64,000 nt of DNA from Sinonovacula constricta (taxonomy: Eukaryota; Mollusca; Bivalvia; Cardiida; Solecurtidae): positions 27,485,478-27,549,477 of the forward strand of contig CM017558.1 of assembly GCA_007844125.1 (NCBI GenBank). Reading direction: 5' to 3'. The position numbers and the translations under genes are program-made. Of the stretch, positions 1-64,000 are shown piece after piece (the first letter of the stretch is position 1; each line of letters opens with the position of its first letter). The notes beneath the pieces are model-generated. The model had not been told where the DNA came from and searched no databases. It saw only the letters and a list, made by a program, of their open reading frames with translations.

Positions 1-283
1 AATGGCGACCGAAAACAAAAGAATCACGTGACCAAATGGAGCGCGCTGATTAGCTAACGCTAGGCGTCTTGTCCTGTCAATCAAATTTCGGCGTAATGTT
101 AATTGGTTCATGCAATAGAAGTACAGTGATTGTCAACAGTAGCACAGCATGAAGGTTACGTGAACGGTTGCGGTCATCAGTATTGTAACATATATGTACA
201 TAATTATGTAACATACATTCCACCAATGGATGTCACTGCTACCTTAATATTGCTTAGGAAACTCTCAATCCACAGAAGCTTAC

Positions 284-746
284 AAAAAATGGCAACCCAC
301 GCTAGATTTTCCCGCAATTTTGGTCACGTGACTGATTTGTTTATAATCGTAGCCTCCTGTATTTAGGTCTAGATTTCAAGACCAAAAAAATGCCGAAGTG
401 AGTTAGCTTATTAAACTAACAACACACCACAAACGTTACGAAAAATGCATTATCTGAAGTTAACGATAAAAAAACCTTCTAGTTCTAATGCAGTTATGAT
501 CAGCTTCCGCCACAACTGAAGTAGTGTCAACAATGAAATGCACAAGGCCCACGTAACTTAAGAGACTGAAACAGTTACAATCCTAATTTTTACGTCGATC
601 GCAACAATGCATTAACATAAATATTTGCCAACTTACTTACGGTCCTTGAAAGCTGAGCAGAAACTTGTTCAAGAGCACTCCGATCTATCCAAAATGACGA
701 CCAACGCTATCTCCCGCTTGTCACGTGACTGATTTGTTTGTAATCG
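284..746. repeat. Diverged direct duplication carrying the GTCACGTGAC motif
   Basis: Positions 284-350 and 690-746 share a segment running from an AAAATG-purine stretch, through CCAACGCTA or CCCACGCTA, to GTCACGTGACTGATTTGTTT. Small gaps separate the copies. Both keep the central CACGTG palindrome intact although the flanks have diverged. Confidence 0.6.
323..332. promoter_or_regulatory. GTCACGTGAC palindromic E-box
   Basis: A perfect 10-bp palindrome of the type bound by bHLH-zip factors (USF, and MITF/TFEB at CLEAR-type elements). An identical copy lies at 720-729, and closely related CACGTGAC sites lie at 23-32 and 1453-1462. Function is inferred only from the motif and its recurrence. 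Confidence 0.4.
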
Positions 747-979
747 TTCTTTTAATATCCTTTCATATTTGTTCGAAAAACAACATTACATTGTTTCTTT
801 GTTTTTATTTGTCGCATTTCCTTACAAAGGTTCGCATTCCTTCGTAATATTTGTGTTTTCTAAAAACGCACTACTTCTTATGCCGCACAACTACTCGAAT
901 ACGCTCTCGTGGTCGCAATGATACACCCGATGTTAAAAACCGCGCGTTGCTGAGTTCACAGCATCGTTACTTAAGACTG

Positions 980-989
980 GCGCATGCGC
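980..989. promoter_or_regulatory. NRF1-like site GCGCATGCGC
   Basis: A perfect GCGCATGCGC palindrome flanked by AGACTG and CAGTCT, giving a larger imperfect palindrome. NRF1 sites of this form mark CpG-type promoters in animals. No transcript start can be assigned from sequence alone. Confidence 0.4.
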
Positions 990-1795
990 ACCAGTCTAAA
1001 AACGACCTCTTACTCTCGCATTCTATCCCTCCAAACACTCACACGCTCTCGACTCGCTTTCCTCGGTGGTATTTCCTCTTGCCAAATTTCGATTCGTCAA
1101 TTTCAACCGTCATCCTGGACCACCAATCGTCTCTTGTTCTTGCTCAAGTTTTAAGCTGGTTAGTTCACTATCTGAGCTAGGGTCAAATGTGATTTGGAAA
1201 TCCAAGAACCATGGCGAATAAACAGTTTCTTACCACACTCTCTGTCACATCAGCGCCAGCAAATACCGTCTTTACTGAAGCTTTTGTCAGTTATTAAAAA
1301 TGTTTCCCTTGCTGCATACACCACACAGCCCTGTAAAATTACCCAGCAATTCTTTCTCCTGCAACCACTTTCTTAATTTAACCGAATCTCTGCATAGTTG
1401 ATAAACGTCTTCGTAATTCATTGGAGATGTCAGACAATATTTGTAAACAAAAACACGTGACTTTCGTTCTACTTCACATCGTCCAATCAAAAGCCGCCGT
1501 GTATGTTTTACCCAAACATATTCCTTTCGCTATAAAACGGTAAATCAGGTAGATCTGTGTTTTCTTATTAAAACCACGGTATTTAATACCGTGGTATTAA
1601 CTAAACTTTTCAACGCAGATTCCGTTTTCAGTTTCATGTTTTGCTTTTATGGCCTTATAACGAAAAAGAATGTTTTTACACGCACTATTGTATACAACAA
1701 AGTAGCACGTGCAATTTACCGTATTTTCTGGCCCGCTAAAGGGCAGTAGTCCAGAAAATATTATCTTTAGTACAGCATACCGCTTACTACTTTTA

Positions 1796-1803
1796 TTGCA
1801 TCC
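1796..1803. repeat. Target site duplication, left copy (TTGCATCC)
   Basis: The eight bases immediately outside the left terminal inverted repeat are identical to the eight bases outside the right one at 10723-10730. An 8-bp duplication is expected for P and hAT superfamily elements; the transposase motifs point to P. Confidence 0.93.
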
Positions 1804-2498
1804 CACAGGCTACCGGCGTGTGTCCAAGACCCCCCCCCCCCCCCCTGGACCCACTCTACTACCCAGACCCACCCCCTTACCCACTCTACAACCCTCACAT
1901 ATTTCAACCTAAATCATATCTAAAAGTCATTTTCTAACAAAATACCATGTTTCTAAAAAAAAAAAGAAATTGATATAATAAAACATGAAAAGGTATATAA
2001 CTAGGAGGTCCAAATCTAACGGAAAACTGACATGGCCCTACTCGAAGCTTCACTGTCAACACATTTCCCGGTCGATTTTTGGAAAACAATGCTTAAACAA
2101 AGCGGAATAAATAGGCCATCATGTCGCCGTACCGATTTCGTACCTAACATGAACTACAAAAAGTCAGCGAGTCACCAAACTGCTTGGAAACCTGTCTAGG
2201 ACACGATGTGACCGAAGCCTTGAGTTTTACGTTCAATTGCACAAGTCACACTCCTTCCTTATTTGAGGCAAATATCGATGCCCGTCAATAAATAATATGT
2301 TTATTTAATACTCACGGGTAACGATTTTCTGCAAAAGTGGCTACTTGCAATGCATTCCCTCAACATCCGAACGCTGTGTTGTTCTCTTTCAGACAGTTTC
2401 CATCTTGAATTGCTGACCCGGAAGCAGTTCTCATAATAATAGCTTTCTCATTGGTCTGTTTTGCGGAGGTGTGTCACCGCAATCGCTGGTTCCCAACG
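1804..2498 (+). repeat. Left terminal inverted repeat (~695 bp)
   Basis: It matches the reverse complement of 10018-10722 almost base for base. Differences seen are the homopolymer near the tip (C16 at 1830-1845 against G12 on the right) and a 12-base insertion present only in the right copy. It ends 73 bp before the helicase start codon, so the helicase promoter probably lies inside it. Confidence 0.95.
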
Positions 2499-2571
2499 TT
2501 TTTTCTATATCTTATATGTAAGTAGGAAACCAATTTCCCGTATTCTCGCAGCTTCAAAACGCAATTTAGAC

Positions 2572-5500
2572 ATGTCGCTGAACGAAAAACAGAATCTGGC
2601 TCTGAAATTTGTAGCCGATGGACATAATTTGGTGTTACTCGGCTCAGCGGGCACTGGTAAAACATTTACAGTAAGTAAAATCGTTGAAATGTGCCAACAA
2701 CATGGAAAGAAGTGGGCAGTAACAGCAACCACTGGCATCGCTTGCAGCCTGTATTCTGGTGCTCTGAATCCCATGACCATTCATCGTTGGTGTGGCATCG
2801 GCGATGGACGCTACGGGCCCGCTGAAATCAAACGTATTGTTTTGAACAATGTTAAGTACAAAGACGTTCTGGATAGAGTGACAAACACTGATGTACTTAT
2901 AATTGATGAGTGCTCAATGATGAGCAAGAAGATCATTGAATCTGTAAATGAGGTTTGTTCCATTAAAAATCAGACACTATATTTTGGTGGAATACAGGTT
3001 ATTTTAGTTGGTGACTTTTTACAGTTGCCCCCTGTACCGTGTGCAAGATACAATGAAGATGGAGCATATTGTTTTGAAAGCAAACTTTATGATGAAGCTT
3101 TTCCTCATGTTATACATCTTACTGAGATTGTGCGACAGAATAACAAGGACATGATAAAAGCAATAAGAGAGATTTCTATAGGTGATGTTTCAGATGGAAC
3201 TATTGAAATGATGAAAGAACTGTCAAGACCAATAAATAAAAACAGCATGAAACTTTTTTCGACAAATGATTTAGTAGATGACTTTAATCGTGATATGATA
3301 CTTAATCATCCTGGACCACTACATGAATACATTTCTTCAGACAATGGTGAGAAAAAACACTTGAAAGAACTTCTTGCTTGCCGAAATCTTTGGCTTAAAA
3401 TTGGAATACCTGTAATACTTATAAAAAATTTGTCTGACCAGTTGGTGAATGGGCTTAGAGGAACAGTATATGACATATATGAAGATGGAAGAATACTGGT
3501 AGAATTTCCAAATATGAAAGAGACAACATATATTGATAAAGTTAGATTTGAAGGTAAATATTTACTTTGCTCCACATTACTTGATTATTAAAAGATGTAC
3601 AGTTACCACAGCATAAGTGCTAATCTCAGTTTAAAGAAAGTGATGATTTTCCACAAAACCTTACTCATTCTTAATATAATAATAATACTAATATTGTTAT
3701 CTTTTTCACATGGAGTAATTGTAATGTCCCCCTCACCCCCGAAAAAAAGGAGAAAATTTTGCTGAAACATGCATGTGGTTTAAATTGTGTATTGATTGCA
3801 TGCAATATTACATGTTATTCAGTATATATTTTTAGAACTACAATTAAATAAACTGTATTTCTGTACATAATCTATGCTCATTAACATGCATAGAGTTCAT
3901 ATACAGTACTTGATTTCTTGCTGTAAGAAGAATTGACATAAATATGTCATCTTTTCTTTTACAGTATTTGATCCTAGGAAAAATGCTGTGGTTGCATTGA
4001 GAGAACAATATCCACTGAAACCAGCATATGCTCTTGCTCTTACAATTCATAAAAGCCAAGGGATGACACTGGAAAGGTTAGTAATTTTTTTTCTTTATCC
4101 AGATATAAACAAGAATAAAAATATCAATAATTTCAAACCAGGAAATGTAATCAGCATATGTCAAATTATCCAATGAAGAGACTTGCTGTTTTCATCATAA
4201 AGAAAACGTGGCTAATGATTTCATTTATATAAAAAGACACAGCATATTAATTATGGTCATTTAGGGAAATGCAGGACAATAAATGCACGGCTGATACGAC
4301 ACTACTGAAAGTCTGTTTCTTGGCAAACTTGCAGGAAATGAAAAAAATCACCTATTTAATAAACTATGTATATGTTTTATGTAAAAAAAAAGGAAAAGAG
4401 GGTGGATAAGGTGGGGTAGATGATTATTTCCCTGTTTGAAAAATCATACAGTCATGGAATTAAATAATTTTATAAATATATTAATGAATGCTTAATGAAC
4501 TGGCAGTTACAGATAGATCCATAAACTTTAAATTATATCCTTTCATATTTTGGGGAAACGATCATACTATTGACAAATATTTGTTGCTTTCAGTGTGGAA
4601 GTTGACTGCCAGGATATATTTAAACCTGGGCAACTTGGTGTGGCCATTGGACGGGCAAGTACATTAAATGGCTTGAGAGTAGTGAACTTCACTACTAAAG
4701 CATGTATCAGACAGCCAGAAAAAATATTGAGGATAGTGAATTCAGAGGATATGTTAAATACAAAAGATGATAGAAGCTGTTGTAATTCTCATGTCAGGTA
4801 AGATTGTATAGTCACAAACATATTTATGTTTACATTTTAGCCTATGGAGCAACTGTCATACAACAGTTTAGGTCAATACAAACTTTGGGAATATAATTTT
4901 ACCTGATAACTTTTGCCTTTTAGAAGGATAATTCTTAATCGAGAAGTCAAAAGGCATTGCCGCATCTCTTCCTTTCCCAGCATTGGCTTTTCTAGATACA
5001 ATGTTCTGCCCTAGGATTACACTGTTAAGGGTACGCTTGTACTGCAAGGCATTGGGATTTGAATTAGCTCCATTATATGTAGATCGCTGTTGGTTGAAAA
5101 TATTTTCAACGACGTCGGAATTAATTAATGCAGGTGTAACATATATCTCTTTACATGTCTTTATCACCATTCTGCATAGCCCAATGAATCCAAAAATGCA
5201 TGATAGAATATCGTCATAGCACTGATATGATAGAAATTGGTGTTGTTTTTCTTTAGAAGACATTTTGCTTGTTTCAATAAATATTTTCCATGTCTGGAAC
5301 CATGAGCTTATTTCAAGCAGTTCGGTGATCCGTGGGTCCTCCATGTGGGTAATAGGTCTCATATCCCTGAAAATGTCTATTAGTTTGGAAGTTTGTTTTA
5401 GAATTTCTATTGTACCATTAAGAATGTCACCTTTGGGTCCAAGTGAACTGTATCATTGTGTTAAACATTTCTGAATTTAAAACATCTTCAGCCAGATGGT

Positions 5501-8500
5501 TTCTCATTTTTGATTGTGTTGTTAAATGTATATGTTCATTGGTTAGCTTTCTGTGTAGTTGTAGACAGTTTTGTTTGTCCCAGTTGAAACAGTCACAGAA
5601 CATTTTCCATTGAACAGTGTATGATGATGGTAATGTCAGAAGTCTAGTATATTTAACACTGTTTCCTTCTATGCCACTTGATAAAATGTTATTTCTTATT
5701 TTTTTAATGACATGAGATATGTCCATAATGAAAACTAAATCACTGAAGTTACAAGGGATTGATGTTTGAAATGTTGTATTATTGTTACCTAAGTTGTATT
5801 TCATGAAGTTTCTGTTGCTCTGTGCACCATCTAAACTAGTGTAAAGAACATTGAAACCATACATTTGTAGTTTATCAACGGCTTCCCAGAAAAGACTATA
5901 CAGTTCTGTGCCTTGTATGCCATTGGTGATAAAGTGGGCAAAGGGAAACCTAATCCTGTAATACCCCAAAAAACAAATTGTAAAACATGTGTTCCAATAC
6001 TTTTTTTCATTTTTACCAGTACGAAGCACAGTAGATGCATTTCCCTCCTCTCCCACATCAGAAAGTCCACATAATTCAACTACATCTCCATTTTTAGATA
6101 ACTGCAGGTCTGATTGTATTGACATTTCATCAATGACTATTCCACCAATCCAACCATCATGGTGAATTTCTTTTCTAACAGCCTCACAATGCATCCACTT
6201 CAAAACATTGTCATCAAAACCTACTTCATGCTTTATTTTATTTTTATAAAGAACTAAGGTAGATGGACATGGTAGAACTAACATTTTGGTTGCACGAAAT
6301 GCTTCATAAGACTGTGGACTTCTGCAGTACCACTGTAAACACACTGAAATCATTTTCTGGGTCCATCGTCTTCCTCTAGGGTCTCTATTTACATTTTCTG
6401 CCTGACTGAGAAATAGCTCTGCCATATCATCAGGTATGTCGGGAATCAGTTTTTTAAGGTCTTCCATCAAAATTTTTTATTGGTCTTGATTTCTTGTGGT
6501 TTATTACTGACTTCAGTGTTTTCTGGTCCAGGGCTATTATTTTCCTTATTTGAGTCTATTTCTTGTAAAGTCATTTTTTGACACTTTCTGCATACTTGAT
6601 TAACAGTGTTCATGTTAACAAGTCTGTCACAAAGGATGGACCTTACAATCCTCTGCTGTGACCTACTGTCATCTGTAACACGCTCAACAGAATGAAATCT
6701 TGTGATAATGGCCTTTCTAGCCTTAACACCCACACACAGTTTCAATTTTGAGGTAATTTCACAAACCAGTTCAATGCTTTCCTTGGTATACAGAAATTTA
6801 TTGGACACATAAAGACTATTAAGGTCAATGACCTTTCCACTCACACTCAGCACCCAAGTTCCATCTTGTAGGAACTGTACAGTTTTACACACTGGTGTAT
6901 CATTTACTGTTGTTCCAGTAAGGGTTTTACATGTTACTGAGTGATTTTTTTCTTCAATTACTATGAATTCTTTATATAAATACTGCTTCAGCTCAGAAAG
7001 TTCAGAAAATTTTGTATGCTGATCTATGTGGGGTAGCCTAATTCTGATACCTCTGTAAAATGTCTTTGTCTCATGGGCTGTTTTTCTTCTTTCCTTAATC
7101 ACATTAGGATAAACCTTCGGTATATGCTCATAAAACAATCGTTTCTGATTATTGAGAGATAAGCCTGCTTCTTTTGTCTCAAATTCAAATATCTCTAAGA
7201 GTTTTTTAATTTCAATTTCAGAACTGCTCTCTTCTTCTACTCGCATAATTAGCCTGAAATAGTAATTATTTGGGATAACATTTTCTTTATCAGAAGTGAC
7301 ACATACTCATACAGTCAAACTTGTGCTAACAACCACCTGTTATTAACTAGATGATGCTTTTGTTAAACAAGAGGGCCATTGGCCCTAAGGCGCTCACCTG
7401 AGGCAGAAACTGTTATGACCCCGGGGCAATTTAACCTATTTCAAAGACTACTTTTTGGTTAACCATAGGGTGGTCTTTCTACACATGTTTGACTGTATTT
7501 TTATTGATCAAAACCAGAAGCTGTTGTTTTTTTTCATTACCGTATTCTTTCAAAGATATGCCGCACTGATGTATAAACCGCACCCCTAAAATCAGACCCA
7601 AAATGGTAGAAAAATGCTTAATACCATGCATTAGCCACAGACATTTACCCTAATCGTCTGCCATTTTGCTTGTGTAAAGTTTACATACTATGTATAAGGA
7701 ACAAACTTTGTTTGATTGTGGGGTGCGGCTTATACACCCGTGCGGCTTATATTCGAAGGAATACGGTAATTTTAAAAAAAGCTTCTGGTTTTGATCAATT
7801 AAAAACTTTAAAATCTTAAGAAAATTTACTGGACAGACTTGTAATTGTACTTTAATTTTGTTTCAGGAACCTGCCAAGTATACAAGGCATTTTTACTACA
7901 GATGAAGTGACCGAAATAGACAGTCTGCTGAATGTCGATGAGGATATCGAACCAGATATGGAAGATCTTGATGATGATTTCAATGAAGTAATAGCTAATT
8001 TAGACATTGGTGAGTGTGAAGAAATTAAACTACCTGATGATATTGATCTAAGTATCATTATTGACAAAATAAGAGCTGAATCAGTTGTGACCCCAATGCA
8101 GCTTGAAAATAATGAGATTTTGTCAAGAATGAATTTTTCAAAGCTGGAGCAATTTGCAAAATGTGAATACAGGAAGCTTTTGTCTCTAATTGAAGAATGC
8201 CCCTGTTCAACAACAGGACAAATAAGCTCCAAAGATCTTGGTGACTTCTACACAAAGGTGCATCAGCATGCAAACAGTTTAGAGTTTAAAATGAATTGTA
8301 TGAAATTGTTTGAAAATGAAACCCATTATGGTGTTATTCACCAACGAATTTGTTTCAATATTTCTATGGCACTTAGGAAGTATATTGTTTCTGAAAAATC
8401 CAGAAAGGTAGAAACTACCAGTCGGCAAATTTCCAAACGGACAGTAACACATGCGTCTAGAGCTAGAATACGGTATGTTGGAGGTTATTGCATAGCCAAA

Positions 8501-9517
8501 GTCAGGCACAAATATGTAACTAAAAAGGCTTCTCATAGGTACTCAAATAAGACAAGTGATAAAGAATTATATGAAGAGGCCAAGTGTGCCTTAAAAATTC
8601 TTAACAATCTTACAGAAGAAGAACAAAATATTTTAGCATGTACAGAGGAATCGGATTCTCTTTTGGATATTTCAAGAAGGCAAAATATGAACAGAGGGCT
8701 TACAAATATTCCTGATAGCTTATTTCATTTCTTCATTAAGTTAACAGACAAATGTTTAAACATGCTGACAGATATAAACTTGAATAAAATGGGAAGTGAG
8801 CTGTTCACAGTGTGCCAAAATGAAATACTATCATGCACTCCACTGTATGAAGAATTTGTCAAAATTCGTTTTAAAGAGAAAGACAGTTATGAACAGTTCA
8901 TTGGATCTGAGGGATATATTGATGAGCTTCTTCAGTATATGACTTTGCAAATTGTTCAGATTGAAAAGATCTACAGGCATATCATAAAATATCACTTAAT
9001 TGTAATGCTGAATCAATTTAGGCAGGATATTTTAGACAGTTTCCAAATAGAGAAAAAAATGGCTCACCGGAAACAGGTTAGGGTTGCATCAACTGGTAAA
9101 AAAGATATTGCAGCAAAAGCAGTTAAACAAGTGGCTTCTACTAGTACAAGAAAAGGAAAATCCAAGAAGTGTGCACAAAAAAAACCTGAAGAACATTTTA
9201 CCCCTACTGTAGTAAACCCCTACTTGCCTCCTGAACCTGTTCAGTCTAATTTAAATCAATCAGGATTCGTGCTAGAACCTGGGCCATCAGTATCCACAGC
9301 AGATGCTGATCCATCAATGATATGTGAACAGCAATCAGAAAGTGAATCAGATGTTAAATGCAAGGTTTGTGATACAATTGATAAGGGAACAGAGTGGATA
9401 CAATGTGACAGTTGTGATAGCTGGTTGCATAGAAATTGTGCAGGACTTAAACACCACTTGAAGTGGAAAAATTATCAGAAAATAGGCTCAAAATTTCTGT
9501 GTAAAGACTGTGAATGA
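2572..9517 (+). CDS. PIF1-type helicase fused to a PHD finger, transposon-borne
   Basis: Four exons with GT-AG junctions: 2572-3553, 3965-4076, 4594-4797 and 7867-9517. Phases match at every junction and give 982 residues. Residues 24-31 are the P-loop GSAGTGKT, 112-117 are DECSMM (Walker B), and 147-155 are VGDFLQLPP. Exon 2 gives LTIHKSQGMTLE and exon 3 gives VAIGRAS, the late PIF1 motifs. Exon 4 begins with a long acidic stretch, then RYVGGYCIAKV near 635-647, a basic linker near 840-870, and a Cys4-His-Cys3 PHD finger at about 932-982. PIF1 enzymes unwind DNA 5' to 3'; PHD fingers commonly read histone H3 tails. The function of the 450-930 region is unknown to me. The open frame reaches upstream to 2461, but the first ATG is at 2572. 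Intron 3 (4798-7866) contains the antisense transposase gene. A role in transposition or gap repair is inferred. Confidence 0.9.
4868..7253 (-). CDS. P-element/THAP9-type transposase
   Basis: The coding segments read leftwards. An acceptor at 7254-7256 opens an exon whose first ATG is at 7246; this 259-codon frame ends at 6467. A second frame (ATG at 6467) runs to 5431. A 64-bp GT-AG intron (5430-5367), phase-matched, joins it to the last exon at 5366-4868. In the second segment a typical HTH region (WTQK...CRSPQSYEAFR) precedes IDEMSI (first Asp), YTSLDGAQSN (second Asp) and MDISHVIKKIRN, which matches the P-family GTP-binding insertion. The last exon has VENIF...NSNPNALQYK, the expected late Glu region. 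The family excises and inserts DNA with 8-bp duplications. The step between the first two segments is unresolved: a phase-matched 47-bp GT-AG intron (about 6514-6468), a one-base indel in an A6T4 run, or a stop-restart (TGATG) would each serve. No THAP zinc finger was found at the N-terminus. Confidence 0.85.
7372..7386. repeat. AGGGCCA-T-TGGCCCT palindrome of an interspersed repeat
   Basis: A near-perfect 15-base palindrome followed by AAGGCGCTCACCTGAGG. This resembles the head of a common bivalve interspersed repeat, as far as I recall. Its edges are not defined here; the related sequence may extend to about 7500. It lies in intron 3 of the helicase gene, upstream of the transposase. Confidence 0.4.
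7503..7801. repeat. Inverted repeat split by a small inserted element
   Basis: TTGATCAAAACCAGAAGC at about 7505-7522 is matched by its reverse complement GCTTCTGGTTTTGATCAA at about 7781-7799. Between the arms lies a separate element with its own inverted ends (7540-7766), giving nested palindromes. Confidence 0.75.
7540..7766. mobile_element. 227-bp MITE-like element with CCGTATTC ends
   Basis: It begins CCGTATTC and ends GAATACGG, is flanked by TA on both sides, and has further inverted similarity inside (TATAAACCGCACCCC against GGGGTGCGGCTTATA). It has no coding capacity. It sits in the intron between helicase exons 3 and 4. Confidence 0.75.
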
Positions 9518-9591
9518 CACCAGAATTTTGCTCATATATGTCCAAATAGGTTCATGCACAAATGCTTCAGTTGTAAAATCTTTAAAAAAAA

Positions 9592-9597
9592 AATAAA
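9592..9597 (+). terminator. AATAAA polyadenylation signal of the helicase gene
   Basis: The first canonical AATAAA lies 75 bases after the stop codon of the helicase-PHD gene, within an A-rich stretch. Confidence 0.6.
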
Positions 9598-9614
9598 ATA
9601 AATGTGAAGTAATA

Positions 9615-9750
9615 AGGGATTGATGTTTGAAGTGTTGTATTATTGTTACCTAAGTTGCATTTCATGAAGTTTCTGTTGCTCTGTGCACCATCTAAACTAG
9701 TGTAAAGAACTTTAAAACCATACATTTGGAGTTTATCAATGACTTCCCAT
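9615..9750 (-). pseudogene. Second copy of the transposase second-Asp segment
   Basis: This stretch matches 5755-5890 in the same orientation, with about seven substitutions over ~135 bases. Read on the minus strand it stays open and keeps LYTSLDGAQSNRNF, so it includes the second catalytic Asp region. Most differences change the amino acid. It lies between the helicase 3' end and the right terminal repeat, is far too short to be a functional transposase, and has no obvious splice sites. Confidence 0.85.
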
Positions 9751-9866
9751 CATAAGGATTTTTTAATGGTCAGAATGATGCAAAAAGTTCATAGGATTAA
9801 TCAAAATAGCTTGTCATGTGCATTTTGTTCAATGACAGTGGCAAAAAACGTGAGGAATATAATTAC

Positions 9867-9883
9867 CATGATAAAATGGACAT
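9867..9883 (-). other. Candidate first coding exon of the transposase
   Basis: On the minus strand ATGTCCATTTTATCATG is followed by GTAATT, a plausible donor. Joined to the acceptor at 7254-7256 it keeps the transposase frame open. This would place the transposase promoter in the right terminal repeat and make a ~2.6-kb intron containing helicase exon 4. The evidence is only a short ATG, a weak donor and matching phase. Confidence 0.2.
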
Positions 9884-10017
9884 TTTCACGACTTAACTTC
9901 AGTCAGAGTTTGTAAAAACTCAAAGCATCGCACAAAAATCTTTTTATTTTTGTAAAAGTGCGCCAATGTTTACTGTACAATACTGTGTACCGGTTTTATT
10001 TCGTGCACCAAAGCGAG

Positions 10018-10722
10018 CGTTGGGAACCAGCGATTGCGGTGACACACCTCCGCAAAACAGACCAATGAGAAAGCTATTATTATGAGAACTGCTTCCGGGT
10101 CAGCAATTCAAGATGGAAACTGTCTGAAAGAGAACAACACAGCGTTCGGATGTTGAGGGAATGCATTGCAAGTAGCCACTTTTGCAGAAAATCGTTACCC
10201 GTGAGTATTAAATAAACATATTATTTATTGACGGGCATCGATATTTGCCTCAAATAAGGAAGGGGTGTGACTTGTGCAATTGTATCGTCCATTGAACGTA
10301 AAACTCAAGGCTTCGGTCACATCGTGTCCTAGACAGGTTTCCAAGCAGTTTGGTGACTCGCTGACTTTTTGTAGTTCATGTTAGGTACGAAATCGGTACG
10401 GCGACATGATGGCCTATTTATTCCGCTTTGTTTAAGCATTGTTTTCCAAAAATCGACCGGGAAATGTGTTGACAGTGAAGCTTCGAGTAGGGCCATGTCA
10501 GTTTTCCGTTAGATTTGGACCTCCTAGTTATATACCTTTTCATGTTTTATTATATCAATTTCTTTTTTTTTTTAGAAACATGGTATTTTGTTAGAAAATG
10601 ACTTTTAGATATGATTTAGGTTGAAATATGTGAGGGTTGTAGAGTGGGTAAGGGGGTGGGTCTGGGTAGTAGAGTGGGTCCAGGGGGGGGGGGGTGTCTT
10701 GGACACACGCCGGTAGCCTGTG
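10018..10722 (-). repeat. Right terminal inverted repeat (~705 bp)
   Basis: Reverse complement of 1804-2498. It is about ten bases longer, mainly because of a 12-base insertion near 10281-10292 (TATCGTCCATTG) that partly repeats its neighbours, offset by a shorter homopolymer at the tip. Confidence 0.95.
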
Positions 10723-10730
10723 TTGCATCC
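10723..10730. repeat. Target site duplication, right copy (TTGCATCC)
   Basis: Identical to 1796-1803. Removing the element and one copy predicts an empty site reading CTTTTATTGCATCCTATACT. Confidence 0.93.
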
Positions 10731-11383
10731 TATACTGGGGAAATAAGGCAGGTTGACAATTAGTCATGTTAGTCTAGCCTGTTCATTTGTGTAAAAACGT
10801 CTTGTCAAGTAGTAATGGTCATACTTAACTTTCTAGTAATATAAGTACCACTGTATGATACCTATATTAGAATAGGAAATAAAGTATATTCATACCTAAG
10901 TTGCATTAATAGAAAATTAAAATAGTTACATACTAATTTCATAGTCATAAATGTCTCATACTAGCTTATATTGGTATGCTTTTGCAACAGAATGCTTGAA
11001 CTTATGTAACAACTTCATTTAAGTATTACTTGTATGCGTTTTATGCTTTTTATTGTTTGGTCTAGTCCAGTTTTCTAAGTTACTGGACCACTGTCCCAAC
11101 TCTCAAAAAACAGTTAATATTGAACCCTGCAATACCTAAAGACCACATTTATCTGGTTTAGAGATTCTACTCCCTAGTTGCGTATCGTTTCCTCCAACTT
11201 TCTAATATTTTCAGTTACCCAAGAATGGTAAATTCTTTCTATTCCATAACCAATAAATCAGATGTTTTTGTAAAGTTTTATTTGTGTTTGTTGCATCACA
11301 CCATCACAAGTATGGCGATATTGGCGATATCCAGCTAATTAATGGTGAACGATGACTGGATATTACCATCGGCGCTCCACATG

Positions 11384-11510
11384 CTATCTAAAATCCTCCA
11401 CACCTGAATGTTCGCGCACCAAACTGATCTTAAACCCGCGCGGCGTGGGACTAAGGAGTTTTAGTTGAGCGACTCTAACCGCTGAGCCACTTCCGGTCCC
11501 GCTGTGTCTG
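11384..11510 (-). repeat. tRNA-derived SINE-like sequence
   Basis: On the minus strand the sequence opens GGGACCGGAAGTGGCTCAGC and continues GGTTAGAG, an RNA polymerase III box-A-like head. A degenerate box B (GGGTTTAAGATC) follows about 40 bases later. The stem pairing of a functional tRNA is not present. Confidence 0.55.
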
Positions 11511-12439
11511 TAATAAATAGGGTTGAAATGAAATTTTATGTAGGGGAATTTTAGTACTGGAAGAAACGTCATAGCGAGATACGACATCAGCAAACATTTG
11601 CGATCCGATGACTAACCTGTTATTGATCTTAACCAATGCATGTTTTTTTTTTAATGAAAACACGCAAAGTTTTGTGATAATATCCAATTTGCTAACTCCT
11701 TTGCTAGCACACTGGGCTACAAATGAATGTGTGAAGACATACAAAAGCGTTCCATCATGCATTTCGAGTTTCTATGTATGTCACATGCGGTTTCTAATTG
11801 TACATGTCAACTTCAGGAACTTTTCGGAAGTCTCACAGAAAATCGGCCCAACTCACGGTTTTACGGAAAACTTTTCAAAGAAATTCAAAATTCTGAAAAT
11901 CAAAATTAATAGGTCCATAAAATCATTAATACACAGTCCATTGTAGGACACCTTTTGTGCAGATAACATCAGTATTGTCTACGCCTGGTAGAGGTTCTGT
12001 TGTATGTATCGATAGCCAATCGATGATTGTAACAATTCTTCATGAATTAGTCCTTAAAGTATATATTTAAGGTTAGTCGGCAGGAAAAGAATATAATGTG
12101 AACCATTTACAAAACAAAACTTGTTTGGTATATGTTGCAATACTCATAGGACTTTGTCATATATTCTTATTGAGTTAAACGGAGCTCTTCAGCATACATA
12201 CAAATACGATACACAGACACAACATACAAAACATAATTGCGTTTCCTTCTCTACAGTTTCAGCAGAAACGCCATCTAAAGGTACTTATTTCATTTAGTGC
12301 TAATACGATATGTCTGATATGAACTGAGAAAAATAAACTTGAATGTTACATTTACACGATTGTGTTATTTAAACATTACATAACAATTTTTGATAAATTA
12401 TTTAATTCGAAACTTCTTGACCGGAATAACTGTCCTGTA

Positions 12440-12660
12440 TTTTTTCCGTCAAAGGCCCAATTTTCGTTCAAAATTGGGTACAACACGGACAATGACAATC
12501 GGATAACCTCGGAAAATGCACGATTCATCTCTCGGATGTTTGTAGGTAGTCGGATCACCCCGACAGTTTCCCTAAATAGGACTACTTTTGTGACAGGCGT
12601 CAATTTAAAGATGGCTGCTTGGATGACATTTCACTGCAGTGTACAAACATTATTTTCTAC
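12440..12660 (+). repeat. Dispersed family B, partial copy 1
   Basis: Shares TCTCGGATGT...GTAGGTAGTCGGATCACC...TTTGTGACAGGCGTCAA and AAGATGGCTGCT with the copy at 62485-62895 and, reversed, with 53500-54060. Only the first half of the family is present here. Confidence 0.65.
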
Positions 12661-13262
12661 ATAACGCAATAAAAATACAGTGATATACTGAGCTACAGAA
12701 ATGCAAACTTACTGCCAACATATAGGGTGTTATCTGATTCATCAAACTTTCTCCAAAGCCTTTTGGCAACACGGTCAGCGTGTCTGTATTAAATTACTGT
12801 CACAACAAAACTTGTTTTACTTGTGTTCGAGAATTCAGTGTACAAGGAATGATTGTTAGAAATTCTATTTATATATCATGGACGTAATGTTTGCCTTTAC
12901 AAAACGTTCCAAAAATGTTGCTATCTACTTTCACCGCTAATCTCTAAATGGACGGTATTTCAATATAATTAAAACATGTCTAACAATTGTTTATATCCGA
13001 TCTAAATTGGTAAATTACGCCTAGAATCGTTGAATCTATAAAACAAGTATTAAAGTACAAACATCCACATTGTAATTAGATATGATTCATTTTAAATAAT
13101 TTTGTAACAAAGTCCGTTCATGTATGTATGCACATGTCACATGCTCGCTGAAGACGTGACGGGATGTCTATTACAAAAGTCGCCACGGTTACAGATGTGC
13201 TCCAGACAGTCACTTAGACCAGCTGCCGGTATCAGCCGACGTATTCAGCAGATTAATGACGC

Positions 13263-13870
13263 GCTCAGTCCCACCCGCGTGTTTTGTTTTGTTACGTGTA
13301 TTTCCTTTGAGGGACATTGGACTTTGGTTCTTCAATTCCATCTTCACATGAACAGGATGCTACAACCATTTATTCGTGTCTGGTCATGTTTATTAATGAT
13401 TCAGAAAGTCATTTTTATTTATAGTCAACCATTTTTGTGTAGTTTTTCAAATCGAAATAATACCACATTCTTTTCTAAACACTATGTGGACATTATTTTT
13501 CAATGACGTCACTACTTTCGTCATAACTTATAGAAAATATCAGCGCTTGGACATTTTGCATTCAAATAGATCGTTTTTCTTTTCATTGCTTGTATTTGAG
13601 AAACTCGTCATGAAGCGCGAGGTAAGAGCTCTGTAAAACCGGTTTAAGCACCCCAGTCGGTCCATATTGCCGACTGACCGTTGCAAGGCGGTAACTGTCG
13701 GGTTTGCTCTTTCCGTTAAATGACACATCACAAAATTTGTTCTTACTTTTCGCTTGGCTTGAATGTGAAATACCTTTGTTCTGTGCCTTTTCGGAGTTTT
13801 GTATATGTTGCAATGCTCATAGGACTTTGTTATATATTATTTTTCTTTACTTCAACATGTCCTGCCTTCA
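13263..13870 (+). repeat. Dispersed family A, copy 1
   Basis: A ~600-bp interspersed repeat. It runs from TTACGTGTATTTCCTTT, through ATGACGTCACTACTTTCGTC and CAGCGCTTGGACATTTT, to a core GAGCTCTGTAAAACCGG..CAGTCGG and CCGACTGACCGTT..AAGGCGGTAACTG. The core holds a perfect 7-bp stem (13654-13660 with 13670-13676). Short open frames inside are not conserved between copies, so it is treated as non-coding. Confidence 0.75.
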
Positions 13871-14284
13871 CGAGGTCATGCGAAAGTAGTGGTATTTTTG
13901 TATCAATGTAAGAATTAGACATAAGAATTAAAAAAATATTAAAAACAACATTCACTTTATATCTGAAAAGGCATTTAAGCATATTGTTATTGAAGGAATG
14001 ATTGTTTTCGTTTTCTAAGGAGACATTTTAAAACATTCTACAATTAAAATATAATGATTTCATTATCATGAGAAGGAAAAATATAATATTTTAATTGTCT
14101 TTAAAATAACTGGTACTAGTCAACGATAGACTTATTTTATTTTATAAGAACGTGACTTAGAATAGAAATATTGCAGTTTAAAAGGTTTATACACTTTACC
14201 TCTTAATTAAGATTCGTGAATATTTATTAAGACTAACTTGCATACCTAGTAATTTCAAATCTTGGCTAAGTGATAGCAATGCTT

Positions 14285-14960
14285 AGAGGATTTTGTCACA
14301 TATTCTTATTCATGATCACAACAATGTTACTTGTGCAGTGTGGCGGTAGTAAAAAATCTTCCCGTGCATGTTATCTATGTGGTCATTTAATTTATCCTTT
14401 AAGGATTGTTACGTGTATTTCCTTTGGTAGACATTATACTTTGGTTCCCCAATTCATTTTCACAGGACGCTACAACCATTTTCTATTCTCTGGTCATTTT
14501 TTTCTTGTTTCAAAAACTTAATTTCATTTAATATAATCAATTGTTTATAGCTCGTCTAATCGAAATAATACCTATCTTTCTTCTAAACACGATGCGGACA
14601 TTACCTTTCAATGACGTCACTACTTTCGTCAAAAAATATCAAACGAAACGTCAGCGCTTGGACATTTATTCCAATGAATCGGTTTTCTTTTCATTGCTTG
14701 CATTTTAGGAACCCATCAGAAAGTGCGAAGTTAGAGCTCTGTATAACCGGTTTATGCAGCCCAGTCGGTCCATATTAACGACTTGCCGTTCCGAGGCGGT
14801 AATTGTAGGGTTTGATCTTTTTGTTAAATGACTCATCATGGACTTGTTCTTACTTTTGCCTTTGGCTTGCATGTGAATGCCTTTGTCCTGTGCCTTTTTA
14901 AATTATGTATATGTGCCAATGCTCATAGGAGTTTTTCATATATATTTCAAATCCATTTTT
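14285..14960 (+). repeat. Dispersed family A, copy 2
   Basis: Tandem-like neighbour of copy 1 with the same order of blocks, extended at its start by a GATCACAACAATGTTACTTG block shared with the copy at 30735. The core hairpin has decayed here (AACGACTT in the second arm). Confidence 0.75.
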
Positions 14961-15810
14961 CTTTAAAATGCAGTTATGCGGCCATCAGACAGAACAAAAA
15001 GGGAGATCAGTTGACATAGGATGAGTGAAAGTAATTTTATCAATTGGTGTATTCTTTCTTTTATTTGGCGTAGCTGTCACATTTCACCGACTTAGAGATG
15101 CTGGCTTAATATAAGTTCGTACGAACATCAAAGCTGTCCGCATTGGAAGAGATTACCCATAGCGTCAATATATCCATCTAAACAAGAAACGCACCAATCA
15201 ACCAATGACTTATACGCATTGTGTGCAAAAGTCTGCCTTTAGCACGGTAGGCTACGTTCTTGCACAAATATAGTACTATTAAACATTCGGAACTCCTTGG
15301 CAATGCCTGCCGCAGCACTTTTTTCTCTAACTGTCCGAATAAATTTGCTCATTGAATGAAAGGGGAATTTTACTTCGATGGGTTATCGGACTTTTGTAGT
15401 TAACTTGTCATTTGCATTGGTGATTTAAAAGGCATTTTACAAATACAATTATAACAGTTTTATAATAATCTATGAAAGCATGAGGTAAACAAGGACTGGC
15501 AACCTTAGTTTGTGGGTTATATACAAAGGGCGTTTTACTGTTTTTAAAAGGGGAATCCTTATAACAAGACTAATTTAGCGATGCGTGTGCAGTGAATATG
15601 ATATTTTTGTCCGAAAATGCAAAATATGTTTGTGTATTGGTTCGTACGAGCTTATTTTCATTTAAACATAAACCGATTTATATATTGTGTTCATTAAAAC
15701 TTTGGTCCGTTTGAAGGCCTCACCAATGCCTCATAACCTTGTAAAGATATTCTTTGTTAATCGTTGCTTTTAATTATTAATCAACTATTTATTTTATCCT
15801 TTTATACTAG

Positions 15811-18800
15811 AAACCAAACTCACATCCAGTCTTCCACCGTCTTCACAACAACGTTTTACAGATGTATGTCAAATGGAAAAGGTGAAACCGTTTTGCAACA
15901 GTAGTGTATTCGGAAAAATATCCGTTCTTCGACAGTATGGATTGGATGGCCCCTTCTCACGAAGCCCACGAGATTTTCCCGTGCTGGTAACTGCTGCGGA
16001 CACGTCTCACTATCTGGAATCCCAGGGTCTTATCCAAGCACTGGACACACATATCAGACCTAAGGTTCCCGAGTTTAAACTCATCTACTATGACATCGGT
16101 CTGACACAAAAGGAAAGGCAACAGGTATGTGAATTTTATGCATTTGTATTGCCGCATGGCCCCGGCTACCTGCCGGCGCATACTTTACTGAAATATCAAA
16201 TGATCCACGTTAGCACATTTTTGTCGTTGTCTTTTTAAGTTTAATTGGACATACATTTGTGGTGTTTATTGCTTCCTTGCTTCCAAACTATTTTCTCGAT
16301 TCTGTGTGCATTACTTTAAACACAATAATAGTTCTTCTTGGTTTGTCCATTTTCTGCAGAGTTAGAAATCCCACAAATAGCCCCAAATTGCTAAATTTAA
16401 GTATCAGGGTATTTGGCAAAATTTCTGGGTCAAATCCTAAAATGTTGGTTGGTATTGATTGGAAGGTTTTCGGTTTCGGTGTACAGAGACGAAGGTCAAG
16501 GGCGCTGCAAATTTTTCAAATGCACAGAGTGTGTGTATGGACTAAGGTTAAGGATTTATTAATAAAATATGGGTGACTCCTGCTATATCTAAATGTGGAT
16601 AAAATCGACATTGCACAGAGCAGATTTCGTGACTTTTAATTTATTCCTTTATCTTTTTTGTGTTAACGCTATTGCATATAATATCGACTAACAGGACCTC
16701 ACACCTGAACATTGAGAAGTACTTAACCCACCACCGGACCATGCAGAAACAATGAAAAGTGATTTAACACACACGTATAAATGTACATTTGCGCTTCTTT
16801 TTAAATGATTAACTATCCAACTGCAATTGCCGGAATTGAAAGATTCTTCCTTGTTCAACATGCTATGGTGCCTTGGTAACAAAACGAACACAAATTCACA
16901 AAGGGAAATTCTAAACCTTTGAATGCTGAGACAAGGCAAACTAAAGTACATATGAACACAGGAAATAATACGTGTGTGAGTGCCGCAAACCAGAGTGCTG
17001 ACATCACTGTAGGTGCTCCGACCTGTGAAATTCTCCACCGAACTAACCGTATCAAATGTTATTGAAAAGCGAGAAACATAATATGACATAGACGCGAAGT
17101 CAGGTCATGGTACAGTACTTTATTTTTCAATGAAACATTGACAAAATGCCAGTAACACTGTTTTATACCGGTTCTTTAAAGACCAACAAGTTCACATCAC
17201 ACATATTAAATTATTTTCTTAATATAATGGCAGTTCAGCAACAGTAAACTTTTCTGAATCGCTAGAACCCGTTATCAAAGACAAGACGACTTATTATGGC
17301 CAGCATGAATCAGATTCCGTAAGTGGATAATTCACGAACAATATCTAACGTCGATCCGCATGTCGCCTGACCAATAATTTTCACCCCGATATACATTATG
17401 GGCGGAGCAATTCCTTCAAGGCTACAATAAAGTAACATCTGCGTATTTACCAAACTGGTAAAAATAACTACAACGACAACATCTATCGACCATGAAGCAA
17501 CAAATGTTACAAATAATTCAAGAAATTTCAATCTGCAAGATAGTGCCCGCTACAAGGATAGTGACCGTTTCTATAGCCACGCTTGCAGTGATACGAGTAA
17601 ATACTACAGAACCAGCGAATCGCATTGGAGAGGTCAGGGGGTAAGTTCTCAAAAGCGAGATGATCGAGACGCAGAATATACGCGTGAACAAGGGGGTTCC
17701 CGTCATTGACACGGGTTAGACAACGACAATTACCAGCGAACATAAGCTGTTGCCAAGAAGTTATCATTTTTCAACTTCATTCATACAGATTATGTAACAA
17801 TTCTGTTAACCAGCATGGTCTAGCGAGGTATAGTCATAATGTTTAAGAAGGTGCTGCGTTCGTGCATAAAAATCGAGACTTAAGAAGGCCACAGATTCCC
17901 TGATTTTGAAACATGTCTCAAGAACAAATCATTCATGTTTTGCAGTTATATGCCAGGTGAGCATTGTCGGTTGCTGTGCAATGTTGCCGAGCTCAGTGGC
18001 ACTGTCGCTAAAACCCGATATTATCTAACAATTATAGCTAAAAGTCAAAATAGTAGAATAGTATCCAGCAAATATAGCTTAAGGTAGCCGGAATAGAATA
18101 TTATTCAGCCAATAATAGCTAAATGCTGTCATTGTTAGGTTTTCTACAGCAGATAATAGCTGAAATCCGATATTCTCCAGCAAATAATAGCTGAAGTTGA
18201 CATAATGGGATTAAGTCTAAAATCTTAAGCGATATAGTGACGATGCAGTCTACAGATAAGACACATATATTAATTGTAGTAGGTTAGCATTCCTGAAAAT
18301 GACATATTTAAGTTTTCCACATAGAATGTTTTTATTTGTTTGTATTTATTTTTTTCAGTTAGTCAAGCACTGCGATTGCGAAGTGCGGTCTTTCTTGTTC
18401 AGTAATTACCCAAGTCACGTGAGAAAACTCAAGAATTATTCGTTTAAACCTGTCATCGTCGCAGTAAGTATATGTTGTTTAATTTCTTTTAAAACGGAGC
18501 CGAATCCTTACAGTAATTAACTGAATCATTCATTTATGTATCTATTCGTCAGACTGTATGTCTCTTTGCCTGGCTGCCTGTCCCTCTGTCTGTCTGCGTT
18601 CTTGCCTGTAGCCCGCCCATACGTCTGTTCGTCCGTACGTCTGTCATTTTTCTTCCTATCTGTCTGACTGACTGACTGTCTGTTTTTCTTTCTGTTTTTC
18701 TTTCTGTCCGTCTTCCTGTCCGTCCGTTGTACAACTGTTTGCCCGTACATCCGTCTGTCCGTCCATTTATTTAATTATTTACATATTTATACAATCCAGT

Positions 18801-20284
18801 TATTAATTTAATCATTCATTTATTCGTTTAATTATTCTGAATAATTTAATTAATTGAATCAATTATTTATTTATCAATTCGTCAGACTGTATGTCTCTTT
18901 GCCTGCCTGCCTGTCCCTCTGTCTGTCTGCGTTCTTGCCTGTAGGCCGCCCATACGTCTGTTCGTCCGTACGTCTCTTTTTTCTGCCTATCTGTCTGACT
19001 GACTGACTTTCTGTTTTTCTTTTTGTTTTTCTTTCTGTCTGTCTTCCTGTCCGTACGTTGTACGACTGTTTGCCCGCCCATCCGTCCATTTATTTAATTA
19101 TTTACATATTTATACAATCCAGTTAATAATTTAATCATTCATTTATTCGTTTAATTATTCTTCTATATTTGTTCATTTGTATTATTTATTTAATTCCACT
19201 ATTCATTTATTTATTTAGTCATTTGTCAAATTTGAAAATTAGGGACTTTGTAAACTAGTGTTTGTTGGTTATAATGTTCACGTGCTTAATGTATCACGAC
19301 ACCGTGTTATTGTTTGCAGATAATGTAATTTAGTATCACTTTCTTCTTCATTTTATAATATGCCTTGAACAGCTGGCTTGCTATCAGACCAGATCCATAA
19401 TCTTGACTCCTGTCCAACCATCGAACTATTCCTGAATTATAGCGATGTTCAGCTGTTTTTGGTGGATAAAGATCTCAGATAGTGTCTGGGTAGAGCCACC
19501 GGCGCACCACAAGTCAGCTGGATAACCTTCGCACATTAAGTCCATTGCCATGAACGGGACTCGAATCCACGAGGTAGAAGGCTAAGCAGGAAGATGATAG
19601 AATGTTAGTATGCGCAATATTGAAAGAATTAAGAGAAAGAATAAGGTCCTTGCAAAACGGGTAAACAGAAGGAATTCAATCAGCAAATCCAAAAGTTGAT
19701 AAGAGCTAATTTATCAAACAATATTGTTCACACATTCAAAATGCTTTACTTCCAACACTCTAATTAATACCTTTCAGACCGTCATGCAGGAGTATAGCGC
19801 TGTTTGGTGGGTGGACGCGTCGATAAGGATTCGTGATGACGTCACTTCCGGTATACAGCAACTGCAGAAGGATGGAATAGTGTTCTTCAACCAACGAACA
19901 CCATTAGGAGCCCCTGTGAGCAGAACCTCACCTCACATGTTTAACTACTTCAACGCTCCTCCATCATTCTACCTTGACTACAAAGAGCTCGCAAGTGGTT
20001 GCCTTATGTTCAAATCTTGTGACGTCACAGATTTCGTGTTGACGTTATGGGTGACATGTGCTTTGTTGCCAGATTGTATCAGTCCAGAGGGGGCTTTACT
20101 CTTTTGTAGATCCGCCAGCAACATCACATTGGCCAATGTGGGAAAATGTCATCGTTATGATCAGTCTATCTTGAACATTTTGCTTTGGAAATTATTTTCA
20201 AAAACCCCCTTTTGCTATGGGGAAACTAAATGGCTGGCTGTTGCAAGAGGTAATAAAGTGAAATATTTCCCAGAAAACGATTAA
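15811..20284 (+). CDS. DUF1647-type glycosyltransferase-like protein, 5' partial
   Basis: Three exons in phase: 15811-16124, 18359-18463 and 19778-20284, with acceptors ATACTAG, TTTTTTCAG and CCTTTCAG and donors GTATGT and GTAAGT. Together they encode about 305 residues. Recognisable blocks are PVLVTAADTSHY, FKLIYYDIGLT, CDCEVRSF, YPSHVRKLKNYSFKPVIVA, AVWWVDASIRI and CHRYDQSILNILL. This order fits the DUF1647 family of animal proteins, thought to be Golgi-type glycosyltransferases; the activity is not established for this gene. Exon 1 shown here is open at its 5' end (two bases in from the acceptor), so an upstream exon, probably with a signal anchor, is missing from my model. An in-frame ATG at 15873 exists but the conserved frame already runs before it. 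The donor substrate is unknown. Confidence 0.75.
17303..17770 (-). pseudogene. Possible degenerate multi-pass membrane protein remnant
   Basis: On the minus strand two adjacent frames give hydrophobic stretches. The first (17767-17518, switching frame near 17700) contains IFCVSIISLLRTYPLTSP and SVAIETVTILVAG. The second (17531-17310) contains FVTFVASWSIDVVVVVIF and PPIMYIGVKII. The pattern recalls a rhodopsin-like receptor, but no diagnostic motif is intact. It lies within an intron of the DUF1647-type gene, opposite strand. It could also be chance hydrophobic translation. Confidence 0.2.
18020..18200. repeat. Degenerate short tandem repeat with AATAATAGCT core
   Basis: About five copies of a CAGCAAATAATAGCTGAA-like unit spaced roughly 50-60 bases apart, with drifting intervening sequence. 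Located in an intron of the DUF1647-type gene. Confidence 0.5.
18527..19163. repeat. Two-copy tandem duplication, 343-bp period, CTGT/CCGT-rich
   Basis: The block beginning CGTCAGACTGTATGTCTC occurs at 18547 and again at 18890. Each copy carries a pyrimidine-rich minisatellite of CTGTCTGT and CCGTCCGT runs and an AT-rich tail ending TTCGTTTAATTATTCT. The open frames rich in Arg, Gln, Thr and Lys on the minus strand are by-products of this composition. Confidence 0.85.
19443..19593 (-). repeat. Dispersed SINE family D, copy 1
   Basis: Reverse-oriented element whose tRNA-like end contains GGGACTCGAATCCACGAGG (box-B-like) and whose body contains GTCTGGGTAGAGCCACC. The same body and box B occur at 39865-40013, 49735-49905 and, in part, 60487-60600 and 63826-63950. 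Lies just upstream of the last exon of the DUF1647-type gene. Confidence 0.7.
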
Positions 20285-21962
20285 ACGAATCGAAAGTTTC
20301 CCATTTGAATATCTTAATCATACAGGACAACTGTCAGGAAAAAATAAGTTCATCTGATGAGTTGCCGACAGACATTTAACGCACATACTTTCTGTGTACC
20401 CCTATTTGACCATTTTAAGCTTGCAGTTTGGTGTTACGTGTTGTATTCTTCGTAATATATACTGAAAGTCTCTAAGTATTTTTGTATTGTGTGTTGTTTT
20501 GTTTTATTTTTCGCCAAAAGTATCGATATATGAAAGAAAAATGCAATCGATAGGATATATTGTTCTACCCGTGCATGTGAAGTCTATAGTTTTTTTAAGA
20601 AAATGATAGCCACTTGATTAATTTTTGTTAATTCCAAATCTTTTAAAGTAATTATGCTTTGACTGACGGTTCTTTACATTACCTCTGTTACAAATAGTGT
20701 GTCTTTGAGCCATGTGACTAATTATGGCAGGTTTAACTTCATTTAGAAATTCGGAAAATTCCATTTTTACAAAAAATGCTACTTACAAATCTTTTAATCT
20801 ATAAATAGGTTAACTATAATTATTTAAATACTATATAGATAGAGACGACATCACGTAATATTTCAAAACCTGTTTTAAACTTATCCGCCATATCGATAAG
20901 GTCTTGGACGCCATCGTTAACATCAGTCGCAATCTTTCTCATTGTGAGGTGTGTAGTTGGAGATGTCCACGTTTAAAAAAGTGGCAGATGTTACCACTGA
21001 GTAATACTAGCATAAACGGAAACTATTGACATACCAAAGAATTCCGATGATAAGGTTTATTTATTTCATCAAATAAGGTATTGGCCTATTAGCGAATTGT
21101 ACGTATGACTATTTTTACCACATAAAATATTAGCATACATGGGAATTCCGTTGACGTGTAACTATTTTGTCAAGTAAAATATTGACATACCGGCGAATTC
21201 CTTTTGTTTCGATTTTTCAACATTAAATAATTTTGTATTCTTATTTTTTGGCGAATAATAGGAGAAAGGGTGTTAACAATAAGCATATATTGTAATATCA
21301 AAAATATTATAACAACATATTATTTTTCGGTCTAATGTTTATGTTTCATTCATTTGCTCTTTTCCTTTTAAATGCCCATGGTATTTTCCTTTTTTGTTAG
21401 ATAAAATGGGTAAGATAAAATGGGTTAGCTTAGATGGGTTAGAAAAAATGGGTTAGATAAAATGGGTTATCTAAAATGCCATTTCTAAATGTACTATTTT
21501 TAATATTAATAGCCCGCTAGCATCAAAAGATCACAGAATGGACTAAAGCAGTTGAGTCTGAACACATAAACATGAAATGCTGAAAAGCGTTGTTTTAGGG
21601 CAGTGTAAGATTAAAAATGCAAGCGTTTGAACGGCATGCAAACAATGGTCACTTTAAATTATTCCGTGGTAAATCATTCAAACCCATTGGAAAGCAGGTA
21701 GAAACATCGGATTTTAAAAACTTAACTAAACTCCTATATAAATATGTTCATAAGTGCTAACATACGCGACCAAAATGCACTGAGTTTAAAACATCCTACC
21801 AGATTAACTTTGACAACTTTACGAACTTGATCTGAGTCTATATCCCTAGTTCAAACGAGGTACAGAACCTCAAAAGGCAGTGAGGCTCCCACGTAGAATT
21901 TGTTTGCCTACTATAATGCATATTCAGTGAAACAAGGGATTGTAAGTTTATACAAGTGAAGT
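20285..21962. other. AT-rich spacer downstream of the DUF1647-type gene
   Basis: No gene supported. Contains loosely repeated CATACC..GAATTCC blocks (about 20990-21200) and a short ATGGGTTAGATAAA tandem run at 21404-21480. The run contains GGGTTAG by chance but is not a telomere array. Confidence 0.5.
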
Positions 21963-21963
21963 A

Positions 21964-22509
21964 GAGTGAAACCTCTGCACAGCAACATTTGGCGGGGGGC
22001 ACAGAAAATTGTTGCTGCTGAGAGGTGTTGCTGTGCAAGGGTCATCATTGACGCCAAGTTAAAATACCATATATAAAACATTATTTTAATTCAATATTAC
22101 CTTATGGATGTTTTAAAAATATCAAAATATGGTATCACGTATTCAAAATGCAGTTGAATAGCTGAAATATCAGAACTAAAGCAGCATACAAACTTACAGT
22201 GCAATTTGAAACGCAGTTAAAATCCTTATTAGTTTTATCTGAAAAGTCTTAAATAAAACAGAAGTTAGTGAAATTCAGAACTAAAATATGAAAGAAGATA
22301 AATGCATTAATATTTAGTCACCATAAATTGGAATTGTAAGCTGCAGATAAAGAGCAATCATTGCCTTTTTCACTTCTTGCAAAGGCACCAATATTTTTGT
22401 GGATTTAATAAATACATTATTAGTTACTATTGCCGTCAGTCAACCAAGATTCCATGCCAATTAACGAAAATGTGAAACTTCTCAAATAGCCCCCAGGTGG
22501 TGCTAAGAA

Positions 22510-22554
<45 letters not shown>

Positions 22555-22614
22555 AAAGTGTTGCTGCTTAGAGGTTGCTGCTGCTCAGAGATGCCTTTTG
22601 GAGAGGTTTTACTG
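21964..22614. mobile_element. Non-autonomous TA-flanked element with AAACCTCT ends
   Basis: Starts GAGTGAAACCTCT and ends AGAGGTTTTACTG, with TA on each side. These ends are typical of Tc1-mariner-pogo derived non-autonomous elements. Subterminal GTTGCTGCTGAGAGG-type blocks recur near both ends. It has no coding sequence and contains a run of 42 G at 22512-22553. Confidence 0.7.
22512..22553 (+). repeat. Poly-G run of 42 bases
   Basis: Uninterrupted G run within the TA-flanked element. Its assembled length may be unreliable because such runs are hard to sequence. Confidence 0.85.
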
Positions 22615-22616
22615 TA

Positions 22617-24066
22617 CATCAATTTAAAAATTATATTATATTAGGCAGCCAGCGCTTGACAGCAGGTATTATCATCACAAATTTCTTCTGAAGTACTGAT
22701 CTTCCACACATAATCTTGCGATGTTTGCATACATTGCAGTTCAGATCTAGTATTTGCAGGAAATTACTCGTTCAATTATAATTTAATTATATCGCTTGTG
22801 TTTTTATTAATTTAAAATGAATTATCTTTCTAAATGACAGAAGTAATTAGTTCAATGCTATTTATGTCTTTCTGTGGTTGTTGATGATTGTCACAGCAAG
22901 ATTTTTCTTTGACCTAATATCTCAGTCACTTACATTACCCTGTCAACAATTCATCCAGTCCAAGAACTTCGTTTCTAAGTCGAATTCATAATGAGCTACA
23001 CAAGAAAATGTTAAGGTCTTATTATTTTATACATCTTCATAACATGCTTGAATACAAACAACTACATATACAAAGCAGCTTCTTCACTTAAAAAAACAAC
23101 AACAAAACAACACCCGTCTTTGTGCGACGTAGAATGATCGTGCAAAACCGTTCAAGGATTCTTTCGATATATAACATAAGGAGAAGTTTATTTAATGTAC
23201 TGTCGAAAATTGTTTTGATAATTTAAACGATTTTCTAATGGAGACACATATGAGTCACTTTCACCGATCGATATTGCAAATAATATATAGCTCATTGCCC
23301 AAACTTAATGATAACACAATAGAGGTAATTGGTTACAGCATCAATTGAAATCACATGTTACTTGACGTTCGTTGAATTGTCCTTGCACACGAGTTATTAA
23401 TGAGTGTGATGTTGAAACACATGTTAAAAATAAACTTATTAAACTTAGATTTTAATTTAATCTGTGGCTTACCAAATATTATGAAGGTAAGGAGCGAGGA
23501 GGTTTTATAAAATCCGATTTTAAACAATACAGTCACCTATGATAGAAGACAAAGGTTCTAGAACATTAAGGATGCACCGATTCGAAAAACCTCGGATAAT
23601 TCAACCTCTCGGATGTAACTAGTTAGTCGGATCTCCTCGGCCATATTTCTCGAAACTACTTTTCTGACAGATCATTTATATCTATTCGACCATTTCCGGA
23701 ATCGCATTCCCGATGTTTTCCGAACGCTTACAGATGTGAAAACAAAGAAGACACTTCGAACGAAATCAGTCTAACAACACCATTGTTTTTGTTGTCCTAA
23801 CTTCTGTACACCTTCGACTTTCTTTCTTCAGTTTCCAGGATAACATCATTTTAGACGTAATCTTTTTCCTGCGAACAAAATGTCGCGATTCTGTAAGTAT
23901 CATTGTACCAGATACACTGAGGAATAATACTTTAAGCGGAATTTACCAAGTAGTTCCGCATGGATGTATCGACGTAGTAGTTGATTAAACATATATGACT
24001 AAATACTTATACGTGTCTTTAGATCTTGAAAATGACAAATGATTCATAACATTGATTGAAGGAATG
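22617..24066. other. Spacer at the 3' end of the SLC5-type gene
   Basis: No gene supported. Positions 23570-23970 hold a diverged plus-strand copy of dispersed family B (CTCTCGGATGTAAC, TTAGTCGGATCTCCTCGG and GCGAACAAAATGTCGCGATTC). The rest is AT-rich single-copy-looking sequence and would include the transporter's 3' untranslated region. Confidence 0.5.
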
Positions 24067-27000
24067 TTATCCAAAAATGATGTACAGCACAGTGAATGCT
24101 CCAATAAGTATGACAGCGTTCACATTGAGGAAAATATTAACTGACTTCCCCACGTTCATCATCAAGCGAAAACGTTCTTTCTTCTTTACTTCCTCATGCT
24201 CCTGTTCCTCGGCGTCTTCAGTCGTGACGTCGGCAACTTGTTTGAAAGTTAGTTTGTCCTGTTGTTCACGAACTGTAAACCTGGCAGCCACTTCTGAAAT
24301 GTTAAAATGTATGAAAGAGTTTTGCGTTGTGATAAGCACTGTGAAGAATGTATAGTTTTCGTGGCATCTTTCGTAAATCCTTCCAATGCCCTGTCCGTCA
24401 GTTTCAATAAATCATTAACTGTTCCCAGCATTCACAAAATGAAAACATAGTCTTTATTTTTGTAAAGCAATTAAACCATCAAATAGTATTGAAAATTATT
24501 TAATTGATGATTTTGATTCAATAATCGTTAAAATTAGTAAAAGATACAAATGTTAAAAATGGCAGCATGCAGGGTTTGAACCGGGGGCAATGGCAGTGTT
24601 GGTGTTCTTTTATTTATTTGACATTTTATGTGACAAGTGATTTTGCGCCAGCGGTTTATATACTTCATTTTTATGGAACCATTGTTATCAGGTAATAATC
24701 AATACCAAGTTATTGTCCACTTTCAAGCTACTGCTCGTTCAGCCGACTTTACAGTTTAACTTCTGGTCATTGAGTGATTTTGTAAATCCCGTACTATGGC
24801 AGCCGACTTATGTCGCTGCGAAGTCATATCGTTGACCTAAATAACCCTCGCAGATACCTCTTTATACACATGGGTGGAGTGGAGCAATTCGAGGTTTTCT
24901 TGCGGTGTCCGGAATTAGATGCGGTGTCATGCTGCTCCATTGTATACTGATATACCTGTCTATCTTAAAATCGACGAATGTTGTTCTTTAAATGCATATA
25001 TTGATTTGAAGAAAACAACAACACGAATCTTACTTTTATCTTGATCTCTACCCAATTTGCCGTCTTCTGCTGTGTTTTTTCCACCTTCAGGTTCGCGAAG
25101 CATTGTCCTACCGAAACGAAGGACGCTAGGCAGAGTGAGACCGCTCACCTGAGAGAGTACAAAGTTTATGATTACTATTGATATTCAAGGTGTGAAAAAA
25201 TATATGCAGTATATTATTTTATACAGAAGGAAAAGATCTACCAGATGTCATAATTTTGCATTTTTTACACAAACATTCAAGATTTTACAAGAACACAAAA
25301 CTGCAAATCTTTAACGACTTTTCTTCGATTCCTACGAATACAAGACATATTCGTTACGAATACATTTTTACTATTTACGATATCGGCTGTTCTTGAGCAA
25401 ATAAACAGCTTATGTTTTTCTAAGGAAATCCCGATTGCTTAAAATCCACAACTACTCACTAAGAATATATGCGAATTAATTCAGAACTTTATGAACTGAT
25501 AACGATTCAACTATGATCTCCAAAAGGTTACTAATACATCGTTTTACACATTTACTGTTTCACGTTACCGTTGCTGTCTGTTCACAAGTTATTTTATGAT
25601 AATATTTTAATTTCAAACGATAATCATAATCGTGCACCACGGCCGGACACAGTATGCAAAGTCTGTTTCTACCGATATAAAAAGTATTTTCTATCGCTTA
25701 CCCTAGTTATATATAGATATTGATTTATATACAAAATCGTGGATACTTAGATCTGTTTGTTCCGGTTCGACGTGTTTGGAGCTGCATATATCTTGCACGA
25801 CGAAGTTTGCATTTAAGATTATTCTCATTCCCTAGTGAGTACTTTTAAGGTGTATATCAATTGCCGCTTAAAGATTGGTTAAAATCGCCTGATTTTGCAC
25901 GGTCCAATTGTTGCGTGGTTTGCGGGGTGCATTAAGAAAAATCGTAGATAAGCAAACCGAACACGGATACACTAAACTAAATATCACAATGAATCCCAAA
26001 TATTCTGAACTATAAACACACCGTACTCGCTTTACAAATCATTGAAAGTACAAAATGTCGCACAACTACAGTTGTATTAAGAGTAACATTCCCGACAAAA
26101 TTTTAAAACGTGTCCCTAGCTGATCGGACGTGAATCAAATTATATGCGACTTGCGCTTATACTAACTAGAAATTTAAACACACACTTAAGCTATGGTCTA
26201 AAATCTAAAGCAACGTTCTGCTTTTGCCACTATTACCATGTGAGGACTGGACCTGCTTGTAGTGAAGCTGAGCACCACACAGACGATGGAGGAGAAGAGG
26301 AACATAATGGCGGAGAAGTAGGTAAAATGGAGAGTGATGATGGCGGGTCGCGTGTCTGGTTTCCCGCATCCGGGTCCCGGGTAGACATAGTCCAGTACTA
26401 GCCGTGTCAGACCAAGCACCTGACCGGAGACGATGCCCCAGAAGGCTCCCTAAAATGTAGCCGTGTGTTGTTTGTGTCGTTGACATTGATACGTTATTAA
26501 ACATAACTAACACGTCGTTCTTTTTAACGAAAATAATGACTTAGTTTTTATCATAAGGAAGTAAGACAAACATGAACTTTTAAGCAGCTCCGCCTTATCT
26601 GACAAAATGCATGGTAGCAATTAATGAAATAAATTGGGCTGTTTTATTTGTTCTTATAATATATCAGCGCTTGGGCTGTTTTATTTGTTCTTATAATATG
26701 TCAGCGCTTGTGCTGTTTTATTTCAAACTAATCTCTCGTTCGGAATTTTTATTTTTACGTTGCCGAGGCTTTTATCTATTGTACATACTGTACATATGTT
26801 TATAGTTTATTCTATTACTAGTTATTATGTATGTATATAAGTTCATTGTATCTGTTTTAACTCCCGATGCAGGTGCTTACTGTTAGTTGTTTCACTTTGA
26901 TGGGATATTGTTATTTACACTGTTTCTTTGCTAGAAAAGCCTTCGGAAAGTGCGAGGTTGGAGCGCTCCACAAACCAGGTTTAAGCACCCCATCGGCCTT

Positions 27001-30000
27001 TTTGCCGATTTACCGTTCCAAGGCAGTAACTGAAGGTTTTTCTTTATGTGTGTTATGTCTCGTCTCTGTCTTTTTGTCACATTTACATTTACTTTGTTTG
27101 CCTTTGTCTACTGGTAGATAAAATTAAAATATCTGTGGAAGTTTTAACAGGACCTTTTCTTATACCTATTGAAACGTCATTAGCTCGAGTATTTTCCCAA
27201 TCTGCCTGAATTTATGTCAACTGATTGTTTCTATTAGAGTTTGTGAACATCTTAATGCCTAAATGTACTAACTACAGTGTTGTCAATTGAGTTAGCCTTC
27301 AACTGTCTAATACGTTTTTACTGAATTATGATAATATTGAATAAATAAGAAAAAGACAATCATTGAATGATATAAGCGTTTCTAAAATATCACTGTAGAA
27401 AACTGTCACTCACTTGTTCATTAATCCGTGGGATTAACACGGCCAACAAAAAGACGGCACACAGAGGAGGGGCAATGTACCCATTCACCGCTTGGATGTA
27501 GATGAAGAGTTGTGCCCCTTGAGCGGACCTGATCAACGGGATCCAGGCTATACTGACACCGACAAGCACAACGACGAAGACCCTGAAGCCAGTTCATGAG
27601 TTCGAGTTAAAATTAAATATAAGTCTCCAAGTTATATGTTCATTTGATAAAAAAGCTTATACTTTGTTTTCCTGAAGTAAATTAACATGTCAACTACATT
27701 TTCTTTAAGTTTTATGAACCGCGCGGTGCCAAACTTGTACAAAGATACATCGGTAACTTACAATATGCATAACGGAAACGGTTCACTCAGAGGCGTATCA
27801 GTTGATTGCAGATCATATAACTTAGTGACCTACATGACGTTGCAGTCCGCAATTTTAGGATAACATATATATTTTATTTTCGAAAATACTCTTTAAAAGA
27901 CCAGTTTAAATCCATAAAGTTATATCATTGCAAAGTTACACCTTTGATTTATGAACTGCATTTAAACACTTTCAATTTTAATTATTCCTTATGAACTTAT
28001 CAAAAACATACCTTCCTGAGATAAGGAGTTCTTTGTCAGAGGCACGTGGGCGGTATCGTTTCCAGATGTCCATGGTGAACAGTGTGGCGGCGCTGTTGAA
28101 CACTGACGTCAGTGACGACATCAGGGCAGACATCATGACGGCCAGCATCAAGCCCTTCAAACCTACCCCAGGTGGAATTGATGCGTAAGTTTTAAAATAG
28201 TATCTATCGGCTTGCATGATTAGCATTCCATTAAATCGGTTGATTTGGTCTACATACAGCTGCAAGCATTAATAAATACAGCACATACTGTTTATTCAGA
28301 TTGTTTTCATATTCTTGTAGTAGTGTAGCAATTGAACTGGGGTCTTACAAAGCTGCATCGTTTCACTAAACAATGTGTTTATGTGTAAGGTTCTTAAAGC
28401 GATAAAATTATCAAAATTAATTAAACGATAGTCACGCACCTACAGGCGCCAGATCGAGCACCAGTTTTGGGTAGGCAATATTGGAGCAGCCTGACTCGTT
28501 GTCGCAGACCGCCTTACAAACCGCAGGATCTACACACGCCACCTCGTCTAGAAAGAAGCATACATGTACAATTACATATACTGTTGGTGATAGAAACCGC
28601 ATTCACCACTCGCTGCCACTGACCGCCTTAAACACCACAGGTTCTATACACGCTACCTCGTCTAGAAATTTACATACATGTTCCTTTCATCATTCAATGT
28701 ATACTTGTATCAAAGAAAACAAACACAAATAATATAATTACTATTTGTAATTGTAGTAGCACTTGGGCAACCAACTGAATTATATGTTAGAACAACATAT
28801 TTAAACAAGCCATCTTACAAACCACTTTCAATATCTGCAATGCAATTTGTATGAAACATTGTACGCATTATGCATAAAACAAGTAACCTTCAATTTTTAT
28901 ATATAATATTAAATAAACTCTCATTTAAAAATACCCTTAACGGCAATAAAACTTAAACTAAAAATTAACCGTGTATCACTGACGGCTGCCCGAAGCTGAA
29001 TGACTTACATGTATCTACTAGAAAAGCCGCACGAAGTGCACGTGCGTTACAGCGACACCTACCGTATATATCTCACGACAAGGGAAATTATTTATCTGCT
29101 TATTCATTTCAATCAAACGCAGAAAAATACATTACAGTTACGGTTGATATGTCTACAGAACTACTTACACCACTCGCTGTCCTAGACCGCCTTACACACC
29201 CCGGGGTCTACACTCGCTACTTCTTTTACCATTTAAATGTACGGTGAAAGTATTTTAAGGGCCTCAATGCGTCTAAGTGTGAAGACAACTCAGTTTACTT
29301 GCATTAGAATCAGTTTTAATCATGAAGAATCAGGTGGACATGCAGATTAACTGACCTGGATACAGGATACGGCTGATCATCCCGGGGAATATCATTAGAA
29401 ACAGCGGAAGGATCTTCAAATAGCCTGCCAAGATTGTTGCGCCACGCGCATGTGCAATATTCTTGGCAGCGAGCGTCCTCTGTACGATTACCTGTAATAA
29501 AATATTAATCAGCAAAATGGGTATGTAAGGTTACTGCTTAATTGCTTCAAAAAGTTTTAACTGATCAACAATTGCTTTCAGTACAAGAAAACTTACTGTA
29601 AGTCACGTATTACTTCTAATCAATATCTGATCTGATTATATGTGGAGATGCTGTCCTTAGAAGGTGTCGTCTTTAGGTTGCGTGAATCAAAAGAATCGCA
29701 ATACTTTTTCAAACTTTTTGGCCTTTTTAGTTTACGTAAGGTTACTGCTTAATTGCTTCAAAAAAATTTAACTGATCAACAATTGTTTTCAGTACAAGAA
29801 AACTTACTGTAAGTCACGTATTACTTCTAATCAATATCTGATCTGATTATATGTGGAGATGCTGTCCTTAAAAGGTGTCGTCTTTAGGTTAAGTGAATCA
29901 AAAGCATCGCAATACTTTTTCAAACTTTTTGGCCTTTTTAGTTTAAAATCCTCTTCTATCTCCAATCTGCGCATGCGGTAATTTACGTCAGGCTTATGCG

Positions 30001-32849
30001 TCAGACTCAAACAATACACTGATTGGCTCGATATTGACGCAATAATTTAAATACACATATTGTGTGTTTCTATCTATCAAGTGTAAACACAAAACTGTAA
30101 CGGATGATGATGATGATGATAATGATGATGATAATGATGATGATGAAGATGATGATATTGATGATGATGATGATGATGATGATAATGACGATGATGAGAC
30201 GACGACGACGACAATGATGATGTTGATTATTACGATGATGATGAAGATGATGAAGATGACATACCTGGTCGGTACACCAGTACCAGAGGGAGCACAGTGT
30301 GGAGCGGATGAGCACCCCTGGCCACGGCAGATCAGCGTGGACAGGGTCCCGTAAGATGTGGAAGGCATCGTCACGTGGGTGGCCACACGTTGTGTTGGAC
30401 ACCGTTGTGTTGGTTACCGCGGCAATTGCCTCGAAATATTTGTCATACAGCGCGAAGAAACCACCAACTTCAGTAAATGCTTTAGTAGGCCGGAAAACAC
30501 ACATTGTTAAAAGTTTTAGTTATTGTGCAAACGCACATAAATAAGAAAATATCGCAAGGAAATTTGTGAGGTATAGTAGCTGTTTGAATTGCATAACTTA
30601 ACGTCGGGCTTATTGTGTTGGAGGTGTTTTAGGATTTGCCACATCGTCCGAGCCGTTTCCAATGCCTTTATAGACAACTTACTGCTTTACGACCTTACCC
30701 CTATGACATTCTTGTTTATAGTACACACATTGAGTATTTTTGTTAATGATCACAACAATGTTACTTGTGCAGTGTGGCGGTCGTAAAAATCTCCCCGTGC
30801 ATGTAATCTATGTTGTCATTTAACTTGATTTAAGTCATCCTATAGGGATTTTTACGTGTATTTCTTTTGATGGACATTGGACGTTGGTTCCTCAATTCCA
30901 TCTTCAGATGAACAGGATGCTACAACCAAATATATTTCTCTGGTCATGTTTTTTTTTCTTGATTCAAAAAGTTTATTTCACTTATAATCAACCATTTTTG
31001 TTTTTGTTCTTTTCTGGTCGAAATAATACCCCTTTATTTTCTGATCACTGTGGACATAATTTTTCGATGACGTCACTACTTTCGTCATAACATATTAAAG
31101 AAAACATCAGCGCTCGGACATTTTTGTATTCAAATAGATCCGTTTTCTTTTCATTGCTTGCATTTGAGAAACCCATCAGGAAGTGTGAGGTTAGAGCTCT
31201 GTATAACCGGTTAAAGCACCCCAGTCGGCCCATATTTCCTACTGACCGTTCCAAGGCGGTAACTGTCGGGTTTGCTCTTTTAGAATCATAAAAAAATGTT
31301 CTTACTTTTCATTTGACTTGCACGTGAAATACCTTTGTCCTGTGCCTTTTTCTAATTTCATATATGTTGCCATACTCATAGGACTTTGTCATATATTCTT
31401 ATTTATAATCCTTCCTGTCGTGATATCACAGCATATTGGTGTCTAGGGCAGGGACTAAAGAATGTCATTTTCAATGCCGTTAACAGAACTTGGTGAATTG
31501 TAAAACCACGTGCCTTGCTGGGATCTTTTTTTTTTCATGAAACAACAAAGTAAACAAAAACACTGATCTCTGTTTGAGATTATATCATTTTTTTTAACCG
31601 AGAACGATGCATTGATTGTTTACTCCTCAGCCACCTCGCATTGTGTTTTCGAGTTCCGGTCGGTGCGAGAAAGAGTTTCTCGCCGCACTGAGAAAAGCCT
31701 TTGTATTTTATCAGAATTTTGGCTGAAGTCTTCATCTACTCATAAATGGAAATCGCTAATTTGTTAGTAATATTGTAGTTGCGATGTATTGTAAAATCCG
31801 AACTAAAACCAAATCATTACCCAGAGCGGATAGAACAATGGACCCTACTACCATGATGACTGTCTGCAGAGAGTCTGTGTACACGACCGCCGATAATCCG
31901 CCTGGAAAATGAGGTATAAATTATAAAGCATGCATGTGTGGAATACAACACATACAATTCACGGTAAATTGTTCTCAGCAACATAAACTCCTCATTTAAG
32001 CATTGATAACCAGTATTAAAATAGCCAGGCTAAAGATTGAGATTTTCACCAAAGACCTTTAGAGGAATCAAGCACTTAAACTCATCGGCCACGACAGTGC
32101 CACAATTTATGGCCTTGACGTAAAGGAAAGCTTTGCTATAAAATACAATATAAGCAGCGTTTATAAAGGTAAAGATGTTTGAAGGTATTTAAAAAAAACA
32201 AAAGACCATTGGACAATGGCTGCGGAGAATGTGTTGTGACGTAAGAGCAGGTGAAATGTGTTGTGACAGTCGGGCTAAGATGAATGCGGACTTTGAAAGC
32301 GGTGTGATGTTTTGAGATTTTAGGCGAAGATGGGTGTTGCATGATATTTAGCGGTTGAGACAGGACATGAAACAGCGCAGCGTTGCCATCTGAAACTTGT
32401 CAAAATCACCAATCTTTCTTTAAATATGATAAAGTCTATATATTTAGAAGAGGAGACCTAACCCGCTATGGTGTAGACGGCAGTAATGGCGAGCAGGATA
32501 AAGATGGCAAGATAGGTGTTCCAGCCGAGGGCTTGTTGGATAAACACGGCGCCAGCGTATATATCAACCTGGATATGGAAAAGTAGGGTAACTAAAATGC
32601 TCGTGGTATTACTACCCACAAAGAGAACTTTATAGTCGAATATTTTACATTAAGATATTTCTTTAAACATTAATAAGTTATTATATTATATAGCATGGGA
32701 ATGAATTTCAACATTCAAATGGTTTATATCTAAACTGTTTTTACTTGTAGAAATATTATTACATTTCTGTTGGATGGTAAATCTTATAAACATGATTATT
32801 GGGTAGTTTATCGATATTTTATGACAATATAAATGTTAAAAAGCAGACG

Positions 32850-32886
<37 letters not shown>

Positions 32887-35800
32887 GATATCTGTGCAAA
32901 ACAGGTAAAAGGAGAAAGCGTAACCATGGTAACAAGATGATTTTAATACCGATATTTTTGTGATAATACAAAGAATCGTGGCCACGACACTGCAGTACAG
33001 ACGGATCCTTTTCCCGCCGAATCTTCTCTCCAGATACTCAGGTGTGGTGTAAATCTGCAATGATATCAGCCGGTCATCGCAAAACACATTATATGATTTC
33101 ATTCATACAGCTTACGTGTTAAAATTAGGTCATGGCATACGTCAGCCTATTGTAGTTCTATTTTTTAAAGGCCATTAACATCAAATATTTCGTTAAATAT
33201 TCAGTTGGTCTTTTAATAGTCGGATATAGTTGTTCATTGATTAGTTGCATGTTTTAGTTTATAAACCGAGTTACACATTCTACTTTTTGTAATAATTTTC
33301 CACCTACCCCCGACGTCAAATAGACAGGCAGGAACAACCATCCCAACAGCAAAAGTAGAACGACGGCCTGAAACAAAAAATAATTTACTGCATATAATAG
33401 AACTTCTTGAAAAATGAAAAAAAAAACAATAACAATTACTGCCGATAAAATGTAATCCTTTTCGTGCTTAATGTTTTGGTGAGCTAATTGCAATTGTTGG
33501 GGTCGACTAAGCCGATGTTTACCTTTGTGCTCGCATGGTAGTGAGTTCGAGTTTTCTGATAACTGTGATGTATTTAATTTTTGTTTATGTGGAGGTGTAG
33601 TATTATGTACGTGCCTGTGTGTGCGCGCGATGTGTGTGTTACCTTTGATTGTCTGCCCAGGACAAATATTTATTTTATTTAGTCAAAAAAGCTAGTTTCC
33701 TAATAACAAATATGTCCAACAGTTTGGATTTATTGCATTTAATATTGTTGTCAATCTGAAATAATTTTACAACGAGAATAAACACCACAGACTTCACAAG
33801 TGCACTCTTATTTTATTTATTGTAATTAAAAATATTTGGGTAAACAAGATCTGATGCGACCAAACAAATAGTTCGAGGGACGCGTTTAAAAGTCATTTTA
33901 GCCTGACAGGTAAGTACATTGATTAAATACGAAACTTCACAAATTAGCTGTGAACTTACTCCCCACTCGAAAGCTACGACGGCGATACCTGACTTGGCCC
34001 CACTTCCTGCCAGACCTATAAAATGTTCACTGCCGATGTTACTGGCAAACAGCGAGAATCCGATCTGTGAATAAAAACAAATATATTAGGACCAGTGTAA
34101 AATATTCTCATTGTTTATCAACACAGTGCCCACTGCCGATGTTACTGGCAAACAGCGAGAATCCGATCTGTGAATAAAAACAAATATATTAGGACCAGTG
34201 TAAAATATTCTCATTGTTAATCATCACGGAGCCCACTGCCGATGTTACTGGCAAGCAGTGAGAACCTGACCTGTGGAGTCAAACACACAGATTTCGACCA
34301 GTTGCAAATATAGTGATAGTTTATCATCACGGAGCCAACTGCCGATGTTACTGGCAAGCAGTGAGAACCTGACCTGTGGAGACAAACATACAGATTTCGA
34401 CCAGTTGCAAATATAGTGATAGTTTATCATCACGGAGCCCAGTGCCGATGTTACTGGCAAACAGCGAGAACCCGACCTTTCGAGTCAAACACACAGATTT
34501 CGACCAGTGGCAAATATTGTCATAGTGTCTCGCAGAATTTGCACAAGTTATTAAGTGTATCAAAACCATCATTCGAAGATGTTGCTGGTAAGTTGACCAG
34601 TAATGAAATAGATATCAACGATTGCATAAATTCAAGCTCAAATTTGATACATAAAATTTCAATAACCTGCTTTGATAGAAGAACACGTCGAAAAAAGAAA
34701 CAATAAACTAAATCGAACTTCTTCATGGTTCGATAATAAAGGTCGAGAAGCAAAAAGAAATTCTAAATGAGTGTTTAACGAGCAGCTTAGTGAAAGCAAC
34801 AAAATGATAGTTTTAGAAAATAAAACTAACAACACAAAATTTAAAAAAAAAACATGTATAACAAAAATATGGACAAATTGGTTTGAGCCGGCCGGGGTTT
34901 GAACCCGCGATCTCCCGCAATCCGACGCTCTACCACCTGAGCTATTGAGGCCGGTTTAATAATAATTAGGATGATGATCTAGAAACACTATTTGAACATT
35001 TTTCTATAATTAGAAATATGCCCGGGTCTCAGTATTGTCAAAATCACTATAAAAACACCTCTCGGGAGGAAACACTGTATGTTGACGAGCTTGATATTCC
35101 ATTTACTGTCATTTAAATACAGAAAACGATAAGATGCTTGAAACGCAAAAAAAAGAGCAATGAAAAAATAGGTGCAGATTTTTTCATTGATGCTAAGGAC
35201 TTTATCTAGCAATTTCTATGTACGATATATATGTAATTTTTGACAAGGTCACGTTCCCTTAATCATGGGCTGAATGTAGATTAGTCCCTATACACAAAAG
35301 GTGATAGAAAAATGCAGCTAATTACAGAGGTATAACTATAATAAATACCTTGTCAAAATTAAAAACATCTCTGCGTATCAGACTTAATGAACGGACAGAA
35401 CATAAATGCGTGTTTTCACAATCGCAATTTCGATTTCGGAATAAGCGATTTACTGCTGATGTCGTGTTTATACTACACACTATTATACAAAAGGTAATGT
35501 CAAAACAAGAAAAAATTGTGGTCAATCTCATTAAAATCACATCCTAACTTACGCTTCATTACTTTCCGCTGGTTAGGATCTGATAACATCCCGATAAAGG
35601 TCGCCTCGAAGTGACCTTTAAGTTATAAATATTAATGAGCCGATGACGTCAAACTTGACCAATCAGAAACCTCGTTACGAAACAAGTTCGTCTAATCTTT
35701 CAACACGGCGGCATCCATACCTTTCGATCAGTTATATCCCAACATTTTGCAGCCGACTTCATTGGCTAATGAAAAGGTCATATTGAGGTGACACCTAATG

Positions 35801-38800
35801 CGATGTCATCAGATCCTAACCAGCGGAAAGTAATGAAGCGAAAGTTAGGATGTGATTTTAATAAGATTGAATTGTGGTGTGCGTTCATTGACTTTAAGCG
35901 GCGTGCGTTCGATACAATTATTCACGACGCTCTGGTGTAAATTGGAAGAAGTTTGCGTCAGCTGTAAATTTGTTACCATGATCAAGTCCATGGTATAGAG
36001 TTGTAAAATAATGTGATACTTCACAGTAATACGTCTACCAGCAATTCTTCTTATTTGTCAGCGTTCTTAAATGTATTCATTGGCCTGAAACAAGGTGAAT
36101 CCTTGTCGTCATCATTATATTCATTTGTCATCAACGATATAAAGTCCTATATTTACTTAATACTGATCGTGATATTAATTTATTCAGTTTATATCTTATA
36201 CTATTTGCTGATAATATTGTTGTTTTTACTACAAGTCACGACAGTCTGCAAAAGCAACTCAATAATACTTATTATTATTCGTGTAAATGGGGTTTCAAAA
36301 TAAACGCAAAGAACACCAAAATATGTGTTTTGAAAAGAAAGAAAAAAACAACTTCCTGACATATACGTAAACAATGAAACAATTGAAATGGTTGAGGATT
36401 TTAATTACCTTGGCAAAAAATTTAGATATACTGGCACATTATCACTTACTATCAAGTCACTTAAAGATCAAGCACTGAGAGCATATAATTGTATGCAATA
36501 TCTATGTGATAAATTACAATTTGACATCAAAACCAAGTTTAAAATATCTGATAATATGATTGCACAAATTCTCTTATATAACTCAGAAGCATGGGGAGTT
36601 TATTGTTGCAAAGAAATAGACTGTCAAAATCTTTGTTTTTGTGAATATGTACTTGGGGTAAAAACACAATCAAATACCTCTGTGACCTATGGCAAACACG
36701 GGTAGTTCCCCATGAGTCTTATTTGCAAAGAAAGGGCATATAAAATTGGGGCAATAACATTTGGCTTAAAGTACTCAACAGTTAAAACATATCACCTATA
36801 TACTCCTATTTTTATGTATTTCAGCATTGGTTAGTTTTAGGTAGCTGTTGGTCTACTATGATACATTCTATGACACAATCTATCTACCTGGGATTTTCAT
36901 ACCTACGTACAATAACTCATCCTCCACACGTTTCTTACACATTTATAAAGACAACATTGCGTGATCAATATATTCACGAGCTTCACAAATAGTCCAAGAT
37001 CTCTATACTATTCAATATATAACGTTGATTTCTGTTTTGAAGATAATCTCAAACTTATTCAAAAGGAAAAGTTATGGAAGCAACTCTGTTGGTTCAGACT
37101 AAGCTTACATTATTTAGAAATAGAAACTGTTACGTTTAACAACGTTCCTCGTGAAAATAGTACTTGTAAACTATGCACCATATAAAATCTAGTCAGAATA
37201 TCATTTTCTTATGTGCTGTCCCAAATATAATGGCATTAGAATTAAATATTTAGGCCATACACCTTGGCCTATTATAAACAAATTTATAAAAATCATGTTT
37301 CATACTAATGATTAAAAACTGTTTAACTTGTCAAGATTCTTAATCCATGCTTTTGAAATTGGAAAAAAAGTATCTCAATCAAACTTAAGTACATTGTTGT
37401 CAGTTAAAAATTATGTAATAACACACGTTCCAATGGTTAATTACATGACGTGTTTTGGTATGAGTCTAGTAATACTCTGTCATTAATAACTGTTTCTATT
37501 GTCAGATATTTTATTTAATGTATGCTCTTTGTTACATTTTTTATAATTGTAAATGCGTCTTTGCCATGATATCTACTTTGTAAATGGCCAAAGACTTACG
37601 TGTCAATTTGCCAGTAAATTATGTATGTATGTCAAGGGGTCCATTGCCGATGTTTCTAACAATCTATGAGAACCCGATCTGTGAAGTCAAACACACTGAT
37701 TTCGGCCAGTGGCATATATTGTCATAGATTATCATCTGTCGGTGTTGTTGGTAAACAACGAAAACCCAATCTGTGAGATTAACACAAAAATAAGTTACAA
37801 TCGGTAAATGCTTTCCTAGTTGATCAATACGATGATAAAATGCTCACTACTGACAAGAGCGAAAACTCTGTGCAGTTATGCACATACGTCATGTGTGGTT
37901 TTATTTTTTCGCTTGGTTATAATGAAAAAAATATTGAAGCAATGTTTAAGGTAGTACAGGCTTAACAAAAACCGGTAGACCATGGTCCGAGTCCACCAAA
38001 ATCTCTGTCGGGCCAGTATATTGTATACGTTAAATGGGTCGACGGTCTACCATACGTTTAAGCCGCAACCTTTTCAGAAAATCTGAATTATTATAAAAAA
38101 AAAATATAAACTAAACTTAACAACGTTTTACAGTTTTTCTGAAACCAATTACTCGTTAAACCTTGGTTAACTTACCAACCTTTGTTGTCAAAATGACAAA
38201 ATCGTCTTGGTCTAGTTATATTTGGTCGGGTCCAGTAATTACTGCCAGCTTGGTGGACCGCGGGTCCATTGTTTTTATATTCCTTTCGTGAAGACTGAGT
38301 ATTAGTTGAGTTTTGGTAAAAGCTATCGCCAAAGCCACAATGACTCACAAATGGACATTTCTGACTAACAGAATGCTGTTGATATAAATCCTACATTTCT
38401 TTCAAAATTTGTAGTTACCGGAATCCAGTGCATGTTTCGGCCGGCCAGAAAGTACCCCTTGATTGTTTCTCGGCCCTTTCTGCAGGAAGCCTGCAAAATC
38501 GAAACAGAGGTGATTTTTAAAGCAATGCTATGTGTCAACAATATTTTTAGGTGAAAGTTGAGTGTTAAAGGTATACGATAGTTTGGACTAAAGGTTTGTT
38601 TCTCAAACATTCAAATAAAGTGTTGTTACTGGAATAGGTCTCGAGAAATGTTTACTGATGCACTGCATGTGCACAGTTAGGCATAACATTTCACTCCTCA
38701 ATACAAATATGTATTTCCAATCTGAAAATACAACACGTGACCACTTACTTTTGAGATAACATTTGTCATCGTTCGGATTAACCGCTTTAACGTCAGTGTA

Positions 38801-39388
38801 TCTATTTTAGCAGAGATCTCTATCTTGCTTAGTTTTATATTAGTTTTATATTAGGAAAGAATGAACATTTAAGACGATTTATTTCAAGACTTTTACCGTC
38901 TAACAACTGAGGTAATGTCAGAATCGTCTTTACGTAGACGGAAGTATGAGGTCATAAAGAAATGACGCTAAAAATGCCACATTTAACGAAGCAAAAGATT
39001 GTTTCATTTGTCTCTCAGTACGGGACCCTAATATATACCAACAAAACTGGAATTTAGCTTCGATGCAAAAAGATCAGTACAGTTAATGCAAATTATAAGC
39101 ATGATGACATATTTGAAGCCTATTTATCAATGCTATCCCATGGCAGTCCGTTTTATAAATGGAGAATACCTCCAATGATTTTACGGTGTATTATGTTTAT
39201 TAACATCATGTTATGGTTTTAGATTTTGAATCTTTTAATTTCATACATAAGTGCATACGTACAGGTTCGTGTAAGGACATTTGAAATACAAAACATGTAC
39301 CTACCCATAGTCCGACGACGAAGACCAAGATGAAGTAGACGCCGAGAATTGTGAAATCTCTCCAGTCGTTCAGGGTCTGCACCGCCAT
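24067..39388 (-). CDS. SLC5A9-like: Sodium/glucose cotransporter, SLC5A9 (SGLT4)-like
   Basis: Fifteen exons, read leftwards: 39388-39305, 38490-38419, 34064-33960, 33367-33308, 33054-32950, 32568-32463, 31901-31821, 30479-30265, 29491-29356, 28547-28440, 28162-28012, 27582-27414, 26449-26253, 25143-25034 and 24293-24067. All phases match; the total is 1,926 bases or 641 residues, close to the usual 650-690. Landmarks are [116 protein letters not shown] and a hydrophobic C-terminal helix ending in YIIFG. The family couples Na+ entry to sugar uptake at the plasma membrane through about 14 helices. FPDEV-like and CVDP-like blocks favour SLC5A9 over SLC5A1, but the substrate (mannose, fructose, glucose or inositol) cannot be fixed. 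Introns carry partial exon copies. Confidence 0.93.
26690..27065 (+). repeat. Dispersed family A, partial copy 3
   Basis: Contains TCAGCGCTTG, GAAAGTGCGAGGTTGGAGC and the core GTTTAAGCACCCCATCGGCC with GCCGATTTACCGTTCC and AAGGCAGTAACTG. The stem keeps pairing (ATCGGC with GCCGAT) despite base changes. Located in the SLC5-type intron between exons 13 and 12. Confidence 0.65.
28600..28672 (-). repeat. Decayed partial copy of SLC5 exon 10 and its acceptor
   Basis: The block ACCGCCTTAAACACCACAGG through GCTACCTCGTCTAGAAA and on to TACATACATG repeats 28508-28568 (exon 10 start, acceptor and adjoining intron) with scattered substitutions. A TAG acceptor remains, but the frame has lost exon identity. 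Confidence 0.75.
29165..29230 (-). repeat. Second decayed partial copy of SLC5 exon 10
   Basis: CACTCGCTGTCCTAGACCGC, CTTACACACCCCGGGGTCTA and ACTCGCTACTTCTTTTACC resemble the exon 10 start more distantly than the copy at 28600-28672. The acceptor is damaged. Confidence 0.6.
29520..29941. repeat. Two-copy tandem duplication, 211-bp period
   Basis: GTAAGGTTACTGCTTAATTG begins copies at about 29525 and 29736, and the two copies are nearly identical to GGCCTTTTTAGTTTA. It sits in the SLC5-type intron between exons 9 and 8. Confidence 0.9.
30103..30258 (+). repeat. GAT/GAC microsatellite next to an exon 8 donor
   Basis: About 150 bases of GAT with interspersed AAT and GAC units, starting only a few bases past the exon 8 splice donor (30264-30263 on the minus strand). 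In the transcript this is an ATC/pyrimidine-rich stretch at the intron's start. Confidence 0.9.
30735..31410 (+). repeat. Dispersed family A, copy 4
   Basis: Best match to copy 2 over its whole length, from GATCACAACAATGTTACTTG to ATACTCATAGGACTTTGTCA, including GATGACGTCACTACTTTCGTC and the core with CCCCAGTCGGCCC and CTACTGACCGTTCCAAGGCG. In the SLC5-type intron between exons 8 and 7. Confidence 0.8.
32852..32884. repeat. TA microsatellite
   Basis: About sixteen TA units in the SLC5-type intron between exons 6 and 5. Confidence 0.9.
34031..34525 (-). repeat. 103-bp array derived from SLC5 exon 3 acceptor region
   Basis: TGCCGATGTTACTGGCAA occurs at 34031, 34134, 34237, 34340 and 34443, an exact 103-bp period. 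The lowest-coordinate unit is the real start of exon 3; the others reproduce its first ~45 coding bases (encoding [14 protein letters not shown] peptide), its CAG acceptor and the adjoining intron. Units 2-5 lose exon identity after ATCGGCAGT. The first two repeat units are nearly identical, while the upstream ones have diverged. Confidence 0.92.
34887..34954 (-). repeat. tRNA-like SINE head
   Basis: On the minus strand a box A (TAGCTCAGGTGGTAGAGC) and box B (GGGTTCAAACC) are well preserved, but the anticodon stem does not pair and the acceptor strands do not match. It is therefore a tRNA-derived repeat, not a functional tRNA. Confidence 0.65.
35514..35878. repeat. 9-bp target duplication around the inserted MITE
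   Basis: AATTGTGGT at 35514-35522 and again at 35870-35878. A 9-bp duplication is typical of Mutator-like elements. Confidence 0.85.
35523..35869. mobile_element. 347-bp MITE with ~60-bp inverted ends, Mutator-like
   Basis: Begins CAATCT and ends AGATTG; the inverted match runs through ATTAAAATCACATCCTAAC and TTCATTACTTTCCGCTGG to TTAGGATCTGA with few differences. Flanked by AATTGTGGT on both sides. It has no coding capacity. It interrupts the LINE reverse transcriptase frame, so it inserted after the LINE. Confidence 0.9.
37640..37800 (-). repeat. Two decayed units of the 103-bp exon 3 array beyond the LINE
   Basis: CATTGCCGATGTTTCTAACA and GAGAACCCGATCTGTGAAG, then a more diverged unit near 37738, resemble the array at 34031-34525. 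They show that the array once continued and was split by the LINE. Confidence 0.75.
38555..38850 (+). repeat. Dispersed family C, copy 1
   Basis: Shares GATAGTTTG, GTGACCACTTACTTTTGAG, TCATCGTTCGG and TATTTTAGCAGAGATCTC-type blocks with 61090-61420. It lies upstream of SLC5 exon 2. Confidence 0.55.
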
Positions 39389-39864
39389 CTTAGATTATTG
39401 GTCAACGGCGATGTAGGTCAACAGAGTCGTGGTCAACAGGTTTTCTTTGTTACATATTTTGGATATTTTTAGTCAAACTAATCAAGTAAAATGGCTGTAG
39501 TGTTGACATAATTCTATTACAATGTATTCCTTGCAAATAATTACTCAGTTGCAACAAATCTGTCGTTAAAAAGACCTTTTCAGACGTTCCTTGTGTCTAA
39601 AAAAATAATCTCCTTCTACCGCGATAAGTCTGTTGGGTCTACACATTTAGAATAAACATATTTCTCAGAAGAAAATCGACATTGAAATGCTCTATGCACA
39701 TACATTTATACCGTTTTATGTTCTATGATTATTAAAATTATACGTCAAACGCATTACGGACAAGTTTGATCTCAGTCAAATGTTGAAAACATCTAGCAAT
39801 CGATTTGGAAGTTTTATCATCGAAGGGGCCTGTTTTGGTAATTATATTAACGTCCAGATAATTT

Positions 39865-40013
39865 GGTGGAGAAAGACAGATCCCAAACAAATGTCTAGGT
39901 AGAACCGACAGGTCAGCTGAAAGACCTTTACACTTTAAGTCATTTGCCCCGACCGGGACTCGAACCCACGAGGTTACAAGTCGGCGACATTACCAATACG
40001 CCACGGGCGCCCA
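39865..40013 (-). repeat. Dispersed SINE family D, copy 2
   Basis: Reverse-oriented; its tRNA-like end reads GGGCGCCCGTGGCGTATTGG on the minus strand, with box B GGTTCGAGTCCCGG. This is the best preserved polymerase III head of this family in the window. Confidence 0.75.
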
Positions 40014-40082
40014 TTTGGCGGTTGGTTGTTAAACATTTTAGTACGTTGTTAAAATAAATCGCAGTGATAGTTGTAAGTAATG

Positions 40083-40120
40083 ATGATAATAATAACAATA
40101 ATAATAATAATAATAATAAT
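40083..40120. repeat. AAT microsatellite
   Basis: About twelve AAT units with single-base interruptions. Confidence 0.85.
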
Positions 40121-40689
40121 TTTGGAAAACGATTTTACTGATGAGTCATAGGCATAGACAAATACACATATACCTTTTCTGAAAGAGGCCTTCTACAAGA
40201 ATGGGAATTCAACCGACATGATTGTAATTTGAATATAAATGAAAATATGAATGATTAAGATCATCTGAATGGGATGAGGACTATCAATAGAATATTATTA
40301 TTTATTAAAAATTGCAAGTGAAAGGTAATGAAGAAGCAACATTATAAACTTCTAAATTCGAATTTAATTTTGATCGATCTTCACCAAATGTTGATAATAA
40401 GCAAAATGCAATACAGGTAAGCGCCTCACTTCATTTGTTTAAGAATATCAATAAAACTTTTCCAGGAACGACTATATATAGACGTTGCGCTCGTGCGAGG
40501 CGACAATAAACAGCATTATAATTTAGACATTGATGTTAATTTTACAACATTTTCTAATGAATACATATAGCTGACTCCTGTAGTACATATTTTAGTTGTT
40601 AATGTTATAACTGTGGTTGTAATAATTATTAATATACAATTTAAATTTATGCATAACTCCTCAACGCATTTTAAACCACAATGAGTTCA

Positions 40690-42045
40690 AGTTCAACATT
40701 TTATTGTAAATAAAGGCCACCGGTCCAAAATACAGCAAATCATGATAAAATACAATTCAAGTATTGTCATGTATAGTTTCAGTATTATGTCTCATAATGG
40801 CATGTACATAAAAAGCTAAAGACTTGATTTTATCATCGTTGGAGCACATCATTAGTATACAGAAATTATCATATTCAAACCTGCCGTCATACCAGCTTAG
40901 TAAATATTGTTGGCGTAGTTGCCCGAACTTATAACAAATAAAGAAAACATGGAATTCATCTTCAATGCATTGTACATTTAACTTAACAAGGCAATATTGA
41001 CAAATTCGTTGTTCTCTTGTAATACCAAGATGTCCAGTTTCAATTATAAATTTATGTTTTGAGCAGCGAAATTGTGTTAGAGACTTTCGGACATAAAATG
41101 GTATATTTATACACAAGTACCTTTCAGGGTTAAACATGGTTTTAAACTGTTTATAGGTATCACTACGTGGAGAATCATTAATTTGTTGCCACCAATTCTG
41201 TAGCTTAAAATAAATAAGACTGTTTAAAATGATGTATAAAATTTCGTTTATCACCAACAGTTTGATTCAACCAAACAAGTCCAAAGCCAAATATATATAA
41301 TAAGTTTTTAAAAGCAGAAGCACATCTCTTTCTTCCGAAACTGTCATGTTGTTTCAACATCAAATAACAATTTCGTGGATATCTGTTTTCTGGCATATAC
41401 AAAAGTTTGCACCAGTATTTAATACATTTAATATGATGATCAATGCATTATGGAAGTCTACCACATTCTCCTAGAGCTACACAATCATTAACAGTTGAAC
41501 TAACACCAAGAAATTCTTTACAATATTGAATGTATACTTGTTCAAGTGAATCTGAATAATCTGTTCCGTATATTTCAACACCATATGTTAAAATAGGCTT
41601 AACCATAGAATCAAATCATTTAAAGTTTTCATAATGTGAAAAATAACCAAAAGTTCTTTGGAAGGATTTAATGGCAAAAATAGATTTTCAGGCTTGAGCA
41701 GCCAGTTTTGTTTTTGCTTTAGACAAAGAAAGCTTTGGAGTAAAGAGTAAACCTATATATTTATAACATGACGTGATTTTGACTGGCGAACCTTTATATG
41801 ACCAACGTTCGTATGACCGCAGACGACCACCATTTCTAAACACGATTATGTCCGTTTTTGACTGGTTAATTATCATGCCCGTATTATCACAAAATTCTGC
41901 GATAGAATTAAGTTGCAGCTGTAATTCAACAGCAGTTTCCGCGCAGTTTGCTACATCGTCCGCGAAGAGAATACATATATCATGAATTTGATTTGTTACA
42001 AAACATGCCTCTGTGTCCTTTAAGTCTAAAAAAAACGAGAAAACT
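40690..42045 (-). mobile_element. 5'-truncated LINE with reverse transcriptase remnant
   Basis: Read on the minus strand, the copy starts inside the polymerase domain. FADD (41966-41955) is followed by NQSKTDIIVFRNGG and YKYIGLLFTPKLSLSKAKT, then degraded thumb and C-terminal sequence including LTQFRCSKHKFIIETG and a CQYC..EDEFHVFF zinc-like motif (41257-40757). Stops and a frame change break the coding region. It differs in sequence from the LINE at 34526-37637, so it is a separate insertion and probably a different family. Confidence 0.8.
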
Positions 42046-42436
42046 CGTTGATGTACAAGTTAAAAATTATCGTACTTGCTTACGTCCCTTTGCCGGGTTC
42101 CAACATTACAGTGAAAGGGTTTAGTGACTTCTCCGTGATCAATGCGGACAAATGCATTAAGAAATACCATTTTTACAAGTTTATGGAATATAAATCTACG
42201 GTCCCAGTTCTCAAATATGTTTGTTGTTGTTGTTGTTTCTGTTTTTGCAATGCCTTTCAGCGATCATTTATGGTCATCCACAAATTTTTGAGGAGGAAAA
42301 TATTTGGGTAAAACAACCGGCATACTGCAGGCCAGCTCAAAGACGTTCCCTCAATTAGGTCCTTAGCCTGAATAGGACTCGAACAAATGCGTATAGAGAC
42401 TAAGTAGTTAGAGGAGCTACAAGTTAAAGAAAGCAA

Positions 42437-42483
42437 GAATGAATGAATGAATGAATGAATGAATGAATGAATGAATGAATGAA
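42437..42483. repeat. GAAT microsatellite
   Basis: About eleven uninterrupted GAAT units. Confidence 0.92.
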
Positions 42484-43815
42484 ACTATAATATTGTTCCA
42501 GGTAAAGGTTCAATCGGAACTTCTTATGTAAATACGTCAACGGTACGATGATCCCTTGAGTAAATCTATTGGAGACAAAAACTACCTGGCAATAAATTGT
42601 GTTAAGATAAATGCAAAGTATGCACTCAATTCATTAATTATATTGTTGAATGCTAAATCCCGATTATCTACTAAATACAATAACCTATTTGATTCCTAAA
42701 CTTTGAAAAACAACGATGGCGACCGTTATCAAAATCAAATCAACCGATTACAGATGCTGCCAGCGAGGAGACAGCCAATATGTTCTTCTTAATGTTTTTG
42801 TATTGTCAGCTTGTCAATTTGTGACGGTACCCGCAAGTAGAGTGCCTCTTGGGATGAGTATTGCAGACTTTCTTTCCATTGTTATGGAAATGCTGACCTT
42901 AAACAACAGTTAGGGATCTTTGGAAAATCTCACACAAAGAACCGCCTACTTTACATATTTTCTTTTTCGCTTTTCGTAATAAAAAATCAGTGGATTGCTA
43001 TCGCAATCTTGACCATAAGCATCCATATATCGATGTCGGAAAAAGCAATGAGCACTCAATAGCTTACAATACCAGCAATTTAAGAGTTCTTGCTAATTGC
43101 CTCGTAATGTGAACAGCTGTATATACAGAACAACCAAAATCAGTTATAGTATAATTTAAACAGACTTCCAGCCTGTACTGTAAAATATGTAGAAAGCATG
43201 AGCAGTTCTGGGATGAATATACAAACTAGCTATCATGACAACATCTACTTAATTGGTGTAAATATCAAACTACTGATATCAACTGGTCAAATAAGTAATG
43301 AATGTCACGAGTATGCTACTCATAAACACTCAGTTAATCGAAACCCTAAGAGACATAAGTTGCCAAAAATGATTCTAACCCGCATTTAAAAGATACTTGA
43401 CATCTTCGCCACCAATCAACAAGCTCATATGTTCCAGGGAAATTAGTATTCACGACTTTAAAATGATTGGCAAAGATCTAGTAACAAAAACTTGCAGATC
43501 GGTGAAAATGAAAATATTGTTATTGTTATTGGTTCTATATTCCTGAAATGACATATAAACTGTTTATCGAGTTATAACAAAAACAAACCTGAAACGATTT
43601 TTGGAACATCTTCAAATCTGTATGTAATATAGCCATTAACAACCATGTACAATCTAATACAACACCAACCAGTCACAACCGACAATTGAAAAATATACCC
43701 ATCTATTTAGAAACATTGATACGAAAAAAAGTATGCTAGCAAGATAGCGCATAACATTTTTACGACAAACTTGTTTAGTAATGACTGCAAAAAGGAGCAA
43801 TATTCTCACATTTGA
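42484..43815. other. Spacer without recognised features
   Basis: AT-rich sequence; I see no gene, no strong repeat and no splice-site pattern worth reporting. Confidence 0.5.
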
Positions 43816-43818
43816 AAT

Positions 43819-44290
43819 AACAAGGGAGACTGGTCAGAGGTTTCAACCTTTGGTATTATTTAATATTTGCTTGCAATATGTATCCTCATTTAAGGTACTA
43901 AGGCACATGGGTCAGGGTTTTCAACACTGAGACATAAGGGCTTAATATTTGCTTGCAATATGTATCTCCTTGTAAAGTAACAAGGCAGACTGGTCAGGAG
44001 TTTCAACACTGAGATATAAGGGGTTAATATTTGCTTGCAATATGTATCTCCTTGTAAAGTAACAAGGCAGACTGGTCAGGAGTTTCAACACTGAGATATA
44101 AGGGGTTAATATTTGCTTGCAATATGTATCCCCAAGTAAAGTAACAAGGCAGACTGGTCAGGAGTTTCAACACTGAGATATAAGGGCTTAATATTTGCTT
44201 GCAATATGTATCCCCAAGTAAAGTAACAAGGCAGACTGGTCAGGAGTTTCAACACTGAGATATAAGGGCTTAATATTTGTTTGCAATTTG
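43819..44290. repeat. Minisatellite with exact 82-bp unit
   Basis: CAAGGCAGACTGGTCAGG occurs at 43981, 44063, 44145 and 44227, with more diverged units before and after, about five and a half in all. Units carry TTAATATTTGCTTGCAATAT. The central units are nearly identical. Confidence 0.93.
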
Positions 44291-44341
44291 TATTCAGAGT
44301 TAGTTCCGGTTAGTGTTATTGATGTGTCAGATTGTGTGAGC

Positions 44342-44348
<7 letters not shown>

Positions 44349-44372
<24 letters not shown>

Positions 44373-44402
44373 TTTGGTCGAGAGAGAGAGAGATAGAGAG
44401 AG
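44349..44402. repeat. GT and GA microsatellites
   Basis: About twelve GT units followed after a short gap by about ten GA units with one AT interruption. Confidence 0.9.
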
Positions 44403-47400
44403 TCTAATAAAGATTTTATTATTGTGAATGTAGTAAAAGATATCAAAACAAATTAGAGGATAGAGTGGTCACATGTTGGAATGGGAATGTCAGGTTTGTG
44501 TCTGGGCCAGTCGGTTCAGCACGGTTCCCGGTGAGTGTTACATAGTTGACGAGATCATGCCAATATTGTCTAAGGATCACATAGCTGATCGAGTAAAAGT
44601 GGAAGTGTAAAAAGTACGGAAGTTAGCGTTTCATGAAAGGAATCATTGTAACTAAGTACAGTAAAGTATATTATAGATGAGATATCTAACACAAAAGGGG
44701 ACAAAGGTAAAGTACATCAATAACACAGACACAGAGAAAAAGATAAAAGCTTTATATCAGAATTCCATTTAGTACTGAGGTATATGTTTGCAATAAAAAA
44801 GTTGTTCTTAATAAATAGAAGTTAGTTAAATGTTGTTCCTCAAATAATGTTTTGTATATATTTCTGCCAACAAAACAAGGTGCCGAGTATTTTGTATAAG
44901 TGTATCATTCCAATCTCAATTGCATCAAGTAAAGATCTAAGAGAACCATTGACGTATCTTAATATAAATCGTTCTTCCTCAGTTTGTAAGATTAATTGCA
45001 CTATCTTGATTCAGAAGTGATTTGGTAGGGAAAATTGCAATTGGATAAACAGAATGAATTTTGCAAGAATCGTTGCAATGGGGACCAACATCATAAAGCC
45101 GAAAGTAATCAACATTCGCTGCGTTTTTACTTTAAAAAGGCGCAGGGTTTCCTGAACAGAGACGTATTATGGTCAATATTTCCAAAGCGTCAAGATCTTT
45201 AGACATTTTAGAAACTTCTACGATATTGTTAAAGACAGTCATATCATCATAGGAATCTGTTCCACCTCTTGTACGTTGGTCAGCTCGTTGTATACGGACT
45301 AGTTTGATGTTTCAAGTGGTCATCAACAGGGCTGCTCTCTCTTTTCCTAATCCTTCTATTTATAGATGATCGAGTTTAATTTTTGAAAAGTCTTGATGTT
45401 TGTTTATTATTTGATGGTAAATAATATTTTTGTTATATGCAAATTATGTTATTTGTCCTGTCAAGCGTGAAAAGGATTTACGAGCACTGCTAATAATCGC
45501 AGATTGATATAAGGACAACGCCATGGTGATTTAGTATAAAAAGTGACGTTCTGCATTTTCACCATTTTCAACGTACTAAACAGCCGATTGTAAAAATAGT
45601 ATTGTCAGTGGATAAATGCATATATCTTTGAATTAATATTTACGAGTATATGAAGTATAATATTACTACTAAGGCCGTTGCTCAACTTCTATTAGACTGA
45701 CACCTGAGCCCACGTGCAGAACCCGTCTTCAGTTGGGATTTTGCTCACGCTAAAAATTGTCATTGCTCAGTATTTACTACTATAATATCATTAACACTTT
45801 ATCGAAATGTATACCTTAACTGTGCAGGGCCAATAGTGTCCCAAGGAGAAGTTTTATGGAAGTCAAAATTTGAGCATGAGCATAGTTTCGGCTGAGAAAT
45901 GTTTTTTAGCAAGTGGAGCATGACCTTTTCGTTAAAAAATGCTACATAACGACGCTTTTAGTAAGTTATAATGACTCTACTGTCTGTCTGATCATTATTT
46001 ATAGCGCACCTGTATGTAGTGTCCGATTGTTTTGCTGTATAAATGCTTTTTAACATAAAGTGTTGTTCTTCCTTAGCGTTGATCATTTTTCAAAATAGTG
46101 ATATGTTGGGTGGGTCTCGCCTGTAATGTAGCAATGGAAAACAATAAATGGTTTTAGGTCTAAATAATGCAATAAAACAAAGACCTGTTTTATAGCCGGA
46201 TAGCACTATAGGAAAAGCAACCAACTTTAACGTTTACATCGTGCTATTTTTGTTTCATTATTAAAGAAACACTTGAAAAATATGATTAAGACAAATTTTG
46301 TAATCTGCATAACGATATTGAAAAGTATAATGCTAAATGTCATAGACAATTTTGAAAAAAAACAACAGTATCAAATAAACTGATAATGCCACCATAAATC
46401 GCAGATCATACTTAGATGTGAAGGTAGCATCAATTACAATTAAAACTATATAGTACTAAGTGTACGGTTTAGTGAAATAGATTTACGGTTTTATTTCATT
46501 AATAAGATTATTTTGCTAATAATTGAAAATTAATGTTGACAGTATTTAGTTTTATGTCACACAAAATTACTAATATTTTTTATATTCAACCATTAATGTT
46601 CTTTCATCTTATATAAAACTGCATTTTAATTTAACATTGTAACACCTAAGGTAGATTTCATCTTTAGATTGTCGCTTGTACATGTATACAAGTGATAACT
46701 ATTATAAGCAGACGTTTCAATTATGAGAAACGCCTCAAGCCTCGTTACTCAATGGCATTTCAGCAAATCCTTTTATTTTGTCGGTAAAGGCTCTCCGGTT
46801 TTCGGGTCCGTGATCAAGGTCCCAGCGACCGTTGACATATTTGTGTTTCCTACCACTATCAAGACGGTGTATAAGGCCACAAGTCTTAAAATTGGTATGG
46901 TCATTAGTTATTATAATAAATGTGTGACCTCAGTTTGTTTAAGGTCAGTCGCGGAAACTGGTAGCCAGCACGAGGGCATACAAATATACATGTTTACCTA
47001 CATCTCTTGTTGGCGCCGCTCTTGAGACTGGTGCCTCTTATGGAATACATTTTTATTGGGTAATAGTGTAGCAGGCAACAACGGGAAATCGCAGCTGTTC
47101 TGTGCGGCAGTTTTTAGAGAAAAGGACCGCGTATTCTACTTTTAACAATGTAGCTTGCACCATCAAACTGTAGCTTTGCAATTATAAAAAGTTAGAAGGC
47201 GTTAAAACGAATTCGCAGCTATTTGTCGAGGTCTTTTTTAACAAGATAAATCGAGAATGCAGATATTACAAATGCAGCTTGCAATTAGAGAGATAGCAGA
47301 AAACAATGAGAAAGCAAAGTAGCAAATAGTCTAGTTCTAATAAGAGTTATAGTTCATTACTCTCGCATATTAACACATGTAGATTGCAATGAAGAGACAG

Positions 47401-48778
47401 TGTAAGAGTGTGTCAATATTCCTGTCTAAAGCGCATGCTCTTTGTGAAGCCTTCGATGTCTGACATCCGGGATCTTTCTGGTTAAATTAGTTGTGGTGCA
47501 AGGGATTAAATGGGAGAACCACACAGTTAAACCCCTGAACGAATCACAATTGAGGCAGTTTCTCATTTGTATTTTATGTTTAACAATGCATTTTCTTGTC
47601 TTCTTCTATGTATGTTATATGCGTTTAAGTTACTAGTTTGCTCGTTTGTAATACTACGCAGATATCTCCCTCGACTCGTCTGCTAATTAATGCCTGATAA
47701 CTCTCCAGATTTTGCCCACAGCGATGCCGAATGTATTTCAACAGTGAATCATGTCCCCGACCCCAGATGTACCCCACCCCAACACCTGCCATTATAAAAG
47801 TGCCTACTCAACATTTGTGACAACAAATATATCCCTGCTGTATTAACGATTCATAGAAATGTAGCAGGAAACCAGTAAGCGACAGAAACAGCGTACATCT
47901 TACACGTAGCTCCGTATTCTATATTATTTCAAGATATCATTCAACTACCCTGTCGAATAATTCGAGCATAACATTACAGTATGGCGGGATTACGAAAACA
48001 GTTTGTCCAATACTTTGTGACGTTTAATATAATCCTGTTATTCACTTTCGTTATATGTTTGTATATAACATTTTGTGTTTTGTGTAGCCACAAAGTACTG
48101 ATATATCTTCGAATATGAAGGCGCCGATTCGTTTCCATATAAATATAGGGAACTGTTCTATCAATGAGGATATCATGGATTTAATAATACAATTACATGT
48201 ACATTGCTGTTGAAACATCAATACGGTGGTGGGGGGGGGGGTCGTTATTGCTAATTTTTGTTTAAAAGTCTTCGTGACTGCCTGACCTGGTGTCAGGATA
48301 ATATGACTGGGTGTGTTATCATGCCAAGTGCTAATGGCATGTTCTACTCTGTGAAGACAGCACTTTTCCTGCTTCAAGTAGACACAGACTCCAAATAATA
48401 TTGTTGAACCCATGAAACGATTGCTAATATTCACTTTTAATCGAGACACAGCACAAGCTGTTTATATGTAGGCACATTGTATTACGTGATCTGAAGTTAT
48501 TATAATTAGTCCCATCCTGGAGAGCGGTGCCAGTTGTGAATGCATTTCTATGAGGACGACAGTGAAGCAGGCGATAAAAGAAAGCAGCCGCTGTTCTGTG
48601 AGACCCCTTTTCTTAAAATAAATCTAGAAATTTTTTCGTCTCTTGCTCTACATACGCTCGGTCATTTGGGAGAGGTTCGTTGACGACATAAACCATTCTT
48701 TGAATATATCTTAAATTATAACGATTGTGGTAAAACAATGACCGCGATATCGAAGATGTCTGAGATATATAATAGAAC

Positions 48779-48779
<1 letters not shown>
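44403..48779. other. Long spacer without supported genes
   Basis: No coding exon with convincing splice signals was found. The longest open frames (46723-47025 plus, 48051-48449 minus) resemble no family I know and look like chance. Confidence 0.5.
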
Positions 48780-48839
<60 letters not shown>

Positions 48840-48865
48840 CAACAACAACAACAATAATAATAATA

Positions 48866-48930
<65 letters not shown>
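48780..48930. repeat. Palindromic AAT/ATT microsatellite
   Basis: About 50 bases of AAT, then AAC, then AAT units, switching at about 48868 to ATT units for about 60 bases. The two halves are reverse complements, so the tract can fold into one long hairpin. Confidence 0.93.
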
Positions 48931-51438
48931 GTTAACAAATGTCAGATGACAGAAATACACAGTCAACGTTGAGCAAGAATTTAACGATATCATAAAACAC
49001 CCCTCTAAATTTTTGCACACAAAAAACCAGTAGGAAATATCCGCAGCAATTGAAATAATACATAATAATGGCATAATAAAGCATAGAACATACCTGAATA
49101 TAGTTCAATATATATCCAAAATTATAGGAATAATGATCGTGCTAATCTGCTACGTTCGCCAATCTGCAAAGTACCCGTGCTGTGACGTTGTGCACGTAAA
49201 AGTTTAAGTTGTTAGTTATTTCCCTTTAGTAGTTTAAAACCTACGGTGTTGTATTCGTTAAATAATGTCAAAATTACAAGCAAACAATAAATTTAATGCG
49301 AATAAAGGTACCCTACGACCAATTATACTTTGTTCTAGAAGTATCACCATGGGGATAGAAACGACGCTTGTTCGGATGTTTGTTTAAGTATCTTCACTTT
49401 GCATGAAGTGCATATACTGAATTATAGACGCATCCATGCACTTCTTAATTAACTGTAATAACGCTGATACAGAAGTTTTGTTAAAGCTTATAAGCATGTT
49501 TGTTGAAATCTTTGCAACATGTCATTATCAATAGGATGTGTCAAAAATATTAAAAAGATTGAAAAAATTCATCTATATTTGATGATGATTATGATGATGA
49601 TGATGATGATGATGATGATTGTACAAAATCCTTTTTCTCTCTAACTCTCTCACTACATGTTTTTGTATTTTGTACTTGGATTCGACAAAATTCAAGCATA
49701 CTCTAATACAGTGATTAACAAACATTTTATCATGGTGGAGCGCCCATAACGCAGAGTCGCCGATTTGTAACTCCTCTGACTGCTTAGCCTCCCACCGCGT
49801 AGATTCGAGTCCCGTTCGGGCCGAATGACTTAATATGGAAAGGTTATCCATCTGACCTGCGTTCCATCGGCGGTCTTTCTCCACCAGAACAGCTGGAAGT
49901 CGCTATAATGATCATAACTGGTCCCTGCTTTGTATCTCAAAAAATCAAAAACAATACAAAACATTTTATTATGCATCTGATTAGACAAATGTGACGAAAA
50001 TGTTACTTTTAACTTACAAACTTTTTTTATAACTTACTGTCTTCATATCGATAAGGATCTTGACCTTTATGCTCCGCAATATCCTTCAACTAAGTGATGT
50101 CACGACAGTTTGACTACTTAGACAACTTATCTTCTAAACATATATTTTTATTTTTAAATTGGGGCTCGAGCCTTTTTCCGATTCTTTCAATCTGTCAGCG
50201 GCAGCTGGCGTGCTTAGTCTACTTGTTGTGCCAGGTTTCATGACCGACAAGACTCGGCTAAATCAACAAATGAAATGTTGATTATCAAGATCAAGGTTCA
50301 AATACTTTACAAAAAAATAATTAACTGCATTCTTATAAAAGCTAAATACTGTATATTTAAGAGTTGAGACAAGAATACACCCCAATTCATCACTTCTTTT
50401 TTTTTTGAAATTGTTAATCAACTACTTCAAGTGAGAAACTATTAGGGCAAATGACAGCTTGTGATTAGAAGAAAAAAATAAGACCTGGAAACCTTTCAAG
50501 AGTCAAACATTGCAGCAACTACAATTGTACATAAAAAAGTACAATATACCCCTGAATCAGAATAAACCATCAACACCCCATCCCCATTTTTATTCATGTT
50601 TCTTTTTTTCAATCTCTCTCTCCACCCCACCCCCACCCGCCTCGTCTTCCCTCCACCAACAACACCATTAATTTTCCCTGACTTAAGATTTTATTGATTT
50701 GTTTACTTTAAAGCATACTCTCATATAATAAGCACAGAAACATGCTCATACAATTAGAACAAAACAATACTCTTATGTTTTTATAAAAAAAATATTATGC
50801 GTAACACACCTAAAAACAGATAATATATATATTTGCTGTATATTGTATTTAGTTATACAAAATAATTTTCTACCTTTTGTAGATTACATTTGTATGTACT
50901 TTATTTGAAAGGAAGAAATAAAAAATAAAATTTTAAAAAAGATCAATGTTCCTTTGCGCCTTCACTGTCGGCCATCGATATTAAACTTCCTAGAAACTAA
51001 CCTTCTAATGTTGATTCTACTTAGACCAGGATAAATGCTTATTAAAGCCTAAAAAGTTAACAATGTTTATATAAATTCTAAAAACAATGATTTCTTTAAC
51101 TAATTTTAACTAGATTGTGTTTGTATTGAACATTATGGTTAATGTAGCATATGTGTAGTTCATGTGAATAATTCAGTGTGTTTTATATGTTTGGTTAGTT
51201 TATATTCACTTGCTGTTTTTTGTTATTGTATTTTGAATGTCTACTCCGCTCTAAACTAGGAAATAAGTGTTTGTATGTTTGTTTCCAATTAAAATACGTT
51301 GATGCAGATGGAAACTGCAACACTTAAGACTAATGAAACACACACTAGATGTCATTCCTTATAAGGGACTGACCCAGTTTTAATAGAAGTGCTTACACGC
51401 ATTTAATAAATAATGCTAGTGTTAAGCTTTGCAAAAAT

Positions 51439-51440
<2 letters not shown>
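48931..51440. other. Spacer with one SINE and one GAT microsatellite
   Basis: No gene supported. Contains a GAT run at 49583-49620 and the family D SINE at 49735-49905. Confidence 0.5.
49735..49905 (+). repeat. Dispersed SINE family D, copy 3
   Basis: Plus-oriented copy beginning GGTGGAGCGCCCATAACGC, with box B GATTCGAGTCCCGTTCGG, then the family body ending TCCACCAGAACAGCTGG. Confidence 0.75.
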
Positions 51441-51853
<413 letters not shown>

Positions 51854-52403
51854 AATGGATTTGCATTTTATTTTAAAGGCCCTGATCCCAAATTGGTTAA
51901 TACATGTATACCAAAGAAACCATTACTGTTTGTGTAAGGCTCAGTTAAACTATGCTTTATACTCATTCAAACTTCCTTAACTTGGTCTTTGCGTAGTTTC
52001 GTATCTTTTTTCCATGACGCAGTTACTGCGTTAGCACCAACTATGGCCGAGGTTTTCCGAAAATGTCAAGTAATACAAACAATAGTTATGAAAGGCAGAG
52101 TTATATCATCTGTCGAATTTGTCGGCTGGTTAAAAATGTGTCTCGTATATTTTAGGCACCTAGTTCGAACCACTTATGCTGCCTTTTTTTCCTTTCTGAA
52201 GATTTTAACCAAAATTCATTTTATGAAAAAAGAGCTCATCTTTTTATATAATTTTGGGATTTTTAAACCTGGCAGCAAACTGCCATTACCTTTGATAATA
52301 AATTACCCACTCATCTTATTCTATGAAAATAACTAATATTTTATGCAGCCTTGCTATACGTTGGGATCACTCTTTCCGTCTATACCTTGATGGTGATTCA
52401 CCT

Positions 52404-52490
52404 CGTAAATTTTCCAAGGCCGACAGAAACCCTCCCGAGAATTTTCCAAGGCCGATAGAAACTCTCCCGTAAATTTTCCAAGGCGGACCC
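52404..52490. repeat. Three-unit tandem repeat, ~31-bp unit
   Basis: AATTTTCCAAGGCCGA-type units each followed by AGAAACYCTCCCG recur three times with few changes. Confidence 0.85.
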
Positions 52491-53499
52491 TCGCTTGACT
52501 CTTTCCCTTAAAAATTACAAGGAGTGTAATGCATTTACATAATAATTTTGTGATCGGCTTGGGAAAACAAAAGATGGTATTAGAATACACTCTATAAAGA
52601 TTCCTTTCTTAATTGATTTGTTCCCAAGTCAGCTATACATTGTCCAACATTTGATCACGAGAATTTGCAATGTTTTGTTGTGCACGTATACCTACCCCTT
52701 TGCTTGATTGTACAATGTGACATACATGTCAAGTGCGGCGTTTAACTTTAAGAAACAGTGGCCAAACAGATACTTCCATTAATTTGAAACAAAAAAATTA
52801 CAACAACAAATACATGATGACAAAAAATATAGCTATGGTTCAGTTAGAGTACACATTAGATCAAGATGGAAACAAATTTACTGTCACTGGTTGCCAGATG
52901 TGTATGCAATAAAATGAAAAGCAGAAATTATCAAATATGATTCAAAATATTTGTGATATAATATATTTAGAAGAATTTCATTGTTCAAACACTGTAAAAA
53001 GTAAGGACGAAGTAAAGGTGGTAAAGATGTCTTAAGTGGAAATTGTAGTCTAGAAGAAGGTATTATTGCCGAATCCACATTTTTTAATTTTTTATGTTTA
53101 TAGTAATTAATGTGTTAAAACCAATTGAATGAAGAATTGTATGTACAATAAAACCGCTGATGCGAAGCATCAAAGGCGACACAAACGATGGAAATATATT
53201 TTAAAACAACAACATACATTTTAAACAAGTTAAAAACTATTTTATTTGTAATTTGACTGTATTAATCACCATGAAAGTATAATTATTTTGGTATTAATGA
53301 GACCACTCAATGGCATAAATCAACAAAACATAACAACAAAATTGACAATTATAAAATAAAACACGTTTATCATAAATAGTGATTTCAATGGACAATTCAG
53401 ACTCTCGCAAAAAATGCAGAGACGCAATACTGAATATGATTAATTCACTTGATTTGTTCGATAAATAGAGAGCGTTACATCCCGGCAAGGAGACAGTAT

Positions 53500-54060
53500 C
53501 ATTAAGAATCCATCGGAACACCTCATGAAATTCCGTCCTCGGGACAATCTGGTGCAATGATACTTACAGAAATCCCGATCGTTTTGTTCGCCGGAAGTCA
53601 GAAGAAGAATATGCATAGTTTGCACAAAACATAAACAATGGTTTCGTTTGACAGCTGTGCATCTGCTGCGCTCAGTAAATTAAATTGGATGATTTAAATT
53701 TGAAGATGCAATAAAGTGAATTTGTATAGGCATTGGTTGAGGGGAGAGATACGCTGGCCGTCCTGTCAACAGTTTTTGGAAAAAGTTTGGCTTTCAGATA
53801 CTACCCAATATGTTGGCTGTAAGTGTACGTTTCTTTATCTTAATATATCACTGTAGCATTATTGCATAAGGTAGAAAAACAATGTTTATACACTGCAGTG
53901 AGCTGTCATCCGAACTGCCATCTTTGTTTTGACGTCTGACACAAAAGTAGTCCCATTTAGGGAAATGAACGAGGTAATGCGACTACCTACATACATCCGA
54001 GGGATGATTCGTAAATTATCTGATGTGTTCCGATTGCATTAATAATCAAATCGAAAAACT
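53500..54060 (-). repeat. Dispersed family B, copy 3
   Basis: Reverse-oriented, with the block GTTTTGTTCGCCGGAAGTC and GGTGCAATGATACTTAC at one end and GACTACCTACATACATCCGA with CATCTTTGTTTTGACG at the other. Blocks correspond to those at 62485-62895, although the internal arrangement differs. Confidence 0.65.
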
Positions 54061-54879
54061 CTTTGTTCAGTCTTAGGTAGACTTCTTATTAATACCAGAT
54101 GTACTTGTGAATTTCATAAAGTCAAATTCAATAAATTCTGTCTAAGTCTAACTTTGCTGAGATACATATACGTTTGGATGTTGTAAAATGGACAAAAAAG
54201 GACAAGTAATTCCAATCTAAAATATAAACGATTGTAAAAAATAAACATAGAATTTAGCTCAAAAAGAAAAAAAATCACTTCAAAAACTACGAATAATAAT
54301 TATAATATGACAAAAAAAGGATTTAAGTAATATAGCAACATTTTGACTGAAGAAATTGCAACAAATGCTACCTCCAACAGAATTAAAAGTTTACTAAATA
54401 GATTTTCAAAAAGTAATCGACAGTTTAACCCATACTTTCAAGGCGCTTAATTTCGGTAATGATGTAATTCAGTGCCACTCTCTTTAATAAACACACAGTT
54501 TCATGAGCAAGCACATTTACTTTAGAGATTATTTTTAAATAGAGAAAGGATATTCTCTTTCAGTATTGCTCTGAAATCTGAAGCGGCTACTAGTGGGTTC
54601 CTCATAAGATTTAAATATGAAATTTAGCAAGAAAAAATATCGATTTATGATAGTGCAAAACTAGGAATAACACTTTTCTTTTACAGAGAAAATACAAATT
54701 ATCACAACTTTCGAAAGGATGTACACTATTTAAATAAAATACGAAACTATCAATAGGTTCAACTGCAACATATATCAAAATATAAGAAATACAAGGTATT
54801 TAAATGCCAGTGAAATGCAACAGTTGAAAAAACTGAGACGGAATTTTACATAAAACAGAGCAAACACGACAGATACCGC

Positions 54880-54970
54880 CTTGGAACGGTCAGTCGGCAA
54901 AAGGGACCGACTGGTGTGCTTAGCTCATCGGTTTACAGAACTCTAACCTCGTACTTCCGAAGGGGTTTTC
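54880..54970 (-). repeat. Dispersed family A, core only, copy 5
   Basis: Read on the minus strand: GAGGTTAGAGTTCTGTAAAC, then CCAGTCGGTCCC, TGCCGACTGACCGTTCC and AAGGCGGTATC. Only the core remains recognisable, and its hairpin arms are perfect. Confidence 0.7.
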
Positions 54971-57844
54971 CAAATACAAGCAGGGGAAAAACATACCAAT
55001 CTCAGACAAAATAGTCAGAATGCTATAGATGTTGATTTTTACCGAATTAGGACCCGGGGCATCAGCATTCTTAAAAAAATCATCCACATATGAACTTGTT
55101 ATATGCCTATGTGAAACGTTCAGTCTGCATTCTATAATATGGGCGTCACACCTCAGCACGTCGCAAAGAAAATCCTAACTTGTAAAGATGAGTATAGTCA
55201 TGCAATATCTATCAATGCGTGTCGCATTAATATTCACCCGCGCTATTGTGTCAGCCAAAAGTGAGGTTTGACAGTTACGCAGAAAAACAACAACAATAGA
55301 AACACGTCAAATGATGCAAAACCGGGTTGCCTAACCCGTAATAGACTTGGTCTTTATGAGATATCAGTTTAACTATATCTGGCTTATACACCAAATGTAT
55401 ATTGTGACGTCTAAAGTAAAGTAATGGTAGTAGCAGCTCTATAGGAGTCGCAACGACTTATTTTATTGACAAACACTTGGATTTTGTAATTAACATCACG
55501 ATATTGGGATGAAGAAGGCAATGTATTAATACGTAATTGTCAAACATGTAAGAAACAATTGTCATTGGTTAATATTTATGGTCCTAACCAAGATAAACCT
55601 GAATAATGTAATAATTTTAGGAGAATGGTATTGAAATAAGATATTCAATGCATTAATGCTGGTCTTTTAATTTAGTTCTTAATCCAGATGTTGATTACTT
55701 TGATTACTTGTATTTACATAACCCAAAAGCAAGATAAACATTGATAAAACTATTGTGGAATTAGATTTAATAAGCTGTGGGAGGGATATGTTTATGAAAA
55801 AACGGGAATTTACATGGTTTAAAAAGAATTCTAATAAAAGCGATAGACTTGTTTTTTTCTTAATTGGCGACGCGCTGTAACTACTTTCTTTACATGTTAC
55901 GAACCATACTACAGCCGATTACATTCTTAATAAACTAAATAAACCTTTTTTTGTTAGGATAATCATCTGCAAAATAATGGCACAACTGTAAATTGCTGTG
56001 AAGTTTCGGTGTAAAATGTCACATACATATCACTATAAACTTATAAGAAGATTTGACATGTTTTTTCTTGTAGTGTTTTGTACATATATGTGGAAAGAAA
56101 AAACTATTTTAAGTATTCAGCCGCAAATAAACACCTCTTCTAAAATATAGATTATACATCGGGATAAAAGAGTCACTTACATCCGTAAATAACATTGTAT
56201 TCAACATTCAATACTTTCTAGATCATTTTGCATTTTAACTTAAGTTAGGTCTAAAATAAATACTCATACATGTTACAGATTCGACCGAAATAAACGAAAC
56301 TTTAAATTAACTCCAACCGCTTAACGCCCCTGTGATCTGAATCTAAGATCCGGAGTGCGTCATTCCTACTTGAACGCGTGCGGTAGGTTTAGACTGACAT
56401 GTTGAGATGATACTATTGACCTATATTATTTCATACCCAGGTTCAGAGCCGCAGAGGACTCCGTGCAGGATATTGCAAATATCTCGGCCTAGTAGATTAT
56501 GCAGTGTCAGTGGAATCCTCATTCTAAAAGTAGTTCGCTCCCCATTTCGACCATTTAATCTAGTCAATGAGTGATATTCGTACGTGGCATTGATCTTTCA
56601 TAAAACTGCATTTTATGAATATCTGAATTACACAATATAATGAACTTACATTTTAAACACTTAACAATATTAATATTAACATATGAGGCGTATTGTCTCC
56701 TTATACATACATATTTAATTTGTACACGCACTATTTCTTCCCAGGCATGAATAACTGACCGCGAATAATCAAGGTCATGCAGGCTCAGTAATGTGTGCTT
56801 CTAAAATCCAACTGTTAAAACTCTGGGCGACACAAAAAGCAATTTCAAACTTCCTCCGATTATTAGAAAAGCTATGTACCAGATTTAGTCAGAATATCTC
56901 AATTCAAACAGATTATCGCCTGAAATAAAACTAATTTCAGCAAAGTGAACTTGTTCTTATTGACAGGCAAAATACTATACAAATAGTGCATTTTCTAACC
57001 AAAACATGTCATTTATTATACTAACAAGACATAAAATTATATTTTTGTAACTATAGGGGATGCTCCTCAAAGAAAGTTGTTGATTTCGCCAATGGGGTAT
57101 GGGTTCTTGATGCAATTTTACCAGTTGTTTTAAATTATTCATTTATAAAGTACATGTATACTGTATTTAAAGTATGTCCTGGCCATTTTAAAGTAAGTTG
57201 GGGAGGCGCTGGTGTCTCTCATACACATATATGGCCCTCAGTACAGACTACATGTGACAGACTGGACCTTGTACAACAACCGATGGAGCATCGTCCAAGG
57301 AATGGATGCCCGGAATTTAACCCCGGGCAGCGACATAACAAAATTGCAGGGAAAAGTGTTGCCTTGCTGGCGTCCAGGCAAATATTAGCTTAGGTCCACA
57401 ACAGGTCAATTTATGGTCATGAAGATCTGACACGGTGTGATATCATGTCATGTGTTTATGTCATGCTTTTCGCAGTGAAGGCAGCTCACTTCTTCTGCAA
57501 AGAAAGGAAAGAGAACGATGGGGGAAAGAGAGATAGAGGGAGAGAGAGATATAAAGCGTGGGTAGTGGATAATCCTCAAAATATGTTAACAATAAATAGT
57601 GTTTGCAAGTCTTGCCCTCCAAGCACAGAAACAACAAATGGAACGGGCGAGTTCTGACACGATGCTGCTTGACTTTAATTTTTAATAACCAATGCCAATG
57701 TTTGCTTACAATATACTGATTAGAACAAAGGATTACGAGAAAACACAAATAAGATAATATCTACTACAGAGTTTTCTCTCACACAAATAACTTGCTCACC
57801 CGAGACCACCATTTGACACTCGTCAAACACGCTCCCAATTGTTA

Positions 57845-58585
57845 CTAGGGCTTTTCCCTTCTGTCTCACACGTGCCCTTCACTCGCTCTTGGTTACACAC
57901 GTTCTCCTGTCTCATACGTGTTCTTCATTAGTTACTGAGGCTTCACTCGCTCTTGGTTACACACGTTCTCCTGTCCCATGTGTCCTCCACTAGTTACTGA
58001 GGCTTCACAAGCTCTTGGTTAAACACGTTCGCCTGTCTCATAGGTGTCCTCCACTAGTTACTGAGGCTTCACAAGCTCTTGGTTACACACGTTCTCCTGT
58101 GTCATACGTGTCCTCCACTAGTTACTGAGGCTTCACAAGCTCTTGGTTACACACGTTCTCCTGTGTCATACGTGTCCTCCCCTAGTTACTGAGGCTTCAC
58201 AAGCTCTTGGTTACACACGTTCTCCTGTGTCATACGTGTCCTCCACTAGTTACTGAGGCTTCACAAGCTCTTGGTTACACACGTTCTCCTGTGTCATACG
58301 TGTCCTCCACTAGTTACTGAGGCTTCACAAGCTCTTGGTTACACACGTTCTCCTGTCTCATACGTGCCCTCCACTAGTTACTGAGGCTTCACAAGCTCTT
58401 GGTTACACACGTTCTCCTGCCTCATACGTGCCCTCCACTAGTTACTGAGGCTTCACAAGCTCTTGGTTACAAACGTTTTCCTGTCTCATACGTGTCCTCC
58501 ACTAGTTACTCTTGGTTGCACACGTTCTACCGTCTCACACATGCATTCTACTAGTTACTTAGGCTTCACTCGCTCTTCGTTACGC
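57845..58585. repeat. Minisatellite with exact 64-bp unit
   Basis: GGTTACACACGTTCTCCTGT recurs at 64-base spacing (58081, 58145, 58209, 58273 and onward), about eleven units, with shortened units at both ends. Each unit includes TTACTGAGGCTTCACAAGCT and CATACGTGTCCTCCACTAG. Units are so alike that the array must be young or homogenised. Confidence 0.95.
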
Positions 58586-58599
58586 ACGTTCTCTTGTCT

Positions 58600-61500
58600 C
58601 ACACCTATTTGCTGACGCATAGACAATACCATGCATGTGGGCGCCTCTTCGCATGCGTGCCTCTTCGCAGACTCCTTTTCTCCATAGAGTCAATCTCATA
58701 ACGTGCCTGCCTCACACCAAACTTAAAAGAAGGACAGCCTGCAGGCGCGAGTCCACTGATGAATGCATGCAAGAGTCCGTTTCACCATATAGAAGCACCC
58801 GGACCCGTCTAAGAACTCACTGTGCGAAGAGTATACATGTAGCATGCGCTGAGTATCTTTAATATAGCAATAATGTGATGGTGTAGGGAATATATTAAAA
58901 ACAAACAAGATTTTAAATAAGATACATAGATACACACTCCAATCTAATTTGACAATCATATCCTGAAAACCGCTCCGCCATCGACGAGTAAAAAAAATCC
59001 TTTCCAACCAATTAGATTGTCGCCTACAAAATCGCAAACGTAATTGATTAGCCGAAGCATTCGGAACGTATCATTTTAATTGCTGCGTCCATTTACAAAG
59101 AAATGTAAACATGGACACTCCGCACAAGACTTATGTCACTGAAGACATGTGCGTTGTATGTGGTACCCCTATTGTTTTCAACATCAGAAACATCTTCAGG
59201 TTGAAAGTAACAAGCAGTTGCAGAACAAACTTAAACTGACTTTTCTACTGTATCATCGATAGCGGCCATTTTGAGACTTTTACCAAAAGCGTTATGCATT
59301 ACGCTCTCTAATTGGCTGTTATAAAAAAAGTAATCGGGGAATCCCATTCTTCTTTATAGACGGAATTTGCTGGCCGTCATCAGATCTTACATTTTGAGAA
59401 ATCCGAATTAAGTAAGATTGGTATACCCTCCATACCCCCACACTTCCCATGATATGGACAAGGGGTTAATGGTATATACTTAATCTTCATGTACCATAGG
59501 TTTGCGCCAAGTACCATAAGTTCATAGCGAGGGTATACACAACTAATTATTCATTCAAGGTCGGTTGTCTGGGTACTGATAAGGACTGCCTAGATTACTA
59601 ATCAAGCGGATGTAAATAAGCGAAAAGAGATCATGCGTCGTCCAAACTGTGACTGTCTCATCCGGAGTTCATACAAATCAGGAACTAACAATCTGACAGT
59701 TTCGAAAAATATATAAACTAACTAATCGATTACTGAGGGGCCAGCAAAAACAAATAACTGCCAACAAATAATAAGATTGTCAAATAACAAGTCAAAGAAC
59801 GCTTAATTAAGAAGAACAATTTACTCTGTTCATTGTCAAATTACATGTCAAAGAACGCTTAATTATCAAGTTACAATTTACTCTTTTCAGGCTAGATATC
59901 TACACAAAATTGAAACATCCATTATTACAAAATAAAAGTATTTTTAAGACCCAGTTTTCCCATGTAATGGTCACTGCAGAACAATTCCGCACAAAAACAT
60001 AACAGTCCAGACTCTTCAAAATCTAAAGGTGTGACGTGACTAGATTTAAGTTGAATAAGTGTAATGATGAACAGTCATAATTGGTGCAGTCTCATACATT
60101 TAACTTTTATAAAGCAGTACATGTCTCTGGTATCGATTGCCATGTTGTTCTCGGACAGCATTTCTAATAGGTTGGGGAAAAAACCTACTTAACCCAAGTG
60201 GATCGATATTGCCGTTATATACGTGTTAAGAAGTTGTACAAATCGGTAACACCTAATAACACTCGCAGCACCTCAGTCATTTTACGAAATAGCGTATACC
60301 GGATACCGTCGAGGAGTTACGAAAGACATGATAATTACAACAACAGCCCATTCCGTGATTGTTAACGCATACCTTAAAGACGCCACGCTTCAGCGCGAAC
60401 GCCAATAAATATTCGCTTAATATGCTGTACGTTGTACCTAATACATTATTTTTTATTGTCTTCATGTGGGTAGGTCTTGCAGCTGATCAGCGGTGTGCCA
60501 GTGGTTCTACCCAGACATATGCCTGGGTGGTCGTTGGTGGAGGTATCCAGACATATGTCTGGAGCATTGGGGGAAGGTCTTCCTCCATCATTAATTTGTT
60601 GGACGTCGCCTACATGACTTTAATGTGTCGGTGTGATGTAGCAAATAAAAAACAATCAGACTTTTTGTCGTCAAAATAAACTGAAGTATTTTGTTCTTTA
60701 GTGAAGATAATACTACAAACTGACATAAAAATCTGTGTTTTATGACTGTATTACATGTACATTTAACTAGGCGTGTTATATTCTCCTTTATGGATGAAAA
60801 ATGTGAATGTCGGTCACACGAACCCAACGGGTTAAAAATTGTCAAAAGATAGTCATATCAAAAGTGGCCCATGGTAGTGTAAAATACTGTTTCATAGATA
60901 CAGCGTCATGCTCGTAGCCCCGTTCTTTTCATATTTGCGTTGATAAGTTTGTATAAATAGCGTAAATGAAAACTTCACTATACAAGGCTTATGAATGATA
61001 AAATTGCGACGACAATTTCCATTAATTGCAATTTTAATGTTATATCAAATAAAGCAAAAAATATAAATTGAGTTTTAAAAAATCAAATCAAATAAAGGTG
61101 GTACCCGATAGTTTGAACCATTACATTTTTCTTAAATAACCAAGTAAATCACTGTTACCTGAAAAGGTCCTGCAAAATGCTGTTCATTGATGCCATAGAT
61201 CTGTATGAACAGGAATGCGTTAATCCGTAATCATCATTGTAAAAAGGTATTTTTCTGTCTGAGCCACGTTGCAGAGATATGTTTAAAGTACGAAAACCAC
61301 GTCACCTCTTACTTTTGAGTTTATTTTATATCGTCATTCGGCAAATCCGCTCTGACGTCTATGTCTATTTTTAGCAGAAATCCCAGTCGTGTTTCTCATA
61401 TTGATTTTGATTATAATCTATAGAATAATTTTATCGATACCTTTCCTTTAGAATATAACTATTTACAATATTAAATAAAGGAGAATTGTGGTTAAAGTAG

Positions 61501-61674
61501 CACATATCTTAAAATTAAAATTGCGTTTATGTGTAGGTAAGTGCATGCGTATACCGATTTTTGGTATGTTGTATAAAACGAATGTTTCATTCTTTTGATG
61601 TATAAGTCAAAAGCAGCATGTTTGTATATTATTTTGAGAAAAGGTAAAATAAAAGTATATATATATATATATAC
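58600..61674. other. Spacer with scattered repeats
   Basis: No gene supported. A partial family D SINE body lies at 60487-60600 and a family C copy at 61090-61420. Confidence 0.5.
61090..61420 (+). repeat. Dispersed family C, copy 2
   Basis: Aligns by eye with 38555-38850 through CGATAGTTTG, CACGTCACCTCTTACTTTTGAG, TCGTCATTCGG and TATTTTTAGCAGAAATCCC. Confidence 0.55.
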
Positions 61675-62275
61675 TTTACATGTGCATGCCATTCAACATT
61701 TATTACCATAAATATAAAGTAAATGTATGAAAAAAACATTTGCTACTAAAGGTTCCAAGGCACACGTATGTAAATGTTTTAGTATCCGAATTTGGCAGTA
61801 AATTCGGTAATTCTGACAAGGTTAACAAGGTTAAATCATTGATCAAAATTTAATTGCATTTAAAAGTATTCATTGACATACACACAATCAACAACCCTAC
61901 AGGTTATACTATTATATATATATTTAATAAACATCAAACATTTGTTTTATAGACTACTGAATGAACTAAAGTAAACAAAATGGGATATAGACAATTTACC
62001 TCTAATGGTACATCAGAGATCCTTTCAAACAATGAAGAGATACTACATGGAAGTTTGTTTCAACTTCGGCCTGCAAGGGCGGATCTTGGATTTGCCTTAG
62101 AGGGTGTGCGCGGGATTTTTATTTTCAAATGTTCGGTAAGCGGTATGAGCGAGTGTTAACTACTTCATTATATGACTTTTACATGTGCATGCCATTCAAC
62201 ATTTATTACCATAAATATGAAGTAAATGTATGAAAAAAACATTTGCTACTAAAGGTTCCAAGGCACACGTATGCA
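61675..62275. repeat. 98-bp direct repeats flanking ~400 bp
   Basis: TTTACATGTGCATGCCATTC begins a block at about 61676 and again at about 62178. The two ~98-base blocks end AAGGCACACGTATG and differ by about one base. The intervening 400 bases show no coding sequence. Confidence 0.9.
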
Positions 62276-62355
62276 CGTGACGTATATTACAGATTGAGCG
62301 GTTCGGCGATATACCGTAATGACTTGATTAAAATGCGCAATTCTGTTTGTTCTTT

Positions 62356-62470
62356 TTCTTTTTGTTGTTGTTTGTTTGTTTGTTTGTTTGTTGTTGTTTT
62401 TGTTTTTTGTTGTTGTTCTTTTCGGGGGGGGGGGGTATTATTATTTTGTGTGTGTGTGTGTGTTTGTTTT
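62356..62470. repeat. Low-complexity GT-rich tract
   Basis: TTTG units, a TTGTTGTT stretch, an 11-base G run and a GT microsatellite in close succession. Confidence 0.85.
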
Positions 62471-62484
62471 GTTATTTATTTTAA

Positions 62485-62895
62485 ACTTGCACTCGGAACA
62501 CCTCGGATAATTAACGAATCATCTCTCGGATGTATGTAGGTAGTCGGATCACCTCGGCCATTTCAATAGATGGGATTGCTTTTGTGACAGGCGTCAAACA
62601 AAGATGGCTGCTCGGATGACGGTTAACTACAGTTTGAAGCCTGTCAAACTTCAATTTGTGACGGCTTCAATTTTAAACTTTCACCCAGGTTTAATTTACC
62701 CACCGCAGCAGACATGCAGCTTTCAAACCAAACCATTGTTCATGTTTTGTGCGAACAACATCTTAGGCATATTCTTCTTCCGACTTCCGGCGAACAAAAC
62801 GATCGTGATTTCATTAAGTATCATTGCACCAGATACATCCGAGGGATGATTGTCCCGAGGAGGGAATTACCCGAGAAGTTCCGATTGTTCAAACT
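62485..62895 (+). repeat. Dispersed family B, copy 4 (most complete)
   Basis: Runs from CTCGGATAATTAACGAATC through GTAGGTAGTCGGATCACC, GTGACAGGCGTCAAAC and AAGATGGCTGCTCGGATGAC to TTCCGGCGAACAAAACGATC and TATCATTGCACCAGATAC. A short frame here encodes TSGEQNDRDFIKYHCTR, which is nearly repeated on the minus strand at 53500-53625. Confidence 0.7.
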
Positions 62896-64000
62896 TGGGG
62901 TGCACACATTATATAAGGAATTTCAAAATCTATCTTTGCCTGGCTCTCCCCATCCACCCAATGTTCCCTTTTGTCATACACTGTATCCATATACATTGAT
63001 GTTTAAGTAGATTTAATAATCTGTTGCAATCTCTATAATTATTCATGTATTCAAAACGGTCATTTGATTCAATGGATACATCTACATTGTTTTGATATTG
63101 TTTTACAAAAATAACGGGCAAATGAAGGAAACAAAATATAATCCGTCTGGTGGGCTAATACTACTAAAATTTATTGAAAAAAGCGTCTAGACGTTGTTGA
63201 TTCACCTACGCTGAAGACAAAGAAATCTTTTGAATGGCAGCTTGTCCACATTTAATCTTCAGAGGTTAATTTTTTTATTATTTCGTTATTTTTTATGGTT
63301 CAACAAAGATTTGCATTTTTTAACAAAACTTTAAAAACTGCAATTTTAACCAACTTTGAGATAAACGCTTTATACAGTGGTGATTATAGCTAAACTGGGC
63401 TAACTATTTTTACCGGGAGAGACTTTAATTAATACCGCTAGAGGTATTAATGATATGTTGACATGAAAACATCTTAATAATCTATAATACTTGATAATTA
63501 TTCAACGCCAACTCGGATTTAAATGGACTGGCACATGGAATATGGCACTATTTATTGATGTTTTATTTATATGTCAGAATTAATAAGCTTGTGTGTATGT
63601 TCTAGATCTAAATATTATTTGCATATTTTAGACATGTTCCCAGACCATTTATAAACATGATATATTTATTATTCTGTATTAATATTCTTCCATTTTTGTG
63701 CCGGAGGTGATTTATATTTTCTGAATACGATTGGTCTAGTACCAAGTGATCACCATTACATGTTATTTTGTTGCTGTTGTTGCTGCTGCTGTTGCTGCTG
63801 CTGTTTTGAAATACATCGCTGCGATCAGTTATGATCATTATAGCGACATCCAGCCATTTTGGTGGAAGAATAGCCAAGACGATTGTCTGGGTAGAACCAC
63901 CAGCGCACCACAGGTTAGCTTGAGAACCTTCCCACATTTTGTCCGGTAGGTGCTTAAGAACATCCGGTATATGGAGGTGGGCGGTACCTTATGAATATTT
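62896..64000. other. Right end of window, no gene supported
   Basis: Contains a short TTGCTGCTG microsatellite (63771-63800) and a truncated family D SINE body (63826-63950). Confidence 0.5.
63826..63950 (-). repeat. Dispersed SINE family D, truncated copy
   Basis: Shares TTGTCTGGGTAGAACCACCA, GCGCACCACAGGTTAGCTTG and the AACCTTCCCACATT block with copies 1-3, but lacks the tRNA-like end. Confidence 0.7.

Follow-up and report, generated by a model that had tools for sequence, protein, structure and literature searches.

We report that the window, by which we mean the whole 64,000-nucleotide stretch of Sinonovacula constricta DNA analysed here, contains a transposon of the P superfamily in which a gene for a PIF1 helicase ending in a PHD finger lies within the same inverted ends as the transposase gene, a structural description that we regard as practically certain. 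The element, at positions 1804-10722, is a single bounded unit of 8,919 bp in a 1.22-Gb assembly. The initial annotation had proposed a distinct P lineage with a PIF1 gene inside its ends, and this is borne out by four near-complete copies and by diverged elements carrying both genes. It had correctly placed both genes inside the ends; the nested order of the genes, the PHD finger and the helicase gene's large C-terminal region had escaped it, and these can be read from the following features (positions are those of the window; the basis of each is given in brackets):

1796..1803, no strand: left 8-bp target duplication, TTGCATCC (flank comparison)
1804..2498, + strand: left terminal inverted repeat, starting CACAGG (repeat search of the window)
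1830..1882, - strand: two G-quadruplex-like motifs of the left end (motif scan)
2572..3553, + strand: helicase gene, predicted exon 1, first part of the PIF1 motor (domain and splice-border reading)
3965..4076, + strand: helicase gene, predicted exon 2 (GT-AG borders)
4594..4797, + strand: helicase gene, predicted exon 3, last PIF1 motifs (splice borders, motif alignment)
4798..7866, + strand: helicase gene, predicted intron 3, holding the transposase gene (splice-border reading)
4868..7246, - strand: P-type transposase gene, intronless, frame-shifted in the window copy (ORFs, Pfam, copy comparison)
7867..9517, + strand: helicase gene, predicted exon 4, with conserved region, PHD finger and stop (splice borders, alignment)
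9359..9511, + strand: PHD finger (PF00628, E 1.6e-6; PDB matches)
9605..9749, no strand: 145-nt repeat of the transposase-gene segment 5744-5888, 94% alike (repeat search)
10018..10722, - strand: right terminal inverted repeat (repeat search of the window)
10646..10694, + strand: two G-quadruplex-like motifs of the right end (motif scan)
10723..10730, no strand: right 8-bp target duplication, TTGCATCC (flank comparison)

The inverted arms of about 695 bp consist of pieces of 404 nt (100%), 265 nt (100%) and 40 nt (98%), and the same 8-bp sequence stands on both sides of them, which upholds the complete ends and the duplication first described for this element. The terminal 27-mer is present at 17 places in the 1.22-Gb genome, exactly so at all 17, and the reversed control at none. 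Ends were inspected at 12 loci, namely the window and 11 others: 8-bp duplications flank all seven insertions with both ends recognised, and the seven sequences all differ, with one end recognised at C3, C7, C12 and C17 and neither at C6. The search of the host genome for further copies with both genes, which had been suggested from the outset, did find them. The four near-complete copies measure 8,919 (C4, the window), 8,837 (C5), 8,677 (C8) and 8,957 bp (C2), are 99.1-99.4% alike in pairwise comparison and each hold all coding parts; the C3 copy is partial, the C15 copy of 2.2 kb has lost most of its inside, and further copies are mostly ends only. Two short copies, C1:24658318-24658637 (L017, 320 bp) and C2:31138973-31139582 (L014, 610 bp), are nearly ends alone with perfect 8-bp duplications; such end-only copies are non-autonomous and were moved in trans. 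Both genes are whole in none of the four near-complete copies: the C5 transposase is a single ORF of 795 residues from the first Met, and in the C5 helicase a deletion of 10 bp and a stop interrupt the frame; the transposase is broken in the window, C8 and C2 copies, with the helicase open in the window copy and indels also within the helicase exons of C8 and C2. The window element is best explained as a P-superfamily cut-and-paste transposon that has few copies and was active recently. Elsewhere in the window, ORFs longer than 150 aa at 48613-49074 and 51393-51980 are simple repeats (poly-Ile; RE/SL runs) and are unlikely to be genes.

The transposase gene lies antisense within predicted intron 3 of the helicase gene. 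The domain TNP-like_RNaseH_N (PF21787) is matched in a window piece (E 3.4e-12) and in all 18 relatives, and the only PDB match (E<=1) of the relatives' profile is the Drosophila P transposase 6p5a, at E 3.2e-6 for the whole, with no single stretch significant alone. A D, D, E set is conserved in 18 of 18 relatives, and we take these to be the catalytic residues; the first D and the last E fall in stretches aligned to 6p5a, and the second D does not. The GTP-binding insertion domain PF21788 is matched in seven of the 18 relatives and has no match in the window pieces. Of the P/THAP9-type transposase described earlier, the P assignment therefore stands, but the THAP domain, which is the usual N-terminal domain of P transposases and which we do not hold to be defining, was found neither in the 18 relatives nor in the three window pieces that were scanned. 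An intron at 5430-5367 was considered and rejected: the C5 ORF spans this segment and relatives keep matching residues, and for these reasons the gene is read as intronless and the window copy as frame-shifted. The query of the transposase protein searches excluded the 5430-5367 residues and the N-terminal third, and identities and coverages are relative to that query. Two P-type relatives, P0086 and P0095, carry a precomputed label for an RFX DNA-binding domain (PF02257).

The helicase gene has four predicted exons with GT-AG borders and an open frame of 982 residues, and its predicted product, laid out as PIF1 motor, conserved region and terminal PHD finger, aligns collinearly with predicted proteins, among them P0007 (Mizuhopecten) and P0009 (Saccostrea). 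The ORF that had been taken for a separate PIF1 gene is indeed PIF1 (PF05970, E 7.1e-27, with the 2B domain PF21530 also matched), but it amounts to the first of the four predicted exons. Among 41 aligned relatives, a PIF1 match is found in 32 and a PHD finger in 33. The SF1 motifs of the motor are kept, for example the motif I lysine in 26/26 and the motif II glutamate in 31/31 readable rows. For the region between motor and PHD finger, the Pfam copy used gave nothing significant; a newer precomputed label, PF27108, is attached to some relatives of the protein, and the C-terminal region does not resemble the transposase profile. Among named proteins, the nearest relatives of the window's two genes are from bivalves. 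The 145-nt repeat behind the helicase gene is found in other window-family copies too, and transcripts of this gene that run through it would be antisense to the transposase mRNA, because the two genes run on opposite strands.

PIF1-like helicases are a mark of Helitrons, and the helicase region could on that ground be taken for a Helitron nested in a P element. However, its best PDB chain is a PIF1 (E 3.3e-50), with Helraiser much weaker (6.5e-15), and two helicase-gene pieces gave no Pfam match to an HUH Rep domain (in exon 4 all seven matches were covered, in exon 1 the best 25 of 35). In a tree of 53 chosen helicase rows, a clade of 32 rows at 100/99 unites 27 database proteins, of which the named ones are bivalve, with the window and four further loci of the host; a hemichordate protein joins it at 91/69 only, and the one host Helitron helicase included falls far outside it, on a very long branch that leaves its exact place unsure. 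The transposase gene, moreover, sits within the helicase gene, and the pairing recurs inside several different end pairs. The separate clade, the interleaved genes and the recurrence in different ends lead us to reject a nested Helitron, the alternative against which the initial annotation had cautioned, as having a very faint chance of being correct.

The pairing of the two genes recurs across the host genome. Searches with a transposase relative (P0012), a C-terminal relative (P0001) and the window's helicase domain gave at least 64, 49 and 71 matches, respectively, and the counts derived from them are lower bounds. Matches were clustered at 15 kb and paired within 12 kb; all 64 transposase and all 49 C-terminal matches entered this step, and the helicase set comprised 60 of 71 (the other 11 fall in window-family loci, except for one in the listed cluster C3:48.147M). 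This resulted in 25 transposase, 28 C-terminal and 43 helicase clusters. Within 12 kb of the transposase clusters the C-terminal part is found at 18, the helicase at 15, both at 14 and neither at six; one of the 18 C-terminal pairings, C15:24.37M, matches through the 145-bp repeat only. Without the five window-family clusters, the corresponding figures are 13/20 for the C-terminal part, 11/20 for the helicase and 10/20 for both. In favour of two unrelated elements side by side, by chance or through one nested insertion, each gene also occurs alone at some places; but random placing would yield 0.016 pairs with the C-terminal part, against the 18 of 25 seen, and 0.025 with the helicase, and the transposase and the C-terminal part lie on opposite strands in 18 of 18 pairings. 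Given this pairing count and strand regularity we reject chance neighbours, to which we accord next to no credence. Of the 14 places with both, 10 (6/10 outside the window family) have the window's order, with the transposase flanked by the motor on one side and the C-terminal part on the other. At C1:8.48M and C15:14.16M it follows the complete helicase gene and the two genes converge, and at C7:46.98M and C9:24.77M the parts are rearranged. At C7:46989190-46990007 and C9:24770420-24771221 a match to the helicase N-terminus (1-118 and 3-118, respectively) abuts a match to the transposase C-terminus on the same strand; this junction, present twice, may stem from a derivative that was rearranged or fused and then spread.

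Each part also occurs on its own. Ten of the 28 C-terminal clusters have no transposase near, eight of these ten having no helicase either, and 28 of the 43 helicase clusters have no matching transposase near. Low identity marks some lone helicase clusters as Helitrons or other PIF1-like genes, but those at C4:50.08M and C4:51.39M match at 44-45%. The PF21787 domain was met with neither helicase nor C-terminal part near at nine of the 20 places checked (of 22 matches), which therefore belong to other host P families without a helicase. At two of the nine, C12:8.50M and C3:59.48M, a THAP match lies 2-3 kb away, as judged by eye, and in the 15 helicase-bearing clusters no THAP match was found among the 150 matches listed of 777 candidates. 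Viral and genome contig collections searched with the transposase and C-terminal alignments gave no relatives; the genomic evidence in animals comes from this one host genome, with other species represented by proteins.

Several old families of the host pair an intronless P-type transposase with a PIF1-region-PHD gene, and their readable ends are CACAGG with 8-bp duplications. Inverted ends were sought in ten diverged regions (in C3:26.6M in part) and duplications in six. The elements at C10:20812941-20826220 (13,280 bp) and C1:8482562-8490547 (7,986 bp) each have CACAGG ends, an 8/8 duplication and all parts inside, and that at C17:6923059-6933285 (10,227 bp) has a duplication matching at 7/8. 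The element at C17:37628014-37634458 has CACAGGTG ends and a duplication of about 6/8 by eye, with the automatic matches falling inside a repeat, and its motor part was not found; C17:15.27M and C15:14.16M have inner repeats only, and the remaining four regions no clear ends. In a transposase tree of 34 rows, host and database rows are mixed and the two gene orders fall in different parts, which places the origin of the families before that of the copies in this host. Distances between transposases agree with those between helicases over 13 loci (r 0.77, p 0.0002), several of which are of one family; with one locus per family the correlation over nine is weak (r 0.43, p 0.03), and two of these nine are database protein pairs that are putatively linked, P0003/P0020 (6,360 bp) and P0004/P0050 (1,746,463 bp), whose agreeing record sizes suggest that each pair shares one contig. 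The simplest reading of these comparisons would be that a P lineage gained PIF1 long ago and kept it, with one old gain and joint descent; repeated swaps would be a less simple account.

From the domain of the transposase, the acidic residues conserved in it and the duplications of 8 bp, we propose that this enzyme would cut and insert as P transposase does. P excision leaves a gap that is filled by copying from the sister or homologue. PIF1 helicases unwind G-rich structures and drive DNA synthesis during repair. An element with a PIF1 of its own would favour restoration of the donor. The helicase-PHD protein may act in repair of the excision gap, a role that we consider quite possible, if short of an even chance. 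It would do so after excision, tethered to chromatin by its PHD finger, driving repair synthesis across the gap from the sister or homologue and through the long inverted ends; this would restore the donor copy and raise the copy number. The explanation as a whole, structure and repair role together, we hold to be somewhat better than an even proposition. A fuller version is decidedly more tentative: it envisages an old P lineage with its own repair machine of PIF1, new domain and PHD finger, gained once before the families split, which would rebuild the donor site and make cut-and-paste a form of net copying, with the transposase nested antisense in an intron. Four of the window's six G-quadruplex motifs lie inside the element's ends, and such motifs are present in two and absent in three of five bounded families (outer 300 bp scanned). 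The inverted arms are no more alike within one copy than between copies, and thus hold no trace of the proposed repair.

The PDB matches of the PHD finger include the fingers of DIDO1, PYGO1, KDM5B and MLL, which we take to be histone H3K4 methyl readers, and P elements prefer promoters and replication origins. Both observations would fit a helicase-PHD protein acting at insertion, in target choice, strand opening or chromatin access, with the PHD finger reading a histone mark of open chromatin; we find this unlikely, and the nine duplications read have, by eye, no common sequence. Slightly more doubtful still is the view of the helicase gene as a passenger that was picked up early and has travelled with the element since, or that serves some host-like or anti-silencing function having nothing to do with transposition. 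Some short copies that lack both genes have moved, and the helicase is therefore dispensable in cis; the C17:37.63M element is without the motor part; and among the four recent copies a crude count over the whole helicase gives 27 replacement and 7 silent substitutions (ratio 1.00), that is, no constraint. However, unconstrained young copies are also expected from decay after insertion, and in the same count the transposase core, which the frameshifts affect, reaches 2.64 (21 replacement, 2 silent), with 0.79 for the transposase N-terminal part (6 and 2) and 0.55, again crudely counted, for the helicase motor (8 and 4); the pattern is as for copies decaying after insertion. Against a passenger, too, families only about 30-45% alike retain the motor motifs and the PHD ligands, and the gene pairing recurs over diverged families. 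Constraint shows only between families, in the motifs.

P elements are textbook cut-and-paste transposons whose gain in copy number is attributed to host repair, and a P lineage retaining a PIF1 helicase gene makes the copy-gain step testable inside the element. Its transposase core is related to the Drosophila P transposase, as are those of the P element, 1360 and Galileo. The P element transposase carries a THAP domain, Helitrons have neither inverted ends nor a target duplication, and the Kolobok duplication is TTAA. Like a Helitron, the element described here has a PIF1-like helicase within a mobile unit; unlike one, it has inverted ends, 8-bp duplications, a DDE transposase and a helicase of another clade (one host Helitron tested). 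According to PMC4168063 and PMC2775673, Galileo is a P relative with long inverted ends; the former gives ends of 757-765 bp in a near-complete D. willistoni copy, duplications of 7-8 bp for Galileo and the P superfamily, and a THAP domain in the Galileo transposase. The present lineage differs from Galileo and P in that THAP was not found and a second, PIF1-PHD gene is present. Helicases are already known in other DNA-transposon superfamilies: AcademH is a DDE-type DNA transposon encoding a helicase (PMC10045372), and among Kolobok DNA transposons there are lineages that carry an accessory helicase or nuclease. In KolobokH this is a RecQ helicase, which in one rhodophyte family is on the complementary strand (PMC9587614). 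Both belong to superfamilies other than P; KolobokH has RecQ rather than PIF1, and AcademH has duplications of 9-10 bp, and Academ generally 9-10 or 3-4 bp, according to PMC10045372, against 8 bp here. Neither the Academ nor the Kolobok type of duplication was seen, the 8-bp duplications being of varied sequence. In the literature searched, no paper could be recognised as describing a P element with a helicase gene; most subscription papers and Repbase lie outside its scope, and earlier cataloguing is possible.

Bivalve proteins named PIF1 or uncharacterised (from Mytilus, Mercenaria, Pinctada, Pecten, Saccostrea and others) have the PIF1 motor and often the same C-terminal region and PHD finger, but they are annotated as gene products with no mention of transposons, and are known here from proteins alone. 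The P lineage described here suggests that many predicted bivalve genes of these names may be transposon genes and not host gene expansions. Among the transposase relatives (P0010, P0012), one from JGI shares 91% identity with the transposase query from the window, and two are listed as belonging to a Sedimenticola MAG; the JGI and Sedimenticola matches are probably animal DNA in symbiont or gill samples.
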